Below are positions 1 through 64,000 of a stretch of DNA of 64,000 nucleotides, in pieces (the stretch's first letter is position 1; every line of letters starts with the position of its first letter). Under the pieces are notes generated by a model. That model saw only the letters and a list, made by a program, of their open reading frames with translations. It was not told the DNA's origin and searched no databases. The DNA is from Microvelia longipes (Eukaryota > Arthropoda > Insecta > Hemiptera > Veliidae), in assembly GCA_018340805.1 (NCBI GenBank), contig JACMZG010000008.1, positions 29,636,571 through 29,700,570 of the forward strand, written 5' to 3'. A program made the position numbers and the translations under genes.

Positions 1-104
1 AAAATATCTGAATCGATAATTTAGGTGTCATCCGGATATCGGATTTTTTGCAAACACAATTCTTCTCGTATATACTTTCGGTATAAATGAGGAAAAGTAA
101 AAAT
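1..104 (+). repeat. R1 family, 3' end fragment
   Basis: This is the 3' end of the dispersed family called R1 here, cut off by the window start. It shows the typical ending: a CGGATTTTTT stretch, then a TATACTTTCGGTATAAATGA box, then GGAAAAGTAAAAA. The same ending recurs at 47881-47940 and 50245-50305, and in reverse at 5171, 16852 and 31672. Confidence 0.75.
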
Positions 105-122
105 ATATTTCAATCATTATAG

Positions 123-1033
123 TACGACACACGGCTAAAATCAATTGACAGCGCGCCAAAAATCTGTGAGGGAAAGAATTCTTTGGTTCAGACCGACCCG
201 CTCTTTCCCCCTCCACCTCATGCCAACCTCGGTATAAAAAATACCTTTTTCGTAAATAAAATCATAAAAAGGCAACACTGGTTGTAAATATTTGTAACCT
301 CGCGTCGCTTTTATTTCCCTCATTGTGCATATTGATCTGTTGATTTCGTTTCGTTTCATTCCAATCTGTTCAATTCATCCAATTATTGCGAAGTTGTAAT
401 ATGATCTGAGTGCCTATATATGACGCTTGGACATTGACGTATTCTTCAAGCATTTCTTGCTATTTGAGTACAGCGCAGGTTTTGTGCTCTGTCAACCAAA
501 AGACAGCATTTTTTTGAAAATGCCATGTCTTTCAATAGATGACAGTCTTGACTTTTTTAAGTCTTGAATGCATATTGTGTCATATTATTTTTATAAAATG
601 AAACAATACGCATTCAATTATACAAACTTGACACAAAAGCAGTTGTTTTGGAAAAAAGTAGTATGGCCGACAATTTATTTAAATCGTCAAACTTTCATCA
701 TAGACTATTATGATCCATTGCATTACGTAATTAACAACTTAAACTCCACTTAATTCATACTTTCGAACAATTTAAAGCAAACATTAGTTGGTAATTTATA
801 AGATACAACAATATTCCTTCTTAAAAAGAAAATAAATAATTTTTTAAAAAATAAAAAAAATATGATATCAAATAAAAACAAATAATAAAATTCAAAACAT
901 AACCTGACTTTAAGTTTGCCAGAGTAGAGAATTGTTTTTGTTACATAAAAGATGGGATTTTTTTATTAAAAAAAGAGGGTTGAAAGCATTGAGATTTTGG
1001 CGGGCTGTCAATTGATTTTAGCCGTGTGTCGTA
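123..1033. mobile_element. TA-flanked DNA transposon with about 40-bp inverted repeats
   Basis: An inverted repeat of about 40 bp starts CGACACACGGCTAAAATCAA at 125 and returns as its reverse complement ending at 1031, with one or two mismatches and one indel. Both ends abut TA (123-124 and 1032-1033), as expected for a Tc1/mariner-type TA target duplication. The 907-bp interior is AT-rich. Its small open frames (141-359 minus, 568-753 plus) match no transposase I know, so this is probably a non-autonomous (MITE-like) element. The superfamily is inferred only from the TA. Confidence 0.75.
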
Positions 1034-1440
1034 TTTAAATGTCTGTTATCATCCCAGTTTATTTACGCAGAGACGTTTAAACTTTGTACAAAAATCAGTC
1101 TAAACAATTATAAAGTAATTTAACTGCAATAATAACCAATTTGAGATTTCTCACGCATGCGAAGTTTTTTTAAAATCTTATAATAAAATTATCCAGTTAT
1201 GTTGACATTCGGTACAAATGTATGTCCCTTACGTAATAAATAAAGTACACCAAGTTTCGTTTCAATACACACAATCTATGATGGTCAAATTGTTCTGATT
1301 TATGATTTTTCTTGGATCTCATAAAAATTAAGCAGGAATTCTAGCGTAGTCAGTGCCTGCGTGTCTGAAGTAGGGAGGATGAGCATAGAGAATCCGAGGT
1401 GATAAGGAAAAGTCCCGAGGTACTCCACACTCGATTTTTT
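1034..1440 (-). repeat. R1 family copy, reverse, truncated
   Basis: It begins immediately after the right TA of the 123-1033 transposon with the R1 internal segment (TCTGTTATCAT, then TTGTACAAAAATCAGTCTA). It runs to the reverse complement of the R1 5' end (GGAGGATGAGC, then a GAGGTACTCC-ACTCGATTTT end). The outer R1 3' end is missing. Confidence 0.7.
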
Positions 1441-1582
1441 ATTTCTCTACCCGGAGAATGTAACAACAAAATAATTATTGACACTTTTAGCAAATTTAAA
1501 AAAAAAATGAGCTTAGGGCATTGAGGTGTGAGTGGGGAGGGGGAGGTAGATTTTTTGAAATAGCTTGTCCCCTTGATCGAGA

Positions 1583-1838
<256 letters not shown>

Positions 1839-1844
1839 TGTATG

Positions 1845-2045
1845 TATGTACGATATTTTGTGTCCTAAACGTTTCTATGGGACACGATAACTCTCAAACG
1901 CTTTCTTGGATCGAAATAAAACTTAGTACAAAATTGAACCTTGTTAATGTCCCGAACCCTATTGTATATGAAACATGTGTGACGTCATTAACCCACAAAA
2001 ATGACTCTTCGAACATTTCAAAAATCACCAAATCTTTATATAGTG
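1845..2045 (+). repeat. Dispersed repeat R2, copy 1
   Basis: This segment contains CCTAAACGTTTCTATGGGAC, then a region of AAACTTAGTACAAAATTGAA and TTGTTAATGTC. It aligns by eye with 16543-16735 (CCTAAACGTTTCTATCGATG ... GGTACAAAATTTGACCTTG). No protein or end structure is recognised. Part of it (AAACTTGGTACAAA-like) resembles the middle of R1, so the families may be related. Confidence 0.55.
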
Positions 2046-2085
2046 TTTAGATTGGACTGGAGTATTTAAACATATACTACTACGT

Positions 2086-2585
2086 ATAAGCGCGGTCGAA
2101 TATCCACGGCCTTTTAGAAAATTAGATCACCAACAACTTTTTTTATAACTTTTTTTTCAAAATTTTCAGTAATTAGCCGGATTTGTGATAAATGAAGCCT
2201 ATTTCCGTAATCTGCACGCTTTTTTGGTTAATCTCAAAGAGTATTTACATTCACTCAACGATTTATTTTTAATCTAACTTGGTACATACATAACTACTGT
2301 TAGACGTCAATGTTATCTACCTGATTTGTGTTATATTTTGACATGTCATATTTGTTAACATTGACGTCTAACAGTAGTTATGTATGTACCAAGTTAGATT
2401 AAAAATAAATCGTTGAGTGAATGTAAATACTCTTTGAGATTAACCAAAAGAGCGTGCAGATTACGGAAATAGGCTTCATTTATCACAAATCGGCTTATTA
2501 CTGAAAATTTTGAAAAAAAAGTTATAAAAAAGTTTGTTGGTGATCCAATGTTCTAGAAGGCCGTGGATATTCGACCGCGCCTTAT
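2086..2585. mobile_element. Foldback / palindromic element with two 230-bp arms
   Basis: The left arm (2086-2315) and right arm (2356-2585) are reverse complements over essentially their whole length, with only scattered mismatches. They leave a 40-bp loop (2316-2355). The outer ends read ATAAG-CGCGGTCGAA and its complement TTCGACCGCGCCTTAT; the inner ends are CGTCAATGTTA and TAACATTGACG. No coding capacity and no clear target duplication are visible. It could be a foldback MITE or a tail-to-tail inverted duplication. A transcript would form a very long hairpin. Confidence 0.85.
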
Positions 2586-5150
2586 GGTTTACAAACATAC
2601 GAAGTTTCATTGTATTATCAGTTTAGTTCCGGTTTTATTAATTGGCATGAATATGCCAAACAAAACAATATGTCATTGACAGAATGTAAACAAATCACGT
2701 ATTTTTACTAATGCATTTGAAAATTCGCTTTTATCGTGGCAGTATGTCACATATATAAACCAGTAATATGACGAACTGATAAATCATAATAACATGTGGC
2801 TAATTAGAGACACGGGAGTCGCGAAGCGGCTCAATCCAACAAGTCATTTATTATTTAATCTTGTTAGTTAGTTGTAAACATTAATATTACCAGTTTCTTT
2901 CGTGACATGGATTTTTATGAAGTTTTCAGGATATTTTGGAGATATTTTAGGGCAAGGTCCAATACATTTCTCCACATAATACATTCAAGAACTAATAAAC
3001 ACCCAAGTCTCTGCACATAAAACAACTATCGTCAGAGCCATTTCTTAACCATTCAGTCATCATTAGTGTCTGAACAATAAAAAATAAATCACAAGGCTAC
3101 ACCAATTACCTAACTCTAAACATTACAAGGACAAACATTACCTAACTCTAAGATAAGTAAAAATACAAAAAAAATCCATCCAGATAGAATTAAACAAAAA
3201 CAAAATAAACGAACCGGCGAACGTTGTATAAAGGTAGTAAGGAGTCACTAGTTAGCTATGACAAATCGGTCTAACAGTCTCTCTATATTTATTAGATTTT
3301 CTAGTAAAACTCAAGAACCATCTCCTCTGGCGTTCAGAGGAGCGTAAGGGCCCTAACATAGCGTTATTCCTTTTTTATTTGAAGTGCTTCTAAAACGTAA
3401 TTTTATGTAACAAAGCTATTTGTCACATGAGTGTTGTTATTCTATATATTCGTAAAACCAACTGTCCGGTCCCTTCGGGTGCTCTAGTGCCCTATCGTCT
3501 ATTTCCCTACCTGATTGACCAACTTAGGATGCGTTACAAACGCTACATTTCATTAAATGCACACCGCTTTTGTTTAGAGTATGCGTGCTATCCTTAGGCT
3601 CAGAGAAAATACTTCTCAAGGATCCAGAAGATAGAAAAGCGGTGTTATATCCTTGATGTCTCAACACTCCAGTAATATCCTTGGAGAAAGGGCTAATATA
3701 GGGTAAAATACAGCAACGAATTCATGAGCAAGGGTCAGAATTGCTGTATTTAATATTTCTTTACATTGTTTCTTCCCTATTATTCAAGGAATAATAATAA
3801 CAAGGCATTTACCGTTTAAATACAAATGTATAAATAAGAATACTGAACTATTAGTATTTAATTAATCTATCGCAAAATTACTTCGTAACAAATGGTAATT
3901 TTGAAAATAAATAAATTGGCATTCAAAGGATTTTTCCAATACTGACCTTGTAACTATCCTTCTTAATTTAATATAATACGCTCCTTTTTACTTCAAACAT
4001 TTACTTAAGCTTACAGTGAGGAAATTCAAACTGTCTCAAACAAGGAATTCTGTCAAACTTGGCTTGAAGCATTCCAAAGACCCAAGTAAGAATACTTTAG
4101 TTTTACTTTTACAAACTAACTGAAATAGCTTTTCAAATTAAATTTGTTTCAAAGGTTTAACATTTAAGTTTAATAAAGTCATGGTCGAACAACTTTGTAT
4201 AATTTAACGACGTACTTACAATAGCATCACGCATAGGCAAAACAACTAGACAAAATATTATAACTTGTAAAAACACGATATTTGCATAAACTCTAGACGG
4301 CTGTTTTTAACTGTCTCTACTTACACATGTCAGTTACATTTTTTCACAAAATTCACAACGTTAACAACGTGGTAATTCAAATAAAAAACTTGGTCCTAGA
4401 AAGAGCATATGGCTTTTAGTTATCTAGAGAGGATGACACAACGTAATATTTTTACGTAGGTCAAGAAGCTTTTGAAATGTTAACTTGTCTGGCGTTTTAC
4501 TTCATATTCAAAATAACCACGATTTTTTTTATATTAAACGTATACTTCACCTTATGCTGCTGCGCCCACTGCAGATTCCATTTTGTCATTTTATTTAAAT
4601 AGTTATTTTGACTTTTTAATTACTGTATAAAAGCTAGCTGTTTTGTACAGTAAATAAATTATTTACTCATAAAATAATTTAAATTATTATAATTTTAAAT
4701 GAACGACAATAATATTTCCTGAGGCGCTGAATCCAATAATTTAGAGTTAGGTTACTCAAAATAATAAAATATAAAATAAAAATAGTAAAATTATAACTAA
4801 GTGTCAAGATATAGTAATTTTACTTACTAAACATAAATCTGTATTGAATCCTGTTTTGAAACTAAACTTGGTGGCATAAATAATTTCGATTTGTGTGTAG
4901 TAAATTTCAAAGACAAAATTACGCTCTTGCTCTTCAGTTTAAAGACGATTCCTTGATCCTAAAACAAAATGAAATTATAAATCTCCATCTACTGATTATT
5001 TGTCAGGCTAACAACATTGAAATAAGTAAAAATAAAATGTATAATGATAAAATTATAAAACCTATTTGCAAATTCGATGATTAATTTTGACACGTAGGTC
5101 TGCATGCCGGGTGAATTTAATTTGGAATGCTTCCTCTCTTTTCTCACCAA
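2586..5150. other. AT-rich intergenic stretch with one retroelement remnant
   Basis: Apart from a possible Penelope 3' end (about 2995-3100), nothing here is recognised. The part between 3180 and 3760 is slightly richer in GC (AACCGGCGAACG; GGAGCGTAAGGGCCC; TCCCTTCGGGTGC) and may be an old transposon. No frame longer than 63 codons was seen in 4893-5084, and that one has no recognisable product. Confidence 0.6.
2995..3100 (-). mobile_element. Decayed 3' end of a Penelope-like element
   Basis: Read on the minus strand, CACTAATGATGACTGAATGG is followed by GAAA and a GTGCAGAGACTT tail. This resembles the hammerhead-bearing 3' ends at 19597-19826, 52130-52230 and 54400-54487 (CACTGATGATGACC...GAAA...GTGGAGAGAC). 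The core has a G-to-A change (CTAATGA), so ribozyme activity is not expected. The 5' limit is undefined. Confidence 0.4.
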
Positions 5151-5170
5151 TCACATATTTAATTTTCTGA

Positions 5171-5722
5171 ATATATACCGTAGGTGTATAGAAAAAGGAT
5201 CGCGTTTGCAAAAAAATCCGAAACCGGGATGAAACCGGGATTACAGTTTCAGGCGTTTTAAGGCCTCCTGAGTGGTTTTTGCAAAGTCTGTGTGTCTGTT
5301 ATCATCGTAGCGCCCAGTGCATTTACGCTAGAAAGTAGAAATTTTGTACAAAAATCAGTCTACCGCTGTAGTTGTGTTATTCGGAAAATATTTTTTTATA
5401 ACATCATTAACCTGCAATAATTACTTAGCAAAATTTGAGTTGAAATTTAGTATATGTTTCGTTTTAATATCTATGATTTTTGTCGGATCATAAAAATTAA
5501 TGAGCATTGAGCTTGGCCAGTGCTGTATGGGTGAACGCTGAGAATGATACAGATGCATTTACTATCTGAAGACGAGCGTAGCGAGTCCGAAGGCATGTTG
5601 CAGTATAAATTTGGTGAACTATATTTCTGACGACGAGCGAAGCAAGTCCGAAGCAGGGAGGATGAGCGCAGCGAATCCGATGTAATTAGAAAAGGTTCAG
5701 AGGTACCCCGTACCCGACTTTT
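5171..5722 (-). repeat. R1 family, nearly complete reverse copy
   Basis: It runs from the complement of the R1 3' end (ATACCGTAGGTGTATAG, GCAAAAAAATCCGAAACCGG) through TGAGTGGTTTTTGCAAAGTC, TTGTACAAAAATCAGTCTAC and GTGTTATTCGGAAAATA. It ends with GGAGGATGAGCGCAGCGAAT and GTACCCCGTACCCGACTTTT. It is a good reference copy, about 550 bp, somewhat shortened internally relative to 16852-17614. The 85-codon frame 5471-5728 lies inside it and is not a gene. Confidence 0.8.
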
Positions 5723-5786
5723 CTGCACATTTCTTAAGATATGCGCTAAACATTTAGTAGATTAGCATAAACTGTCCTTTGTACGA

Positions 5787-5828
5787 AACTGTACTGTACG
5801 TACGTGTACGTGTACGTACGTACGTACT
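5787..5828. repeat. (ACGT)n-type palindromic simple repeat
   Basis: Repeating GTAC/ACGT tetranucleotides (TACGTACGTGTACGTGTACG...) are bordered on both sides by ACTGT and CCTTTG-type sequence. Self-complementary at every register. Confidence 0.8.
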
Positions 5829-8800
5829 GTCCTTTGCCCAAAATGTTGTGTTGAACTGATTAAGCGAACTTTGAACATCTTATAGAATATAAATGCGCAT
5901 TTCCTTAAAAAAAAACCAGGTCATTTTAGGAACAAGTAATACTGAAATAGCTCCGACTACAAAGCATAAAATGAGAGAAAAAGGATAAAAATGAGAGAAT
6001 AAATTGTTTCTTGCTAAGAATCCTGATTTTACAAAGATTAGGATTGGTAAGCAAGCATTCCCGAAAAATTGCGAAGATTGTTGGTCTCCGTCCAGAATTT
6101 GTATATTTTTTAAATGTAATTTTGACCATAATAATTTAATAAATATCAACAATGTTGAGTTCTTTTGCTAATGAAAAAATTCTTGCGTGGTGGACAACAA
6201 GGTGGATGCATTTTCTTAGGATCGATTGCTTACTTGCGCACCAATACAGTTCTTGCATAGGTTTTTGGTGTATGCTTCATAGTCGGAACACTACCACTGT
6301 CAATTTGCGCGGATTTATCAAAGGACATGCGTATTTATACACCATAGGTTGTTTAAAATTATGCTTGTCTTTGCTTAATTAGTTCTGCAAAATATATAGG
6401 GCGGCAATACAAAGCTTAGATTACGAAAACCTTCAAAATATTTTAGCGCCTACTCTTAGTAAAAGTCATGCAAATTGGCACTATTTTTATATATATTATA
6501 TTGGGAATATATGTGCTAAAGTTTCGACTATAAGGCATACACTGATAACCAGAGCAAAAACTGAATTGGTACGCAAGAAAACAAGTATTTCATAGGAAAT
6601 TCGCCCGCTTTGCGAACCACTGCGCCAGAATTATTTTGTAGATATAACCTTATAAAATCAAAAAAATATTGATGCAACATTTTTTCTGGAACAAAGATAT
6701 GAACCTGGGCTCTTGGGTATTAGTACTTTTAGGTTTACATACACTTGGGACTGGTTCTATTCTACTCGGAACCCCAAAAATTATATAAAACATTTTTTTT
6801 TCAAATTAAATTGGCCAAAAACAAGCATAGGAACATGTAAAAAACAATCAATGTTTAGTCAAAATTTATGAGGGCTGGCTCTGGTCCCAGGATTAAGACC
6901 TAAGGCCACTCATATGGATTTACTTAAATTTTATATTTAATTATTGGTGCACTCAGAAATACCAATTAGCTCACAAAAAAATTATCAGAAAGGTGCTCGA
7001 GACGAGCTCATCTTAGTCTCAACAATATATATTAATTTTCATTCTTCGGAATAAAGAGCAAATATTAAAGTGAATTTAGACTAGTTAGTTGGCTAAACCG
7101 GCGAAACGAAACAGATATAGAACTAACATTACGCCACTACACAAGCAATATTGCATGACGCAACAGATTTCAAATTTGGTATATTTTATGTTACATTCCT
7201 AGAAGTATTTTCTTGAATTTTTTGTGTCGACTTATAACATATTTATACACATTTAAATTTTATTTTTCCTTTGAAATAAAAAAAGTAATCTATTCTGAAC
7301 TCGGCAAAAGAAACGAGTATATAAATCTCGTTAAGAAATCTAATCAAACTTAAACTAGAAAAACTTTATACATGTGACAAGACAAAAAAATAACATGTTA
7401 AACTAAAATCTTCCTCTGTCACAATTAAAACTTCCTTTAAAACTTTAACTAGTTAGGAGTAGAAGTAGGAGTAGGATTTAAAGGAAAAAAAAGAATAAAA
7501 ACTATACAAGTAAATCCTTCAAACAAAACTAAGGAAAACAATAAATGAAAAGGTAGGGAGGCCGTCAGCAAATGAAACCATAAGACTTTTTCTTAGATCC
7601 TATCTACTTTTAGAAAAACCCAACAATAGGAGTATTTTTATTTTCTTCGTGAAACCTTTTTAATGAATTTGATATCAGTAAAGAAAGCTAATACATTTCA
7701 AGGCTTCATCAAAGGTATTTGGACAAGTGAAAGATTGAAGGTCTGTAACCTAAGAATAGTGAGATAGTAGCAATTTTGCCAGATTTGTTTTATAGTTTGG
7801 CTTTATTTTTTTTTTAATTTACGTTTTTATCGCGCGTGCAAAAACAAGGCGCCTATTAATCGGGTTTTAAAATTCCGACATTTTTCTAATTATAAATATA
7901 AAGTTTGAATTTACATGTTTCAAGACACAATGGATTCAGATACTATGTTTAAAAAATGTGCACCCGACGTCACAGATTTTAACTTATGGACCTGATTTAA
8001 ACATAAGGCTCAAGTTAAAGCATTCAATGTATATTTATTGCGCGACCCATAGTTTTAAATATTTTTTAGACCATTTTAAAAAACTTGTTTTTTTTTTTAA
8101 TTTAATGCCGTGCTTTATTATAATAAATGCATAATCTAGAATCACATCTTTAGTGTTGGTTACCGTCGCAGACATTGTTTAACTATTTACGCCCCAATTC
8201 AAAATATTATTTTAAATACAAAACTAACATTTGTTTCTCAGGTTTTAACCCGAGAACAGGATAATAATCAGCAAATATACTTACTCAACTCATAAACTTA
8301 ACCTAACCCTATAGACTAAACTAAGTTCAAAATTCAAAAAATAATACTTTTTAGTTTATAATTTACATAATGCGCAAAGATTATCTCCATTCGCCTCATT
8401 GCAGAAGATTTACTGCATATATAAATGTAGATAGCAAGTAAAGCATAGTTAACATATAAAATCCAAAAAGTATAAAAATCAAAAACTGTAACCCTAATTA
8501 ATTTTATAAAACAATAATTTATACAATAAAATCCAGAATATTCCTTTAAAATTTTAAAATTACTTGTGTAATCTCACTAAATTATTATCAGTATTAATTT
8601 GTAGCATACACTGAACAGAATTTTTAACAGTTAATATTTGAAATTAAGATCATTAATATTACACTTTTTTTGGTCCATATTTTAGATTTAATCTAGAATA
8701 AATGTTGTAGATTATAAGTAAACGGTCGATTATACTATTTGAGGATTGAATAACTAAACAATAAAAGAAAACAAGTTACAGCTATTTTGAATTAGTCCAT

Positions 8801-9588
8801 TATATTTATTTTTATGAATGAAAGTTTTAAAAGTTGAATAAGACGGGATTACGTTTTTTTTCTTTCTCAGCAAAAAAAAACTTCCAACCACATCAGCATT
8901 GTGCCAAATTAATATCCAAACATCGTTAGGAAAGTTGCCAAAAATATTTTGCTCTCGCGGGGCTCCATTGTTAAAGGACAAACTCCTAGAGAGGCTGCCT
9001 TAATCAATAGAATATTATCTGCGAAAAAAACACATTTTCACTTAACTTTAAATGACAATGGTTCCAAATAATTTAGAACTGCAGTTAATTTAAACTGAAA
9101 AGGGAAAACATTTTCTAAACTATTATTTCAAGTCGTTATCGCTATTAAATTAATTTATGAAGGTAGTTATGAACGTTAAGGTAAATGACATTAAATTTAT
9201 TTCGAACTTATTATTCATAAGTTGGCTAAACTGCGGAATGAAGTAATTTAAAAATAATTTAATTAATTAATAGTTTGAACATTTTTTAATAGCAATACTC
9301 GTAACCAAATAATAGTGAGAGAGTAATTAATTTTGTCAAGTAACTTATACTTAAAATTATAAAGCTTAATATGATTTAGAATGAGCACCAGTAATAGTTG
9401 TCCATAATTAAATGAACGAAGAAAAGAGTCCCTACATAAAATGTAGAATCTCTACATTTGGCAGGGTAGGCCAAATAAACCTACTAATGTTAAGCACAAA
9501 TATTTTTTTTTATTTTTTGACATACTTATTTTTCTCTTTTTGTAGGTTATAATTGAATTGTTGAATATTTATTATGTAACCCTACAGT
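5829..9588. other. AT-rich intergenic stretch, no gene seen
   Basis: About 3.7 kb of AT-rich DNA. Short frames at 5880-6152, 5926-6129, 6152-6382 and 8754-8981 have biased, low-complexity translations and no motif I recognise. Around 6590-6630 a GCCCGCTTTGCGAACCACTG segment faintly resembles 19915-19945 and 46830-46855, which may mark an old dispersed repeat. Confidence 0.55.
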
Positions 9589-9589
9589 T

Positions 9590-10004
9590 TAACACCACGC
9601 GTTAAAGTTATCGTTGTTTTTTATCATTGTTTTAACGCCGCGTAAATATCGGCAACATTTTAATTCCAGATCAGCTCCCACAGCCTCGTTTGCCAGATTT
9701 GACTGCGCCCGACTTCTTTTCATGGGAATATTTTTAAAGACAAAGTTGATCTTAATAAACCAGAGACTATTAGACAGCTGAAACAAAATATTCGAGACGA
9801 AATACTAAGCCTTCCGCGAGAAAAGACGTTAAAAAGATCCAATCTTTGTACCGAGACAAATTGTGGACATTTGTCTGATGTAATATTTCATACATATTTC
9901 CCATAAAATATGTTCAATTTATAAAAAAAAATCCCAAAATAAATTATTATTACAAAATATATTTGTGTTCAACATTAGTAGTTCTTATTTAATCCACCCT
10001 GTAT
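9590..10004 (+). mobile_element. 3' part of a Tc1/mariner-superfamily element
   Basis: The stretch 9670-9880 reads, in one frame with stops, PQPRLPDLTAPDFFSWEYF and then KDKV-like residues and a lysine-rich tail. This resembles the C-terminal region of insect DDE transposases around the third catalytic acidic residue (the D of APDFF). It ends at CCACCCTGTA (about 9995-10004). An ACAGGGTG-type end is typical of inverted repeats in this group. The 5' half and left inverted repeat are absent, so this is a truncated, dead copy. Confidence 0.6.
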
Positions 10005-10014
10005 AATTTATTCA

Positions 10015-10070
10015 GAGTGCATGCAACCTAACATGAGGTCATCATCAGTGTCAAAGATAATTTAAAGAAA
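10015..10070 (-). mobile_element. Possible Penelope 3' end remnant
   Basis: The minus strand reads GACACTGATGATGACCTCAT followed by GTTAGGTTG, matching the hammerhead 5' core and stem II of the better copies. The GAAA core is lost (GCAT). It lies directly beside the 9590-10004 transposon end. Confidence 0.3.
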
Positions 10071-10113
10071 AACAGAAGAGAAAGACATGAACGATATTTA
10101 AAGTCAGGCAGTT

Positions 10114-10240
10114 GAATTAGCGGTTTTCTACCTATGCCTTTTCGACTTGACGATATCGATAAGTCGAGTCTTCTTTGACAGTCTAATACGACTCACCGAC
10201 ATCGTAGACTCGAAAAAAAGAGAAACAAAACCGCGAATTC
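10114..10240. repeat. Small inverted-repeat structure
   Basis: GAATTAGCGGTTTTCT (10114-10129) faces a degenerate complement ending ACCGCGAATTC (to 10240), with inner CTTTTCGACTTG and GACTCGAAAAAAAG arms. About 125 bp, possibly a miniature transposon remnant. Confidence 0.45.
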
Positions 10241-10626
10241 TACAGTTTGATTTCTGTTTAACTTTAAGGTCATTCTCATAGCCCCATTTTACTTTAAAAT
10301 ATCTTTGGCACTTACGATTGCCTTATAATAGGTTGTAAGTGCTCTAAATAAATGATTGTTTTGTAATAAGACTCATTTCTACGTTCTTTAAATCATTCAG
10401 CTTAGGTTGAATGGACGGATTGTCCCTTTATGTAAAGATTATTTGATATAAATGTTTAAAACATTTTAACAATTTTAATATAAAACTATTTTGAAAAGTA
10501 GCCTTAGCTGAGGTTAAAGTTAATTTTATTAATACTCGTTTTTATCAACTGGATATGTTTTAAAAACATATGGATAAGTATATTGTATATACCTGGTCAG
10601 TTTTAAATTGAAAACACATTATATAT

Positions 10627-11591
10627 ACGAGGTGTGTTCAAAAAGTATCGCGAATTTTGTGTTTTTTTCAAAAATTATTTATTTATTCATGAATATCTAT
10701 TTTGTCCCCTTCAAAGTAATCCCCATGAGATATTATACACTTGTGCCAACGGTTTTTCCAATCTTCGAAGCACTTCAAAAAATCATTTTTTTTATCTTGT
10801 TCAGCTCCTCCTTCGATGCCGTCTTTATCTCGTCAAGCGTAGCATAACGTCGTCCTTTCATGGGCCTCTTCAGTTTAGGGAACAAGAAAAAGTCACAGGG
10901 GGGCAGATCTGGGGAATACGGTGGCTGCGGCATCATTAGTGTGTTGTTTTGGGCCAAGTCGCGCACAAGCAACGATGTTGAGCAGGGGCGTTATCGTGGT
11001 GCAAAAGCCAATTTTTGTTCTTCCACAAATCCGGGCGTTTCTGGCGGATTGCTTCGCGCAAATTGCGCATAACTTGCAGGTAATATTCCTTATTGACCGT
11101 TCTACCCTTTGGCAAGAACTTTGATGCACCACGCCCTGCAATCGAAGAAAACTGTCAGCAAAACTTTCACATTCGACCGAACTTGGCGCGCTTTTTTCGG
11201 TCTTGGTTCGTGCGGCAGCTTCCATTGAGATGATTGAGCTTTGGTTTCCACGTCATAACCATAAACCCACGATTCGTCACCAGTTATGACCCTCTGGAGC
11301 AAATTTGGGTCGTCAACATTCGGAATGCATCCGCGCACTTAATTTCGTTTTTCACACAAAATTTGATACACGTTCTTTGATCCATTTTTTGAATAGGTAA
11401 AATCGAAGACGATCCAAAACATGTGCAAGCAAAGCAGCTGTCAACAAATTAATTGAACATTTAAAATGGCCGAGGTTGTCGGCATAAGTGAGAGACATGA
11501 GTACCAACATAACGCCACAAAAAAATTGAAATTCGAATATACGTAACCCGCGAAAATTCAAAATTCGCGATACTTTTTGAACACACCTCGT
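10627..11591 (-). mobile_element. Mariner transposon, internally deleted, with both ends
   Basis: Perfect 33-bp inverted repeats lie at 10627-10659 (ACGAGGTGTGTTCAAAAAGT...) and 11559-11591, each abutting TA. The element is 965 bp, compared with about 1.3 kb for a full mariner. Between the repeats, on the minus strand, are the start and the end of a mariner transposase with the middle missing. The perfect terminal repeats suggest recent movement, powered by an intact copy elsewhere. Confidence 0.93.
10683..11385 (-). pseudogene. Mariner transposase pseudogene
   Basis: Translation starts at the ATG complement of 11383-11385 (MDQRTCIKFCVKNEIK...), the usual N-terminus. After about 23 codons the frame jumps, near 11340, to VITGDESWVYGYD, so roughly 100 residues (DNA-binding helix-turn-helix region) are lost. 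The first catalytic Asp is in GDESWV (about 11276-11278). The second is in HDNAPA (10993-10995). The third is in PDLPPCDFF (10892-10894). The second-to-third spacing fits the D34D pattern of mariners after allowing for a frameshift between them. Another frameshift at a run of A near 10790 separates the last 30 residues, ending at the stop complement of 10683-10685. It cannot make a working enzyme. Confidence 0.9.
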
Positions 11592-14500
11592 ATATCTTCT
11601 TTCGACAAGTCATAAAATGTTATTCAAATATAAAAGTTATTTTTACTAAGCATCCTAACAATAAACTTGTAAAAAGTTTAAATAAAATATTTTAACAGAG
11701 TAAAAACTCGATAAAACATTCATAAGTTAAAATATTTTAAAAAATGTAGCAGTTTCAGTTATCATTATAATAAATGCATAAATTAAATTGAATTATACAT
11801 AAATCTAATATACATTTTGAATTCGATTGTAAGGCTTTACTTTGATAGAATTAATGGTTAGCTGATAACAGATATAATAGCATAATAAATTAAGATAAAA
11901 TATCCTCTGCATTTGAATAGAACCATTTTCTAAATTAAATTTAGTAGAAGTTATTTTTAAGGGATAAATTAAACAATTTTATTAAAAAATAAATTTAATC
12001 AATATTATTCAATAAGGTAGTTTAACATTTTAAGTAGAAAATAAAATAATTTATATACCTACATAAATAAGGTAAGCAAATATAATTACATATATTTAAA
12101 TATTTATATTAATAGCTCTTAAACATATTTTTAACATTGTAATAATAAAATTTTACATCACATTGTAATAATAAAAAGTTAAATATTTATAAAAATTCAA
12201 AAGATTTCAATAATTTCTTAATAAGAAGATTTTTCAATTTAATTAGGAAAACCTCTACGTGGGTGATAGGTTTCCATTTTTATACCGAGATTTATGGAGG
12301 CATTTTAAGGTATAATAAATAAGGACATTATGAAGGGGTTATGAATCTCATTTACATACAATATCCAGGATATAGGGCTCGTTGAGAATGCGGAAATAAT
12401 ATGCTGTCAACATGTTGGATTATTCAATACCCTCTGTAATTTATGTCAGTCAGCTGATATGTTGAAGGATATTCCTTTACGAAGGCATGACACGAAAGTT
12501 TATTAAAATCTCTGGGATGGTTCATACAGATAATTAAGTGATGACATTACACGTGTTTGTATTAGTTTTGGCTTCCTAATGGTGATTTTATAGAAAAATA
12601 GAGTCGGCAGAAAATTTTTAAGCAATGAGAATTTATTATCTGGGGTAACGGCAGTGCCCAAGTCAAGTGTTGCTATACAAATTGTGGCAAATTTGTTGCG
12701 GTACAAGTTTCATATCCAAGGTTGGCACTGACGATACACTATGACATCGAAACTTTTTACGCAACAAGGCAATGTTTACTCACGGAGTGTTTTTTTGGGA
12801 TTATACGTTTATGGAACTAGTTTTTAAGAACCAGGAAAGACTAATCTTATAAAACATTTATACTTCTTTAGGAGGGGAGGGGGGTATTAATAACATGTAA
12901 AAGATAAAATATGATAAGGTATAGTATCTTAGTATTGTTATATTTTCGAGACAAAAGGAGCTAAAATATCAGCTTGACTCGCAGTGGTCAATATGAAACT
13001 AAAGAGATCCAAGGAGCTATAAAGACATTAGGGATAAATGTGACAAGCCGTACTAAACACACATACCTTCAGGTTTGGAGAGAAGTGAACCGAGAGGTTT
13101 ATTTAATGAAGTTTGAGTAACAATTCAGTAGAGGAAGGAAAATAATTAGAGGTTCGTGAGAACGAAAAGTATCCTATGGGATGAAGAAAAATAGAAGATA
13201 TAAAATAGAACTGAATAACACAATGATGACCTGCGTTGTTGATGCTTTAAAACAGGAAAATAATAAATACGTAAACGCAATGCAGAGTTAGGCATAGTGG
13301 TAAAATTCTACATATGAAAAGTCAATACTACTTTGAATAAAGTATGTCATGCAAAACTTCTGACGCCTGAAGATATTATCAATTCAGATCAGGATTATTA
13401 TTAGAAAGAGTAAAGGAGAATATAAAACGTACAAATCATAATATGATAGAAAGTCAAATTGTGTTGCGAGCATGACTTGCACATATTGTATCAGTATTAT
13501 TTAAATATCATTTTCTTATATCCGTATAGTAAACTGGGTGGTAGCATACAGCGCTGCGTTCAATAAACCAAACGACTACTGTTTCGCATTCTCGTAAGTC
13601 AATATTGATAGGGATAATATAGCAAAAGAAAATTATTGATTTTTATTAAATGCAGCCTTAATTTTGTAAAAATATTTGCTCCTTAGGCGACCAGGACTGA
13701 AGTATTTCTAATACGCGTAAAAGTTTAATGAAGCATTGTTTTTCATGTTATCTGGTCTCTTTTTCCACTCTCACGGTGGACTTGGAAGTCTACTGTCCCC
13801 ATTACGCCCTCACAGTTTTTTTCTATAACAGTCAAGAAACCTACTTTTTTGTAGACCCTTATTTTCTGCGAAAAAACCTTAGACATAATACTTTAAAAAT
13901 ATTTTTATTTTTATTCTTTTACCTCGGCTACAAATCCTTTTAAAAAAGTGAAAATAAATAGAAATATCTGAAATAGTGACCAATTACTCATAACAAACCT
14001 TCAATTCACTCGAGAATTTCACCAAAAAATATCTTTCTTTTCAACAAGGTAAAAATACAGGACTTTTTAACACGACTGAAAAAAATTTAAAGACTTGAAA
14101 AACATTTATTTTTCCACCAATGAATAGCGGCAAATATTAGCTTTTGAATTCAATTCTTTTTTTGCGACGTTTTATATTCTTTTTGAAATTGAAAAAAAAG
14201 TTTTTACATTTTGTGTCAAGTATTAAAGATTTTTTTAAGTAAAAGAATATTAAATAATGCACAAAGCATTCTGTTTTAGGAAATGAATTGTTCTTAAACG
14301 ATTAATAATACACAAGAGATTAGATAATTACACTCTCCAAAGATTTCATTAAAAATTAAATAAAAATATATTTTTATCACCTTAATAAGGGAGAAAATGT
14401 TTACTTTATAATTAAACGTAAATACGTTAGGATGGTTGAAAAGGACCATTGTATTGAAATGACGTGTCAATTTAATTATTAATTAAAGGATTATTAATAT

Positions 14501-14684
14501 TGAGATTTATTGATATTGGGTCGCCCTTTTTTTAAGGATAGTTATAAGGTAATCTTCCTCAAGATAGATGCAATGCCATAAGCATACCTCATATATATAT
14601 ATATATATGTACTCCACATACAAATTTATTTTCAATGATTGTGATCTCAAGATGCCTTTATTTTTATAAATCAATTAAAGAAAT
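11592..14684. other. AT-rich intergenic stretch, no gene seen
   Basis: About 3.1 kb. Nothing recognised. CAGTGCCCAAG (about 12652) and TTGGCACTG (about 12723) form a short inverted pair that could be remnants of a miniature element. Frames at 12503-12706 and 13728-13943 have no recognised motif. Confidence 0.55.
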
Positions 14685-14945
14685 GTGAGGTGGGTGTGAT
14701 ATTGTATTTGTGGCTCTGAAGACGCTGTGTACCGTGCATAAAGTCCGGAGCCGATGGTGGTCCCGAAAAGGACCGCCTTGTCCTTATAGTGTGAGTTGTG
14801 CTACGAGTGTCTTTTACACTCGTGGCACATCTCATAATGCGAGGCGACAGGAGTGTATGTCCTGAGACTGAGCCGATCTCCCAAGTGAGAAGACTACAGT
14901 CACCTGGTTTAAACATTCCTAACGGAGCACTTCAGGTTGGATAGT
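14685..14945 (-). other. GC-rich island with several hairpins; possible SINE or structured RNA
   Basis: This stretch of about 260 bp is clearly richer in GC than its surroundings. On the minus strand it contains GGTCCTTTTCGGGACC, a 6-bp stem with a UUUC loop. This matches the metazoan histone 3' stem-loop consensus except at one loop-closing base. It also contains ACGAGTGT-AAAAG-ACACTCGT, a perfect 8-bp hairpin. An AATAAA lies just beyond, at the complement of 14657-14662. No histone coding sequence is present upstream. It may be a SINE, a LINE tail or a non-coding RNA gene. The 81-codon frame 14671-14916 is likely incidental. Confidence 0.4.
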
Positions 14946-15794
14946 TTAATACTTTAGATAAGTTAAAGTTAAGAGCCGGGAAAAACTTCTTGAGTATGAC
15001 TGATGTATCGTGTAGATTTTAGAGGTCGGAAAATAAGTCGACTTTTGGGGAAGGAATAAGACAAATAAATCTAGATGAATATACATGTATACAATTAGGA
15101 AATAAATCTCTCTCTTCTGATTGGTCGAAACGAAAGCATTATCAGGGTAAAAATATAGGTATAGGTTGATGTTTTGGGCCTTTCTCATTAAGAAAGAAGA
15201 GGCGAGGTTGGCGGTGACAGGAGTAAATTTTCCGCAAATACAAATCTTTTCTTTTTATAGGACATAGAAAAAGCTATCCCGAGACTCTGAGGTTATTTAT
15301 TTCTCTAGTTCGTCGCAATGTCTAAGAGTTTCGGTCTTAGGCTACTTAGATTAGGAAAAAAGAATATTTTTAACTTGATACTGATATCTGCTAAAAGCAC
15401 TTAGCTTTTATTCACTCAAGTTCCTTCACTTTTATATCCTAAATTATTCACAATTTTTCGAGTATCATTTTCAAGAATATTCCTTATATATAACTTTTTT
15501 CTCACTAAGATAAAATATGGAATAGATACAATTTATGAGATTTTGAATCTCCTTTGATTTTTATATCTCTCACTGTTTGATCTTTCACAATCTTTGATAA
15601 CTTTTAATTCATCATCACCTCAAAAATATTACATGGAGAGTATAGTAAAGGCCTTTAAAACAACACAAATGCACTTGCGCATTCAAATTAATGATAAAAC
15701 ATCAACTCTCTTAATCTAAGCAAGGTTAGAATTTGTGCTCAGACAGCTACTTAGAACTACTTAACACAGATATGATATTCTTATTATCTTTGAG

Positions 15795-16335
15795 TCATCC
15801 GTGGTATAGTGGTTAAGGTACGCAGCCAATACACAGAATGAATGGACTTTAAACTTCCAACTTTATTTAGTCATGGGATAAAAACTCTGCGTACAACGTC
15901 ATTTAGAAGGGACGTAAGGCAGGTGGTCTCGAGCCAGTGCGTTGTCAGGTACTCGTTAAAGATCCCTTATCCTAAATGAAACTGGGTATAGGCAAAATTT
16001 AGGACCGTCATAGTAGATTCATTATAATACTATAGTGTGTCTGCCTTGTAGTTTAAAGTGTATGGAGGTTTGGTTTAACATCGAGGGCACGTTGTTCCTA
16101 ATTTTCACTATCCTATAAGAGTCAGTGAAAATATGTATGATTGCTTGAAAAAAGCATGAGGAACCATAGAAATTCACGGCTCTTCTGTCTATATTAGATT
16201 AAATATACCTACACTTGAAATTAAAAGGACTGGAACACTATCTTAGGGAGCTAGCAAGAAGGGCCCAACAACGTGGCCTACTTCCCAGGTAGTTACTAAC
16301 ACTTCCCCCCATATCATTACTACTACTACTTCTAA
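15795..16335 (+). mobile_element. Possible tRNA-derived SINE
   Basis: CCGTGGTATAGTGGTTAAGG (from 15799) is very like the 5' half of a eukaryotic tRNA, including an A-box. A B-box-like GGTCTCGAGCC is near 15927, farther away than in a tRNA, so an insertion or decay is implied. The body is GC-richer than its surroundings and ends with a CCCCCC and ACTACTACTAC tract near 16310-16335. No second copy lies in this window, so the assignment is tentative. Confidence 0.4.
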
Positions 16336-16542
16336 TTATCTTATTTCTCGAGATAATAAACATAAAGGTAGGTTTCTGTATGTTATAAAATTATTGTCTG
16401 TCTATCTCATTGTTCTTTGTGTAGCCACCTTGAATTTTCTTTCTGTAAACAATTATAACATCCCCTCCTTAAAATCCCTTGAAACCATGCTATGTTTTTC
16501 GTTTGAAAGCATATTATTATATTTATCGAATTTTCAAAGAAA

Positions 16543-16735
16543 AAGAGATTTTGTACCTAAACGTTTCTATCGATGGGACAAGAAATTTCGACCGCTTTCT
16601 CGAATCAAAACGAAACTTGGTACAAAATTTGACCTTGTTAATATTTTGAATCATGGGGAATAAATGTGACGCCCATTTAATGGCACAGTAAAAATTTCAG
16701 AAATCACCAAACTTCAAAGAGCCTTTTGATCAGGT
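16543..16735 (+). repeat. Dispersed repeat R2, copy 2
   Basis: It aligns with 1855-2045: CCTAAACGTTTCTATCGATG, GGTACAAAATTTGACCTTG, and an AAATTTCAGAAATCACCAAA end. It sits about 115 bp ahead of a reverse R1 copy. The 89-codon frame 16394-16663 overlaps it and is not supported as a gene. Confidence 0.5.
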
Positions 16736-16851
16736 TGCAATTTCATACACGTATTCAACTAAGTATGATGAACTAAGATAAAATGTTATTATTAGCATAA
16801 CTTACGATTATATCGGTTGACATATTATACAAAATGTAAAATAATCACGTT

Positions 16852-17614
16852 TTTTACTTTTCCTCATTAATACCGTTAGTATATAGGAAAAGTGAAGTCT
16901 TTGCAAAAAAATCAGAAACCGGGATCTCACCGGAATTATCTGTTTTAAGTGTTTTTAATGCCTCTTAAGACATTTTTACAAACAGACACACTCGTATGCG
17001 TGTGTCTTGACATCGTATCTTCCAGTGTATAAATGCTACAGAGTTGAAACTGTGTACAAAACTATATCGGTGTAATGCAAAAATCTATAGGTGTAGTGCT
17101 ATCCGAAAAATATTTTTTTTATGAGATCAATCATAAAACGCGGTAAAATAATGCTATTGAGATTTAGCACGCATGCAGACATGTATGAGACTATATGTAC
17201 AGAGTTTCATCTCATTATCAGCATTAGTTTAATTTTCATAAAATGTCTTGTGAACGTTTTTTAAAAAATCGGAAATTAATCTAATTATTTTCCGGCCAAG
17301 GAAATGAAATTTATTAAAAGCGTATACCTTTATTTAATTAATATTTACACCAATTTCGATTTCATACAACTAATATACGCATGATTTTTGTTGGATCATA
17401 AGTGTTAAGCAGCATCAAGCGTGGTCAGTGCCTGGGTGCAATGAAACGAATGTATTTACCATCTATGGACGAGTGAAGCGAGTTTGAAGACGTGTTGTAG
17501 TATACATTTAACGAATTGAATATTTTTAGGAAAGCGAAGCGAGTCTGAAGCAGGGAGGATAAACTTAGCGAATCCTATGTGATAAGGAAGGCCGAGATAC
17601 CCCGTACCCGACTT
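16852..17614 (-). repeat. R1 family, long reverse copy
   Basis: The longest reverse copy, about 760 bp, extends from the complement of the R1 3' end (TTTTCCTCATTAATACCGTT) to the complement of the 5' end (ACCCCGTACCCGACTTTTGT). Internal landmarks are AAACCGGGATCTCACCGG, GTGCTATCCGAAAAATA, TTTTTGTTGGATCATAAGTG and GAGGATAAACTTAGCGAATC. No open frame of note. Confidence 0.8.
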
Positions 17615-18352
17615 TTGTGTAATATATTTGAAAACCTGCTTATACCGTGGCGTAATGTACCTATATACCTGCTTAGGACGGTGGCTTTAAATTACAATAA
17701 AACCTTATTCATTAATTTATATCTCCAGAAAAATACGGAGAAAGTTAAGTGAATAAACCGAAACCAACTGTTCAATGCAAATAATGTCTTTGTAAGTTTT
17801 AAACCCAGTACAGCCGCATATTAGACATGATGTCTGTCTAGTTTTTATTAAAACAAAGTTGTTTTAAGTAAACCACTTCGTTAAATTGTTCAAAAAGATA
17901 TATAAAACTTTAAAATAACTCAGTGAAAACTTTTCTTTTAATGTATCTAATCTGGGATCCTATCGGACATAGCATAGTATGGAAAACTTTCAATTTTGCA
18001 AATATTTAACTTTGATCCTATCTTTATAATTGTTTCTTTCTTTACATTGTTATGCTATTTACATAGATATTAAAAATTTTAATTTCATTTCAACTTTGAT
18101 TCCTTTAATAATAGGGTACTTAAAAACCATGTTAGACACCATATTGGTATGTTTAATTAAGAATATCGTTAAGACAGGATGGCAGTTAAAGTTTTAAAAC
18201 AACAAATTTAATTTAATCTAAAATTTATATTTTCTTGAATATAAATAGAATTATAAAAGAGTAAATTTTTTGGACTGGTATGATAAATAGAACGAAAGTT
18301 CTATTACGATGGACTCCATTTATGCTCATTCTCAAACATCTGGTATGATAAA
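17615..18352. other. AT-rich stretch, nothing recognised
   Basis: No coding frame, repeat end or RNA motif seen. Confidence 0.5.
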
Positions 18353-18659
18353 TATATAATTTAAATTTTTTGAAGACTGCAGTCCTTTATAATATTAATT
18401 TATTTAATAATTCTCACAACATTTCATTGAGCGAGGCTCAACATCTTCTGGTAAATCCAAAATAAAAATAAAATTGTAATGCAACAATTTTTTAAACGCA
18501 ACTTATAAGTTTAAAAGTTTTTTAAAATTTCAATTTTATAAGTTGCGTTTAAAATAATTTCGCATAGATGTTGAGCTTTGCTCAATGAAACGTTGGGAGA
18601 ATTATTAAATAAAGTAATATTATAAAGAACTATAGTCTTCAAAAAATTTAAATTATATA
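18353..18659. mobile_element. Foldback / palindromic MITE of about 307 bp
   Basis: The arms 18353-18509 and 18535-18659 are imperfect reverse complements. The outer ends are TATATAATTTAAATTTTTTG and its complement. Mid-arm they share CATTGAGCGAGGCTCAACAT against ATGTTGAGCTTTGCTCAATG, and at the inner end AAACGCAACTTATAA against TTATAAGTTGCGTTT. The central loop is about 25 bp. Unrelated in sequence to the 2086-2585 foldback. Confidence 0.75.
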
Positions 18660-19087
18660 CAAATAGAGTTTTACATTATGAATTTATTTTATAATCTATT
18701 TTTTTTTAATATTGCTGTACTGTTAGTGAATTTCCTTTGAAAATCCGCTAATATGATGACGGGACACAAGCCCTATTGAAAACCAGGTTGTTGTAACGTC
18801 ATTAACTCGGTTAGCTGAGGAGCAAAATTTAAAAAAAAAATAATTGAATTCTTGATTAATAATATTTGCTATAATTTTTTTTCTTTTGGGTTTTAGGGAC
18901 TCTGAATGAAACTAGTCGGGAGTTGATACGACCTCCCTAAGTTGACCAAAATGTAAAAAACTGAAAAAAATAAGGTTGATTAAAACAGCAAATAATGGTG
19001 GCGTTGGTCCTGTTTATCTATATTAAGGATCTAGTAAAACAAGTTTATGAAACCAAAAAATAACTATATTACCAGGTAATATACTAA

Positions 19088-19159
19088 AAAATCGGAACAA
19101 GGAGCCTCAGAACTTTTTCTCATCTCATCGGATTCGCTACGCTCATCCACCATTCGGGT
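19088..19159 (+). repeat. R1 family, 5' end fragment
   Basis: It contains ATCGGAACAAGGAGCCTCAG, CTCATCGGATTCGCTACGCT and CATCCACCATTCGGG, which match the R1 5' end. The rest of R1 is absent. Confidence 0.65.
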
Positions 19160-19596
19160 GGAAATTCATAAGTTATTTTGGAAATGCATTTCTTTATTTT
19201 AACTTTTAATATAGTTTTGCAAAATACTGATACGAGCACATTAAATATCCAAATAATTCTAACCTGGAGGTCCGCAAGCCTTCGATTTATGAAATGCGTA
19301 CTTCTTTGCTCTACAATCTATATCTTGCTTATAAATTTCCGAATTTCTAGAAGAAAAATCGAAAAGGACGATAAAGAAGACAAATTTAACATTTAAAAAT
19401 TATATGATATTAATTTATGATTAACAGATATCAGTTCTAAATACTGATGTCTGGTATCGTACGAATAATACTGTGCATTTCCGAATTTGAAATATCTGAA
19501 TGGTGGCTATTATTTTGTTTAACCTGTGGTGTAGAATAAATATGCGTACATCCTTATTTGAGAAATTTGGAAACTATAAAATACTAAGTAGTAAAA

Positions 19597-19826
19597 AATA
19601 AATAAAGTTTGTCTTTCCACAGATGATTTATTATTATAAAACAAAGCCAGCTTTCAACCTGAACGGTCATCATCAGTGCCTAGAACCCAATAAATTAAAA
19701 GAATAAAAAATAAGAAGTCAAAAACTAAAATAACAAAACAAAAATGTACAAAAAACTTATAAAATAAATGAAAAAAGAAGGAAATAAATTACCGGTGAGA
19801 TGAGTCTAGATTACTTTTTATCGGAT
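19597..19826 (-). mobile_element. 5'-truncated Penelope-like insertion (3' end only)
   Basis: A 230-bp minus-strand insertion ending with the Penelope-type terminus (hammerhead motif, then CTGTGGAAAGACAAAC). It is flanked by a 12-bp direct repeat TAAGTAGTAAAA at 19585-19596 and 19827-19838, which I read as the target-site duplication. It contains no coding sequence. Its terminus is similar in order and spacing to those at 52130-52230 and 54400-54487. Confidence 0.75.
19640..19680 (-). ncRNA. Hammerhead ribozyme motif of a Penelope-like element
   Basis: On the minus strand: stem I strand GGCA, core CTGATGA (19676-19670), stem II GACC/GGTT, core GAAA (19655-19652), and a very short stem III (AG...CU). 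The predicted cleavage-site U at 19644 is followed by the second stem I strand TGTT. Hammerheads in Penelope-like elements are established knowledge. Here the short stem III and wobble pairs in stem I suggest weak activity. Confidence 0.55.
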
Positions 19827-19839
19827 TAAGTAGTAAAAG

Positions 19840-20135
19840 TACTGCTCCAGGTTCAGCACCAGAACAGAGTATTTATGCAAGTTATAAATATTTGGGCAAG
19901 AAGCACGCATGCAAAAAAAATCGCCAGGCTTGCGGACCTCCGAGTCAACATATTTAAGTCATATTGTCTATATTTCAAGCTCCAGAGGCCTTCCAGGCGA
20001 TCTTCATAACCTATTCTCGCGTAAAGTCACCCCATGGGTACTTTTAAAGAATAAAGACCCCCAAAAGGTTCCTTTTCTATAAAAGTGCCAAAAATTGTAC
20101 TGACCACATGATGGCAATATCCCTGGTTCTTACCG
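19840..20135. repeat. Old dispersed repeat segment
   Basis: This moderately GC-rich stretch includes GCCAGGCTTGCGGACCTCCG. That resembles CACCATGTTTGCGGACCTCT near 46827-46846 and, weakly, CGCCCGCTTTGCGAACCACT near 6602. No coding sequence or ends are recognised. Confidence 0.35.
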
Positions 20136-20177
20136 CCTATTTTATAAATAAGAAAATAAGCCCCTTTATATACATAT

Positions 20178-20245
20178 TAAATATATTATATATATATATA
20201 TATAATATATATATATATCTACATATACTATATAATATATATACT
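20178..20245. repeat. AT microsatellite
   Basis: Interrupted AT dinucleotide runs. Confidence 0.9.
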
Positions 20246-20913
20246 CTTGTTGGTGATTTATCTTTTTAGCACACATAAGAAAAGAAGTATTATCCTCTTT
20301 ATTTTTAAAAGAAAATAAGACAAAATGTAGAACAAATTTGTATTAAACATGACATAAATATAACAACTTACTAAATGAAATTCGACTAAAATATGTCCAG
20401 AGCGAAGTAAAACCACACCATCCGGCCGTATCTTGTAAAATATGTATCAAAATGAAAGCTTGGATGCCTCACTAGAATTTATTGTTACCTTCACTTTAGT
20501 ATTTTTCTTTCCTTAAAAAAACTGTTTATCCTTTTTTTAAGAGAGTAAAAAGAGGCTTAAATTTAAAGTCCCACCTCGTTCTAGTTTTTCCAGAAGAGCT
20601 TTTATCTTATTTTTATGCATTCTTAACTTGTAAAATGGTAAAAGTTGCTATTATTTTTATTTCTTTATAAGATTTTTTTCCTTTTTTTATGCGAGAAAAA
20701 TAGTATTTTTATATTAATTAAAGTTATTTTTTTATTTTTAACATCTAAATTTATCACATTATAACAGGATAAATATGTATTAATTAAATTAATAATCATC
20801 CGGTTATTAAAGCTTAATTAAAATAATTAATCATAAAATTAATATTTAAATTATGATTATTAAATTATTATTTAATTTAGATTATGATTATATTTTATTA
20901 TTAAAATAAAAGA

Positions 20914-21255
20914 AAATCGGGTACATAGTACCTCAGAACTTTTCCTTATAACATCGGATTAGCTACGCTCATACACCCTACTACGGACTCGCTTCGATCG
21001 TCCTCAGAATACACAATTCGCCAAATTTATTTTGCAACAAGTGTTCGGACACTCTTTGCTCATCCTTAGATAGTAAATACATCCGTTTCCTTCTCAGCGG
21101 TCAACCATCCAGGCATTAACACGCTCCTGAACCACTTAGGAGGCCTTAAAAACACCTTAAACGGATAATTCCGGTGATATCCTGATTTCGGATTTTTTTA
21201 AGTCACAACATAATACTTTTCCTACACACCTACAGTATATATGAGTAAAAGTAAC
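20914..21255 (+). repeat. R1 family, internally deleted copy with both ends
   Basis: The 5' end (AATCGGGTACATAGTACCTC, CGGATTAGCTACGCTCATAC, GGACTCGCTTCGATCGTCCT) joins, near 21120, the 3' part (AGGAGGCCTTAAAAACACCT, ATTTCGGATTTTTTTAAG, CTACAGTATATATGAGTAAAAG). The middle of about 400 bp is absent, so the family also moves or persists as a short form. Confidence 0.8.
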
Positions 21256-22148
21256 AATATTAATACGAAAAGTACCAATAAAGTGCATTTTATAATAAGC
21301 ATATTAATTATTGATTATGATATAAACAAAAGAGTTATATATCAATGATATTTTATTAATATAAAATGTATGTGATAATGAATAAATAATTTACCAAAAC
21401 TAATAAACCCTATTAGATATGCCTAAGTTGTGACTTAAGAATTACTTAAATTTAAATGTGAAATAATTAACAATTCAACAAATATGTTTAATTGCTTACA
21501 TTAGAATTACAAAAAGTAAAAAACAAAATATTAAAATAGATAAACATTTTCCAAATATTAACACGGATAAATAAAACATAGGGTTGCTTAGAGACTATAA
21601 ACTGTGTTCTAAGCAAGGTTAGTAAGTAATTTTTTTTTTCTAATCATTTCTCAATAATGAAGTAATAATAGGAAATAATAATAAAATATAGCTTTAAAGC
21701 CCAAGTAGTGTGAATAATACTAATGAAAACTTGAAAGTTATAAGTGATTAAAAATTATCGTGGGCTAGGAAACTCGTTTGTCTATATTACTTTTTGTTTT
21801 TAAATAACTGAGTATGACCGTAAGTTGTAGAAAACCCGTTTTGATTAAAGTAAATAAACAATGAAGACATACTTTTGGCACTGTTTATTAAAATATAGAT
21901 CTAAAATTTCTAATAAAATTTACCTAGTTAAACTTATTTCCTCAAGGACTAACGAGTTTCCCTAGATGATATCGATTCCCTTGCATTACATTTAACATAA
22001 ATAAAAGTAAAGTCATAACACATTATTAATATTTACCATCTTTAATATTGAAGATGTGGCATAAGTTGAATTTTCTTTATTAACAGCAAACTGACAATAT
22101 TACCTGGAACATAAAGTATGAAAAATTAACTAAATTTTGTTATTACTA
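21256..22148. other. AT-rich stretch, nothing recognised
   Basis: No gene or repeat structure seen. Confidence 0.5.
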
Positions 22149-22312
22149 AGAAGTAATAGAGTTGTAAGTTTTAGGACTAAAGTAAAAAGTTGTAAGTTTT
22201 AAAGTAATAAAAGTTTTAGGACTAAAAAGTAAAGTTGTAAGTTTTAGGACTAAAAAAGTAATAAAAGTTGTAAGTTTTAGGACTAAGAAGTAATAGAGTT
22301 GTAAGTTTTAGG
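22149..22312 (+). repeat. Minisatellite, about 33-bp unit
   Basis: About five variable copies of AGTTGTAAGTTTTAGGACTA followed by an A-rich AAGTAATAA spacer. Unit lengths differ through short deletions. Confidence 0.9.
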
Positions 22313-22346
22313 TAAACGAATGTCCTGAAAAAAACAGAATAGAAAT

Positions 22347-22405
22347 AAAAAATCAAGTAATAGGAGCCTCGAATTCTTTTTCTACTTTATGAGATTTGCT
22401 ACGCT
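22347..22405 (+). repeat. R1 family, 5' end fragment
   Basis: Matches the first part of R1 with decay: TAGGAGCCTCGAATTCTTTT, then GAGATTTGCTACGCTC. Confidence 0.5.
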
Positions 22406-23410
22406 CTGATGTCATAAATTGTGTTGATGACGTCATAATTTAAACTCTTCAACCGTTAGTAAATAAGATATACAAGTAAATAAGTGGTACGCGCAGTGGT
22501 CAGTGTTTTATAACAAATAATATGGATCTTAACTCTTAATTGGTCAGCTTGTTTTTTATTTGAATACTTTTTTATTACTATTATACTTTTCTCACATTCA
22601 CTGTTAGTTCTTTGTGTTATATTCTATTTGACGACATAACATCCATTAAAAATCAGTAAGTAAATCAAAATATACAAGTTACAAACTTACAAGGCCGTGA
22701 AAGTTGAAGTCATAAGACAATATCTTCAAAAAAGGGAACCAAAATCAAAATTAAATTTATCATCAATTATCCTAGATGTACAAAATTGTATCTTCCCAGC
22801 AGGGTAAGGGAAAGTAAAAAGGATTTAGAATGATTTAGCTTGACTGTTAACACTGTTGGACATTTGGTCATAGGTATGCATTGAATTTAACATGCTTTTA
22901 GCGAAAAGACGCTTACCTTCGAACATTTTGAATTGATTAAATAATTTAGACTTAACACACGAGCTATCTAGTATACATTTGGGAAATGTCAAGTAAATTT
23001 AAATTAAAAGATGTATCAAATAAATACAATGCTATCTGAAGAGAAAAGCTAAAGTCAAAGAACAAAACTACAGCCATGGATTCTATTAATTCAACAATGT
23101 TTAACAGACTATATATGTTATGTAAATACACAAATAAATCTAGGTAAATAAAAAAAGGAAACATTTTATCTATGTTAGACTAGCAGAGAGAAGTATTTAC
23201 ATTAGTCCAACGTTACTTCGTATGTTACTTGTCGGATTTACATTCCCATATATGACAGTATAACAGGAAAAAATTGAAAATAATAAATAGTCAGTGAAAT
23301 GTAAAAAATAAATGTAGTATGCAGTGCAGTGAGGGATTATTATAAGAAGGATCATTCTGTGAACTTCCATTTTTACGAAAAAGTCTAAAAAAAATCGAGA
23401 GCAACATGTA

Positions 23411-24020
23411 TAACACAGAACTTTCCCTAGGATTTGTAACTCAAATCGGATTCGCTACGCTTTCCATTTTTTCGTCCTCAGAATATAAAAATTACTGAAT
23501 TTATTCTGCAACACGTCTTTAAACTAGCTTTGTTTGACCTCAAAGATAAATGCATTCGTTTTATTTCAAGAGGTCACCCATCCAGGAATTGTCATCGATC
23601 GAGGCTGCTTATCTTTTATGATCCAACAACTGTAGACATACTTGCCATATTAAAGCGGTACTTAGTATACAGTTTTATTATTTTTTTTTATTTTCAATGT
23701 TAACAAGAAAACGTATACAAGACGTTCGATAAAAATCGAACTCATGCTGATAATGAGATGACACTTTGCGCATAAAGGCCATATGCAAGTTTTGCACTTG
23801 GGTTGAATTTCAAGAGTGCAATACTTTAAATCGGTCATGAAATGCAATATTTCCGCGGTCATGAATTTTCAAAATGTATGTTGAGTTATAATTGCCGGTT
23901 TAAGACATTATAAAAACAAATTTTCCAGAAAGCTCAACTAAACCTAATTGATTTATGTACCAAATTTCAACTCAATACTTTTCCTACATACATACGCCAT
24001 GAACGAGAAAAAGTCAAAAA
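23411..24020 (+). repeat. R1 family, long decayed forward copy
   Basis: It contains CAAATCGGATTCGCTACGCT, TCGTCCTCAGAATATAAAAA, CACCCATCCAGGAATTGTCA, TTTTATGATCCAACAACTGT, GACGTTCGATAAAAATCGAA and ATACTTTTCCTACATACATA. Indels are common. The frame 23662-23862 lies inside it and is not a gene. Confidence 0.7.
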
Positions 24021-25015
24021 TTGACGGTGTTCAGCTTATTTGTACTTAAACTGGAATCACCCGGTAGGACCTCAATTGTTATCGACGAATTTTAACAGTG
24101 CGGATTAATTTTACTTTACACAACAATGCAGAGGCAAGAAACATTTATTTTCGAAAAGAAAAAAATATCTTTATGTTAATATGTACATTTTATTTTTATA
24201 CTATGGATGATAATAAACTTATAAAAAAGGATAAAAATGCTATGTCGCTAATTAATGTTTTATTTAAGTACCAGGCTTATTTTTATCAAGCGTAAGAAAT
24301 CAAAAAGAATTTCTTTCAAACTATTTTTCACAGTAGTTTGAGCAGTATTTTAAACCGTAGTTTCATATTGTTGTAAAAGGCCATTGATCCTAAAACCCCT
24401 AAAAAGAAACAGAAAAAAATGCGTAAACTCAAACTTGCGTCTACATGATTGTACAACAATACTGTAACTATTAAAACTTTTCGTTAACAGATGTAGCAAA
24501 ACCAGATGTTGTAATTTTTAAAAGTAATATATAGAATAAAGTTTCTCGTTGTAAAGTTACAGAAATCAATACCAGTTACAGAAAGAACTGTAGAGCAATA
24601 AAGTTATAAGAGCAATAGGCTTTTAGAGAGTTTAAATCTAACAAAGAGCATTTGCTGGGGATTCCAATTCAATGGGGACAATTCCTAGGAGTAATTTGTT
24701 CATCGTCACTTTACTGAACACTAAAGAGGATAAAGTTTAGTATGTTTACTATTGGGGATACCTACAAGTGTTATTTATAGAAATAGAAAAGAGTCGATTA
24801 AATTCACAAAATCCCAAATACATACGAATTTATCTATTTTTAATATAAATTGTCTATAAATCTATGGATGTGAGATAAAATTAAAGCAAATTTGATATCG
24901 TAGAAATTGCAAAATCGAAGAAAAATTGTATAGGATTCCGTGCATATTATCAATAGGCTTCCGTGGATATTGTCATGACGATTTAGGTCTTCCATTTGTG
25001 TTCACATCACTGTAG
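24021..25015. other. AT-rich stretch, nothing recognised
   Basis: Includes a 65-codon frame (24098-24295) of lysine, asparagine and phenylalanine-rich composition, without motifs. Confidence 0.5.
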
Positions 25016-25489
25016 CAGTGGTCCTCAACCTTTTTTTCACTTATCGCCCCCTTAATAGATTCTTTAATGTTCCGTCGCCCCCACATTAATAATCAGGAAC
25101 GGGGCAAGGTGTACGTTAGATTTTGCATGTGTTTACATAACATACCAAGAAAGTTCATTTTAAAGATGCTGGGAACTATTTCTTATATTGCTTTAAATAT
25201 TAAGCAGGGCCAAGCCAATTAAAAAGTCGCACAATGAGGAACTAAGAAAAAAGCCTCTCCGTAAAAGGTAATAAATAACTTTCCGTTAAAGGATGCTATT
25301 TTGTAGAATAGAGACATCTATTAAACCTACTTCCTTAAATCTAAATTGAAAACTATAATTTTATTTTTTGTTCTAAATTGCCTTCTTTACGACTCATTGC
25401 CGCCTTCAGTGCCCTTCTAAGACTCATAGCCCCCTTAGAACCCTTTATCGCCCTCATGGGGGCAATATCGCTCACGTTGAGAACCACTT
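25016..25489. mobile_element. hAT-type miniature transposon
   Basis: It begins CAGTGGTCCTCAACCTTTTT (25016) and ends with the imperfect complement GTTGAGAACCACTT (25489). CAGTGGTTCTCAA-type ends are characteristic of one hAT group. Sub-terminal C-rich blocks (TCGCCCCC; CATGGGGGCAATATCGC) are also mirrored. About 474 bp, no transposase. An 8-bp target duplication, expected for hAT, is not convincing here, so the copy is old. Confidence 0.7.
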
Positions 25490-25576
25490 AACAAATGATG
25501 AACCTGAAATTTCTTTTCCACTGTGTAATATATTTCCTTCATTCCAAGGCCTAACACATAACGCATTCTTTTATCA

Positions 25577-25690
25577 TTTATACTGTAAGTATATAGGAAA
25601 AGTATTGTGTTCGCAATTAAAAAATATTTTTATAAAAAAAACCGGAATTTCAACTGAATGATGTTTATAAAGCCTCCTAAGGTCCGAAGT
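25577..25690 (-). repeat. R1 family, 3' end fragment, reverse
   Basis: Complement of the R1 3' end: TTTATACTGTAAGTATATAG, GGAAAAGTATTGTGTTCGCA and AAGCCTCCTAAGG. Confidence 0.6.
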
Positions 25691-27027
25691 CATTAAATGA
25701 AAATAGATATTTTTCTCAATGTAAGTAAGTAAGAGAAAGTAAAAATTAATTCAATAACTACAAAAATGAAAACTGCAAACTTTAAAAGTAATAAATGTTT
25801 CGTTTCATAAAAGGTTAATCGAAAACTTCTTCAACCGTACCTAAAAGTTGTTTGGTAAGATTCAAGTATAAATTTCCTTTGATAGAACAACCGAAAAATT
25901 TACTCCAATATACGTCATAACCTACCCATAAATAGAAATTCGCAAAAAACTTTCTTCTATCTATATTATAAAAGCAGGTTAAACTTTCAAGCACTTTCTA
26001 ATTGAAATTTTAAAAGCTTAAAAGTTTGCAGCTAATTCGTAAAATACGTTGTAAATTAGCTTTGAACAAGTTGTCAAAAACTTACTAATTCTTTGGCAAA
26101 AGCTACTCATTTCTACTTTTTTACTTTTAAGACCTAAATATTTAACGAGCTTATTATAAGCGTAAACTGTATACAGTTAGTTAATTAAGCTCGAGGTTTA
26201 AAACTGTTTCAGATAGTTTTATAGTTCGTATTTTAAATTATTTAAACATCTTTAAGCTTAATTAAATAAGATTATTTTAAACTTCTTTATTTAAATTAAG
26301 TAAATATATATAAAAAAACTTAGTACGACATGATTTTTTATTGTAACAACTATTTAGTCTTTCTAAAGTGGACAATTTAATCTCTTTCATTAATAAAAAC
26401 AATTTCGTATCCATTTATAAACAAAAGGTCTTCGCCGCTCCTCGTCCGGCGCCACGAATTAGTTAAGAAACAAGATTTGTTTACATTATATTACATATGT
26501 CAATCAATAACACCGGAATCAATACTGATTTTGTAATTTTATATTTTGCTAACCATATACATTAGTACAAGTTCTAACAATTTCAGCTTGATCTTAACAC
26601 TTCTTCAAGATTAGGGGATTTTTTGAAATGTTTGTGGGGTCATTATTGTAGATTGTGTTACATGAATATGCTTGGAGATCACAAGCGAAATATTGTATGA
26701 TATTATTAAAATAATTTAACAACTTAATACAAGTCTCTTCAGTGTCCTAACTTATAAACTATATTTAAAGGTTTTAACGTTAATTATACATCCTATTGTA
26801 TACATTTTCACAGTATTGTAATCACATTGAACCAGACTAATTCCATTAGTGGAATGCCGATATCTTCTTTGTATTTCTGTGGATTAGTTATTATGTATTT
26901 AAGCAATTTTTTATTTATTATTATTACTTAGTTAATGTTGTATTACTTTTTAATTTAACATTATTGCTATGATTTAAGCTAAATTTTAAATTGCATTTTT
27001 TTATTATACAACAAGTCTATCAAATAT
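25691..27027. other. AT-rich stretch, nothing recognised
   Basis: One short GC-rich spot (CGCCGCTCCTCGTCCGGCGC, about 26433-26452) stands out in an otherwise AT-rich region. No coding frame. Confidence 0.5.
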
Positions 27028-27078
27028 TTTTTGTTGGGTCATAAAAGTTAAGAACATCGAGCGTGTTGCTTAAAACTA
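27028..27078 (-). repeat. R1 family, internal fragment, reverse
   Basis: TTTTTGTTGGGTCATAAAAG then TTAAGAACATCGAGCGTG matches the R1 middle as in 17388-17425. Confidence 0.5.
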
Positions 27079-27121
27079 AGTTCCACAAGACTTTTTATTG
27101 TACCTGCTATATAGTTTTTAT

Positions 27122-27124
<3 letters not shown>

Positions 27125-27184
<60 letters not shown>

Positions 27185-27185
27185 T
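27125..27185. repeat. AT microsatellite
   Basis: About 60 bp of AT dinucleotides with one interruption. Confidence 0.9.
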
Positions 27186-27723
27186 TAATAATTTATGTTA
27201 AGTATTTTACAAAATATAAGCCGAAAAATTGGTAATATTTTAATAAATGCTTAAGTATTTCTTAGGGAAACTTTATCTAGACGTTTCTGGCATTATATAA
27301 TACATCAAAAAATTAATTTAATATATTCAAAAGAGGATTTAACTATTTTGAATATTTTAGCATACATCTAAAACTTGATTAAGATGGGAAAGCACTTTAT
27401 CCCAGGCCAGGGATCTGCCAGATGACAAGAGGGAAAATTTAACTAAATTGTTGTGATTCAATTTAGTATAATCTTGGAACGAAATATGCTTAGGAATATT
27501 AAAGAATCTTTTACTTTAATTTTAAACAGTTACATGACTCTTTTCTTATTGTATCTATCATATTTATTTTTGTATTTTAATATTTTTTTATGTAATTGGT
27601 TATTTTGTCTAGAGCTAATTTGATATTCTTATTTCTGTCTAATAAAAACTAAATGGGCTAATCTTTTTTATTATAATAATAACAATTATTAAGAATTTAT
27701 TTAAAATTATTTATTTAACTTAA

Positions 27724-27910
27724 AAATCGGGTAACAGGTATCTCAAAACGTACCCCTACTACTTCAGACCCACTTTGCTCGTCCTTAAACAGCGATTGCA
27801 TTTAAAATGTATCACACTTTATGTAGAAAGAGCACTACTGATCCCCCAAAAGCCGATTCACTACTGGTCTTAAGTAAGGCTCCAAAACTAACAAACTCAA
27901 ATGTCTTTTT
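27724..27910 (+). repeat. R1 family, 5' fragment
   Basis: Starts AAAATCGGGTAACAGGTATC, then shows CCCTACTACTTCAGACCCAC, CTTTGCTCGTCCTTAAACAG and a decayed continuation. Confidence 0.5.
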
Positions 27911-29860
27911 AACTAAGCAGTAATTATTAATCAATGCTATAACTTATTAATTATAAACGCAAAAAGTGATTAGTTTAAAAAAATCATACGAAATCGATAG
28001 CATTATAGCGATTTTAATAAGAAGCATGTCACATGGCCGATGACTTTGATGCGTGGTGTTTACACACATGAAATAATGTAATTTATTTACAGAAGGATTT
28101 ATTTTTATTTTATTTTAGTGTTTAGATATGATCGTTTTCTTTGGCGTATTTATAAAATATTTTTCCCTCATTGTTTTTTTATTCTTTTCTTATTATTTGT
28201 TTCCGTTTGTTACACGCGGATTTTTCCTGATTGTTTTTGTTGATAAACTTTATAAATAATGCATTGAACAGACCTTATAAAAAATAATTCTTTTAATTTT
28301 AATGGTGTCTCATCAATTTTTGGACGCGTGATGTACAAATTGTATTTATCACATATAGTTTCTTTAATCTGTTTAATAATCCATTAACCTCTTCACTCAA
28401 TATTGATAAACGTTTACTCATTTTTTTAAATATGGATTTTTGTACAGCTATTATTTGTCACAAAAGCTCCAAAAAACGTGTACATTAGTTTTCAGAGGTG
28501 GGCTTCTAAAGATAAAAATCTGAATGGGGAACAATAGCGCAATCAAGATGCTAGGGAAGGCATAATATTAAAATAAGGAAATATTTGATAATCTGTAGGA
28601 AAATACTAAAAAAATAAAAATGGCTGACTAAGACCGCCAAGTATGTATGAATGGCAACATAAAAACATTTTATGTTAGGGGGGTACCCCTACTTAAGACC
28701 ATTAGTTAACTGGCTTTAGTATTATCAATAGAGTTGCTTTTTTTTCATGGTACTATGCTCCTTGTATACAAGTATTATTCTAAGGCTATATCCATTTTAT
28801 TGCAATTTGTTGAAACAATACTCTTGAACCTGATATGATGATTACCAAACCTATATGAATCTGTTGACATATTGCTTTTCAATTGCTTATTAACAATAAT
28901 AGGTAATTATTCTCCCAATATAATTTACATTAGCAGTGACACAAATAATTTACCTTGCGTTTAATTTGTACCTAAAAACGAAACTGAAAAACTAACTACT
29001 TTACTTCTTGCATATTCTCTTACAGCCTTTACAGCATTAAAAATACATTCGTAAAACCCGGAAGTTATTTTAAAAACTCTCTCTCATTAAAATAAAATAA
29101 ATTATAAAAAGAAAGAAAAAGGAAGACACACATATTAAGGATACGTCGAGTAAAATAAGAATACATCTTCTTTTTCCTTAATCTTGCTTTTAAAGCAAGA
29201 AGTTCTTTTTTTAAAAAAAAAGATAGTATTTTTTCTCACTCTAACGTTTAAATAGGATAGTAAATCTCGGCAACCTGGCTGTAGAGTCAGATAAGGCTTT
29301 CAACACCCCAAGTTACCCTCATTCTACAAGCTAAACCCTTTCTACACTCTTCTTTCTACAGCCTTCCTTTATTACAAACTTCATTCCTTCCTTTCTGGGC
29401 TTAAAATATGGACTAAATTTATCAAATAGAAAAATGTGCATCTACTACAACTTTCTTTAAATTTAAAAGAGAGGTTTTTATCTAAATTACTTTAACTTGT
29501 CTTAGCGTTGGAAGTTTTCGATACCTTATTCATGAAAAAAATATTTATTTTATTGTACTAAAACGAAAACTGTATTATTACATTTTAATACTACATTTTT
29601 TTATGCATAAAAATCTTATTTATAGAAAGAGTATTTCCATAACAAATTAAAGCCCATATTCAGTCAAATGCATTAATTTTAAATTTATAGTCTATCCTAT
29701 TAAAGTGTTTAGTTGTTACCAAGAGTGCATTAATAGTGAAGTATACATGAAAAACAAAGGGTCCTTTAGATTTAAGAATTAATCAGATTAAATTTTCTAA
29801 ACCAAAAGCTTAGATGTATCGGATAATTTGACTCGATTATCATGCATCACTATGATAAAA
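27911..29860. other. AT-rich stretch, nothing recognised
   Basis: No gene, RNA or mobile-element end. A near-perfect small palindrome CTTGCTTTTAAAGCAAG lies near 29182-29198. Confidence 0.5.
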
Positions 29861-30390
29861 ATGGATCCCAATGAGTCTTAAAATATTTTTATTCTGATCC
29901 ATGAGTAGTCTAAGTTTAAAGTGTAGTCAAGATCCATCAATTAGATTCTGGACTGTAAGCATTTAAATCTGATTGTTTTACCCAAATTCTCCATTGTTTT
30001 CTGTGAATGAACTTCGATAAGAAATAAAACATGTTCATTAATTAAACCTATGAGTAACCTATTGTTAAATCTATGAGTTGTCCAAATGAATATAGTTTAG
30101 TTAAGATCGATCAATTAGATTCAATTTATTCCGTAAGCACTCAGAATTTTGTGTTGCTCTAAACCCATGTTATTTTAAAAACGGTTCCCAATGAGACTTT
30201 AAAGGAGACCTTAGAGTAGCCTAAAGTAAAATTTTAGTCAATATCATTTTGGCACTTGTCAAGAATTTTTGCACTAATTTTAGTACAGATCAATTCCTGT
30301 CACAGTTTATGACTTCTTCTAATATAAGATTTATTTGAGGGTAGTCTAAGTTTAGTCCAGATCCAAAAAGTAGTTTTCGAGTATATCCTA
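29861..30390. repeat. Degenerate local tandem repeat
   Basis: Loosely repeated modules share GATCCCAATGAG/GTTCCCAATGAG, GAGTAGTCTAAGTTTA/GGGTAGTCTAAGTTTA and AGATCCATCAATTAGATTC/AGATCGATCAATTAGATTC. Modules recur about every 150-200 bp with heavy divergence. No coding frame. Confidence 0.45.
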
Positions 30391-31368
30391 ATTATATTTG
30401 TATCCTAATAAATATAAGTTTATATAAGTGCTTAAGAATGGTCAATTATCATAGTCGGAGTTTATCATAACTAAAAATGGTTTAAAATATATTCTGTGGA
30501 ACACAAAAATACGAATATTAGAGTTAGACAGTAAGTTGTGATCGATCCTAGAATAAAAAACAATAATTAACTCACTGTTAATGTCTTCATTCCTAACAAT
30601 AAGGTCCCTTAAACAGCGTAAGAACATTTTTTGGGTTAGTGGCCTATTTTTTCGCAAAAAAACAGTAATTATAAGTAAAAATACTAAGTGTACAGAAAGT
30701 ATTAAACAAAATAAAATGAACATATTTAATAAAGTACATTTTCGTGTATTTTTAACATTTACAACAAAGTTAAAAATAAACAACCTTAATTCTCTAAATT
30801 TAATTATTTTTTCTACTAATTTACGAGTCAAAACATGTTTCTTTTATTATTTATTTTTCTTAGAACTAATTAACAAAAAAAATATAATTAGTTTAAAAAT
30901 ATATGAGAGTTAAAAAAGTACAATGCTGGAACCTTTGCATTATGAGGTTATTAAAGTTTTAAATACTACAATAATGAGAAAGGGGTAATAACTGAAAAAG
31001 TAGAGCGCTACTATTACATGGTAAAAAACAAAGCTAGCAACGCTTGAAACAAAGCTTCGAGGCTGCTTAACCAGTGTTATCTAAATAAAAAATGTTCTTC
31101 GCATCTTGTTTAACTTTTTAGAAAAAACTAATGACTGCCTAAATGAATGTGTTAGCATTTGAGTGGCATAAACATTTTATGTTTTAATGTTCGGATAGAA
31201 TTTTCCTTCTACAAGCTCAAGCATTTAGGTTTGTCAAGTCATTTTTGGCAGCTTTATGTTTTGATATAATTAAAAAGCAAGCTGATAGAGTTTTATGAGG
31301 TGATTCAATTAGAGGGTTTTTATGAATAGAATCATTTTTTTTGACATGTTAGATTATAGCCTGGAATT
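30391..31368. other. AT-rich stretch holding the longest open frames, probably not genes
   Basis: Opposite-strand frames of 129 codons (30442-30831 minus) and 110 codons (30581-30913 plus) overlap. Both translations are rich in Phe, Ile, Leu, Asn and Lys, as AT-rich DNA gives by chance. I see no domain, no signal sequence and no convincing start context. The minus frame has one hydrophobic stretch of about 20 residues. Confidence 0.5.
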
Positions 31369-31437
31369 GACGTCATTGCAGGAATAAATGGTAAATTTTC
31401 AATGTTGACCACCTATACTGATTCCTGCAATGACGTC
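31369..31437. repeat. Perfect 17-bp inverted repeat
   Basis: GACGTCATTGCAGGAAT (31369-31385) and its exact complement (31421-31437) are separated by 35 bp. GACGTCA is also the core of a CRE/ATF site, but no gene is nearby. Confidence 0.75.
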
Positions 31438-31659
31438 ACACGTCATTCATAATAAAATCAGGTTATAACCTCCAAATTCTTTTGGAGGTTAACGTAAACT
31501 TAAGCTTAACCTTTACCTTAATCAACCTTATCATCTTGATTAAAAATGCTATTTTAAATTTATTTTTATAATTTGAATTTTTAATTACTTTAAACAAAAT
31601 ATATGCTGTATTAAAAAAATTGAAACCTATATGACAATCTTAAGCTAATTATTAATTTT

Positions 31660-32138
31660 TCTCATTTATATTGTAGGTATACAGGAAAAGTATTGTGTAT
31701 GAAAAAAAAGAAATCAGAGTGGAACCGGAATTATCTGTTTCAGGCGTTTAAGGCCTTCTGAGTGGTTGTCTGCTTGTATGTGTGTGCGTGTGTGTGTATG
31801 TGTGTGTGTCCATTATCATCATAGTGCCCAGTGTATTTATGCTAGAGAGTTGAAATTTGGTACAAAAATCATTCTACCGCTGTAGTTGTGCTATTCAGAA
31901 AATAATTTTTTATGACGTAATCAACCGGCAATTATGACTCAGCGAAAATTTTAAAAAATCATAAAATGCGGAAAAATGATACAATCGGATAGCTATTTGG
32001 CACGCATGTGACAAATAGGGCGATGAGAGCGCATGTGAGTCCGAAATAGGGAGGATAAGCGTAGCGAATCTGATGTAATGAGAAACAGTTCCTTTTAGAG
32101 GTTTTATCCTTTTAGAAGTACCCTGTACCCGATTTTTT
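31660..32138 (-). repeat. R1 family, reverse copy with GT expansion
   Basis: Complement of the R1 3' end at 31666-31690, through AATCAGAGTGGAACCGGAAT and an expanded GT tract (31770-31812), to GGAGGATAAGCGTAGCGAAT and TACCCTGTACCCGATTTTTT. Confidence 0.8.
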
Positions 32139-35090
32139 TTATTGCCTGAATTAATAAAAACTATATTTGAATGTGGTTAAACTGTTAAAGAATACCGTCC
32201 AAATTATATCTGATTTTATCGGTTCATTGGATACTTGTTTTAAAAATAATGCTTAGCTGGATATAGCTAACAATAATGAGAATAAAAATGATCAGTATTT
32301 TCTTCATATTTCTTAATTGAACGCAATTAAGTTAAATATTTACCATTTTATAATTATACATGACATTGAACTTTTCTATTTTCTTTAGATTAACTTAACT
32401 AAATCAGTAAATTATTGTCAAACTATTGTAGTACATCTTACATCTAGTACACATCTAGTGCATAAACGTAATTATTACCCTTTATAAGAATAGAAAAAAA
32501 GTTCTATACTTTTCCATTGTACTATGTCTATACACAGAAGCTGCTATCAGAATAATTATTAAAAACTTGCTAAAATATATTAAGCAAAATGAATTCAAAA
32601 AATTAAGTAATGAACGTTTTAGTAAAAAAATATATGTACCTCCATAAATATATAGCTAAATTAAAAAAATTTAACACTCACAAATGTTAAAAACAGGAGG
32701 TAAAAATCATTAAAAATGTAAAATTTAGTTACTTAATACAGGTAGTATATCTACTATAAGTACATAGATATAAAACAACGTAGAGCAGGAACTATATTTG
32801 AAATCATATCAGTCAAGAGATATTTCACAAAAATTAACCTTTAAATCGTTTATTAAATTAATCGAAATTAATAATAGGAACAAATTAATTTCTATTTAAT
32901 AATATATAGCTTAGCTTTAAAGATATTGCTTGACATATAGAGCTAACAATAATGAGGATAAAATGATCAGTAAAGAGGGAACATTTTTTTAGAGGGCCCA
33001 GCTTTTATTTTAATTCTAGGTACTTTTTTCTTTTGTTTACTAATTAATTCACTTTATTTAAATATGCAATTATTCTTTTTTTATTAAAATAACAGAAGTT
33101 GGGGGAATGTTTTTTCCCCAGATGTTTTATAAATTAAGACAATAATAATTTTAATAATTTAGCTTTTCACTTTTTTAATGCCTGACCTTTTATTTATAAT
33201 ACCTAATTTAAATAAAACAAAACAAATACAAAAACAACATTACTGTTTTTTGGACTATTTTATAGAATAGTAATTTTAATTTGTTCGTACGTAACTAGTA
33301 TTCTTTGGTAATGAAAAGCTAATATAATTACTTAACGTATTTCAAATATGATCATTTTCAATTGTCCTTTGTAACCATTAATAGATTTTCTAAATATCAC
33401 TACGAAAATAATAGTTATAATAATTTATAGAAACTAAATTACTATAGCGTTTTAATTAAAATGCAAATTGTGCGTCGAAATTTCTTGAGAGTTTTTAATT
33501 TCTTGCTTAGCACTCAATTTCAAATTTTTATTATTAGGTAATTTATTCTAATCTAATAGAAAAAACTTAAATTCGATATTTATTATAAATGATGACCAAA
33601 GCTATTTGCATCTTTTTAGACTCCTTTTGCAATAATTTAGGTCGTAGTTTATGCTAATCATCAATCAGTGGTTCATAATTTTATTTAAAAAAATAAGACA
33701 AAATGACTTGCAAGTCGAACTTTATTTCATCAGATTATAATAAATTTAAAAAAAATATTAATGAGATGGAATGTTGAGCAAAAAATAAAGCATATCAAAG
33801 AAAATTTGCGCCAAAATAATTTTATAAATTTAATTTATCTTATTTTGGTTACTATATATTTTTATACCTGGTGTACACTTTTATTATTATATAAAAGCAA
33901 TTATATATTAATATATATTATTCTTATATTTTACACCAAACCATCGTAACAATTAATTTGTAATCAATGGGGTGCCGAACGGAACTGAACACGCATCTTG
34001 CGCACGGAAAGCTGTAACGCTGAGTTGGAGGATATTGTAGGATGCGGGCCAATTCTGCTTAGTTAACTTTTCATATTATATACATTTAATAAACAACCTG
34101 TGTTTGCATTTTTTCGATTTAAAGTTTATAGAAAATTTTACCTGGTTATTTCGGGGTTATTGTATCATGGACTAGTTTAATTAGACTCTAAATCTCAATA
34201 AACTGAGAAAACGCTACACTATTTAACTTTTTTAGTTTTGTTATCATCTTTTTTTATTTTTAGATACATTGAGTGGTCCTAACGACGCTGATCCAGTTTT
34301 ATCCAATTTAGCGCCCTAAATTACAATATTTTTTAGAAACGACAATGATTTTTAAGAAAATCATTTTAATACTTTTTTAATTGGTCAACATTTTTTCTTT
34401 GAAAATTTCTTACTGATTTTATTAAAATAATTACCTTTATTGATAAGTTTTAAATGTAATTTAAAAGCTCGATAGAATTTTACTGTCTTTGGTAGTTCTT
34501 TTAAGACGTCCTTTTATCAGAAATATTATACCTGAAACAAGAGAAAAGGATAATAATTAATTTACAGCTCTTTGAGAATTTGTGACTTATCAAATTTATT
34601 TAATAAAATAAATAGATAATTGTAAAAATTAAAAATAGATTTCAGGCAAAAGACCTCCTCCTCCTAGAATACATAAAAACGCCTCTTTGAGATATCATAC
34701 TATGCAAAGTATATCTTTTTTGTAAATTATATCAAAAGATGCTTTTCTGTAAATTATGTCCTGTAAACATCATAATTTTGGAACATCAAACAACATAATG
34801 CTGTAATATCATACACTTATATGACTCGGTGAATTCACGGCCCTCTAAAATATGCTAGAGCAGATTATTTTTATGTCACTTGATAATAAGCCATTGTTAA
34901 ACTGCATTTGTCACAGCTAAGGGGTGAATATTTTATACTTTAAAATGGTCTGTGCCTCGGAAAAAATGGTCTTAACAGGCCTCGGAACTATAGGGAGTAA
35001 CGTAGCTGAGATTGTAGAAGGACGGCCTCACAATTACCGTCCATCAGCATCTGATACAGTTTACAGTTATTTAAATGACTAATAAAGAAA
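32139..35090. other. AT-rich stretch, nothing recognised
   Basis: Only low-complexity sequence and short frames (33761-33949). The parts 33965-34060 and 34940-35040 are slightly GC-richer, without an identifiable feature. Confidence 0.5.
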
Positions 35091-35091
35091 A

Positions 35092-35092
35092 C

Positions 35093-35149
<57 letters not shown>

Positions 35150-35179
35150 ATATATAATATATATATAATATATATATAA
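35092..35179. repeat. AT microsatellite
   Basis: About 90 bp of AT dinucleotides with a few phase breaks. Confidence 0.95.
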
Positions 35180-36286
35180 GTAATGAATCAATAACTTAAT
35201 TCCCTGATAAGACGTAAGTAACTTAAATAATCTCCGAATTAATTTTTGTTGTCAGGTACCTACTTTCAAATTTAGCATCCATAAAAAAACCCCTTCCAAG
35301 AAGGTTTCCAGAAACAATATTTAATAAGCCAAAAATAATATGAAATTAACAAAACTTAAGACCACAAACTTAATCAACTTATTACAGGGCTCCTTGACTC
35401 ACAAAACAATACTTTTTCAACCCATAAAAATAATGATAAGTTAATATACTTGAAACCAGGGCTTGAGACCCCGACAGAAGCCGATCCCTAGAGACACCTC
35501 GAGGCACGTCAAAACGTAACAATTAAATTCTGGGTTCACAAGATTATTTTTATATTTTTAATAAAATTCCATAATAATTTTAAAAACTAAATATTATTGA
35601 GTAATACCGTAACAATCTGCACACTGTTCAGTTTTTTCTTGTTTGATTTTAGGCATTAAAATATAATTTACTAGATTTTTTAATTTCTCTGCTTATGGAC
35701 AGTTTTGAATTATTGTTTTTTTTTGTTTTCTTGCAATGCCCGGTAATAATTTTCCAATTATTTAGTGTAGAAATGTAAACTTGTTATTTTGTATAAAATA
35801 ATTCCACATGTTTTGTTAGCTTATATTTATTGCTTTTTTAACTCCATTCGTTATACTAAAATTTGTCCTTAAAGATAAATATTTTTGATCAAATTTTCAT
35901 TAGAATAAACGTTTGAAATTGTTTGCTTTAGGTTAAACTTTATGTTAAAAATAAATATAAAATGGGTTCTGTTTGTAAAATATGTTATTATATTTCTTTA
36001 TGTTAACAGTCATATTTTCACAGCGTTAATTGATATTTCAACTCATAAAATCGATGAGAATAATAATTGACAAATATAAAATGGATGCTGAAACCCCCTC
36101 GGCCAACGCGATTTGAGTAAGAAAAAATTAACGATTTTCCCCATATAACGCAACTTTCCTACATATGTCAATCATTAATATTACGATTATACAAATCAAT
36201 TGACCATATTTAATTATAGAAATTAAAGTTGATCACTTTGAGGTAGAAAAACAAAAACCTTAAACCGCAGAAGATGCCTTATTTCT
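35180..36286. other. AT-rich stretch, nothing recognised
   Basis: No gene or structured repeat seen. Confidence 0.5.
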
Positions 36287-36351
36287 GCCCATATATATAT
36301 TTATATATTATTTATTTATATACATATATTATATATATATATAATATCCTA

Positions 36352-36415
<64 letters not shown>

Positions 36416-36429
36416 GTGTGTGTGTGTGG
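36287..36429. repeat. AT then GT compound microsatellite
   Basis: AT runs ending in TGTGTGTGTGTGTGG. Confidence 0.95.
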
Positions 36430-36817
36430 TAAGTGGTGTGTAACACTTCACCTTACAATGTAATAGTTTTAAAGATCTTAGACTAAAATATCTCAGCCCT
36501 ACTTTGACTAGTCAATACTTTTTCTATACTTAATTAAGCCTCTAATAATAATGATAATAATGCCCGTTTTAGGGCCTTTGGGGCCATCAGAGTATTCGCC
36601 CTGCGGGAACAACCTCGGGTGGGTCACATCTCCTATGCTCAAAGTAAAGCTAAAGTATTTATTCTAACCCAAGAGGACTCTTTTGATTTTTTTAAACTAT
36701 TTTTTGTATTTGTTGCTTATAATAATTTGTGGAAACTAATCTTACATTGATCACCATATTTTATCTTTAATTAATATCTTTATTAATAATAAAAATAGGA
36801 ATTACATACATACTACA

Positions 36818-36830
36818 TATATATGTTATA

Positions 36831-36873
<43 letters not shown>

Positions 36874-36895
36874 AACATATAATTATATATAATAA
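36818..36895. repeat. AT microsatellite
   Basis: AT dinucleotide runs with phase breaks. Confidence 0.9.
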
Positions 36896-36904
36896 TATTT
36901 ATAT

Positions 36905-37150
36905 TTTATATTCGTAAATATACTGCAGGATTATGGAAAAAGCATTGTGTTTACACTGGTAATAAAAAACCATGTCATAAGGCCATTGTTTTAACACCTC
37001 CTATGTGAATGTGTTATCTTATATTTCCCTTTGTGTTAATGCTAGAGAGTTTAAACTTAGTATGCAAATCAATGATTAGGTTTAGATTTTTATTTTTATT
37101 TACGTGTTTTTATATAATTATAATGACATCAATAACCAACTTCATTAGCT
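36905..37150 (-). repeat. R1 family, decayed reverse fragment
   Basis: It contains GGAAAAAGCATTGTGTTTAC, an AAGGCCATTG... CCTCCTATGTG region, GTTAATGCTAGAGAGTTTAA and AATGACATCAATAACCAAC, in the order of a reverse R1 copy, but poorly conserved. Confidence 0.5.
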
Positions 37151-37844
37151 GATGAACTCAGTAAAACTTTTAATTGAACATTAAACATTTAATTTTTTTA
37201 GCTTCATTATAAAAAAGAAGGATAGAGCGTCACCATGCAGTTTAAATTTTATGCATTTTAATTAACTCTAATAACAACGATGTTTTAAGTTCATTCCTCA
37301 TTTAGTCATTCTAATTATACAATATAAAAGAAAGAAAATGATGACGTCATAATTAAAGGATACTAATTATTTGTGTCTCTTAATCCAGATCCTAGTTACT
37401 CGTGGGTAGTTATAAAACCTATTATAAAATAAACTTTTGTCTTAAATTTATCTTATAATCCCTTATTGTATCATTTAATTTTTTAAATGGAAAATGTTAA
37501 AGTATTGTTAAAGATTGTTATAATAACTCGATGTTTCGATGTGGGGTAAAACTAACATTTGTTTATTATTCTTAGAATTAATCTAAATAACTTGTTTTAA
37601 CAAAAGATATTTTAGATATAAGAAGCTACGTAATTCCGTTACAACAGAAAACTATAATTATTAAAAGGAAAAAAGGGTTCAAATTTTATTATTATCACAC
37701 AAAAATTACATAATTATATTCTGGTATAAATTATTTTTGTTTAATTATCATTAAAAATTGCAGAGATCCTTTATCAAGAAACTTACTTTTATTTACTTAT
37801 TTTTTTAAATATAAAATTTATTTAGATTATTTTTTACGCTTAAA
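37151..37844. other. AT-rich stretch, nothing recognised
   Basis: No feature supported. Confidence 0.5.
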
Positions 37845-38256
37845 TCCGTGAGGATCATATTAGCGTTTTCCCCTCACTCAACTCAGGCTCACCTAATCCA
37901 CTTCAGACATTGTACACACTCAATCATCTGGGAAGCACACCATTCGTACATGGCGGCTCATATGAATAGTCCACAGTGTGCCCAGTTCATCTAGCCCAAC
38001 CTGACCATGACACAGCGGAGGACAATGGAAACGTGGATCCAGACTTGTCTCGGATGGTACAGGAACCAACTCCACATTTTCGTATTAGTAGCCAAGGAAA
38101 CCACGCAAAACCCTGGCTGGGTAGGCCTTGAACTCAAGCACTCCCGAGTGTACGGTAAAATAGATATCCTCATACTTAGGTCCTCCTCTGACTGGATTAG
38201 AATCCTCGGTCTCAAGGTCAGGTGAGCGCTCAACTACTGAGCTACCAGACTCGGTA
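37845..38256 (-). mobile_element. tRNA-derived SINE
   Basis: Read on the minus strand, the head GAGTCTGGTAGCTCAGTAGT carries a tRNA-like A-box (TAGCTCAGTAG, complement of 38234-38244). A B-box-like GATTCTAATCC (complement of 38194-38204) follows at tRNA-like spacing, so RNA polymerase III transcription is plausible. The GC-richer body of about 350 bp ends near 37845 with CGCTAATATGATCCTCACGG. The same 3' part recurs from 63914 to the window end in the same orientation, supporting a mobile family. The frames 37991-38233 and 38007-38225 lie inside it and are not genes. Confidence 0.75.
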
Positions 38257-40019
38257 GTTAGATTAATTATTATTATCTTAATTTTGTGCTAAGGACGAAT
38301 GGTCTTGTTTTTTTGCTATAAATGATTTATGGAGCCGGGTATAAGTTGGTACTTTGCGGCGGCTAATTTTTAAAATAAATGTGATAAGGTAATAAATTAT
38401 TTGCTTGAAATCAGAGGATATTTGAAACTGAACTTCTCCTCAAAGTAAATCCAAATTCATTTTGATTTGTTCATACCTTAAAATACAAGTGTATTATAGT
38501 GATAAAGTAATACTGTCATTTTTAGGGGGTGGGGGGTGGAAGGAGAAGAGCAAGTCTACTTACCCTCTAACAACACGGGGACAAACAATGCAATATTGAG
38601 CATACATTTTGTTCACATGTGCGCCTTATTCATTTCTTATCACACTATCAATCTGTCAAATGAGTGTGATAACATATACAAAATATTTAATGTTTATGTT
38701 ATTATTTATTAAAAATTAATAAAATTAAACAATCCTGACGATTATTTGGACATGTGATAACGTTGCTATGGGGATATAAATACTTTTATAAGTTTTGGGG
38801 TTTTTAATATATTTTATATATCATTTAAACAGTTTGAAAAAGTTTTTAAGTACATAACTTTTATAATATAATAAAAAATAAGTATTTTATAATTTAATGA
38901 ATAATCCAAATATCAAATATAATTTTGAATCACAAAAATCAAATTTATAAAAAATCAGAACGGAAACAAAAGATACAAAGTCTCCTTTTATTTAAACAGG
39001 ATCTCTATAAAGTGAGTGGACATCCTCCTCTCCTTCCATCCTCCCTCAAAATGACTTTAAGTAATATTTTTATAGCTTATATAATGTATTCCTGCCTTAC
39101 TTATCTATAAATACATTACCGAAGCAATAAAATCGCATTTTATACCAGGAGGTGCATAACCTTTTATGAAATAGTACAATTTCAAATTTATTTTAAACTC
39201 TAATTATTGTTTGTGTAATACGTCCCACCCTATTTAGTTATTACTTGACGTTTCATAGTACAGAATATTACAACGGCTTTAATGCATAAATATTCATAGT
39301 ATCGTCCTCATTTAAGTTTATAGTGTTTATCTCTCAGCTATAAGGTAGTATATTAAGTAAATGCGTTTAAAACATTGAATGGGATGTTTGCCAAACTCAT
39401 TGCTATAAGCCGCTCTAGCTTTATCTCACTATCATTAGGTTTAAATCTAAACAAAGCACCTACTTTTATCCCATCCTATTACAACCGCTTCATCAAACCA
39501 TTTCTCACTTTCACTATATTAAACTGTTCTGAATAATTCATTTCTACAAAGAAAAACTCAATACATAATTTATACGTCATCAGTGTTGTGTTTTAGCTCA
39601 AGAAATGAATTTAAATCAGTTTTATTATTACTCGTTACATTGAAGAAAGTCTAGTTTGATTACATATTTTATCTCGAAGAGTTGTAGTTATATGATGATA
39701 ACACGGTTAGGATAATGTCTAGAACTCTCTAATTTATTCTACTTTATGTTGGTTTTTCGTAGATTAACAAGTATACAAGACATACCTATTTTATCGTTCC
39801 GTTATTTAATTTTATGGTTTTTCCTTCCATTGCTTTCCTAAATTTCTATTTTATAAATTCTTAAATAAAGTATTTGTTTAAGTATTATAAATAAAGTAAG
39901 TATTTAACATAGCATACAAATTTAATTCCTTGCTTATTCGTTTTATAGTTTTTAAAAGATTAAACGATTATACAATATAAGTATTAATGTATATCAATAT
40001 AATTTTATATTATATTATA
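38257..40019. other. AT-rich stretch, nothing recognised
   Basis: Contains a G-rich run (GGGGGTGGGGGGTGGAAGG, about 38524-38542). The 61-codon frame 38925-39110 has no motif. Confidence 0.5.
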
Positions 40020-40138
<119 letters not shown>

Positions 40139-40185
40139 TGAAAAAAAGTTAAATCAGTAACAAAAAATGTTGAGAGGAAATATAA

Positions 40186-40430
40186 AAAGCTATGATGAAA
40201 CAGGCTCATAAACTAAAATGGAAATGGCCTGGTCATATCATAAGGATGGATCCAGACAGATGGGCCCATAAATCCTCGAATGGAACCCAATAGAGAGAGG
40301 AAAAACGTTAGACCAGATAGGAGATGGACTGATGAGTTCAACGAAAGGCTTGGGAAACATTGGCATAGGACAGTTTTAGACCGGCATGTGTGGAAAGAAC
40401 GATTAAATCTTACCTAGATTAACTGAACAG
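40186..40430 (+). pseudogene. C-terminal remnant of a LINE reverse transcriptase
   Basis: The translation gives LKWKWPGHIIRMDPDRWAHK, then ILEWNP in another frame. This matches the C-terminal motif after the reverse-transcriptase domain of many arthropod non-LTR elements (W-x-W-x-GH-hydrophobic-x-R-M, then R-W and a W-x-P block). Frameshifts separate the blocks, and the rest of the element is missing upstream, where the sequence is replaced by an AT/GT microsatellite. The clade (RTE, CR1 or other) cannot be told from this. Confidence 0.7.
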
Positions 40431-42660
40431 AATTTTTCATGACTACAAACAAACGCAATTAATCACAGAAATAAAACAAATTATAGTATCCTTCAATTCT
40501 CTCTTGAATAAGAGGGGGTCCTTATTTATATTCACAAATGTCAGCAGGCTGTTAAAAAAAAATAACGGTCAATTTTTGACTTCAAATGTATGGTAAAATG
40601 GATTTACTTCACAGATTTTAATTGCCTATTTTTTTCAAATATCTGTCGTGTAAAACAGTTTTTTAAAGAAACATTTGTAACGTACTTTGTATCCGCTACC
40701 CCAAAAAAATGATGAAAACTACTCTCATACCATATTCAGTGTTATGGGGGCTTTGTTTTTCGTTAGATATTGAACGATAGCCAAATTAATTAAAAAAACA
40801 AGTACTTCTAGAGTAATGTACTATTTGAATTGTAAATTCCTATTGTAATGCTAGAATTGTAAATCTTAACATTTAAGATAATTGTCGACAGTTGCTTATT
40901 TTGTAGAAGCACGTGACAAAATATAAATTGGTATGCGCTGAGAGCCAGCAATTTAGCAGTATTAGGTTTTATTCCTCTTATTTTGAGAGCTCCCCTTAAA
41001 ATAGGAAAAATAAACCTTAGAATATGAACAATTTAATTTACTAACAAAATATGTAAATTACAGAAATGAACTTATTAGAGTCGTATGTATCTAATAAAGA
41101 GCGGAAAACAACTCTCAAATACAATGGGTATGCCGTTCTTATCTATGTTTATACAAGATGATCCAACTATAAAATTAGGTTCATAAAATATTTTTATACA
41201 GCTTTTAAAAAGCATACCTATTTTTTCAATTTTATTTAAAAAATGTATTCTTACATTTTTTCGCGACCCAACATTAATTGTCTGCGACCCATGTGTCAAC
41301 TTGAATCGCTGATCTATACTATTTACAAATAAATGTTACCCCCAGAGGTAAATAAATATTAGTAAAACGTGTAATATTATGTATTATATAAATATTATAT
41401 AGAAATAAAGATGTTAAGTTTTATAGAAGTTTTATTCCTGTTTGTCTAGTAGCCTAGACGTAGTAAATCTCAAAATGTTTTGTAAAGTTTATCCAGACTC
41501 ATTTTTTTAAAAGTTCCTTTCCCTAGATTTCCTTATAGCTTCAGGAAGTTTCTTTTCCGAACCAAAGTAACTATACTGGTAACAATGCTTTCGCGAATCC
41601 CATTATGCTCTATTTCTCGCGTATGTAACTTTCAATAACTTATTCATACTAGCTGAATATTTATTGTATGTATATAGTTTATTTTATATAACTACTTAGT
41701 ACTTCTAAAAATAATTAATATTTGGGTTACAACGAATGAAATAATTTAAATTTTAATTAAGTAACGTATTAGCGAATTTTCATCATGAATATGATGCTTA
41801 TGGGGGTATGATTAACTTTTCAGTGTTACCCTTTCTCAGTCATTTGTAAAATAGCATGACTTTCTTAGCTTAAATGTTACATGCATTGTTTTTGCATTCG
41901 TTTTTATTCTTTTCATCTAAAACGCGACACAAAACAAAAATTATAAGTTACAAAAGTATTCTATAGATTGGATACTTTTACTACAAACAGCTTATATATT
42001 TTTAGTGGTAAAAGACCAGTTGGATAATTGACTCATCACTTATACAAACAACATAAAAGTAATAAATAATAAAAAGTAAGAGTGAAATAATAGAATTAAA
42101 AACAAATTGATGAATTAATAATTTGATGAATTAATTAATTAATAAAAAATCTGATACATTTCAAGTAATTGGATAATTTTAAATGGTTAATTTTATAATA
42201 CTTTAATTATTTTAAATGCTTTGAAGCAAATAGGGATTAATTATTTTTTATCGTTAATAAAAGTTTTTTATCATAAGAATTAAATTTTGATAAATTAAAA
42301 AATTTGGGCTTAGTTTTATCTGAAGGCAAAATAAACTCTATTTTTACCTTGGATTCTTGGCATTTATAAACACAATACCTTAGATGTAGTTAGATGAAAT
42401 TGAAAGTGACAAAAAAGAATTAGCTTTGATACATGAATGTGGAAACATGTAAAAATGATTCGAGGGAATAGTGAAAGTAGTACATCAAGATAAACAGTTT
42501 TGAGAAATGGATTGAATTCAATATGCTGTAAATGAATACTAGGTTATAATATGTAACCTATCCCAACCTTATATTCCAAGTGCTTTTCTAGCTTTAATGC
42601 TAAAAGAATAAAACTAATCTATCACTTTTCCCAACAGACCTATAAGATGATTAATATACG
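40431..42660. other. AT-rich stretch, nothing recognised
   Basis: Short frames such as 41075-41299 show no recognised motif. Confidence 0.5.
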
Positions 42661-43190
42661 AGGTAAAGCTGCCCCGGGCTTTAAGATAAATCGTCAGTGA
42701 TTTTTCTCCCGCTTGCCGCCAGCCGCCTCCGGATTATATATTTTCCAAATAACTTACCTCAGCCTCCCTTTCTTTCCAGACTCGGATTCAGGGGGTCTTG
42801 CTCAAATAAAACGAGCCGTCTCGGCAGAAAAAAAAGAGAGAAATGTTTTGGAAGAATAAGTTATAAATTTTGGTCGAAAAAAAGAGGTTATAGCTAGGAA
42901 GGAGTAACAGAAGGTATTTCTCTGGTGCGTCTAGATCTAGGTTTCTAGTCCGAGAGTGGGATGGAAGTCGGAAAATTGTTTTTCCTGCTAGTAAGTTGTG
43001 GCAAGTTTACTGGGACTAAAGAAAACGCTTTAAGAAAAGGGCCTAGCTTAGAGGGGTGTGACAAAGTGCTCCATCGATCTGTTAAGGGCAAAGTAAAATG
43101 CGACTTCAATTAGGGAAATAGCTGGGGTTGGAAGAAGGCTCAGCTGGCTCCCGCATCTATGTCTGCTATCCTAGACACTGAGTTAATTAT
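42661..43190. other. GC-richer stretch of unknown nature
   Basis: Relative to its neighbours this region is GC-richer (GCCCCGGGCTTTAAG, CTTGCCGCCAGCCGCC, GGAAGAAGGCTCAGCTGGCT). A 66-codon frame (42697-42897) has no recognised domain. It could be a decayed transposon, an untranslated exon or a regulatory island. Nothing decides between these. Confidence 0.35.
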
Positions 43191-46100
43191 AATAGAAATC
43201 CTGTCTTGCTTACTCTAGTCAACTATAAATATCGACTATTTCCTTTTTCTCTTTGCACAATTTCCTCCTCTATTTTCTTAAAATAAACTCCACAAGACTT
43301 AAAACGATATATCACAGAGTTAAACATAGAATCGAGAAAATCAGTTTTCTTAACAATTATTGACTTTAACATAAAACTTTATGGTTCTTTACTTTATCTA
43401 AAGTAGTTAGGGAAAAGTTGAAAATAAAACAGCAGCAGATTTTCAAGTAAAACTCGAAGTGAACATCTGGTCGTGACATAAATCGGCCTCGAATAGATAT
43501 AGCTGTTTAATCGCTTTGACTTCCAATACCAGCTTTTATTAAAACTACTCAACTAGATATAATTCTACCTTTGTTTTGCTTTTTATATTTTACAATAAAA
43601 TAAATACTAAACAACGTATCTAATGAATAAACAATTTGTTACCAATACAAATCAAAATATTTTAGATAAATAATTATTCAACGCCTAGATGCGAAAAGTT
43701 TTGAAAGCAATGTTTCTATCTAAGCGCTGAAATATATTCAGATAAAGTAATAAGCATATTAAAGCATTCTTGCTTAATTTTGAATTAGTAGCTATAAACA
43801 AAATTACAAATTGTATGCAATAATGTTAAGCTAAAAGAAAGAGAAGCCTCGTTTCATGATTCAAATCTTCTTTTAATAGGTAATACTATAAATTATTATT
43901 TTAAACCGTATAATAAGTAAGTCTCTTTGCTTTTCATTGAATGATAATAGTAATCATTATTACTATGTTCTTTTAAAGTACATTCTATTCAATGTCGCTA
44001 GAAATGTTACACCCTGTATATGATCCAGAATCCATTTCTTTTAAATTTATGACTATTAATTAAAAGTGTAATTATCGATAAAAAAATCAGTACAGGGATA
44101 AGCGTCATGGCGGGTTGCTAACCCGAGAGAGTTCCCAAAATCAAAAGCCGCTGATTCCAAAAAAATAAGTTTCGTGATATATAACTTATAAATAATAAGT
44201 TACTTTTAAATAATCGCTGAAATTCTAATAGAATTTATCACCGTGAAAAGGGTTCTTTTAATGGTACGCTAAATCGAATGAAACCGCTTCGGAGTCAAAC
44301 CGACCTCCTAAATGACCAAAAAGTCAAAAATATCGTAATAAATTATTAGAAACCCAAAGAGACAGTCGACAAACTTAATCATTTCGAGTATAAGGGCCGT
44401 TCGCAGTTTTCTGGGATTTAGAGCTGAAATGATACAGTCCACAGTCGATTAGAGCACTTAAAGTACTCAAAACCAGGACGAATCCTGTCACGAACAATGT
44501 TTTTACATATCATATATGAAAACAGTTGTTGACCTTCAACAATTTCTGTAAGGGTTAGTAGTGTTAGACTGTGGGCAGGTAGCATGGAAAAGAGGCGTTG
44601 AAAATTCGTAAGAATAATGTCAATATGCCATGTAACAATAAATACCAAAAAAAACCTCACAGTCTCGCAAAATAGGCCTGTGAAGGGAGGCAATTATAAT
44701 TTGCTAAATACATGGCAAAATACCATGTAACAAAAAATAATAATAAAATATCAAACATACAGAATAACAACTAAAGCGTCTGCAGGGAGTCTGGAGCGAC
44801 ACTGCGGAACGACTGAGGTAGGAAGCGTCGATGCCGCGTAGCGGCTACGGGACGAATTTCCGCATTTTTGGATTTTTTAACCATTTTTTGAAAACCTTTT
44901 TCTTGTCATAGGTATAGTTTGTTCTGTGTACGACCCACTCCTAACTTACTGAGTTGGGCATAAACACATGTTATTCTTCATAATTGATCTTGTGAAGTAA
45001 TCTTAGTTCAGCTTTGTAGAGCCTTGTATTTTCATCCAAGTTGTCTCTCAAAAGCGAAATTTCGGATTCAACATCTACATTCAAGCGGTTGTCTACGTAT
45101 AACCTAAACTTTTTAAATTGGGATATTTACTTTACGATTTTAAATTCACTTTAAATTGTTGTCCTTGAGGATTAAGAGAGTTAACTACAATTTTGGCAAC
45201 CAAGTAACTTTGAAGACAAAAATGCGAAAGCAAACGCATTTAATTACAATACATTTTATTAATTTATTACTTTTCGAAAGTAAAGTTGCAAGAAATATAA
45301 ATAAATATAATTAATACATAAATATCATGATAAAATTAATACATGTTTTAAACCAAATTTAACCATTTAACTAAGTTTAAAACAAAGGCGCTGAATCGAA
45401 GAAGGAAACCAAGATTCCCCATCTCCTATTTAAATATAATTAAACCAATGTAGCTTTTAGGAGCTTTTTAACAAATTTAGCACCCCTAGATGTAATCAAA
45501 CAAAAGATATGGTCTGAAAGGAACAGAACACCCTAAAACTATCATTAAACACTATATTTAAAACAGAATATTTATTTCTGCAATATCTGGATTTGTTGAA
45601 ATCTGTTATAGCTGATACTTTGAAACGATAATTTAGGTTTATCTCAATATTGAATCAGTTTTTTATTGTAATTAATTTTTATGCCGATCACACCCCAAGT
45701 ACATTGAGATGCTGGACCGATATAGTAATAGCAATAAAGTGTATTAACACACATTCATAAATGCAGCAATAAATGCTGAAATGGGAACAGTTACAGACAC
45801 ATTTTTTTATCACATAGCATTTTAATCTTTTGAATGTAAAGATGAAAAAGATTTTTTTTTAAATAAAAGGCAAATATTTTTCCGTTTTAACTATTTTTGT
45901 TTAATTAAAAATAAAAGAAACGAGTCGCAGAGCTACTAAAAAATATTTTCTTCCCAAATTTTTTTCTTAACAAACTGTTTAAAGCCAAGCAATTAAAAAA
46001 AGATAAAGGAGGTCAACGAATTCATATTAAAATCAATTGAAGAGAAGAAAAGTTATAAAAGAACTATGGGACTAAAAGTCTGGCGATGACAACATAATAA

Positions 46101-47214
46101 ATGGATTCAAACAACCGATATTAGTCAGTTATAGAAAGAAATAACTCATACTTTTTTTAATACCAAATAAATATAATACTTAAAATAACTGTAAAACAGA
46201 CTGAAAATATAAAAATCCTATGTTTATTGATTAATCGTAGTTCAACTTTAAGGACTACAACACAATGTTAAAAACCATTGATACAATTTATGACTACGTA
46301 ATTAATATAATATATATTATATTTTTTAGTTTGCTTAATAAGTCGTACTGGACGCTCTAAGTCCCAGGGAGAACAAATAATCGATACCTACTAGTCTTGG
46401 TCGCACTGATCTTGCGATCAAGACTGTCTATCGACAGCCATAGGTTATGTCTTAATTATCACCACCAGAAAACCGAATATCTGTCTGATATCCTTCAATA
46501 CTTTAGTATTATCTCTAGAAATGCTTGTTTCTTTAATTCACAATCAGGTTTCTGGTGTAACCATTATATCTTGATCAGTAGCATTACTACTTGATAATAT
46601 CTTTTTCCTGTGTTTTACAAAAAGAATGCGCTAAAACATTTTAAAAATTAGCATAAACTGTGGTAGTATTACATAACCCCTGTGTAAAACTCCTTTGTTC
46701 TGAAAATTCAGAAAAAATAAGTAACAAGTAATATTGTTACTGCTCAAGTTATAAAACATAAACCGGGATTTGAAGCAAGAAATGGATTGCTGAGCAAGGA
46801 AGCACACATATCATTAAAAATTCACCATGTTTGCGGACCTCTTCGCCGTAGTTAGGACCACAAGAAATCAGCTTTACTGGTATAAGTAGGATTATATATT
46901 GATTACCTTCTGCTTCTTTTATATTAGAATTATTCTAAGGCTTGCACAATGTCAAGCGAGATGATATTAAAATGTCGATCTCTGATTAATAATAGTCTTA
47001 GAATTGTTTTTTCTCTTTTGTTAATCAAACTTCAAACATGCTTAATAAATACTTTATCGTGACTTTAACGTACCCACTGTCTAAGCCACAGCCAGTCAAG
47101 CAACTAAACCAATTAAGTAAGTCTAAGCCAATGCCCCAGTGGGCAAATGCTTAAATAACATATTAAATTACATCACCTATCATTCACATCGAACTTTTTG
47201 CAATTTATGTCAAA
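43191..47214. other. AT-rich stretch with scattered fragments
   Basis: No gene is supported. ACACCCTGTA at about 44010-44020 resembles the Tc1/mariner-type end at 9995-10004. The part 44780-44855 is GC-richer (GATGCCGCGTAGCGGCTACG). 46827-46860 resembles 19915-19945. Frames 44418-44693 and 46397-46594 are unrecognised. Confidence 0.45.
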
Positions 47215-47940
47215 ACATCGGGTACGGGGTATCTCGGAACTTTTCCTCATCACATCGAATTCGATATGCTCATCCTCCCACTGACCACGCTCAATGGCTT
47301 AATTTCTATGATACAACAAAAACCATGGCTAAACGTTTCGTATTGAACAAAACTTAGTGTACTTATTAATTAAGAAAAGTATACACTTGAACCAAACGAA
47401 ACTTAATGTGTTTATTTAATACGTAAAGGTACGTACTTGTAACAAGTTTCTACTCAATTAAATTGTTTCCCGGCTTTTTAGAATTTCTTAAAAAACTTAC
47501 ACAATTCATTCGATAAAAAATTAACTAATGCTGACAATGAGATAAAACTTAGCACATATGTTCTAAGTTTTATTAAGATGTTCTAAGAATAACATAAGTC
47601 TTATTCATAGCCACATGCGTGCCCAATCTCATAGCATCATTCTTCCGCAGTTGATGAAGTTTTCAAAATATTTGCCGAGTAATTTTTGCAGGTTAATGAC
47701 ATCATAAAAAATGATCTAAATAGCACAACTACAGTGGTAGACTGATTTTAGTACGAAGTTTCAACTCTCTAGCATGACTACAATAGGAGCTACAAAGAAA
47801 GACAGACAACTTTGTGAAAACTACTCAGGAGGCTTTTAAAACACGTGAAACAGATAATTCTGGTTTCATCCCAGTTTCGGATTTTTCGCAAAGAAAATAC
47901 TTTTCTTATATACCTACGGTATAAACGATGAAAAGTAAAA
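47215..47940 (+). repeat. R1 family, full-length forward copy
   Basis: It starts AACATCGGGTACGGGGTATC and ends GGTATAAACGATGAAAAGTA, about 725 bp. Landmarks in order are CACATCGAATTCGATATGCT, CACTGACCACGCTCAATGGC, ATACAACAAAAACCATGGCT, CGTAAAGGTACGTACTTGTA, ATTCGATAAAAAATTAACTA, GAGTAATTTTTGCAGGTTAA, CAGGAGGCTTTTAAAACACG and CGGATTTTTCGCAAAGAAAA. A duplicated GTGAGGAAAAGTAAAAA end occurs at 48026-48042. The frame 47139-47357 is incidental. Confidence 0.8.
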
Positions 47941-49650
47941 ATGTGTAAACGTTTATCAATATTGTGTGAAGAGGTTAATGAATAATTGATGATAGTTTAT
48001 TAAACTCACGTGCCTCACGTTATAAGTGAGGAAAAGTAAAAATTATTAGATACATATTTTAATTAAACATGTATGTAAATATGTATATACATTATTTTAT
48101 AAACATACCTGTAAATTGATTGGGTTTCATCATTTTAAATTTCCTGTCAATATCTAATAATTGTAGATTCCAAAACCTGTAACAAAAATGGAGAGTACAT
48201 AACATATGTATACCTAAATATATGTCATACATCCATCATATTTACACAACACATTATCCTAACGTAATAATTTTATCTTAATGTTACAACTTCATCATGT
48301 TTAAGATATGCTGATACATTTAATCAAGTGTCGTGATTAAATTTAATTTAATTCTATCACTCAATTTTTTAATTAATTTTATTAATATATTACTCGACTT
48401 TATTTCCATTAGGAAACATAATATATTAAAATATATTAAGAAGAATACTTTAAGTTAAAAGTATTGTATTTTAATATTGTACTTGTGTGCCAGGATTAGA
48501 TTTAGTTAAAAAGTCTTACAGTTGATTAATCCATGCAAACGTAACATTCCAATCCTACTATAAACTAGTATGCTCGTTAATATTGAACAGTAATACCACT
48601 CGCTTCATAATGTAAATTTGCTAGACTTAAAGTTTTTAAGTTTCTGAATTTCACTCCTTCTTTGAAGAAAATTTACTTAAGATTTGAACTTTTATGTAGT
48701 ACCCTCTAGTTCTAGTGCTACATTTAATTCCTCAACTGAAGATTGTTTAATAAAAGTTACAACAACGCATATAGTTTTCTTTTATTTATTTTTTACATAT
48801 AAATGTATAATTGTCGTCACAAGGATAAAAGTTAAGAAAAATGCTTGAATTGTCAAGAACTTGGATATGAAATTGTTCATGTAACAATAAAAATATATAC
48901 AATATCAGTAAAAGCTTGATGTGTCTTGTAAATCTATATTTTATCACAACTAACCGGCGATTGTGCTTTCTACTCTATCCTGAGATGTTATGTTCAAAAA
49001 TAAAATAAGAGATACTGCATAGAAAAATATCATATCAGAACATCGACTTACCGATTTATAAAAAAGGCTTGAACGTTGAAAATATCTTGCTGAGGACGCA
49101 TATTTTGTGGCGATTACCACAAAAAGCTATCTTAAGTTTAGATGAAATGGGTACTTGAAACAATAAGAACATGGTTAATACAAAATAATGTAAAAATAAA
49201 GTAAATAAAAATTATATATATTTTACTTGAAATCTATTTATATTCTATTAAAATAAATTAGCATAAAAATCTTTCATTTTAAAAGATTTCAAGCTATGTC
49301 TGGCACAACAGATAATGAACCTGGTAGCTCCTAAAATTGGCTTTGGAAAAGACGATATCCTCCCTAATGACGACCTTTGCTCCACCACCAAATCAAAATT
49401 AAACACCCCACCACCAGAAACAATTTTTTTTTGTTCTTACCTTTAGTAGACCGTTTATCTTACCTTTCCTGTAATCAAATAAACTTTTAAAACAATATAT
49501 AAAAAATTGTATATTATGTGCTTAATATGATGTTTAACTTGCTACTTATTTAAAACATACAAAACAATCAAAATCTAATTCCCAAAAAACCCTACGCTCT
49601 TTAATAAAATTGAATAATTTAACCCAACAAAATATATTTTTAGAGGATAT
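47941..49650. other. AT-rich stretch, nothing recognised
   Basis: No gene or element end apart from the extra R1 terminal sequence near 48026-48042. Confidence 0.5.
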
Positions 49651-50305
49651 TTTTTTTCTCATCACATCGGACTCGCTTCGGTCGTCCTCAGAATATAGAA
49701 GTCATTAAATTTATACTGCAATAAATGTAATGTCTGTCCTTGAACTTTTTCCAGTACGTAAGTATATTCATGATCCAAAACAAATCATGAATATACTTGT
49801 CGAATTGAAACGAATTTTAGAGTACATCTTTATTACGTAAAGGTTTACACTTGTACCACAATTCAACTCAATCAATTGATTTTCCGATTTTTTATAATTT
49901 TTTAAAAAACGTACACAAGACATTTGATGAAAATTGAACTAAATGGTAATATTTAGATGGAACTTGGAACATATGTTAGTCTTATAAATGCATACGTGCC
50001 TCCTAAATTTCAATCCGATTGCATAATTTTCCGCATTTTATGATTTTTTGAAATGTTTGCAGAGTCATTATTGTGGGTTTATAGTGTCATAAATATTTAT
50101 TTTCCGGATAGCACAACTAAACCTATAAATGAATAGACTAGGAGCTACGATAATAACAGACACATACATATATACATACAGACAACTTTGAGAAACTACT
50201 AAAAGGACCTGAAACCGGTAATTCCTGTGACATCCCACTTCCGGATTTTTGCTAACACAATACTTTTCTTATATACCTACGGTATAAATAAGGGAAAGTA
50301 AAAAA
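49651..50305 (+). repeat. R1 family, long forward copy
   Basis: It starts within the 5' end (TTTTCTCATCACATCGGACT, CGCTTCGGTCGTCCTCAGAA) and runs to the complete 3' end (ACCTACGGTATAAATAAGGG). It contains ATATACTTGTCGAATTGAAA, the position at which another copy is split by a Penelope insertion. Confidence 0.8.
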
Positions 50306-50377
50306 ATATAGAAATGCTTGATGTGACTTGTAAATCTATATTTTACCACAACTAACCGATTATGTTTTTGCAACAAC

Positions 50378-50428
50378 CCTGGTTGGCTATAGGGGCTTGG
50401 GCCCCCCTGGCTACACCCATGCATTGTT
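50378..50428. repeat. Possible DNA-transposon end remnant
   Basis: The GGGGCTTGGGCCCCCCTGGC block is followed by TACACCCATG. Its complement, CATGGGTGTAGCCAGG, resembles the CAGGGGCGTAGCCAGG ends seen in several DNA-transposon groups. There is no partner end nearby. Confidence 0.3.
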
Positions 50429-50759
50429 GTTTTGTTCTTTATAATTTTTTATTTATTCATAAACAAGCTTAAAATTATTAAAGACAGTTATTAAAAATTG
50501 TTTACTTATTATTTGTTAACATTATAGAAGTTATCATGTGACATATAAATGCGAGGAAATCTCCGCGGTGCTCCCGGTATTGTAACTTTCCAAGGCACGC
50601 CCGGTATATAGATGGAACAACTAAAACTAACGTGTTTCAAAAATATTACCTTCTGAAGTTATTAATCAGATATGATGGATTGAGCTGTGGAGTGCTATGA
50701 TAAGAAGAAATAAAACTAAACAAGTTTTCGTCTCCTTTTTACGAGCATTCCGCCTTCAA

Positions 50760-51943
50760 TTTGTATTGTTTTATTAAATAAAGTTTTAGATAGAGCCTCT
50801 GTCGATGTACAAATAAAGCACGAAATTTTAGCACTTGTTGAACTATGCCTTCAGCAAAATTACTTTATATTTGACAGTGAATTTTACGAATGTAAAGAGG
50901 GTTTAGCTATGGGGTCCCGTTATCAGGGTTATGTGCTGAAATTTCTTGCATTATTTTTACATTGAATTTATATTAGACTACAAGAATATAAGTAATAATT
51001 TTAAAAAAAATATATTAAGTCTTGGAGTAGGTATGTCGACGACATTTTTTGCGTATGGGTGGGGGTGAAGTTTTACCCTCGAGTTTATAGGTTATCTTAA
51101 TAGTTGTTATAAGGGTATTAGTTTTACATATGAAAAAGAAGTCGAAGGTATACTTAATTATTTAGATCTTACGATTACGCGCAGTAATAGCAATCTTCAC
51201 TTCAGCATTTACCGTAAACCTACTACTACTGATAATCTAATTTCTGCGACTCTATGACCCCTGGACCCACAAGTTAGCTGCGTTCCCTCTTTGATTAACA
51301 GACTTCAAATATTCCTCTCTTCACCTCCTGATATGATAAGAACTTAGCATAATAAAAATTTCTATAGCGGTTGAGAAACGGGGTACCGAGAATATGGTTA
51401 AACGTTATGGTGGACAAGAAGAAAAAGTAGGCTGTTCTAGACAGAATTCAACGAGTCTGATGTTTCTGAAATGCCACCTCATTCACCTAAAATCTTGGCG
51501 TTCTATACCGTACATAGGATCCGTCTCTGAAAAAATTGCTAAAAGTCATCAAAGCTAATGGACACAACGTTGCTATAGCAGTTGTGGTGCACTACGCACA
51601 CCTTGTCCCGATAATAAAGAGAAGTAGAGGTGGGAGACCGAAATGGTGTGTACTTATTAAAGTGTGGTGAGTGGCAAGCGCCTATTAGGCCAAACTGGGC
51701 GCATTTTTCTACCAGATTGGCAGAAGCAATCTTGTGCGCAAAGACAGCAAGTTTTACCAACACACGATTACGGAGGGCCATAATAACATCACCAGGTTGG
51801 CTTTTCTACATCAAATGTCTAAAGGTAGCGGACTAAATTTTTTAGAGAGGCTTGAAATCCAGCGTTTTTTAAACGAAGACGCGGATAAGTGCCTTAACGC
51901 TAGAAGCGAAGGTGGGGGCAACTCTGTGTGTGTAAAGCTATAG
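50760..51943 (+). pseudogene. Penelope reverse transcriptase / GIY-YIG endonuclease pseudogene
   Basis: In order and across several frames it shows the following. The EGLAMGS block of the reverse transcriptase is near 50900. YVDD (TATGTCGACGAC, 51033-51044), the catalytic aspartate pair, is followed by IFCV-like residues. HFSIYRKPTTTDNLI, the block after the catalytic core, is near 51200. A YIGSVSEKI segment is near 51505. The endonuclease has GVYLLKCGE (51642-51668) and then a broken FSTRLAE helix. The C-terminal region (51734-51943) reads LAFLHQMSKGSGLNFLERLE and ends at a stop. Multiple stops and frameshifts make it non-functional. In intact elements this protein reverse-transcribes the element RNA at a cut made by the GIY-YIG domain. 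Confidence 0.85.
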
Positions 51944-52135
51944 TCAAGGCGCCCCGTCCTTTGCAGTCAAGTTTGTACCATTAGACTTCACTTGGTAGAC
52001 TACTGATCTACTTTTTTAATAATCACCGGTAGGTTTGTTTTAAGTTTTTGATATGTTTAATGTTTTGTAATTTTTGTTTTATTTTTTTAACTCTTCATGT
52101 ATTTTATCTTGTTCATTTATTTTGGTTTGTTATGT

Positions 52136-52178
52136 AGGCACTGTGATGGACGTTAACGGTTGAAAGTCGGCTTTGTTC
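52136..52178 (+). ncRNA. Degenerate hammerhead motif of the Penelope-like element
   Basis: It has GGCA (stem I), then CTGTGATGGA in place of CTGATGA, a possible stem II, GAAA (52162-52165) and TGTT as the second stem I strand. The layout matches 54400-54443 but the catalytic core is damaged. Confidence 0.4.
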
Positions 52179-52240
52179 TAGTAATTATAATGAGTGGAGA
52201 GACAAAACTTGTTTAGTTTTATTTCTTCTTATTAATCAGA

Positions 52241-53166
52241 ATTTAATCATTTTATATTTCGGCTAAGACTAGAGTAAAGTTAAAAGTAAATTAATTAAAA
52301 GTATATTCATAGCATATCAACAGGGCATCGTCAAGCCTAAGTCTGAACAAAACATCAATTGAACGTTCATTTGTGGAGAGACTTTCAGTTTCTATTTAGA
52401 ATTGATGACCTCCACAGTTAATTACTTTTTTAAAATAGTTAATTTATTTATTTTATCACAGGACAGTGTGGATTAAAGCTATATTTTATTTTCTGTGAAT
52501 GTACTATTTACTAACGAAAACAATAAATAATGTACAAGTAATCTAATTTCTAAATAATTGCATGGAGGTGTAGAGAAAGCCTGTCCCTTTACTAAAATTT
52601 TAGGAGATATGTCTCTTTGTTAATTTATTTTTAACCATACTAAAAATTGTAAAATAGCAGTTAAAAATTTTAATTTTACGTTAGCTTTGAATAAAACTTT
52701 CACCATAGCACATTGCAATAGAGTAATTTGAAATAGTTGATACAGCAGAGTTAATACCTTAAAATATATTATAAAACTGGTATTTTTACTGTAATTATTA
52801 CCTATTCTTTTGATGAGCCCAGCGTCATCCTCGAAGTAGTCGGCTTGGAGACATCATTGCCACATCGTTAGGCTAGAAATATACCTCCCATGTATTGGGG
52901 CGAACAAACCATCGATAATCTAAAAACTAATAAAAATAAATTACCTTTTTCATGAGAACTAAGTAATATTTGTTTTACAAATTGATTCCAAATTTGTGTA
53001 GGAGCATATACATTTCTTGACTATTATATAAATATTTATACATAAAATATTATATAAATATGAAGTCACAAGGAAAACTTATTACACTTATAATAATATA
53101 TGTTTTCTTTCGATACAAAATAAAGAAAAAGGTGAACTACAAAATATATGATAACATATCAAAAAG
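52241..53166. other. AT-rich stretch, nothing recognised
   Basis: No feature supported. Confidence 0.5.
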
Positions 53167-53449
53167 TTGGGTGGGTACTGGGGTACCACAGAACTTTTCC
53201 AAATCACATCGGATTTGCTGTGCTCATCCTCCCTACTTCGGACTCGCTTCGCTCGTCCTCAGAATATACAAATCGTTACATTTAAAATCGTATTCATGGA
53301 TAGTAAATACACCCATTTCATTTCATAGCTGTCATCCATCCAGGCACTGACCACGCTCTATTATACTTAACTTTTATTATCCAACAAAAATCATAGATAT
53401 ACTTATTGAACTAAGGTGAGCTATCTCTAGGAAAGATAATATTTTAAGG

Positions 53450-54138
53450 TTTGAAATTTATAGAAAACCTACTGCCACCGACAACGTGATTCCCGCCGAT
53501 TCCCAACATCCTTAGATGCATAAAATAACAGCTTTTATTGCTTTGGTCCACCGGTTATTAACCCCTCGACTCAGAAGCTTATTAAAAGGAACTAAACACG
53601 ATTTATAACGATTATAAGTTTGACTTGACTGATAAACTTACGAAAGAAAAATGCGTTTAGCTCTTCAAATGATGGGTGCAGAGCGTATTTAAGTTGATAA
53701 AGTATGGTGCTGTATTCCATATATTGGCAGTATTTCACAGCGGGTAGCTTCGATCTTTCAGTCTAATGACTTGAGGGTTTGTTTTACAAATAATAAGACC
53801 CTTAAAACTATTTTAGGCAGCGTTAAAGACCCTGTTTCGCCTGGAGCTAAAAGTGGTATTTACAAGGTTCAATGCAGTACCTGCCAGGTCGAATACTTAA
53901 GTCAGACTGGAAAAAAGTATAAGCACCAAAGCTGAGGAGCATACACGTAGATCGAACTGCAAGTTTTAGCAGCATTTAGGAGCAGAGAATCATCATGATG
54001 ACCACACAAAGTTGGCTGCCTTCATTTTATTGTTAAAGGGAAGAAAATGGGCTTCTTAGAAAAACTTACAATTTTGAGAAGCCAGGAAACACTGAGCGAT
54101 AATAATATTAATGAGAGGGGAGAAAGAACGACCTTCTG
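53450..54138 (+). pseudogene. Penelope C-terminal protein fragment with GIY-YIG domain
   Basis: With stops and frameshifts it reads FKIYRKPTATDNVI (post-catalytic reverse-transcriptase block), then HKITAFIALVHRLL. Next come a CIPYIGSISQRVASIF segment and GIYKVQCSTCQVEYLSQTGK (about 53856-53915), the GIY-YIG core with its CxxC pair. The second motif is changed, with LSQTG where YIGQTG is usual. The C-terminal end reads KGKKMGFLEKLTILR. It belongs to the same family as the protein at 50760-51943 but is diverged, so the two insertions come from different source lineages. Confidence 0.82.
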
Positions 54139-54399
54139 AAAGCCCTGTTACTAGCGCCCACACCACTACCAATCAGTGTATCTTTGATATCTGATCTGTA
54201 AGACTCATCTATCACCCTCTTCTTTATTCAACGGTATTTTTAATTTTTACTATTGTCATTCTTTTTAATTTATTTATTTGTTATTTTGTTTTATTTTTTT
54301 TACTCGTGTTTTTAATTGGTTTACTTGATTGTTTATTTTTTCTTTTTTATTAGTTTCCTCTTATTTTTCTGATTTATTGTATTATTTTGTTCGTTAGGC

Positions 54400-54443
54400 T
54401 AGCACTGATGATGACCTCTTATTAGGTTGAAAGCGCTTTGCTA
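54400..54443 (+). ncRNA. Hammerhead ribozyme motif of a Penelope-like element
   Basis: Stem I is TAGCA (54400-54404) paired with TGCTA (54439-54443), 5 bp and fully Watson-Crick. The core CTGATGA is at 54405-54411. Stem II is GACC/GGTT with an 8-nt loop, and the second core block GAAA is at 54429-54432. Stem III is minimal (AGCGCT), followed by the cleavage-site U at 54438. Stem I differs from the 19640-19680 copy by compensating changes (GGCA/TGTT there), which supports a real fold. The weak stem III suggests activity needs a dimer or partner strand, as proposed for minimal hammerheads. Confidence 0.62.
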
Positions 54444-55499
54444 TAAAGAAATATATTTTTGTGGAGAGACTTCTTCTTCTTTTATTAAGATATACTTGTC
54501 TTATTAAGACAAAACTTAATGTAATTATATATTACGTTAAGGAGTACACTTGTACCCCATTTTAACTCATTAGGATTATTTACCGATTTTTTAAAAATTG
54601 TTCACCTTTTTTTTACTTGTTGTAATTTTGATTTAATTGGATTATTTTATAAGTTTTACAATTTTTAAAAAAATGTACACTAGTCATTTGATAAAAATTG
54701 AACTAATGCTAAACTTGGTACATATTTTTTCGCGTTTTATGATTTTTGGAAAATTGTTGGAGTCATTATTGCGGGTTAATAAAGTCATAAAAAATTATAT
54801 CCCGGACAACACTACTACACCTATACCTTGGTTTTTGAAGCAAGTTTATACTCTCTAGCATAAATACACAAGAAGGCACTATGATTTCAGACACACACAA
54901 AATTCAGACACACACACACAAAATAGACAAATTTGTAAAAACCACTTAGGAGTCCTTTAAACACTTGAAATGGATAATAGTGACATCCCGGTTTTTTGCA
55001 AATACAATACTTTTGCTATATACCTATAGTTTAACTGAGGAAAAGATAAAAGTAATAATATTGTATGTCTAACTCAAAAATAACCTTTATATAAATAAAG
55101 ATAATATATGTAATAAAATCGAATCTTTTTAAGTATGCTATTATAAATACACGTACTGTAGCTTAACCGTATTCCTTTTTCTAGAGTTATATTAGAATAC
55201 TAAAAAAAAACTTCTTAAAACTTGATGAAAGAAATCCTTTGCTTTTTGTAAGTAGTCATCTCTACGAATTAATATACAGATTAAAGAACTCAAAAAGGAT
55301 AGGTTTAAGGATACAACTTCCATTTATAATCTAGTCGAGGATGTTATCAGAAAGCATTTCATACATCAAAAGAATTTCATGGTAGATCAGTTTCTTAAAA
55401 GAAAAAGAACAGTTTGGGAAAAATTATTAAAAATGTAATAAGATTTTAATGTCATAAGGAGAAGTCAGTATGAGTTCACAAATAAAATATTCAAACCAA

Positions 55500-55885
55500 T
55501 CAAAATTTCCACGAAATTTGGTGTATCGATTCACCACTTATGATATCTATGATTGCCAAATTTCGAATGGATTTGCCAAATTTTCTACTTTTAACGATTT
55601 TAAATTTTTTGATAGCTCTGCATACTTTAAGAAAGTCATGATCTAGGCAGCACAATTAGACCTTAAATCTGTCTAATCTTTGTACCAAGTTACATTTCTC
55701 TAGTGTACATATAGTGGAAGTTAGGCGCTATACAGACACACACAGATAGACAGCATGATGTAAACCATTTAAAAAGTCGTAAACGTGCCTGCAAAGGATA
55801 CTTATGTTGTAAACTCGGTTTCGGATTTTTAGGATAAACACAAACCTTTTCCAATATACTTGCAATTTTAGATGAGAAATGTAAC
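55500..55885 (+). repeat. R1 family, 3' half, decayed
   Basis: Shows the R1 3' half order: AGGCAGCACAATTAGACCTT, TCTTTGTACCAAGTTACATT, CTAGTGTACATATAGTGG, a CAGACACACACAG tract, CTCGGTTTCGGATTTTTAGG and a decayed end. The frame 55690-55887 lies inside it. Confidence 0.65.
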
Positions 55886-58752
55886 AAATAAATTATAAAC
55901 TATGAAAACTCGAACAAAAAATAGATAGATGAGGAAGAAATAAGTTAATAAATCATGAAAAAATGCCAACAAAAAACCCTCCAGGTAAAATTATTTTTTT
56001 ACTGCAATAGTTACTGCAACATATAGTTTATGTTTAAATTGTTTTAAACACAAATTACAGTTTAACGTTATAAATACAATCGTCAGTACTAATGTTCAAA
56101 CCTAAATCTCAGACTAAGTGGCTCTATCGACTGTCAGTATCATTCGATTTAAGTGGCTCTATCGACTGTCAGTATCATTCGATTTATCTTACGATCACTA
56201 CCTGTTACAGTTTGAAAGCAATAATTTATAACGTTTCAGTAAAGTAGAAATTTTAAAAATCAACTTCATAAAAATAAATATTTTAAATATTCATAGTCAG
56301 CTATGATGTTATTTTGTTTGCAGGATTTTTCAAACAATATAAGAACTTATACTTTTCTTCAGAATAAAAAATAACTCTAGATATACAATTTTCACATTAA
56401 AGTCTTTTAGATTTGTAAATACAATCTCAAAAGCATCGGATCAAATTTACGAGAAGCCAAATAAACACGCAATTTAAATTATGAACAAAAATCAAAAGTT
56501 ATTTAAATCCAACCAGGAGATTAAAAAAATAAGTAAAATTTGTTTTCGTATGTACATCGAACATTTTATTTAGAATAAAAAAGGATTTAAGTCATTCTCT
56601 AAAGTACTTTAGCTTTAGAAATTAATTTCTAATGAAGGCATGTTAACTGAATCAAGGTTTGAAGTAACAAAGCAGTTGAATTAAAATAAAAAGATAGATT
56701 TCGACATATAAAATTCTCAATTTTCTTTTTGCTAAAAAAGATTTATAAAATTCTAAGTACACTCTATAGGATTTAAATTCAAAGAAAGATGCTTGATCCT
56801 TCTTTTCGCTATCTTAATCCCCTTTTTACTTTTCCCATTTGCTCTGGAGAAAGTAAAATTTTGGTGAATATATTAAATTGGTTTTATACCTTAAAAAGAT
56901 AGGTAGAAAATCCAACCAATTTGTATGGAAAAGCAGGTCTTTTCTATAAAGTGTTCTAGGATAGAAACATTTCGAGAAATAGCCTTGTTTTGTACAAACT
57001 TTAGGATTATAGACTTTAGACCTTTACGAGTAGAGTTCTCTTTTTCAACTTTAAACATCTGAAAAATACAAAATAATAATAAAAATTAGTAAAATTGTTT
57101 TAATAATAGTCAACATTTGTTTTTATGAAGTTAAAAGTATTTAGCTGAAAAGATTAGGGTTTAGGGTTTTGTTAAAATGTCCTTGATTATTAGTAGAATC
57201 GTTTTATTTTAATTTCAAACATAGCATTAACGATAATGGTTTTATTAAATAACAACAGAGTAAGATAATAAGGAAGATGGCAACAAAGATAGTACATTAA
57301 GTAACGTAAAATTTTACTAAAATCTCAAACTGCTTGATATTCTAATTATTTAGAACCATAGTTCTAAAAATACACTTTTTACTTAGTTTATATGTACAGT
57401 TTAACAGCGTAAACACTTGGGATGTAAAAAGGAAGAAAAATAATAATATGTGCATCCATTTTAAAATTTACTTCTTAAGCAATTGTCTGTGTACATAGAA
57501 GAGATATAAACCCCTGGTTTAAACAAAAACTGTTTATACTTTGCTGCTGAAAAGTTTTTATTTTACAATTTTTGTTTTGTGCAATCCTACAACTGTTTTT
57601 GTGGATAATCACATTATTTTTATGAAATTATGTTACGCAATAAAGGCAAACTTAAAAACGAATAGTGCGCAATTTTATTATACACTCGTGTAAGTAAAAA
57701 GAAATAATAACATTTCCTCTTGAATTAAAGCTATAAAGCTTAATTACCTTTATAAAAAGTAACTCATTTTCTTTATTTTTACATTGTTCTTAAGATTGTG
57801 AAATTACCTTTATAATTAACACATCTTAAGATGCTGTTTATTAGAAGTAAAACTTTAAAATACAGAAATAAAGTTAGTTAAATAAAAGTAAAGCAAACTT
57901 TTCTAAGAGAAGCTATAGGCTTTTAATTTTGAAAACAATATGGCGGATTGCTCGTGTAAAAACGACTATTTTATTGCCTTTCTTCCTCATTTTCTTTAGA
58001 AACGAATATAAAAAGGAGAAAAAATAAAGTTAAAAGAGGTATTAACTACCACAGATCCGAAGTTTACGACTGAAGAAGCCTAATAGTCAACTGTATAAAA
58101 TGTCGTAAGAAAAAAAAGTACGCTAGGCTCAGAAGGGTTAAATTTTATCTAAACATAGATATAAACTGGGAAGTGAACTAAATGGAGACCTAAGTATATT
58201 TTATTTAATACTAATTTTTTTAAAAAAATAAAGGGTGTTTTTAGTAACCAAAAAATAAATTGTAAATTACTTTAAGAAATATTTTATAACTTCTATTGAA
58301 TACAAAACTTATTGTCATTTTTGTTGAATTTTTTATGTATGCATATTTGTTTTAAAATGACATATATAATCCTGAATAAATGATAACTAGTAAATGAAGT
58401 ATTAATACAGAATCCATCCAGAGATTTCCTTCAGCCACTTTTCTTATCCCCGTTGTAAAAAGCACAGAAAAAATATTTTTCTTTTACGGCTCGTCAACTT
58501 GAATTATATCATTTCCTGAAGGCCATTTAACTTTTTTTCGTTGGCTTTTTCTTCTTTATTGATGTAATAAATTTATTTATTTTCATTATAATAATAACAT
58601 TAAAAGATGAGATTTTTTTAGAATGGAAACTTAACATTGCTATTGTTATAAACAAATAAAAAGATTTATTACTAATTAAATATAAATGGCTTAATTTAAG
58701 ATATTATAATTTTAAGTATAATTAATTAATGTTTAGTCAGATTCAGCTATAG
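55886..58752. other. AT-rich stretch with one short tandem duplication
   Basis: No gene seen. A 35-bp unit beginning AAGTGGCTCTATCGACTGTC is present twice in tandem (about 56116-56150 and 56151-56185). TTAGGGTTTAGGG at about 57166-57178 is too short to be telomeric. Confidence 0.55.
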
Positions 58753-58758
58753 GTGAAT

Positions 58759-59535
58759 AGTAGGGGCAAAAGGGCATTCTGGGCCTCCTCCTCCCTCCTC
58801 CTCCTCCTCCTCCACCACCACCTCTCTCCTCCTCCTCCACCACCACCTCCTCCTCCTCAAGCATCTCTTTATAGTTTTATACCCCCCCCTCTTATGCTTT
58901 GCATAGTGTAATAACAGTAACATTAAATATGCTTGCATAAAAAATAGGTCCATATAGGTAGAAGCAGGATGATTTTAGGTGTGATGTAGTAGACCACCCT
59001 AGATTATCAAGTGTCTCTCTTAGTAAAAAGCCTTCCCACCACGTCAAGGTGGAGACACATCGGGAAGGTGTACAGTGCCCGTCCTCGCACTGTACTATGG
59101 CGACCATCCTCTTTAAAAATATCGCCTCTATATATTTTTTGTATTTTTTATATTTTTAATTTTTTTGTATTTTTATATTTTAATTTTTTTTTTTGTATTT
59201 TTATATATTTTTTAACGTATTTACACAAACACTTACATCTCTTTAGCGCCATATAGGTTTACGGGACGCTATGCACGCCAGTGACCTTAAAAAGATGGAA
59301 TAATGCGGTTTACGGGACGCCATGCCACGCCAGGGACCGCTCTGAGGGTTTACGGGTCGCTATGCCACGCCAGGACCCTCTATGGTTTACGGGACGCCAT
59401 GCCACGCCAGGGACCCAATTATGGCACGCTTCGCCATACTAGAGATCCATCTCGTATTTGCGGCAGCTGCTGAGACATGAGTGTAAGTGTAACATATGAT
59501 TAAACTCTAAGAATAAACTCGAAAATAAATCCCCA
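58759..59535 (+). repeat. Left inverted terminal repeat
   Basis: It pairs with 63025-63814. From the outside in it holds: AGTAGGGG and GGGCATTCTGGGCC; a CTCC/CCACCA polypyrimidine tract (58785-58858); a unique part with CAAGGTGGAGACACATCGGG; a T-rich stretch (59130-59215); four copies of a roughly 45-bp GGTTTACGGGACGCCATGCC unit (59257-59420); and CGGCAGCTGCTGAGACATGA. Homology ends near AAATAAATCCC (59525-59533). Frames 58747-58953, 58892-59107 and 59011-59256 are not genes. Confidence 0.93.
59257..59420 (+). repeat. Four tandem GGTTTACGGGACGCC units in the left terminal repeat
   Basis: Units begin GTTTACGGGACGCTATG, GTTTACGGGACGCCATG, GTTTACGGGTCGCTATG and GTTTACGGGACGCCATG. Each is followed by CACGCCAGGGACC or a close variant. 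The mirrored set is at about 63140-63308. Repeated sub-terminal motifs are common transposase or integrase binding sites, but that role is inference here. Confidence 0.85.
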
Positions 59536-59559
59536 CAAATGAAACTCACGTGGCTACAC

Positions 59560-60098
59560 ATGAAACCGGTAGTAAATTTATGGTTAAACCGAGTGCAGGT
59601 CCGTTTATGAGCCATTTATACAAACTCCATACTCGAGCCTGAGCGCAAGCAAATTTTTTATTGTGCTTATGAAGAAGGCAGGGCCTCCAGCTATAACTCA
59701 ATGAACTAATTTTGGGACATTCTATCGCAAGTAAATCTATAATGACGCAATTATTTGGCAAGTATTTTTCAATAAACGTACTTTACCTTTAACGACAAAG
59801 TGTGTGTACCGATTAGATAAAAGTTAAATACTAAATACAATCGCTCGTACTCAACATCACCGTCATCCCAGTTTATTCTGTGAAAATTAACGTAAGCCAA
59901 GAATTGTTTTCATTGATTTAGAATCTTGAATGTAATTGCAGGTGGTAAAAATAACCAGCTCAAAGACGATTTCGTCTCCAGGTCAAAACATGCAAGCTCT
60001 TTAACGATGACTTGCCCCTCATTATCTACAAACCTTGAATATCTATAATAGCGGTAGAAGGCATCTTGACTGCACGAAGCCGAGATACAACTGACCAT
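59560..60098 (-). pseudogene. Broken minus-strand gene of the Maverick-like element
   Basis: The first segment begins at the ATG complement of 60096-60098 (MVSCISASCSQDAFY...) and contains a VDNEGQVIVKELACFDLE stretch and a SWLFLPP stretch. A middle part in another frame reads INWDDGDVEYERL. The last part (59546-59761) reads IIDLLAIECPKISSL and RVWSLYKWL. The order and motifs recall a conserved but uncharacterised protein type found in repeats of arthropod genomes. I recall it as having a nuclease-like (RNase H fold) beginning, but that is unverified. At least two frameshifts or stops interrupt it. It is transcribed away from the tandem array, divergently from the rightward genes. A TATATAAG lies just upstream (complement of 60104-60111). 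Confidence 0.5.
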
Positions 60099-60138
60099 AT
60101 CCCCTTATATATTCTGACATCATAAACTTATATTTCAT

Positions 60139-60900
60139 CTTGTGAGCCTATATGAGCCATTTAGAGTCGCTTTGGAGCCTATATGAGCCAATTTGGAGCC
60201 GTGTTGGAGCCTATATGAGCCATTTAGAGCCATGATGGAATCTATATGAGCCGATTTAGAGCCGTGTTGGAGCCATTTAGAGTGAGTAGAGCCTATGAGC
60301 CATTTAGAGCCGAGTGGAGCCATATGAGCCATTTAGAGCACGAGCCTATATGAGCCAATAGCCGAATATGAGCCATTTAGAGCCTATATGAGCCATTTAG
60401 AGCCGGTGTGGAGCCTATATGAGCCAATTTGGAGCCGGTGTGGAGCCTATATGAGCCAATTTGGAGCCGAGTTGGAGCCTATATGAGCCATTTAGAGCCG
60501 GAGTGGAGCCAATATGAGCCATTTGGAGCCTATATGAGCTATCGCAGAGCCTATATGAGCCGAGTTGGAGCCTATATGAGCCATTTGGAGCCATTTAGAG
60601 CCTATATGAGCCATTTAGAGCCGTGTGATGAGCCATTTTGGAGCCTATATGAGCTATCGCAGAGCCTATATGAGCGAGTTGGAGCCTATATGAGCCATTT
60701 GAGCCATTTAGAGCCTATATGAGCCATTAGAGCCGAGTATGAGCCATTTGGAGCCTATATGAGCCATGTTGGAGCCAATATGAGCCAATATGAGCCGATT
60801 TGGAGCCGTGTTGGAGCCAAGTAGGAGCCTATATGAGCCATTTAGAGCCGATGTGGAGCCAATATGAACTATCGCAAAGCCTATACGAGCCGATTTGGTT
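60139..60900. repeat. Array of short GAGCC-containing repeats
   Basis: About 760 bp built of modules of 8-12 bp: GAGCCTATAT, GAGCCATTTA, GAGCCGTGTTG, GAGCCAATTTG. They combine into higher units such as GAGCCTATATGAGCCATTTA. The order is irregular. It lies exactly between the divergent left and right genes of the element, so it may be a shared promoter, enhancer or replication/packaging region (inference). Frames 60135-60332 and 60429-60722 are translated repeat, not genes. Confidence 0.92.
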
Positions 60901-60970
60901 GTGTTGCAGCTAATATGGGTCTAACTGGAGTTGTTGAAGCCGCTTCAGCGGTGTTTTATCTTTCGTTTAG

Positions 60971-60980
60971 TATATATATA
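60971..60980 (+). promoter_or_regulatory. Possible TATA box for the rightward genes
   Basis: TATATATATA follows the repeat array and lies 49 bp before the first rightward ATG (61029). A TTTAGTATTGAGCCAG stretch about 25-30 bp downstream would be the start region. Position only; no consensus initiator is certain. Confidence 0.4.
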
Positions 60981-61028
60981 GAGCTAGTGGAGCTCCAACT
61001 TTAGTATTGAGCCAGACACCGAGCAGAG

Positions 61029-61259
61029 ATGTTCTCCAAGATACGTGATTCGAGCCTCTACAAGAAGAGATTTGAAAACTTGACATTTAGTTGTCCAGAC
61101 TGCTTAAAAAGTTTATACATAAAAAGAATTTACTTCGACACCAACGAGATAAACACTGTGAGGGGGTTGAACGCGAGGATGGTTCAGAGTTGGGGATTCT
61201 ACAAGGACCCCATTGCATGTAAACATGATGAGTCAATTGAAAACTATAATAAACTCTAG
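61029..61259 (+). CDS. Small Cys/His-rich protein of the Maverick-like element
   Basis: A 76-codon open frame, ATG at 61029, stop TAG at 61257-61259. The protein is basic. It has a CPDC pair at residues 23-26 (FSCPDCLKS) and a later C-x-H (ACKHD, residues 64-68), which could bind one zinc. The context GARM-QSWGFYKDP is unlike any family I can name with confidence. It is the first gene right of the tandem array and has a TATA-like box at proper distance. The next frame, acidic, starts soon after in another register, so this frame may be only the N-terminal part of a longer protein interrupted by a frameshift. Confidence 0.5.
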   Translation: MFSKIRDSSLYKKRFENLTFSCPDCLKSLYIKRIYFDTNEINTVRGLNARMVQSWGFYKDPIACKHDESIENYNKL

Positions 61260-61282
61260 CGAGGCAGTATGTGATCGGAAAA

Positions 61283-62630
61283 GGATAGAAAAGAAGAAGA
61301 AGACGATGAGGAGGAGGATGAAGAAGATGATGAGGAGGATGAACCTATTGATGATGTAGTAAGTAACAAAGACATAGAAGAGCCAAAAATGGTAGAGATG
61401 TTAAATTTAAGTGAACACCCCGAATATGATGAATCTATAGAGAGTCTAGAGTATCATACTCACTATCCGTAAGCAAACTCAAAGCTAGACGCCGGAGAAG
61501 AGATACGGATCCAGTACAACTCCAAGACATTTATACGCTTCCGAGTGAAAGTTTTATATATTTGGAAACTATCCTTTTTAAAAGAAGGAGGAAATACGGC
61601 ACCGGCGAAGCACAGACTCATCAACAACGCATTCCCGTTTTTATTCGACGAGATCCGGTATGAATTTGTGGAGTTGAGATTGATAAAGTCAGAAACCCCG
61701 GAATGGCTTCGACTCTAAAAGGGGTTGCATCTCACGCGCCTATATCGTATTCCTTAACAAATATGGGATGGACAATACCCTTCAATGAAGTACAAGAAGA
61801 ATCATCCACCCGGTACAACGTCTGTCTACCTTTATCCTCGTTACTCGGATTCGCGGAAGATTACCGAAAAGTTTGATAAACGTAAAGCAAGAGCTAATTT
61901 TGGTAAGAGCGAGAAACGATTCAAATTGCTTTTACAACACGTTCCGTACGCCGATACGGCTTTCACGGTCAGAAGTTCGCGAGAATGTTAAAATTGAACT
62001 GCTATCACTTTGTTGGAAAATACCTTACGTTTCGGTTAACGAAGTTCAGAAACTCAATTTATTAATTATTTAAAAACAGAAAAAATAATTTCCCTCCATT
62101 TCCGAGCGTGGGATATGCACGAGTATCCGCTATTACCTACGTCAAACCGACAAGTATGGTCGATTAAAACTTCGACTCAACTCGAGAAACCGCGATTTTT
62201 AATTTTAGCCTTTCAAAAGGGTAGAAATAACGTCGTCGATAAGGCATCCAGTTGTTTCGATCACTGCGACTGACAAATGTCAAGCTTTATCTCAATTCAC
62301 GAGTGTTCCCCTACGATGATTTTAAATTTAAAATTCTCCAAAATAAATTTGCTTTATTATACCACATGTACGCGGCGTTTCAAACGTCGTACTACAACAC
62401 TTATCAGAGTCTACCGTACGTATCCTTTTCAGATTTTAAGAATAAATGTCCTGTTGTAATCATTGATTGTTCGAAACAATCAGAGTCTATCAAAAAGGGT
62501 CCGGTAGATGTGAGATTAGAATTTGAATCTGAAAAAGATTTCCCGGCAAATACTACCGCGTACTGTCTATTGTACCGATAGATTAGTTCAGTACAACCCC
62601 CTGACTAGCATTGTGCATAAAATGACATGA
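61283..62630 (+). pseudogene. Acidic segment plus capsid-like (jelly-roll type) protein, broken
   Basis: An acidic stretch (61291-61345, almost all Glu and Asp) runs in one frame to a TAA at 61470-61472. The same frame continues directly with EEIRIQYNSKTFIRFRV and INNAFPFLFDEIRYEF to TAA at 61716-61718. Further blocks in shifted frames are GWTIPFNEVQEE (about 61767), VWSIKTSTQLEKPRFLIL (about 62157) and PYDDFKFKIL and VVIIDCSKQSESIK in the open frame 62252-62581. A last frameshift at about 62578 precedes the true end, TGA at 62628-62630. The motif set matches a conserved arthropod and nematode repeat-encoded family (often named after nematode F54H12.2). I take this as a virus-type capsid protein, unverified. 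At least four frameshifts or stops. Confidence 0.6.
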
Positions 62631-62706
62631 ATAGACATGTCTGGTCGAGGGGTGGGGTATGTATAAATAAAGAAAGCAGAGCAATAATAAATCAGTATTG
62701 CGCAAG

Positions 62707-63058
62707 ATGTCGACCATTTACCATCTAAGTGACGGTAAAAAGGTATTAGTTTGTTTAGTTAAAGGTGTAGCTTTCTTGAGATTAGAACATGGTAAAAAGA
62801 AGTGTAAACATTCACATGTCGATTTTGAGTTGTTGAGATCCGCGAAAAAATGAAATTAATAATTATTGTGTAAAACGTAGTAAAGAAGATGTACAACTTG
62901 ATCAAAAATTTGGTTTAATAAAAGTAAGATTGGTTAATCCTAAATTTCACGGACGTCAAGTAATTATTCGTCCGATTGTTTCGTATGAAGAAGATAAAAT
63001 ATTTTGTGTTTTAAAAAACCAGAGTGGGATTTATTTCGAGTTTATTCTTAGAGTTTAA
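62707..63058 (+). pseudogene. Small late gene of the Maverick-like element, one frameshift
   Basis: ATG at 62707, open for 48 codons (MSTIYHLSDGKKVLVCLVKG...) until TGA at 62851-62853. From 62849 a second frame continues without stop to TAA at 63056-63058 (QKFGLIKVRLVNPKFHGRQV, ending NQSGIYFEFILRV). The break sits in a run of six A, as a one-base insertion would produce, so it may be a sequencing or recent error. About 117 residues in total, rich in Lys and Val, with no family recognised. Its last codons lie inside the right terminal repeat, so part of the gene end is also present, inverted and headless, at 59500-59535. Confidence 0.5.
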
Positions 63059-63814
63059 TCATATGTTAAATAGCCTTACACTCATGTCTCAGCAGCTGCC
63101 GCAAATACGAGATGGATCTCTAGTATGGCGAAGCGTGCCATAATTGGGTCCCTGGCGTGGCATGGCGTCCCGTAAACCCATAGAGGGTCCCTGGCGTGCA
63201 TAGGCGACCCGTAAACCCTCAGAGCGGTCCCTGGCGTGGCATGGTGTCCCGTAAACCGCATTATTCCATCTTTTAAGGTCACTGGCGTGGCATAGCGTCC
63301 GTAAACCTATATGCGCTAAAGAGATGTAAGTGTTTGTGTTAAATACGTTAAAAAAAATATATAAAAATACAAAAAAAAAAAAAATATAAAAAATTACAAA
63401 AAAAAATTAAAAAATATTAAAAATACAAAAAAAATATATAGAGGCGATATTTTTAAAGAGGATGGTCCGCCATAGTACAGTGCGAGGACGGGGCACTGTA
63501 CACCTTCCCGATGTGTCTCCTTGACGTGGTGGAAGGCTTTTTACTAAGAGAAGACACTTTATAATCTAGGGTTCTAACTACATGGCACACCTAATCAATC
63601 CTCTTCTACCTATATGGACCTATTTTTATGCAAGCATATTTAATCTGTTGTTATTACACTATGACAGCATAAGAGGGGCGGGGGGTATATAAACTATAAG
63701 AGATGCATTGAGGGGAGGAGGTGGGGTGGTAAGGAGGAGGAGGAAGAGAGGTGGTGGGTGAGGAGGAGGAGAGGAGGAGGTGAGGAGGAGGGCCCAGAAT
63801 GCCCCCCCCCTACT
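63025..63814 (-). repeat. Right inverted terminal repeat
   Basis: Complement of 58759-59535 with small indels: the outer G run is longer, the GGAGGA tract (about 63700-63790) is differently arranged, and several single-base gaps occur. It contains the four GGTTTACGG units in reverse (63140-63308), an A-rich stretch (63345-63440), and the complement of the CAAGGTGGAGACACATCGG segment. The frame 63082-63282 is not a gene. Confidence 0.93.
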
Positions 63815-63913
63815 GTGAATAATTACTTATAAAACTTTATTATTCGTTTAAGTTCATAATTATTTCATAAACTTCAAAACTATTAATGAGTTTTCAAATT
63901 TTAAGTTTTTTTT

Positions 63914-64000
63914 AATTCCGTGGGGTCATTTTTAGCGTTTTTTCACCTCAATCAAATGCACTCAACTAATTAACCTCTGAATTTGTACACATCCAATCAT
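63914..64000 (-). mobile_element. tRNA-derived SINE, 3' part, cut by window end
   Basis: Aligns with 37846-37935: ATTCCGTGGGGTCAT, TTTAGCGTTTTTTCACCTCA, TTTGTACACATCCAATCAT. Same orientation as the 37845-38256 copy; its promoter head would lie beyond the window. Confidence 0.65.

What the first reader, a model, noticed from the sequence alone, without database searches (positions are those of the whole stretch)
58753..63820. Miniature Maverick/Polinton-like element with intact ends and a compact virus-like gene set
The sequence shows an exact 6-bp duplication (GTGAAT), terminal repeats beginning AG and about 0.78 kb long, and divergent genes around a central array, all in 5.06 kb. Maverick/Polinton elements make 6-bp duplications and have AG-starting repeats, but usually span 15-20 kb with polymerase, integrase, ATPase, protease and capsid genes. 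This one keeps a capsid-like frame and small proteins but no visible polymerase or integrase. It may be a satellite that moves with helper enzymes, or an undescribed small lineage.
Basis: partly seen in the sequence, partly recalled or inferred. Interest (0 to 1): 0.88.

Follow-up and report, generated by a model that had tools for sequence, protein, structure and literature searches.

The report
Tiny virus-like Maverick-type element with capsid gene
This is a 5-kilobase mobile element, probably in an insect genome, that has the ends and target duplication of the large virus-like Maverick transposons and a gene for a virus shell protein, but no polymerase or integrase that we could find, so it may be a small hitch-hiker on bigger elements.

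The parts
58753..58758 (.). left target-site duplication GTGAAT
58759..59533 (+). left inverted terminal repeat, 775 nt, begins AGTAGGGG
59256..59415 (.). four copies of a unit of about 32 nt, 37-51 nt apart, inside the left repeat (GGTTTACGGGACGCCATGCC...), mirrored in the right repeat at 63146-63314
   Evidence: single-strand fold of 59256-59487 no better than 200 shuffles
59549..60104 (-). left gene, broken frames (59549-59782, 59772-59909, 59913-60104), at most about 185 codons; function unknown
   Evidence: no Pfam match. For the 59549-59782 piece: no homologue, only one weak PDB match, E 0.78, none in IMG/VR
60144..60867 (+). central array of GAGCC units, mostly at 10-11 nt steps, between the divergent genes; TATATA lies on each side (60106, 60971)
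   Evidence: TATATA occurs at 10 places in the element, so the motif alone is weak evidence
61029..61259 (+). small protein frame, 76 aa, with a CxxC pair
   Evidence: only a weak Pfam match, CoiA_N, E 0.049, below its cut-off
61389..62629 (+). double jelly-roll capsid gene (PF21738), about 413 codons by length, both ends present but with at least seven changes of frame
   Evidence: fold of a relative
61664..61873 (+). capsid piece, PF21738 positions 21-87, E 1.4e-11
61789..62070 (+). capsid piece, PF21738 positions 86-140, E 1.7e-8
62040..62270 (+). capsid piece, PF21738 positions 138-209, E 5.6e-20
62243..62578 (+). capsid piece, PF21738 positions 203-310 of 316, E 2.3e-39
62707..63058 (+). 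last small gene in two overlapping frames, TATAAA at 62662, runs 33 nt into the right repeat
   Evidence: no Pfam match
63026..63814 (-). right inverted terminal repeat, 789 nt, ends CCTACT
63815..63820 (.). right target-site duplication GTGAAT

Best explanation
A compact, capsid-bearing, non-autonomous Maverick-type element. Shown: a flush 6-bp duplication, AGTAGG...CCTACT ends, long inverted repeats, a whole-length double jelly-roll capsid gene, a divergent two-module layout around a repeat array, and no match to a polymerase, integrase, ATPase or protease. Inferred: a retroviral-type (RVE) integrase from a helper Maverick or adintovirus inserts the ends; the long repeats serve as origins for a protein-primed polymerase, also supplied in trans; the array works as a two-way promoter or enhancer, or as an origin; the capsid protein packages the element. 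It would then be a satellite of larger Mavericks, much as virophages are of giant viruses. As assembled, this copy cannot make its capsid protein from one frame.
Against: No second copy, helper, empty site or particle was seen. The left gene and small genes are unidentified and could hold an enzyme. Broken frames lower the sensitivity of profile searches. The modelled protein is a relative (P0021) that lacks roughly 60-90 N-terminal residues, mean pLDDT 68.6 with a poorly predicted first half; Foldseek TM-scores to viral models are low (0.48 at best by query length). Homology of PF21738 to canonical Polinton capsids was not tested by sequence.
Confidence: 0.5

Rival explanations
1. An autonomous small lineage: a 5-kb capsid-bearing virus or transposon whose left gene (at most about 185 codons) is an unrecognised replication or integration protein, with host polymerase doing the DNA synthesis, as in parvoviruses.
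For: The element is gene-packed and looks complete. PF21738 proteins are abundant: 1,094 found, 120 listed, about 84 of those with an organism name (hand count), all Hymenoptera as I know the genera.
Against: Maverick-type ends and the 6-bp TSD point to an RVE integrase, which is not seen. The left gene has no Pfam match; one 78-aa piece of it has no homologue in the protein collection, one weak PDB match at E 0.78 and none in IMG/VR.
Confidence: 0.25
2. A deletion derivative of a full-size Maverick/Polinton that lost polymerase, integrase, ATPase and protease.
For: Intact vertebrate Mavericks are 12.7-24.6 kb with repeats of 46-1,447 bp (PMC8097293), so the repeats here fit. Deletion copies are common among DNA transposons (general knowledge).
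Against: No truncated Maverick gene was recognised at a breakpoint; the capsid gene is whole-length and the divergent modules meet at an array. A deletion that removed whole genes cleanly is not excluded.
Confidence: 0.2
3. Assembly artefact: the inverted repeats and TSD come from a mis-assembled palindrome.
For: The arms differ by 44 gap events against 10 mismatches, whereas 30 dispersed-repeat pairs elsewhere in the window all have at least 4.5 mismatches per gap opening.
Against: A mis-assembled palindrome would not give an exact flush 6-bp repeat in different flanks with Maverick-like termini. The indel excess is better read as poor polishing of repeated sequence.
Confidence: 0.03

Closest known systems
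Maverick/Polinton elements (family Eupolintoviridae, formerly Adintoviridae: PMC12451622, passages)
   Same: 6-bp TSD, AG-starting long inverted repeats, double jelly-roll capsid, two gene modules
   Different: 5.06 kb instead of 12.7-24.6 kb (intact vertebrate elements, PMC8097293); no polymerase, integrase, ATPase, protease or penton found; modules point away from each other, while in most vertebrate Mavericks they point inwards (those of the cane toad also point away)
Virophages (mavirus, Sputnik)
   Different: far smaller gene set; helper unknown; no shared genes recognised by sequence
PF21738 'double jelly roll-like domain' proteins of Hymenoptera
   Same: homologous capsid-like protein, about 32-55% identity over the main pieces
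   Different: seen here only as database proteins; whether they sit in 5-kb elements with such ends was not testable
Meldviruses lacking recognisable polymerase and integrase (PMC11071296, section 16)
   Same: adenovirus-class virion genes without recognisable PolB or integrase are reported there
   Different: no 5-kb element with a 6-bp TSD is described in the section and passages seen

Membership tests
Maverick/Polinton | 6-bp target-site duplication flush with the ends | tested here: met
Maverick/Polinton | terminal inverted repeats with an AG//CT-type end motif | tested here: met
   AGTAGG//CCTACT, 775/789 nt; motif (AGT)2//(ACT)2 in PMC8097293, matched at 5 of 6 positions
Maverick/Polinton | double jelly-roll major capsid protein | tested here: met
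   PF21738 and fold of relative P0021; sequence homology to Polinton capsid proteins themselves was not tested
Maverick/Polinton | protein-primed DNA polymerase B | tested here: not met
   no match in 46 of the 65 frames, the 46 covering the interior except one array frame
Maverick/Polinton | RVE integrase | tested here: not met
   no match in the same 46 frames
Maverick/Polinton | packaging ATPase and adenovirus-type protease | tested here: not met
   no match in the same 46 frames; they were found in 83% and 74% of Polintons in PMC4028283 (passages)
Maverick/Polinton | length 12.7-24.6 kb (intact vertebrate elements) | tested here: not met
   5,056 bp; range from PMC8097293
Satellite of a Maverick | terminal sequences shared with a helper that carries polymerase and integrase | not testable with these tools
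   The genome search unanswered in 15 tries (first, last)
PF21738 family | profile match above the curated cut-off of 27 bits | tested here: met
   44.6, 34.5, 72.2 and 135.9 bits for four pieces

The most novel reading that the evidence does not exclude
A distinct lineage of about 5-kb satellites of Mavericks in insects that carry their own double jelly-roll capsid gene, borrow integrase and polymerase, and account for many of the unexplained 'double jelly roll-like' proteins in hymenopteran genomes: an animal counterpart of virophages.
Probability: 0.3. Interest if true: 0.82.

Novelty: new variant of a known kind. Interest (0 to 1): 0.62.

Why it matters
A capsid gene in a 5-kb element with integrase-type ends but no visible integrase would mean that Maverick-like viruses can have capsid-bearing satellites in animals. 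It would give a home to a large, unexplained family of capsid-like proteins in ants, bees, wasps and sawflies. The idea is directly testable: list every locus with these ends in one hymenopteran genome and look at what lies between them.

Tried and rejected
Chance TSD or simple inverted duplication: rejected, the GTGAAT pair is flush with both repeat ends. Polymerase, integrase, ATPase or protease hidden in the element: no match in the 46 frames scanned of 65, and none in 39 of the 40 frames of 75 aa or more elsewhere in the window that passed a complexity filter (one low-complexity frame left out). PHROGs on ten frames gave only weak matches, the best an acidic stretch at E 0.0017. No relative in IMG/VR of the capsid, of one left-gene piece or of the first small frame; none of the capsid in phage records or in the GTDB genomes. 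An exact 20-base repeat unit was absent from IMG/VR. No PDB chain matched the capsid profile by sequence. No Rfam match in the window at gathering scores. The left sub-repeats fold no better than shuffles. No other PF21738 match in the window.

'Old decayed copy' as the full account of the broken frames is doubted. The arms have 10 mismatches but 44 gap events; outside my two low-complexity zones 5 and 29. The 30 dispersed-repeat pairs outside the element have 4.5 or more mismatches per gap opening, for example 54 to 7; the tandem array's own self-matches lie between (for example 65 to 39). That control also speaks against a window-wide indel error rate, so the excess is local to the element, perhaps because repeated sequence was poorly polished. 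On the other side, the capsid gene has at least seven frame changes in about 1.24 kb and its first frame runs into a stop right after its aligned part, so true decay is not excluded.

Literature: ten searches listed no paper that by title or abstract start describes 5-kb capsid-bearing Maverick-like elements in insects. Searches used 'double jelly roll' without a hyphen and found nothing, so they count for little. Most subscription papers are not in that library, and two likely sources were not held. Papers were seen as passages (PMC11071308, PMC6431247, PMC4028283, PMC12451622), or as passages and one section (PMC8097293; PMC11071296); none was read whole. The left gene recalled to me an uncharacterised insect protein family; this is recall only and no call supports it.

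Full report
What is there. The element spans 58759-63814 (5,056 bp). Its inverted terminal repeats are 775 nt (58759-59533) and 789 nt (63026-63814); 739 of 749 aligned columns are identical. Both outer ends are flush with GTGAAT (58753-58758 and 63815-63820). The outermost bases are AGTAGG and CCTACT. A paper on vertebrate Mavericks reports 6-bp target-site duplications, the commonest end motif (AGT)2//(ACT)2, lengths of 12,723-24,620 bp and repeats of 46-1,447 bp for intact elements (PMC8097293, passages and section 7). The ends here match that motif at 5 of 6 positions.

Layout. Between the repeats lie a minus-strand left gene (frames between 59549 and 60104), an array at about 60144-60867, and a plus-strand module. 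The region 60140-60910 holds 64 GAGCC on the plus strand and none on the minus strand; 49 of 63 spacings are 10 or 11 nt and 5 of 63 are 20-21 nt. TATATA stands on either side of the array (60106 and 60971) and TATAAA at 62662 before the last small gene; TATATA occurs at 10 places in the element, so this is suggestive only. Each repeat also holds four copies of a unit of about 32-39 nt.

Capsid gene. Four successive frames match Pfam PF21738, double jelly-roll-like domain, in order: positions 21-87 (E 1.4e-11), 86-140 (1.7e-8), 138-209 (5.6e-20) and 203-310 of 316 (2.3e-39). The start at 61389 aligns with residue 1 of an ant relative (E 1e-4 for 27 residues), with further N-terminal matches, and a relative's match runs to 62627. 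The gene is thus whole in length, about 413 codons, but changes frame at least seven times (frames of the aligned pieces).

Relatives. One window piece found 15 proteins of 16 candidates. A profile of eight of these, three of them from ants and five unnamed, found 1,094 of 3,422 candidates at E <= 1e-5. Of the 120 listed there, about 84 carry an organism name (hand count), all Hymenoptera as I know the genera; the seeding biases this list, so other hosts are not excluded. Several species have many listed proteins, for example 10 from Cyphomyrmex costatus and 7 from Ooceraea biroi (hand counts), as a mobile family would. Identity of the window pieces to relatives is about 32-55%.

What is missing. 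Of the 65 stop-to-stop frames of 40 aa or more I scanned 46 against Pfam; the 19 left out are 17 in the terminal repeats, 1 in the array and 1 outside the element. Only the four capsid pieces matched well; five other matches were weak (E 0.018 or worse). NCBIfam gave two weak matches. No polymerase, integrase, ATPase, protease or penton was seen. [quoted passage not shown] PMC4028283, passages) although it meets the structural hallmarks.

Quality of the copy. The arms differ by 10 mismatches but 44 gap events, 28 of them single bases; outside two low-complexity zones the ratio is 5 to 29. The 30 dispersed-repeat pairs outside the element show the opposite, 4.5 or more mismatches per gap opening, such as 54 to 7 and 40 to 2; self-matches of the tandem array lie between, such as 65 to 39. 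Ordinary decay is expected to give more substitutions than indels. Either the repeated element was poorly polished in the assembly or it gathers indels unusually. 'Broken' thus applies to this assembled copy; whether the locus itself is broken is open.

How it probably works. The ends suggest that an integrase of the Maverick type made the insertion (inference from the published end motif and TSD). As the element has no such enzyme that I can recognise, the simplest account is supply in trans by a larger Maverick with matching ends, with the capsid gene kept because it packages the element. The rival is a small autonomous lineage in which the unidentified left gene does the work. A deletion derivative is less likely because the capsid gene is whole-length and the modules look organised. 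I give 0.5, 0.25 and 0.2.

Host. That it is an insect is inferred from the relatives of the capsid gene. Frames elsewhere in the window gave only marginal matches: Transposase_1 (E 8.8e-4, below its cut-off), Hemopexin (0.0043) and Ion_trans_2 (0.0061) among 39 frames.

Limits. The genome search did not complete, no insect genome collection was on hand, and the DNA context of relatives could not be read; so copy number, boundaries in other copies and a helper remain untested.

Noticed in passing
window 11105-11338, minus strand: Frame resembling a mariner-type transposase: Transposase_1 at E 8.8e-4, 19.6 bits, below the cut-off of 24.
   Followed up: partly
window 50720-50962 and 53693-53932: Frames that recall a Penelope-like reverse transcriptase and a GIY-YIG end; the resemblance is recalled, and one search gave no such family.
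   Followed up: no
window 5149-5436, 16843-17129, 31648-32010, 47612-47945, 49770-50305, 54724-55044: Dispersed repeats, some about 300 bp, in both orientations, about 67-80% identical, with mismatches far above gap openings.
   Followed up: partly
window 60140-60910: 64 GAGCC motifs, all on one strand, 49 of 63 steps being 10-11 nt (near one helical turn), between two divergent modules; unexplained.
   Followed up: partly
window 61011-63026: The right module has CpG observed/expected 1.32 and 38% G+C, against 0.94 and 30% for window 1-58000.
   Followed up: no
terminal repeats 58759-59533 and 63026-63814: Indel events outnumber mismatches between the arms by more than four to one (44 to 10).
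   Followed up: partly
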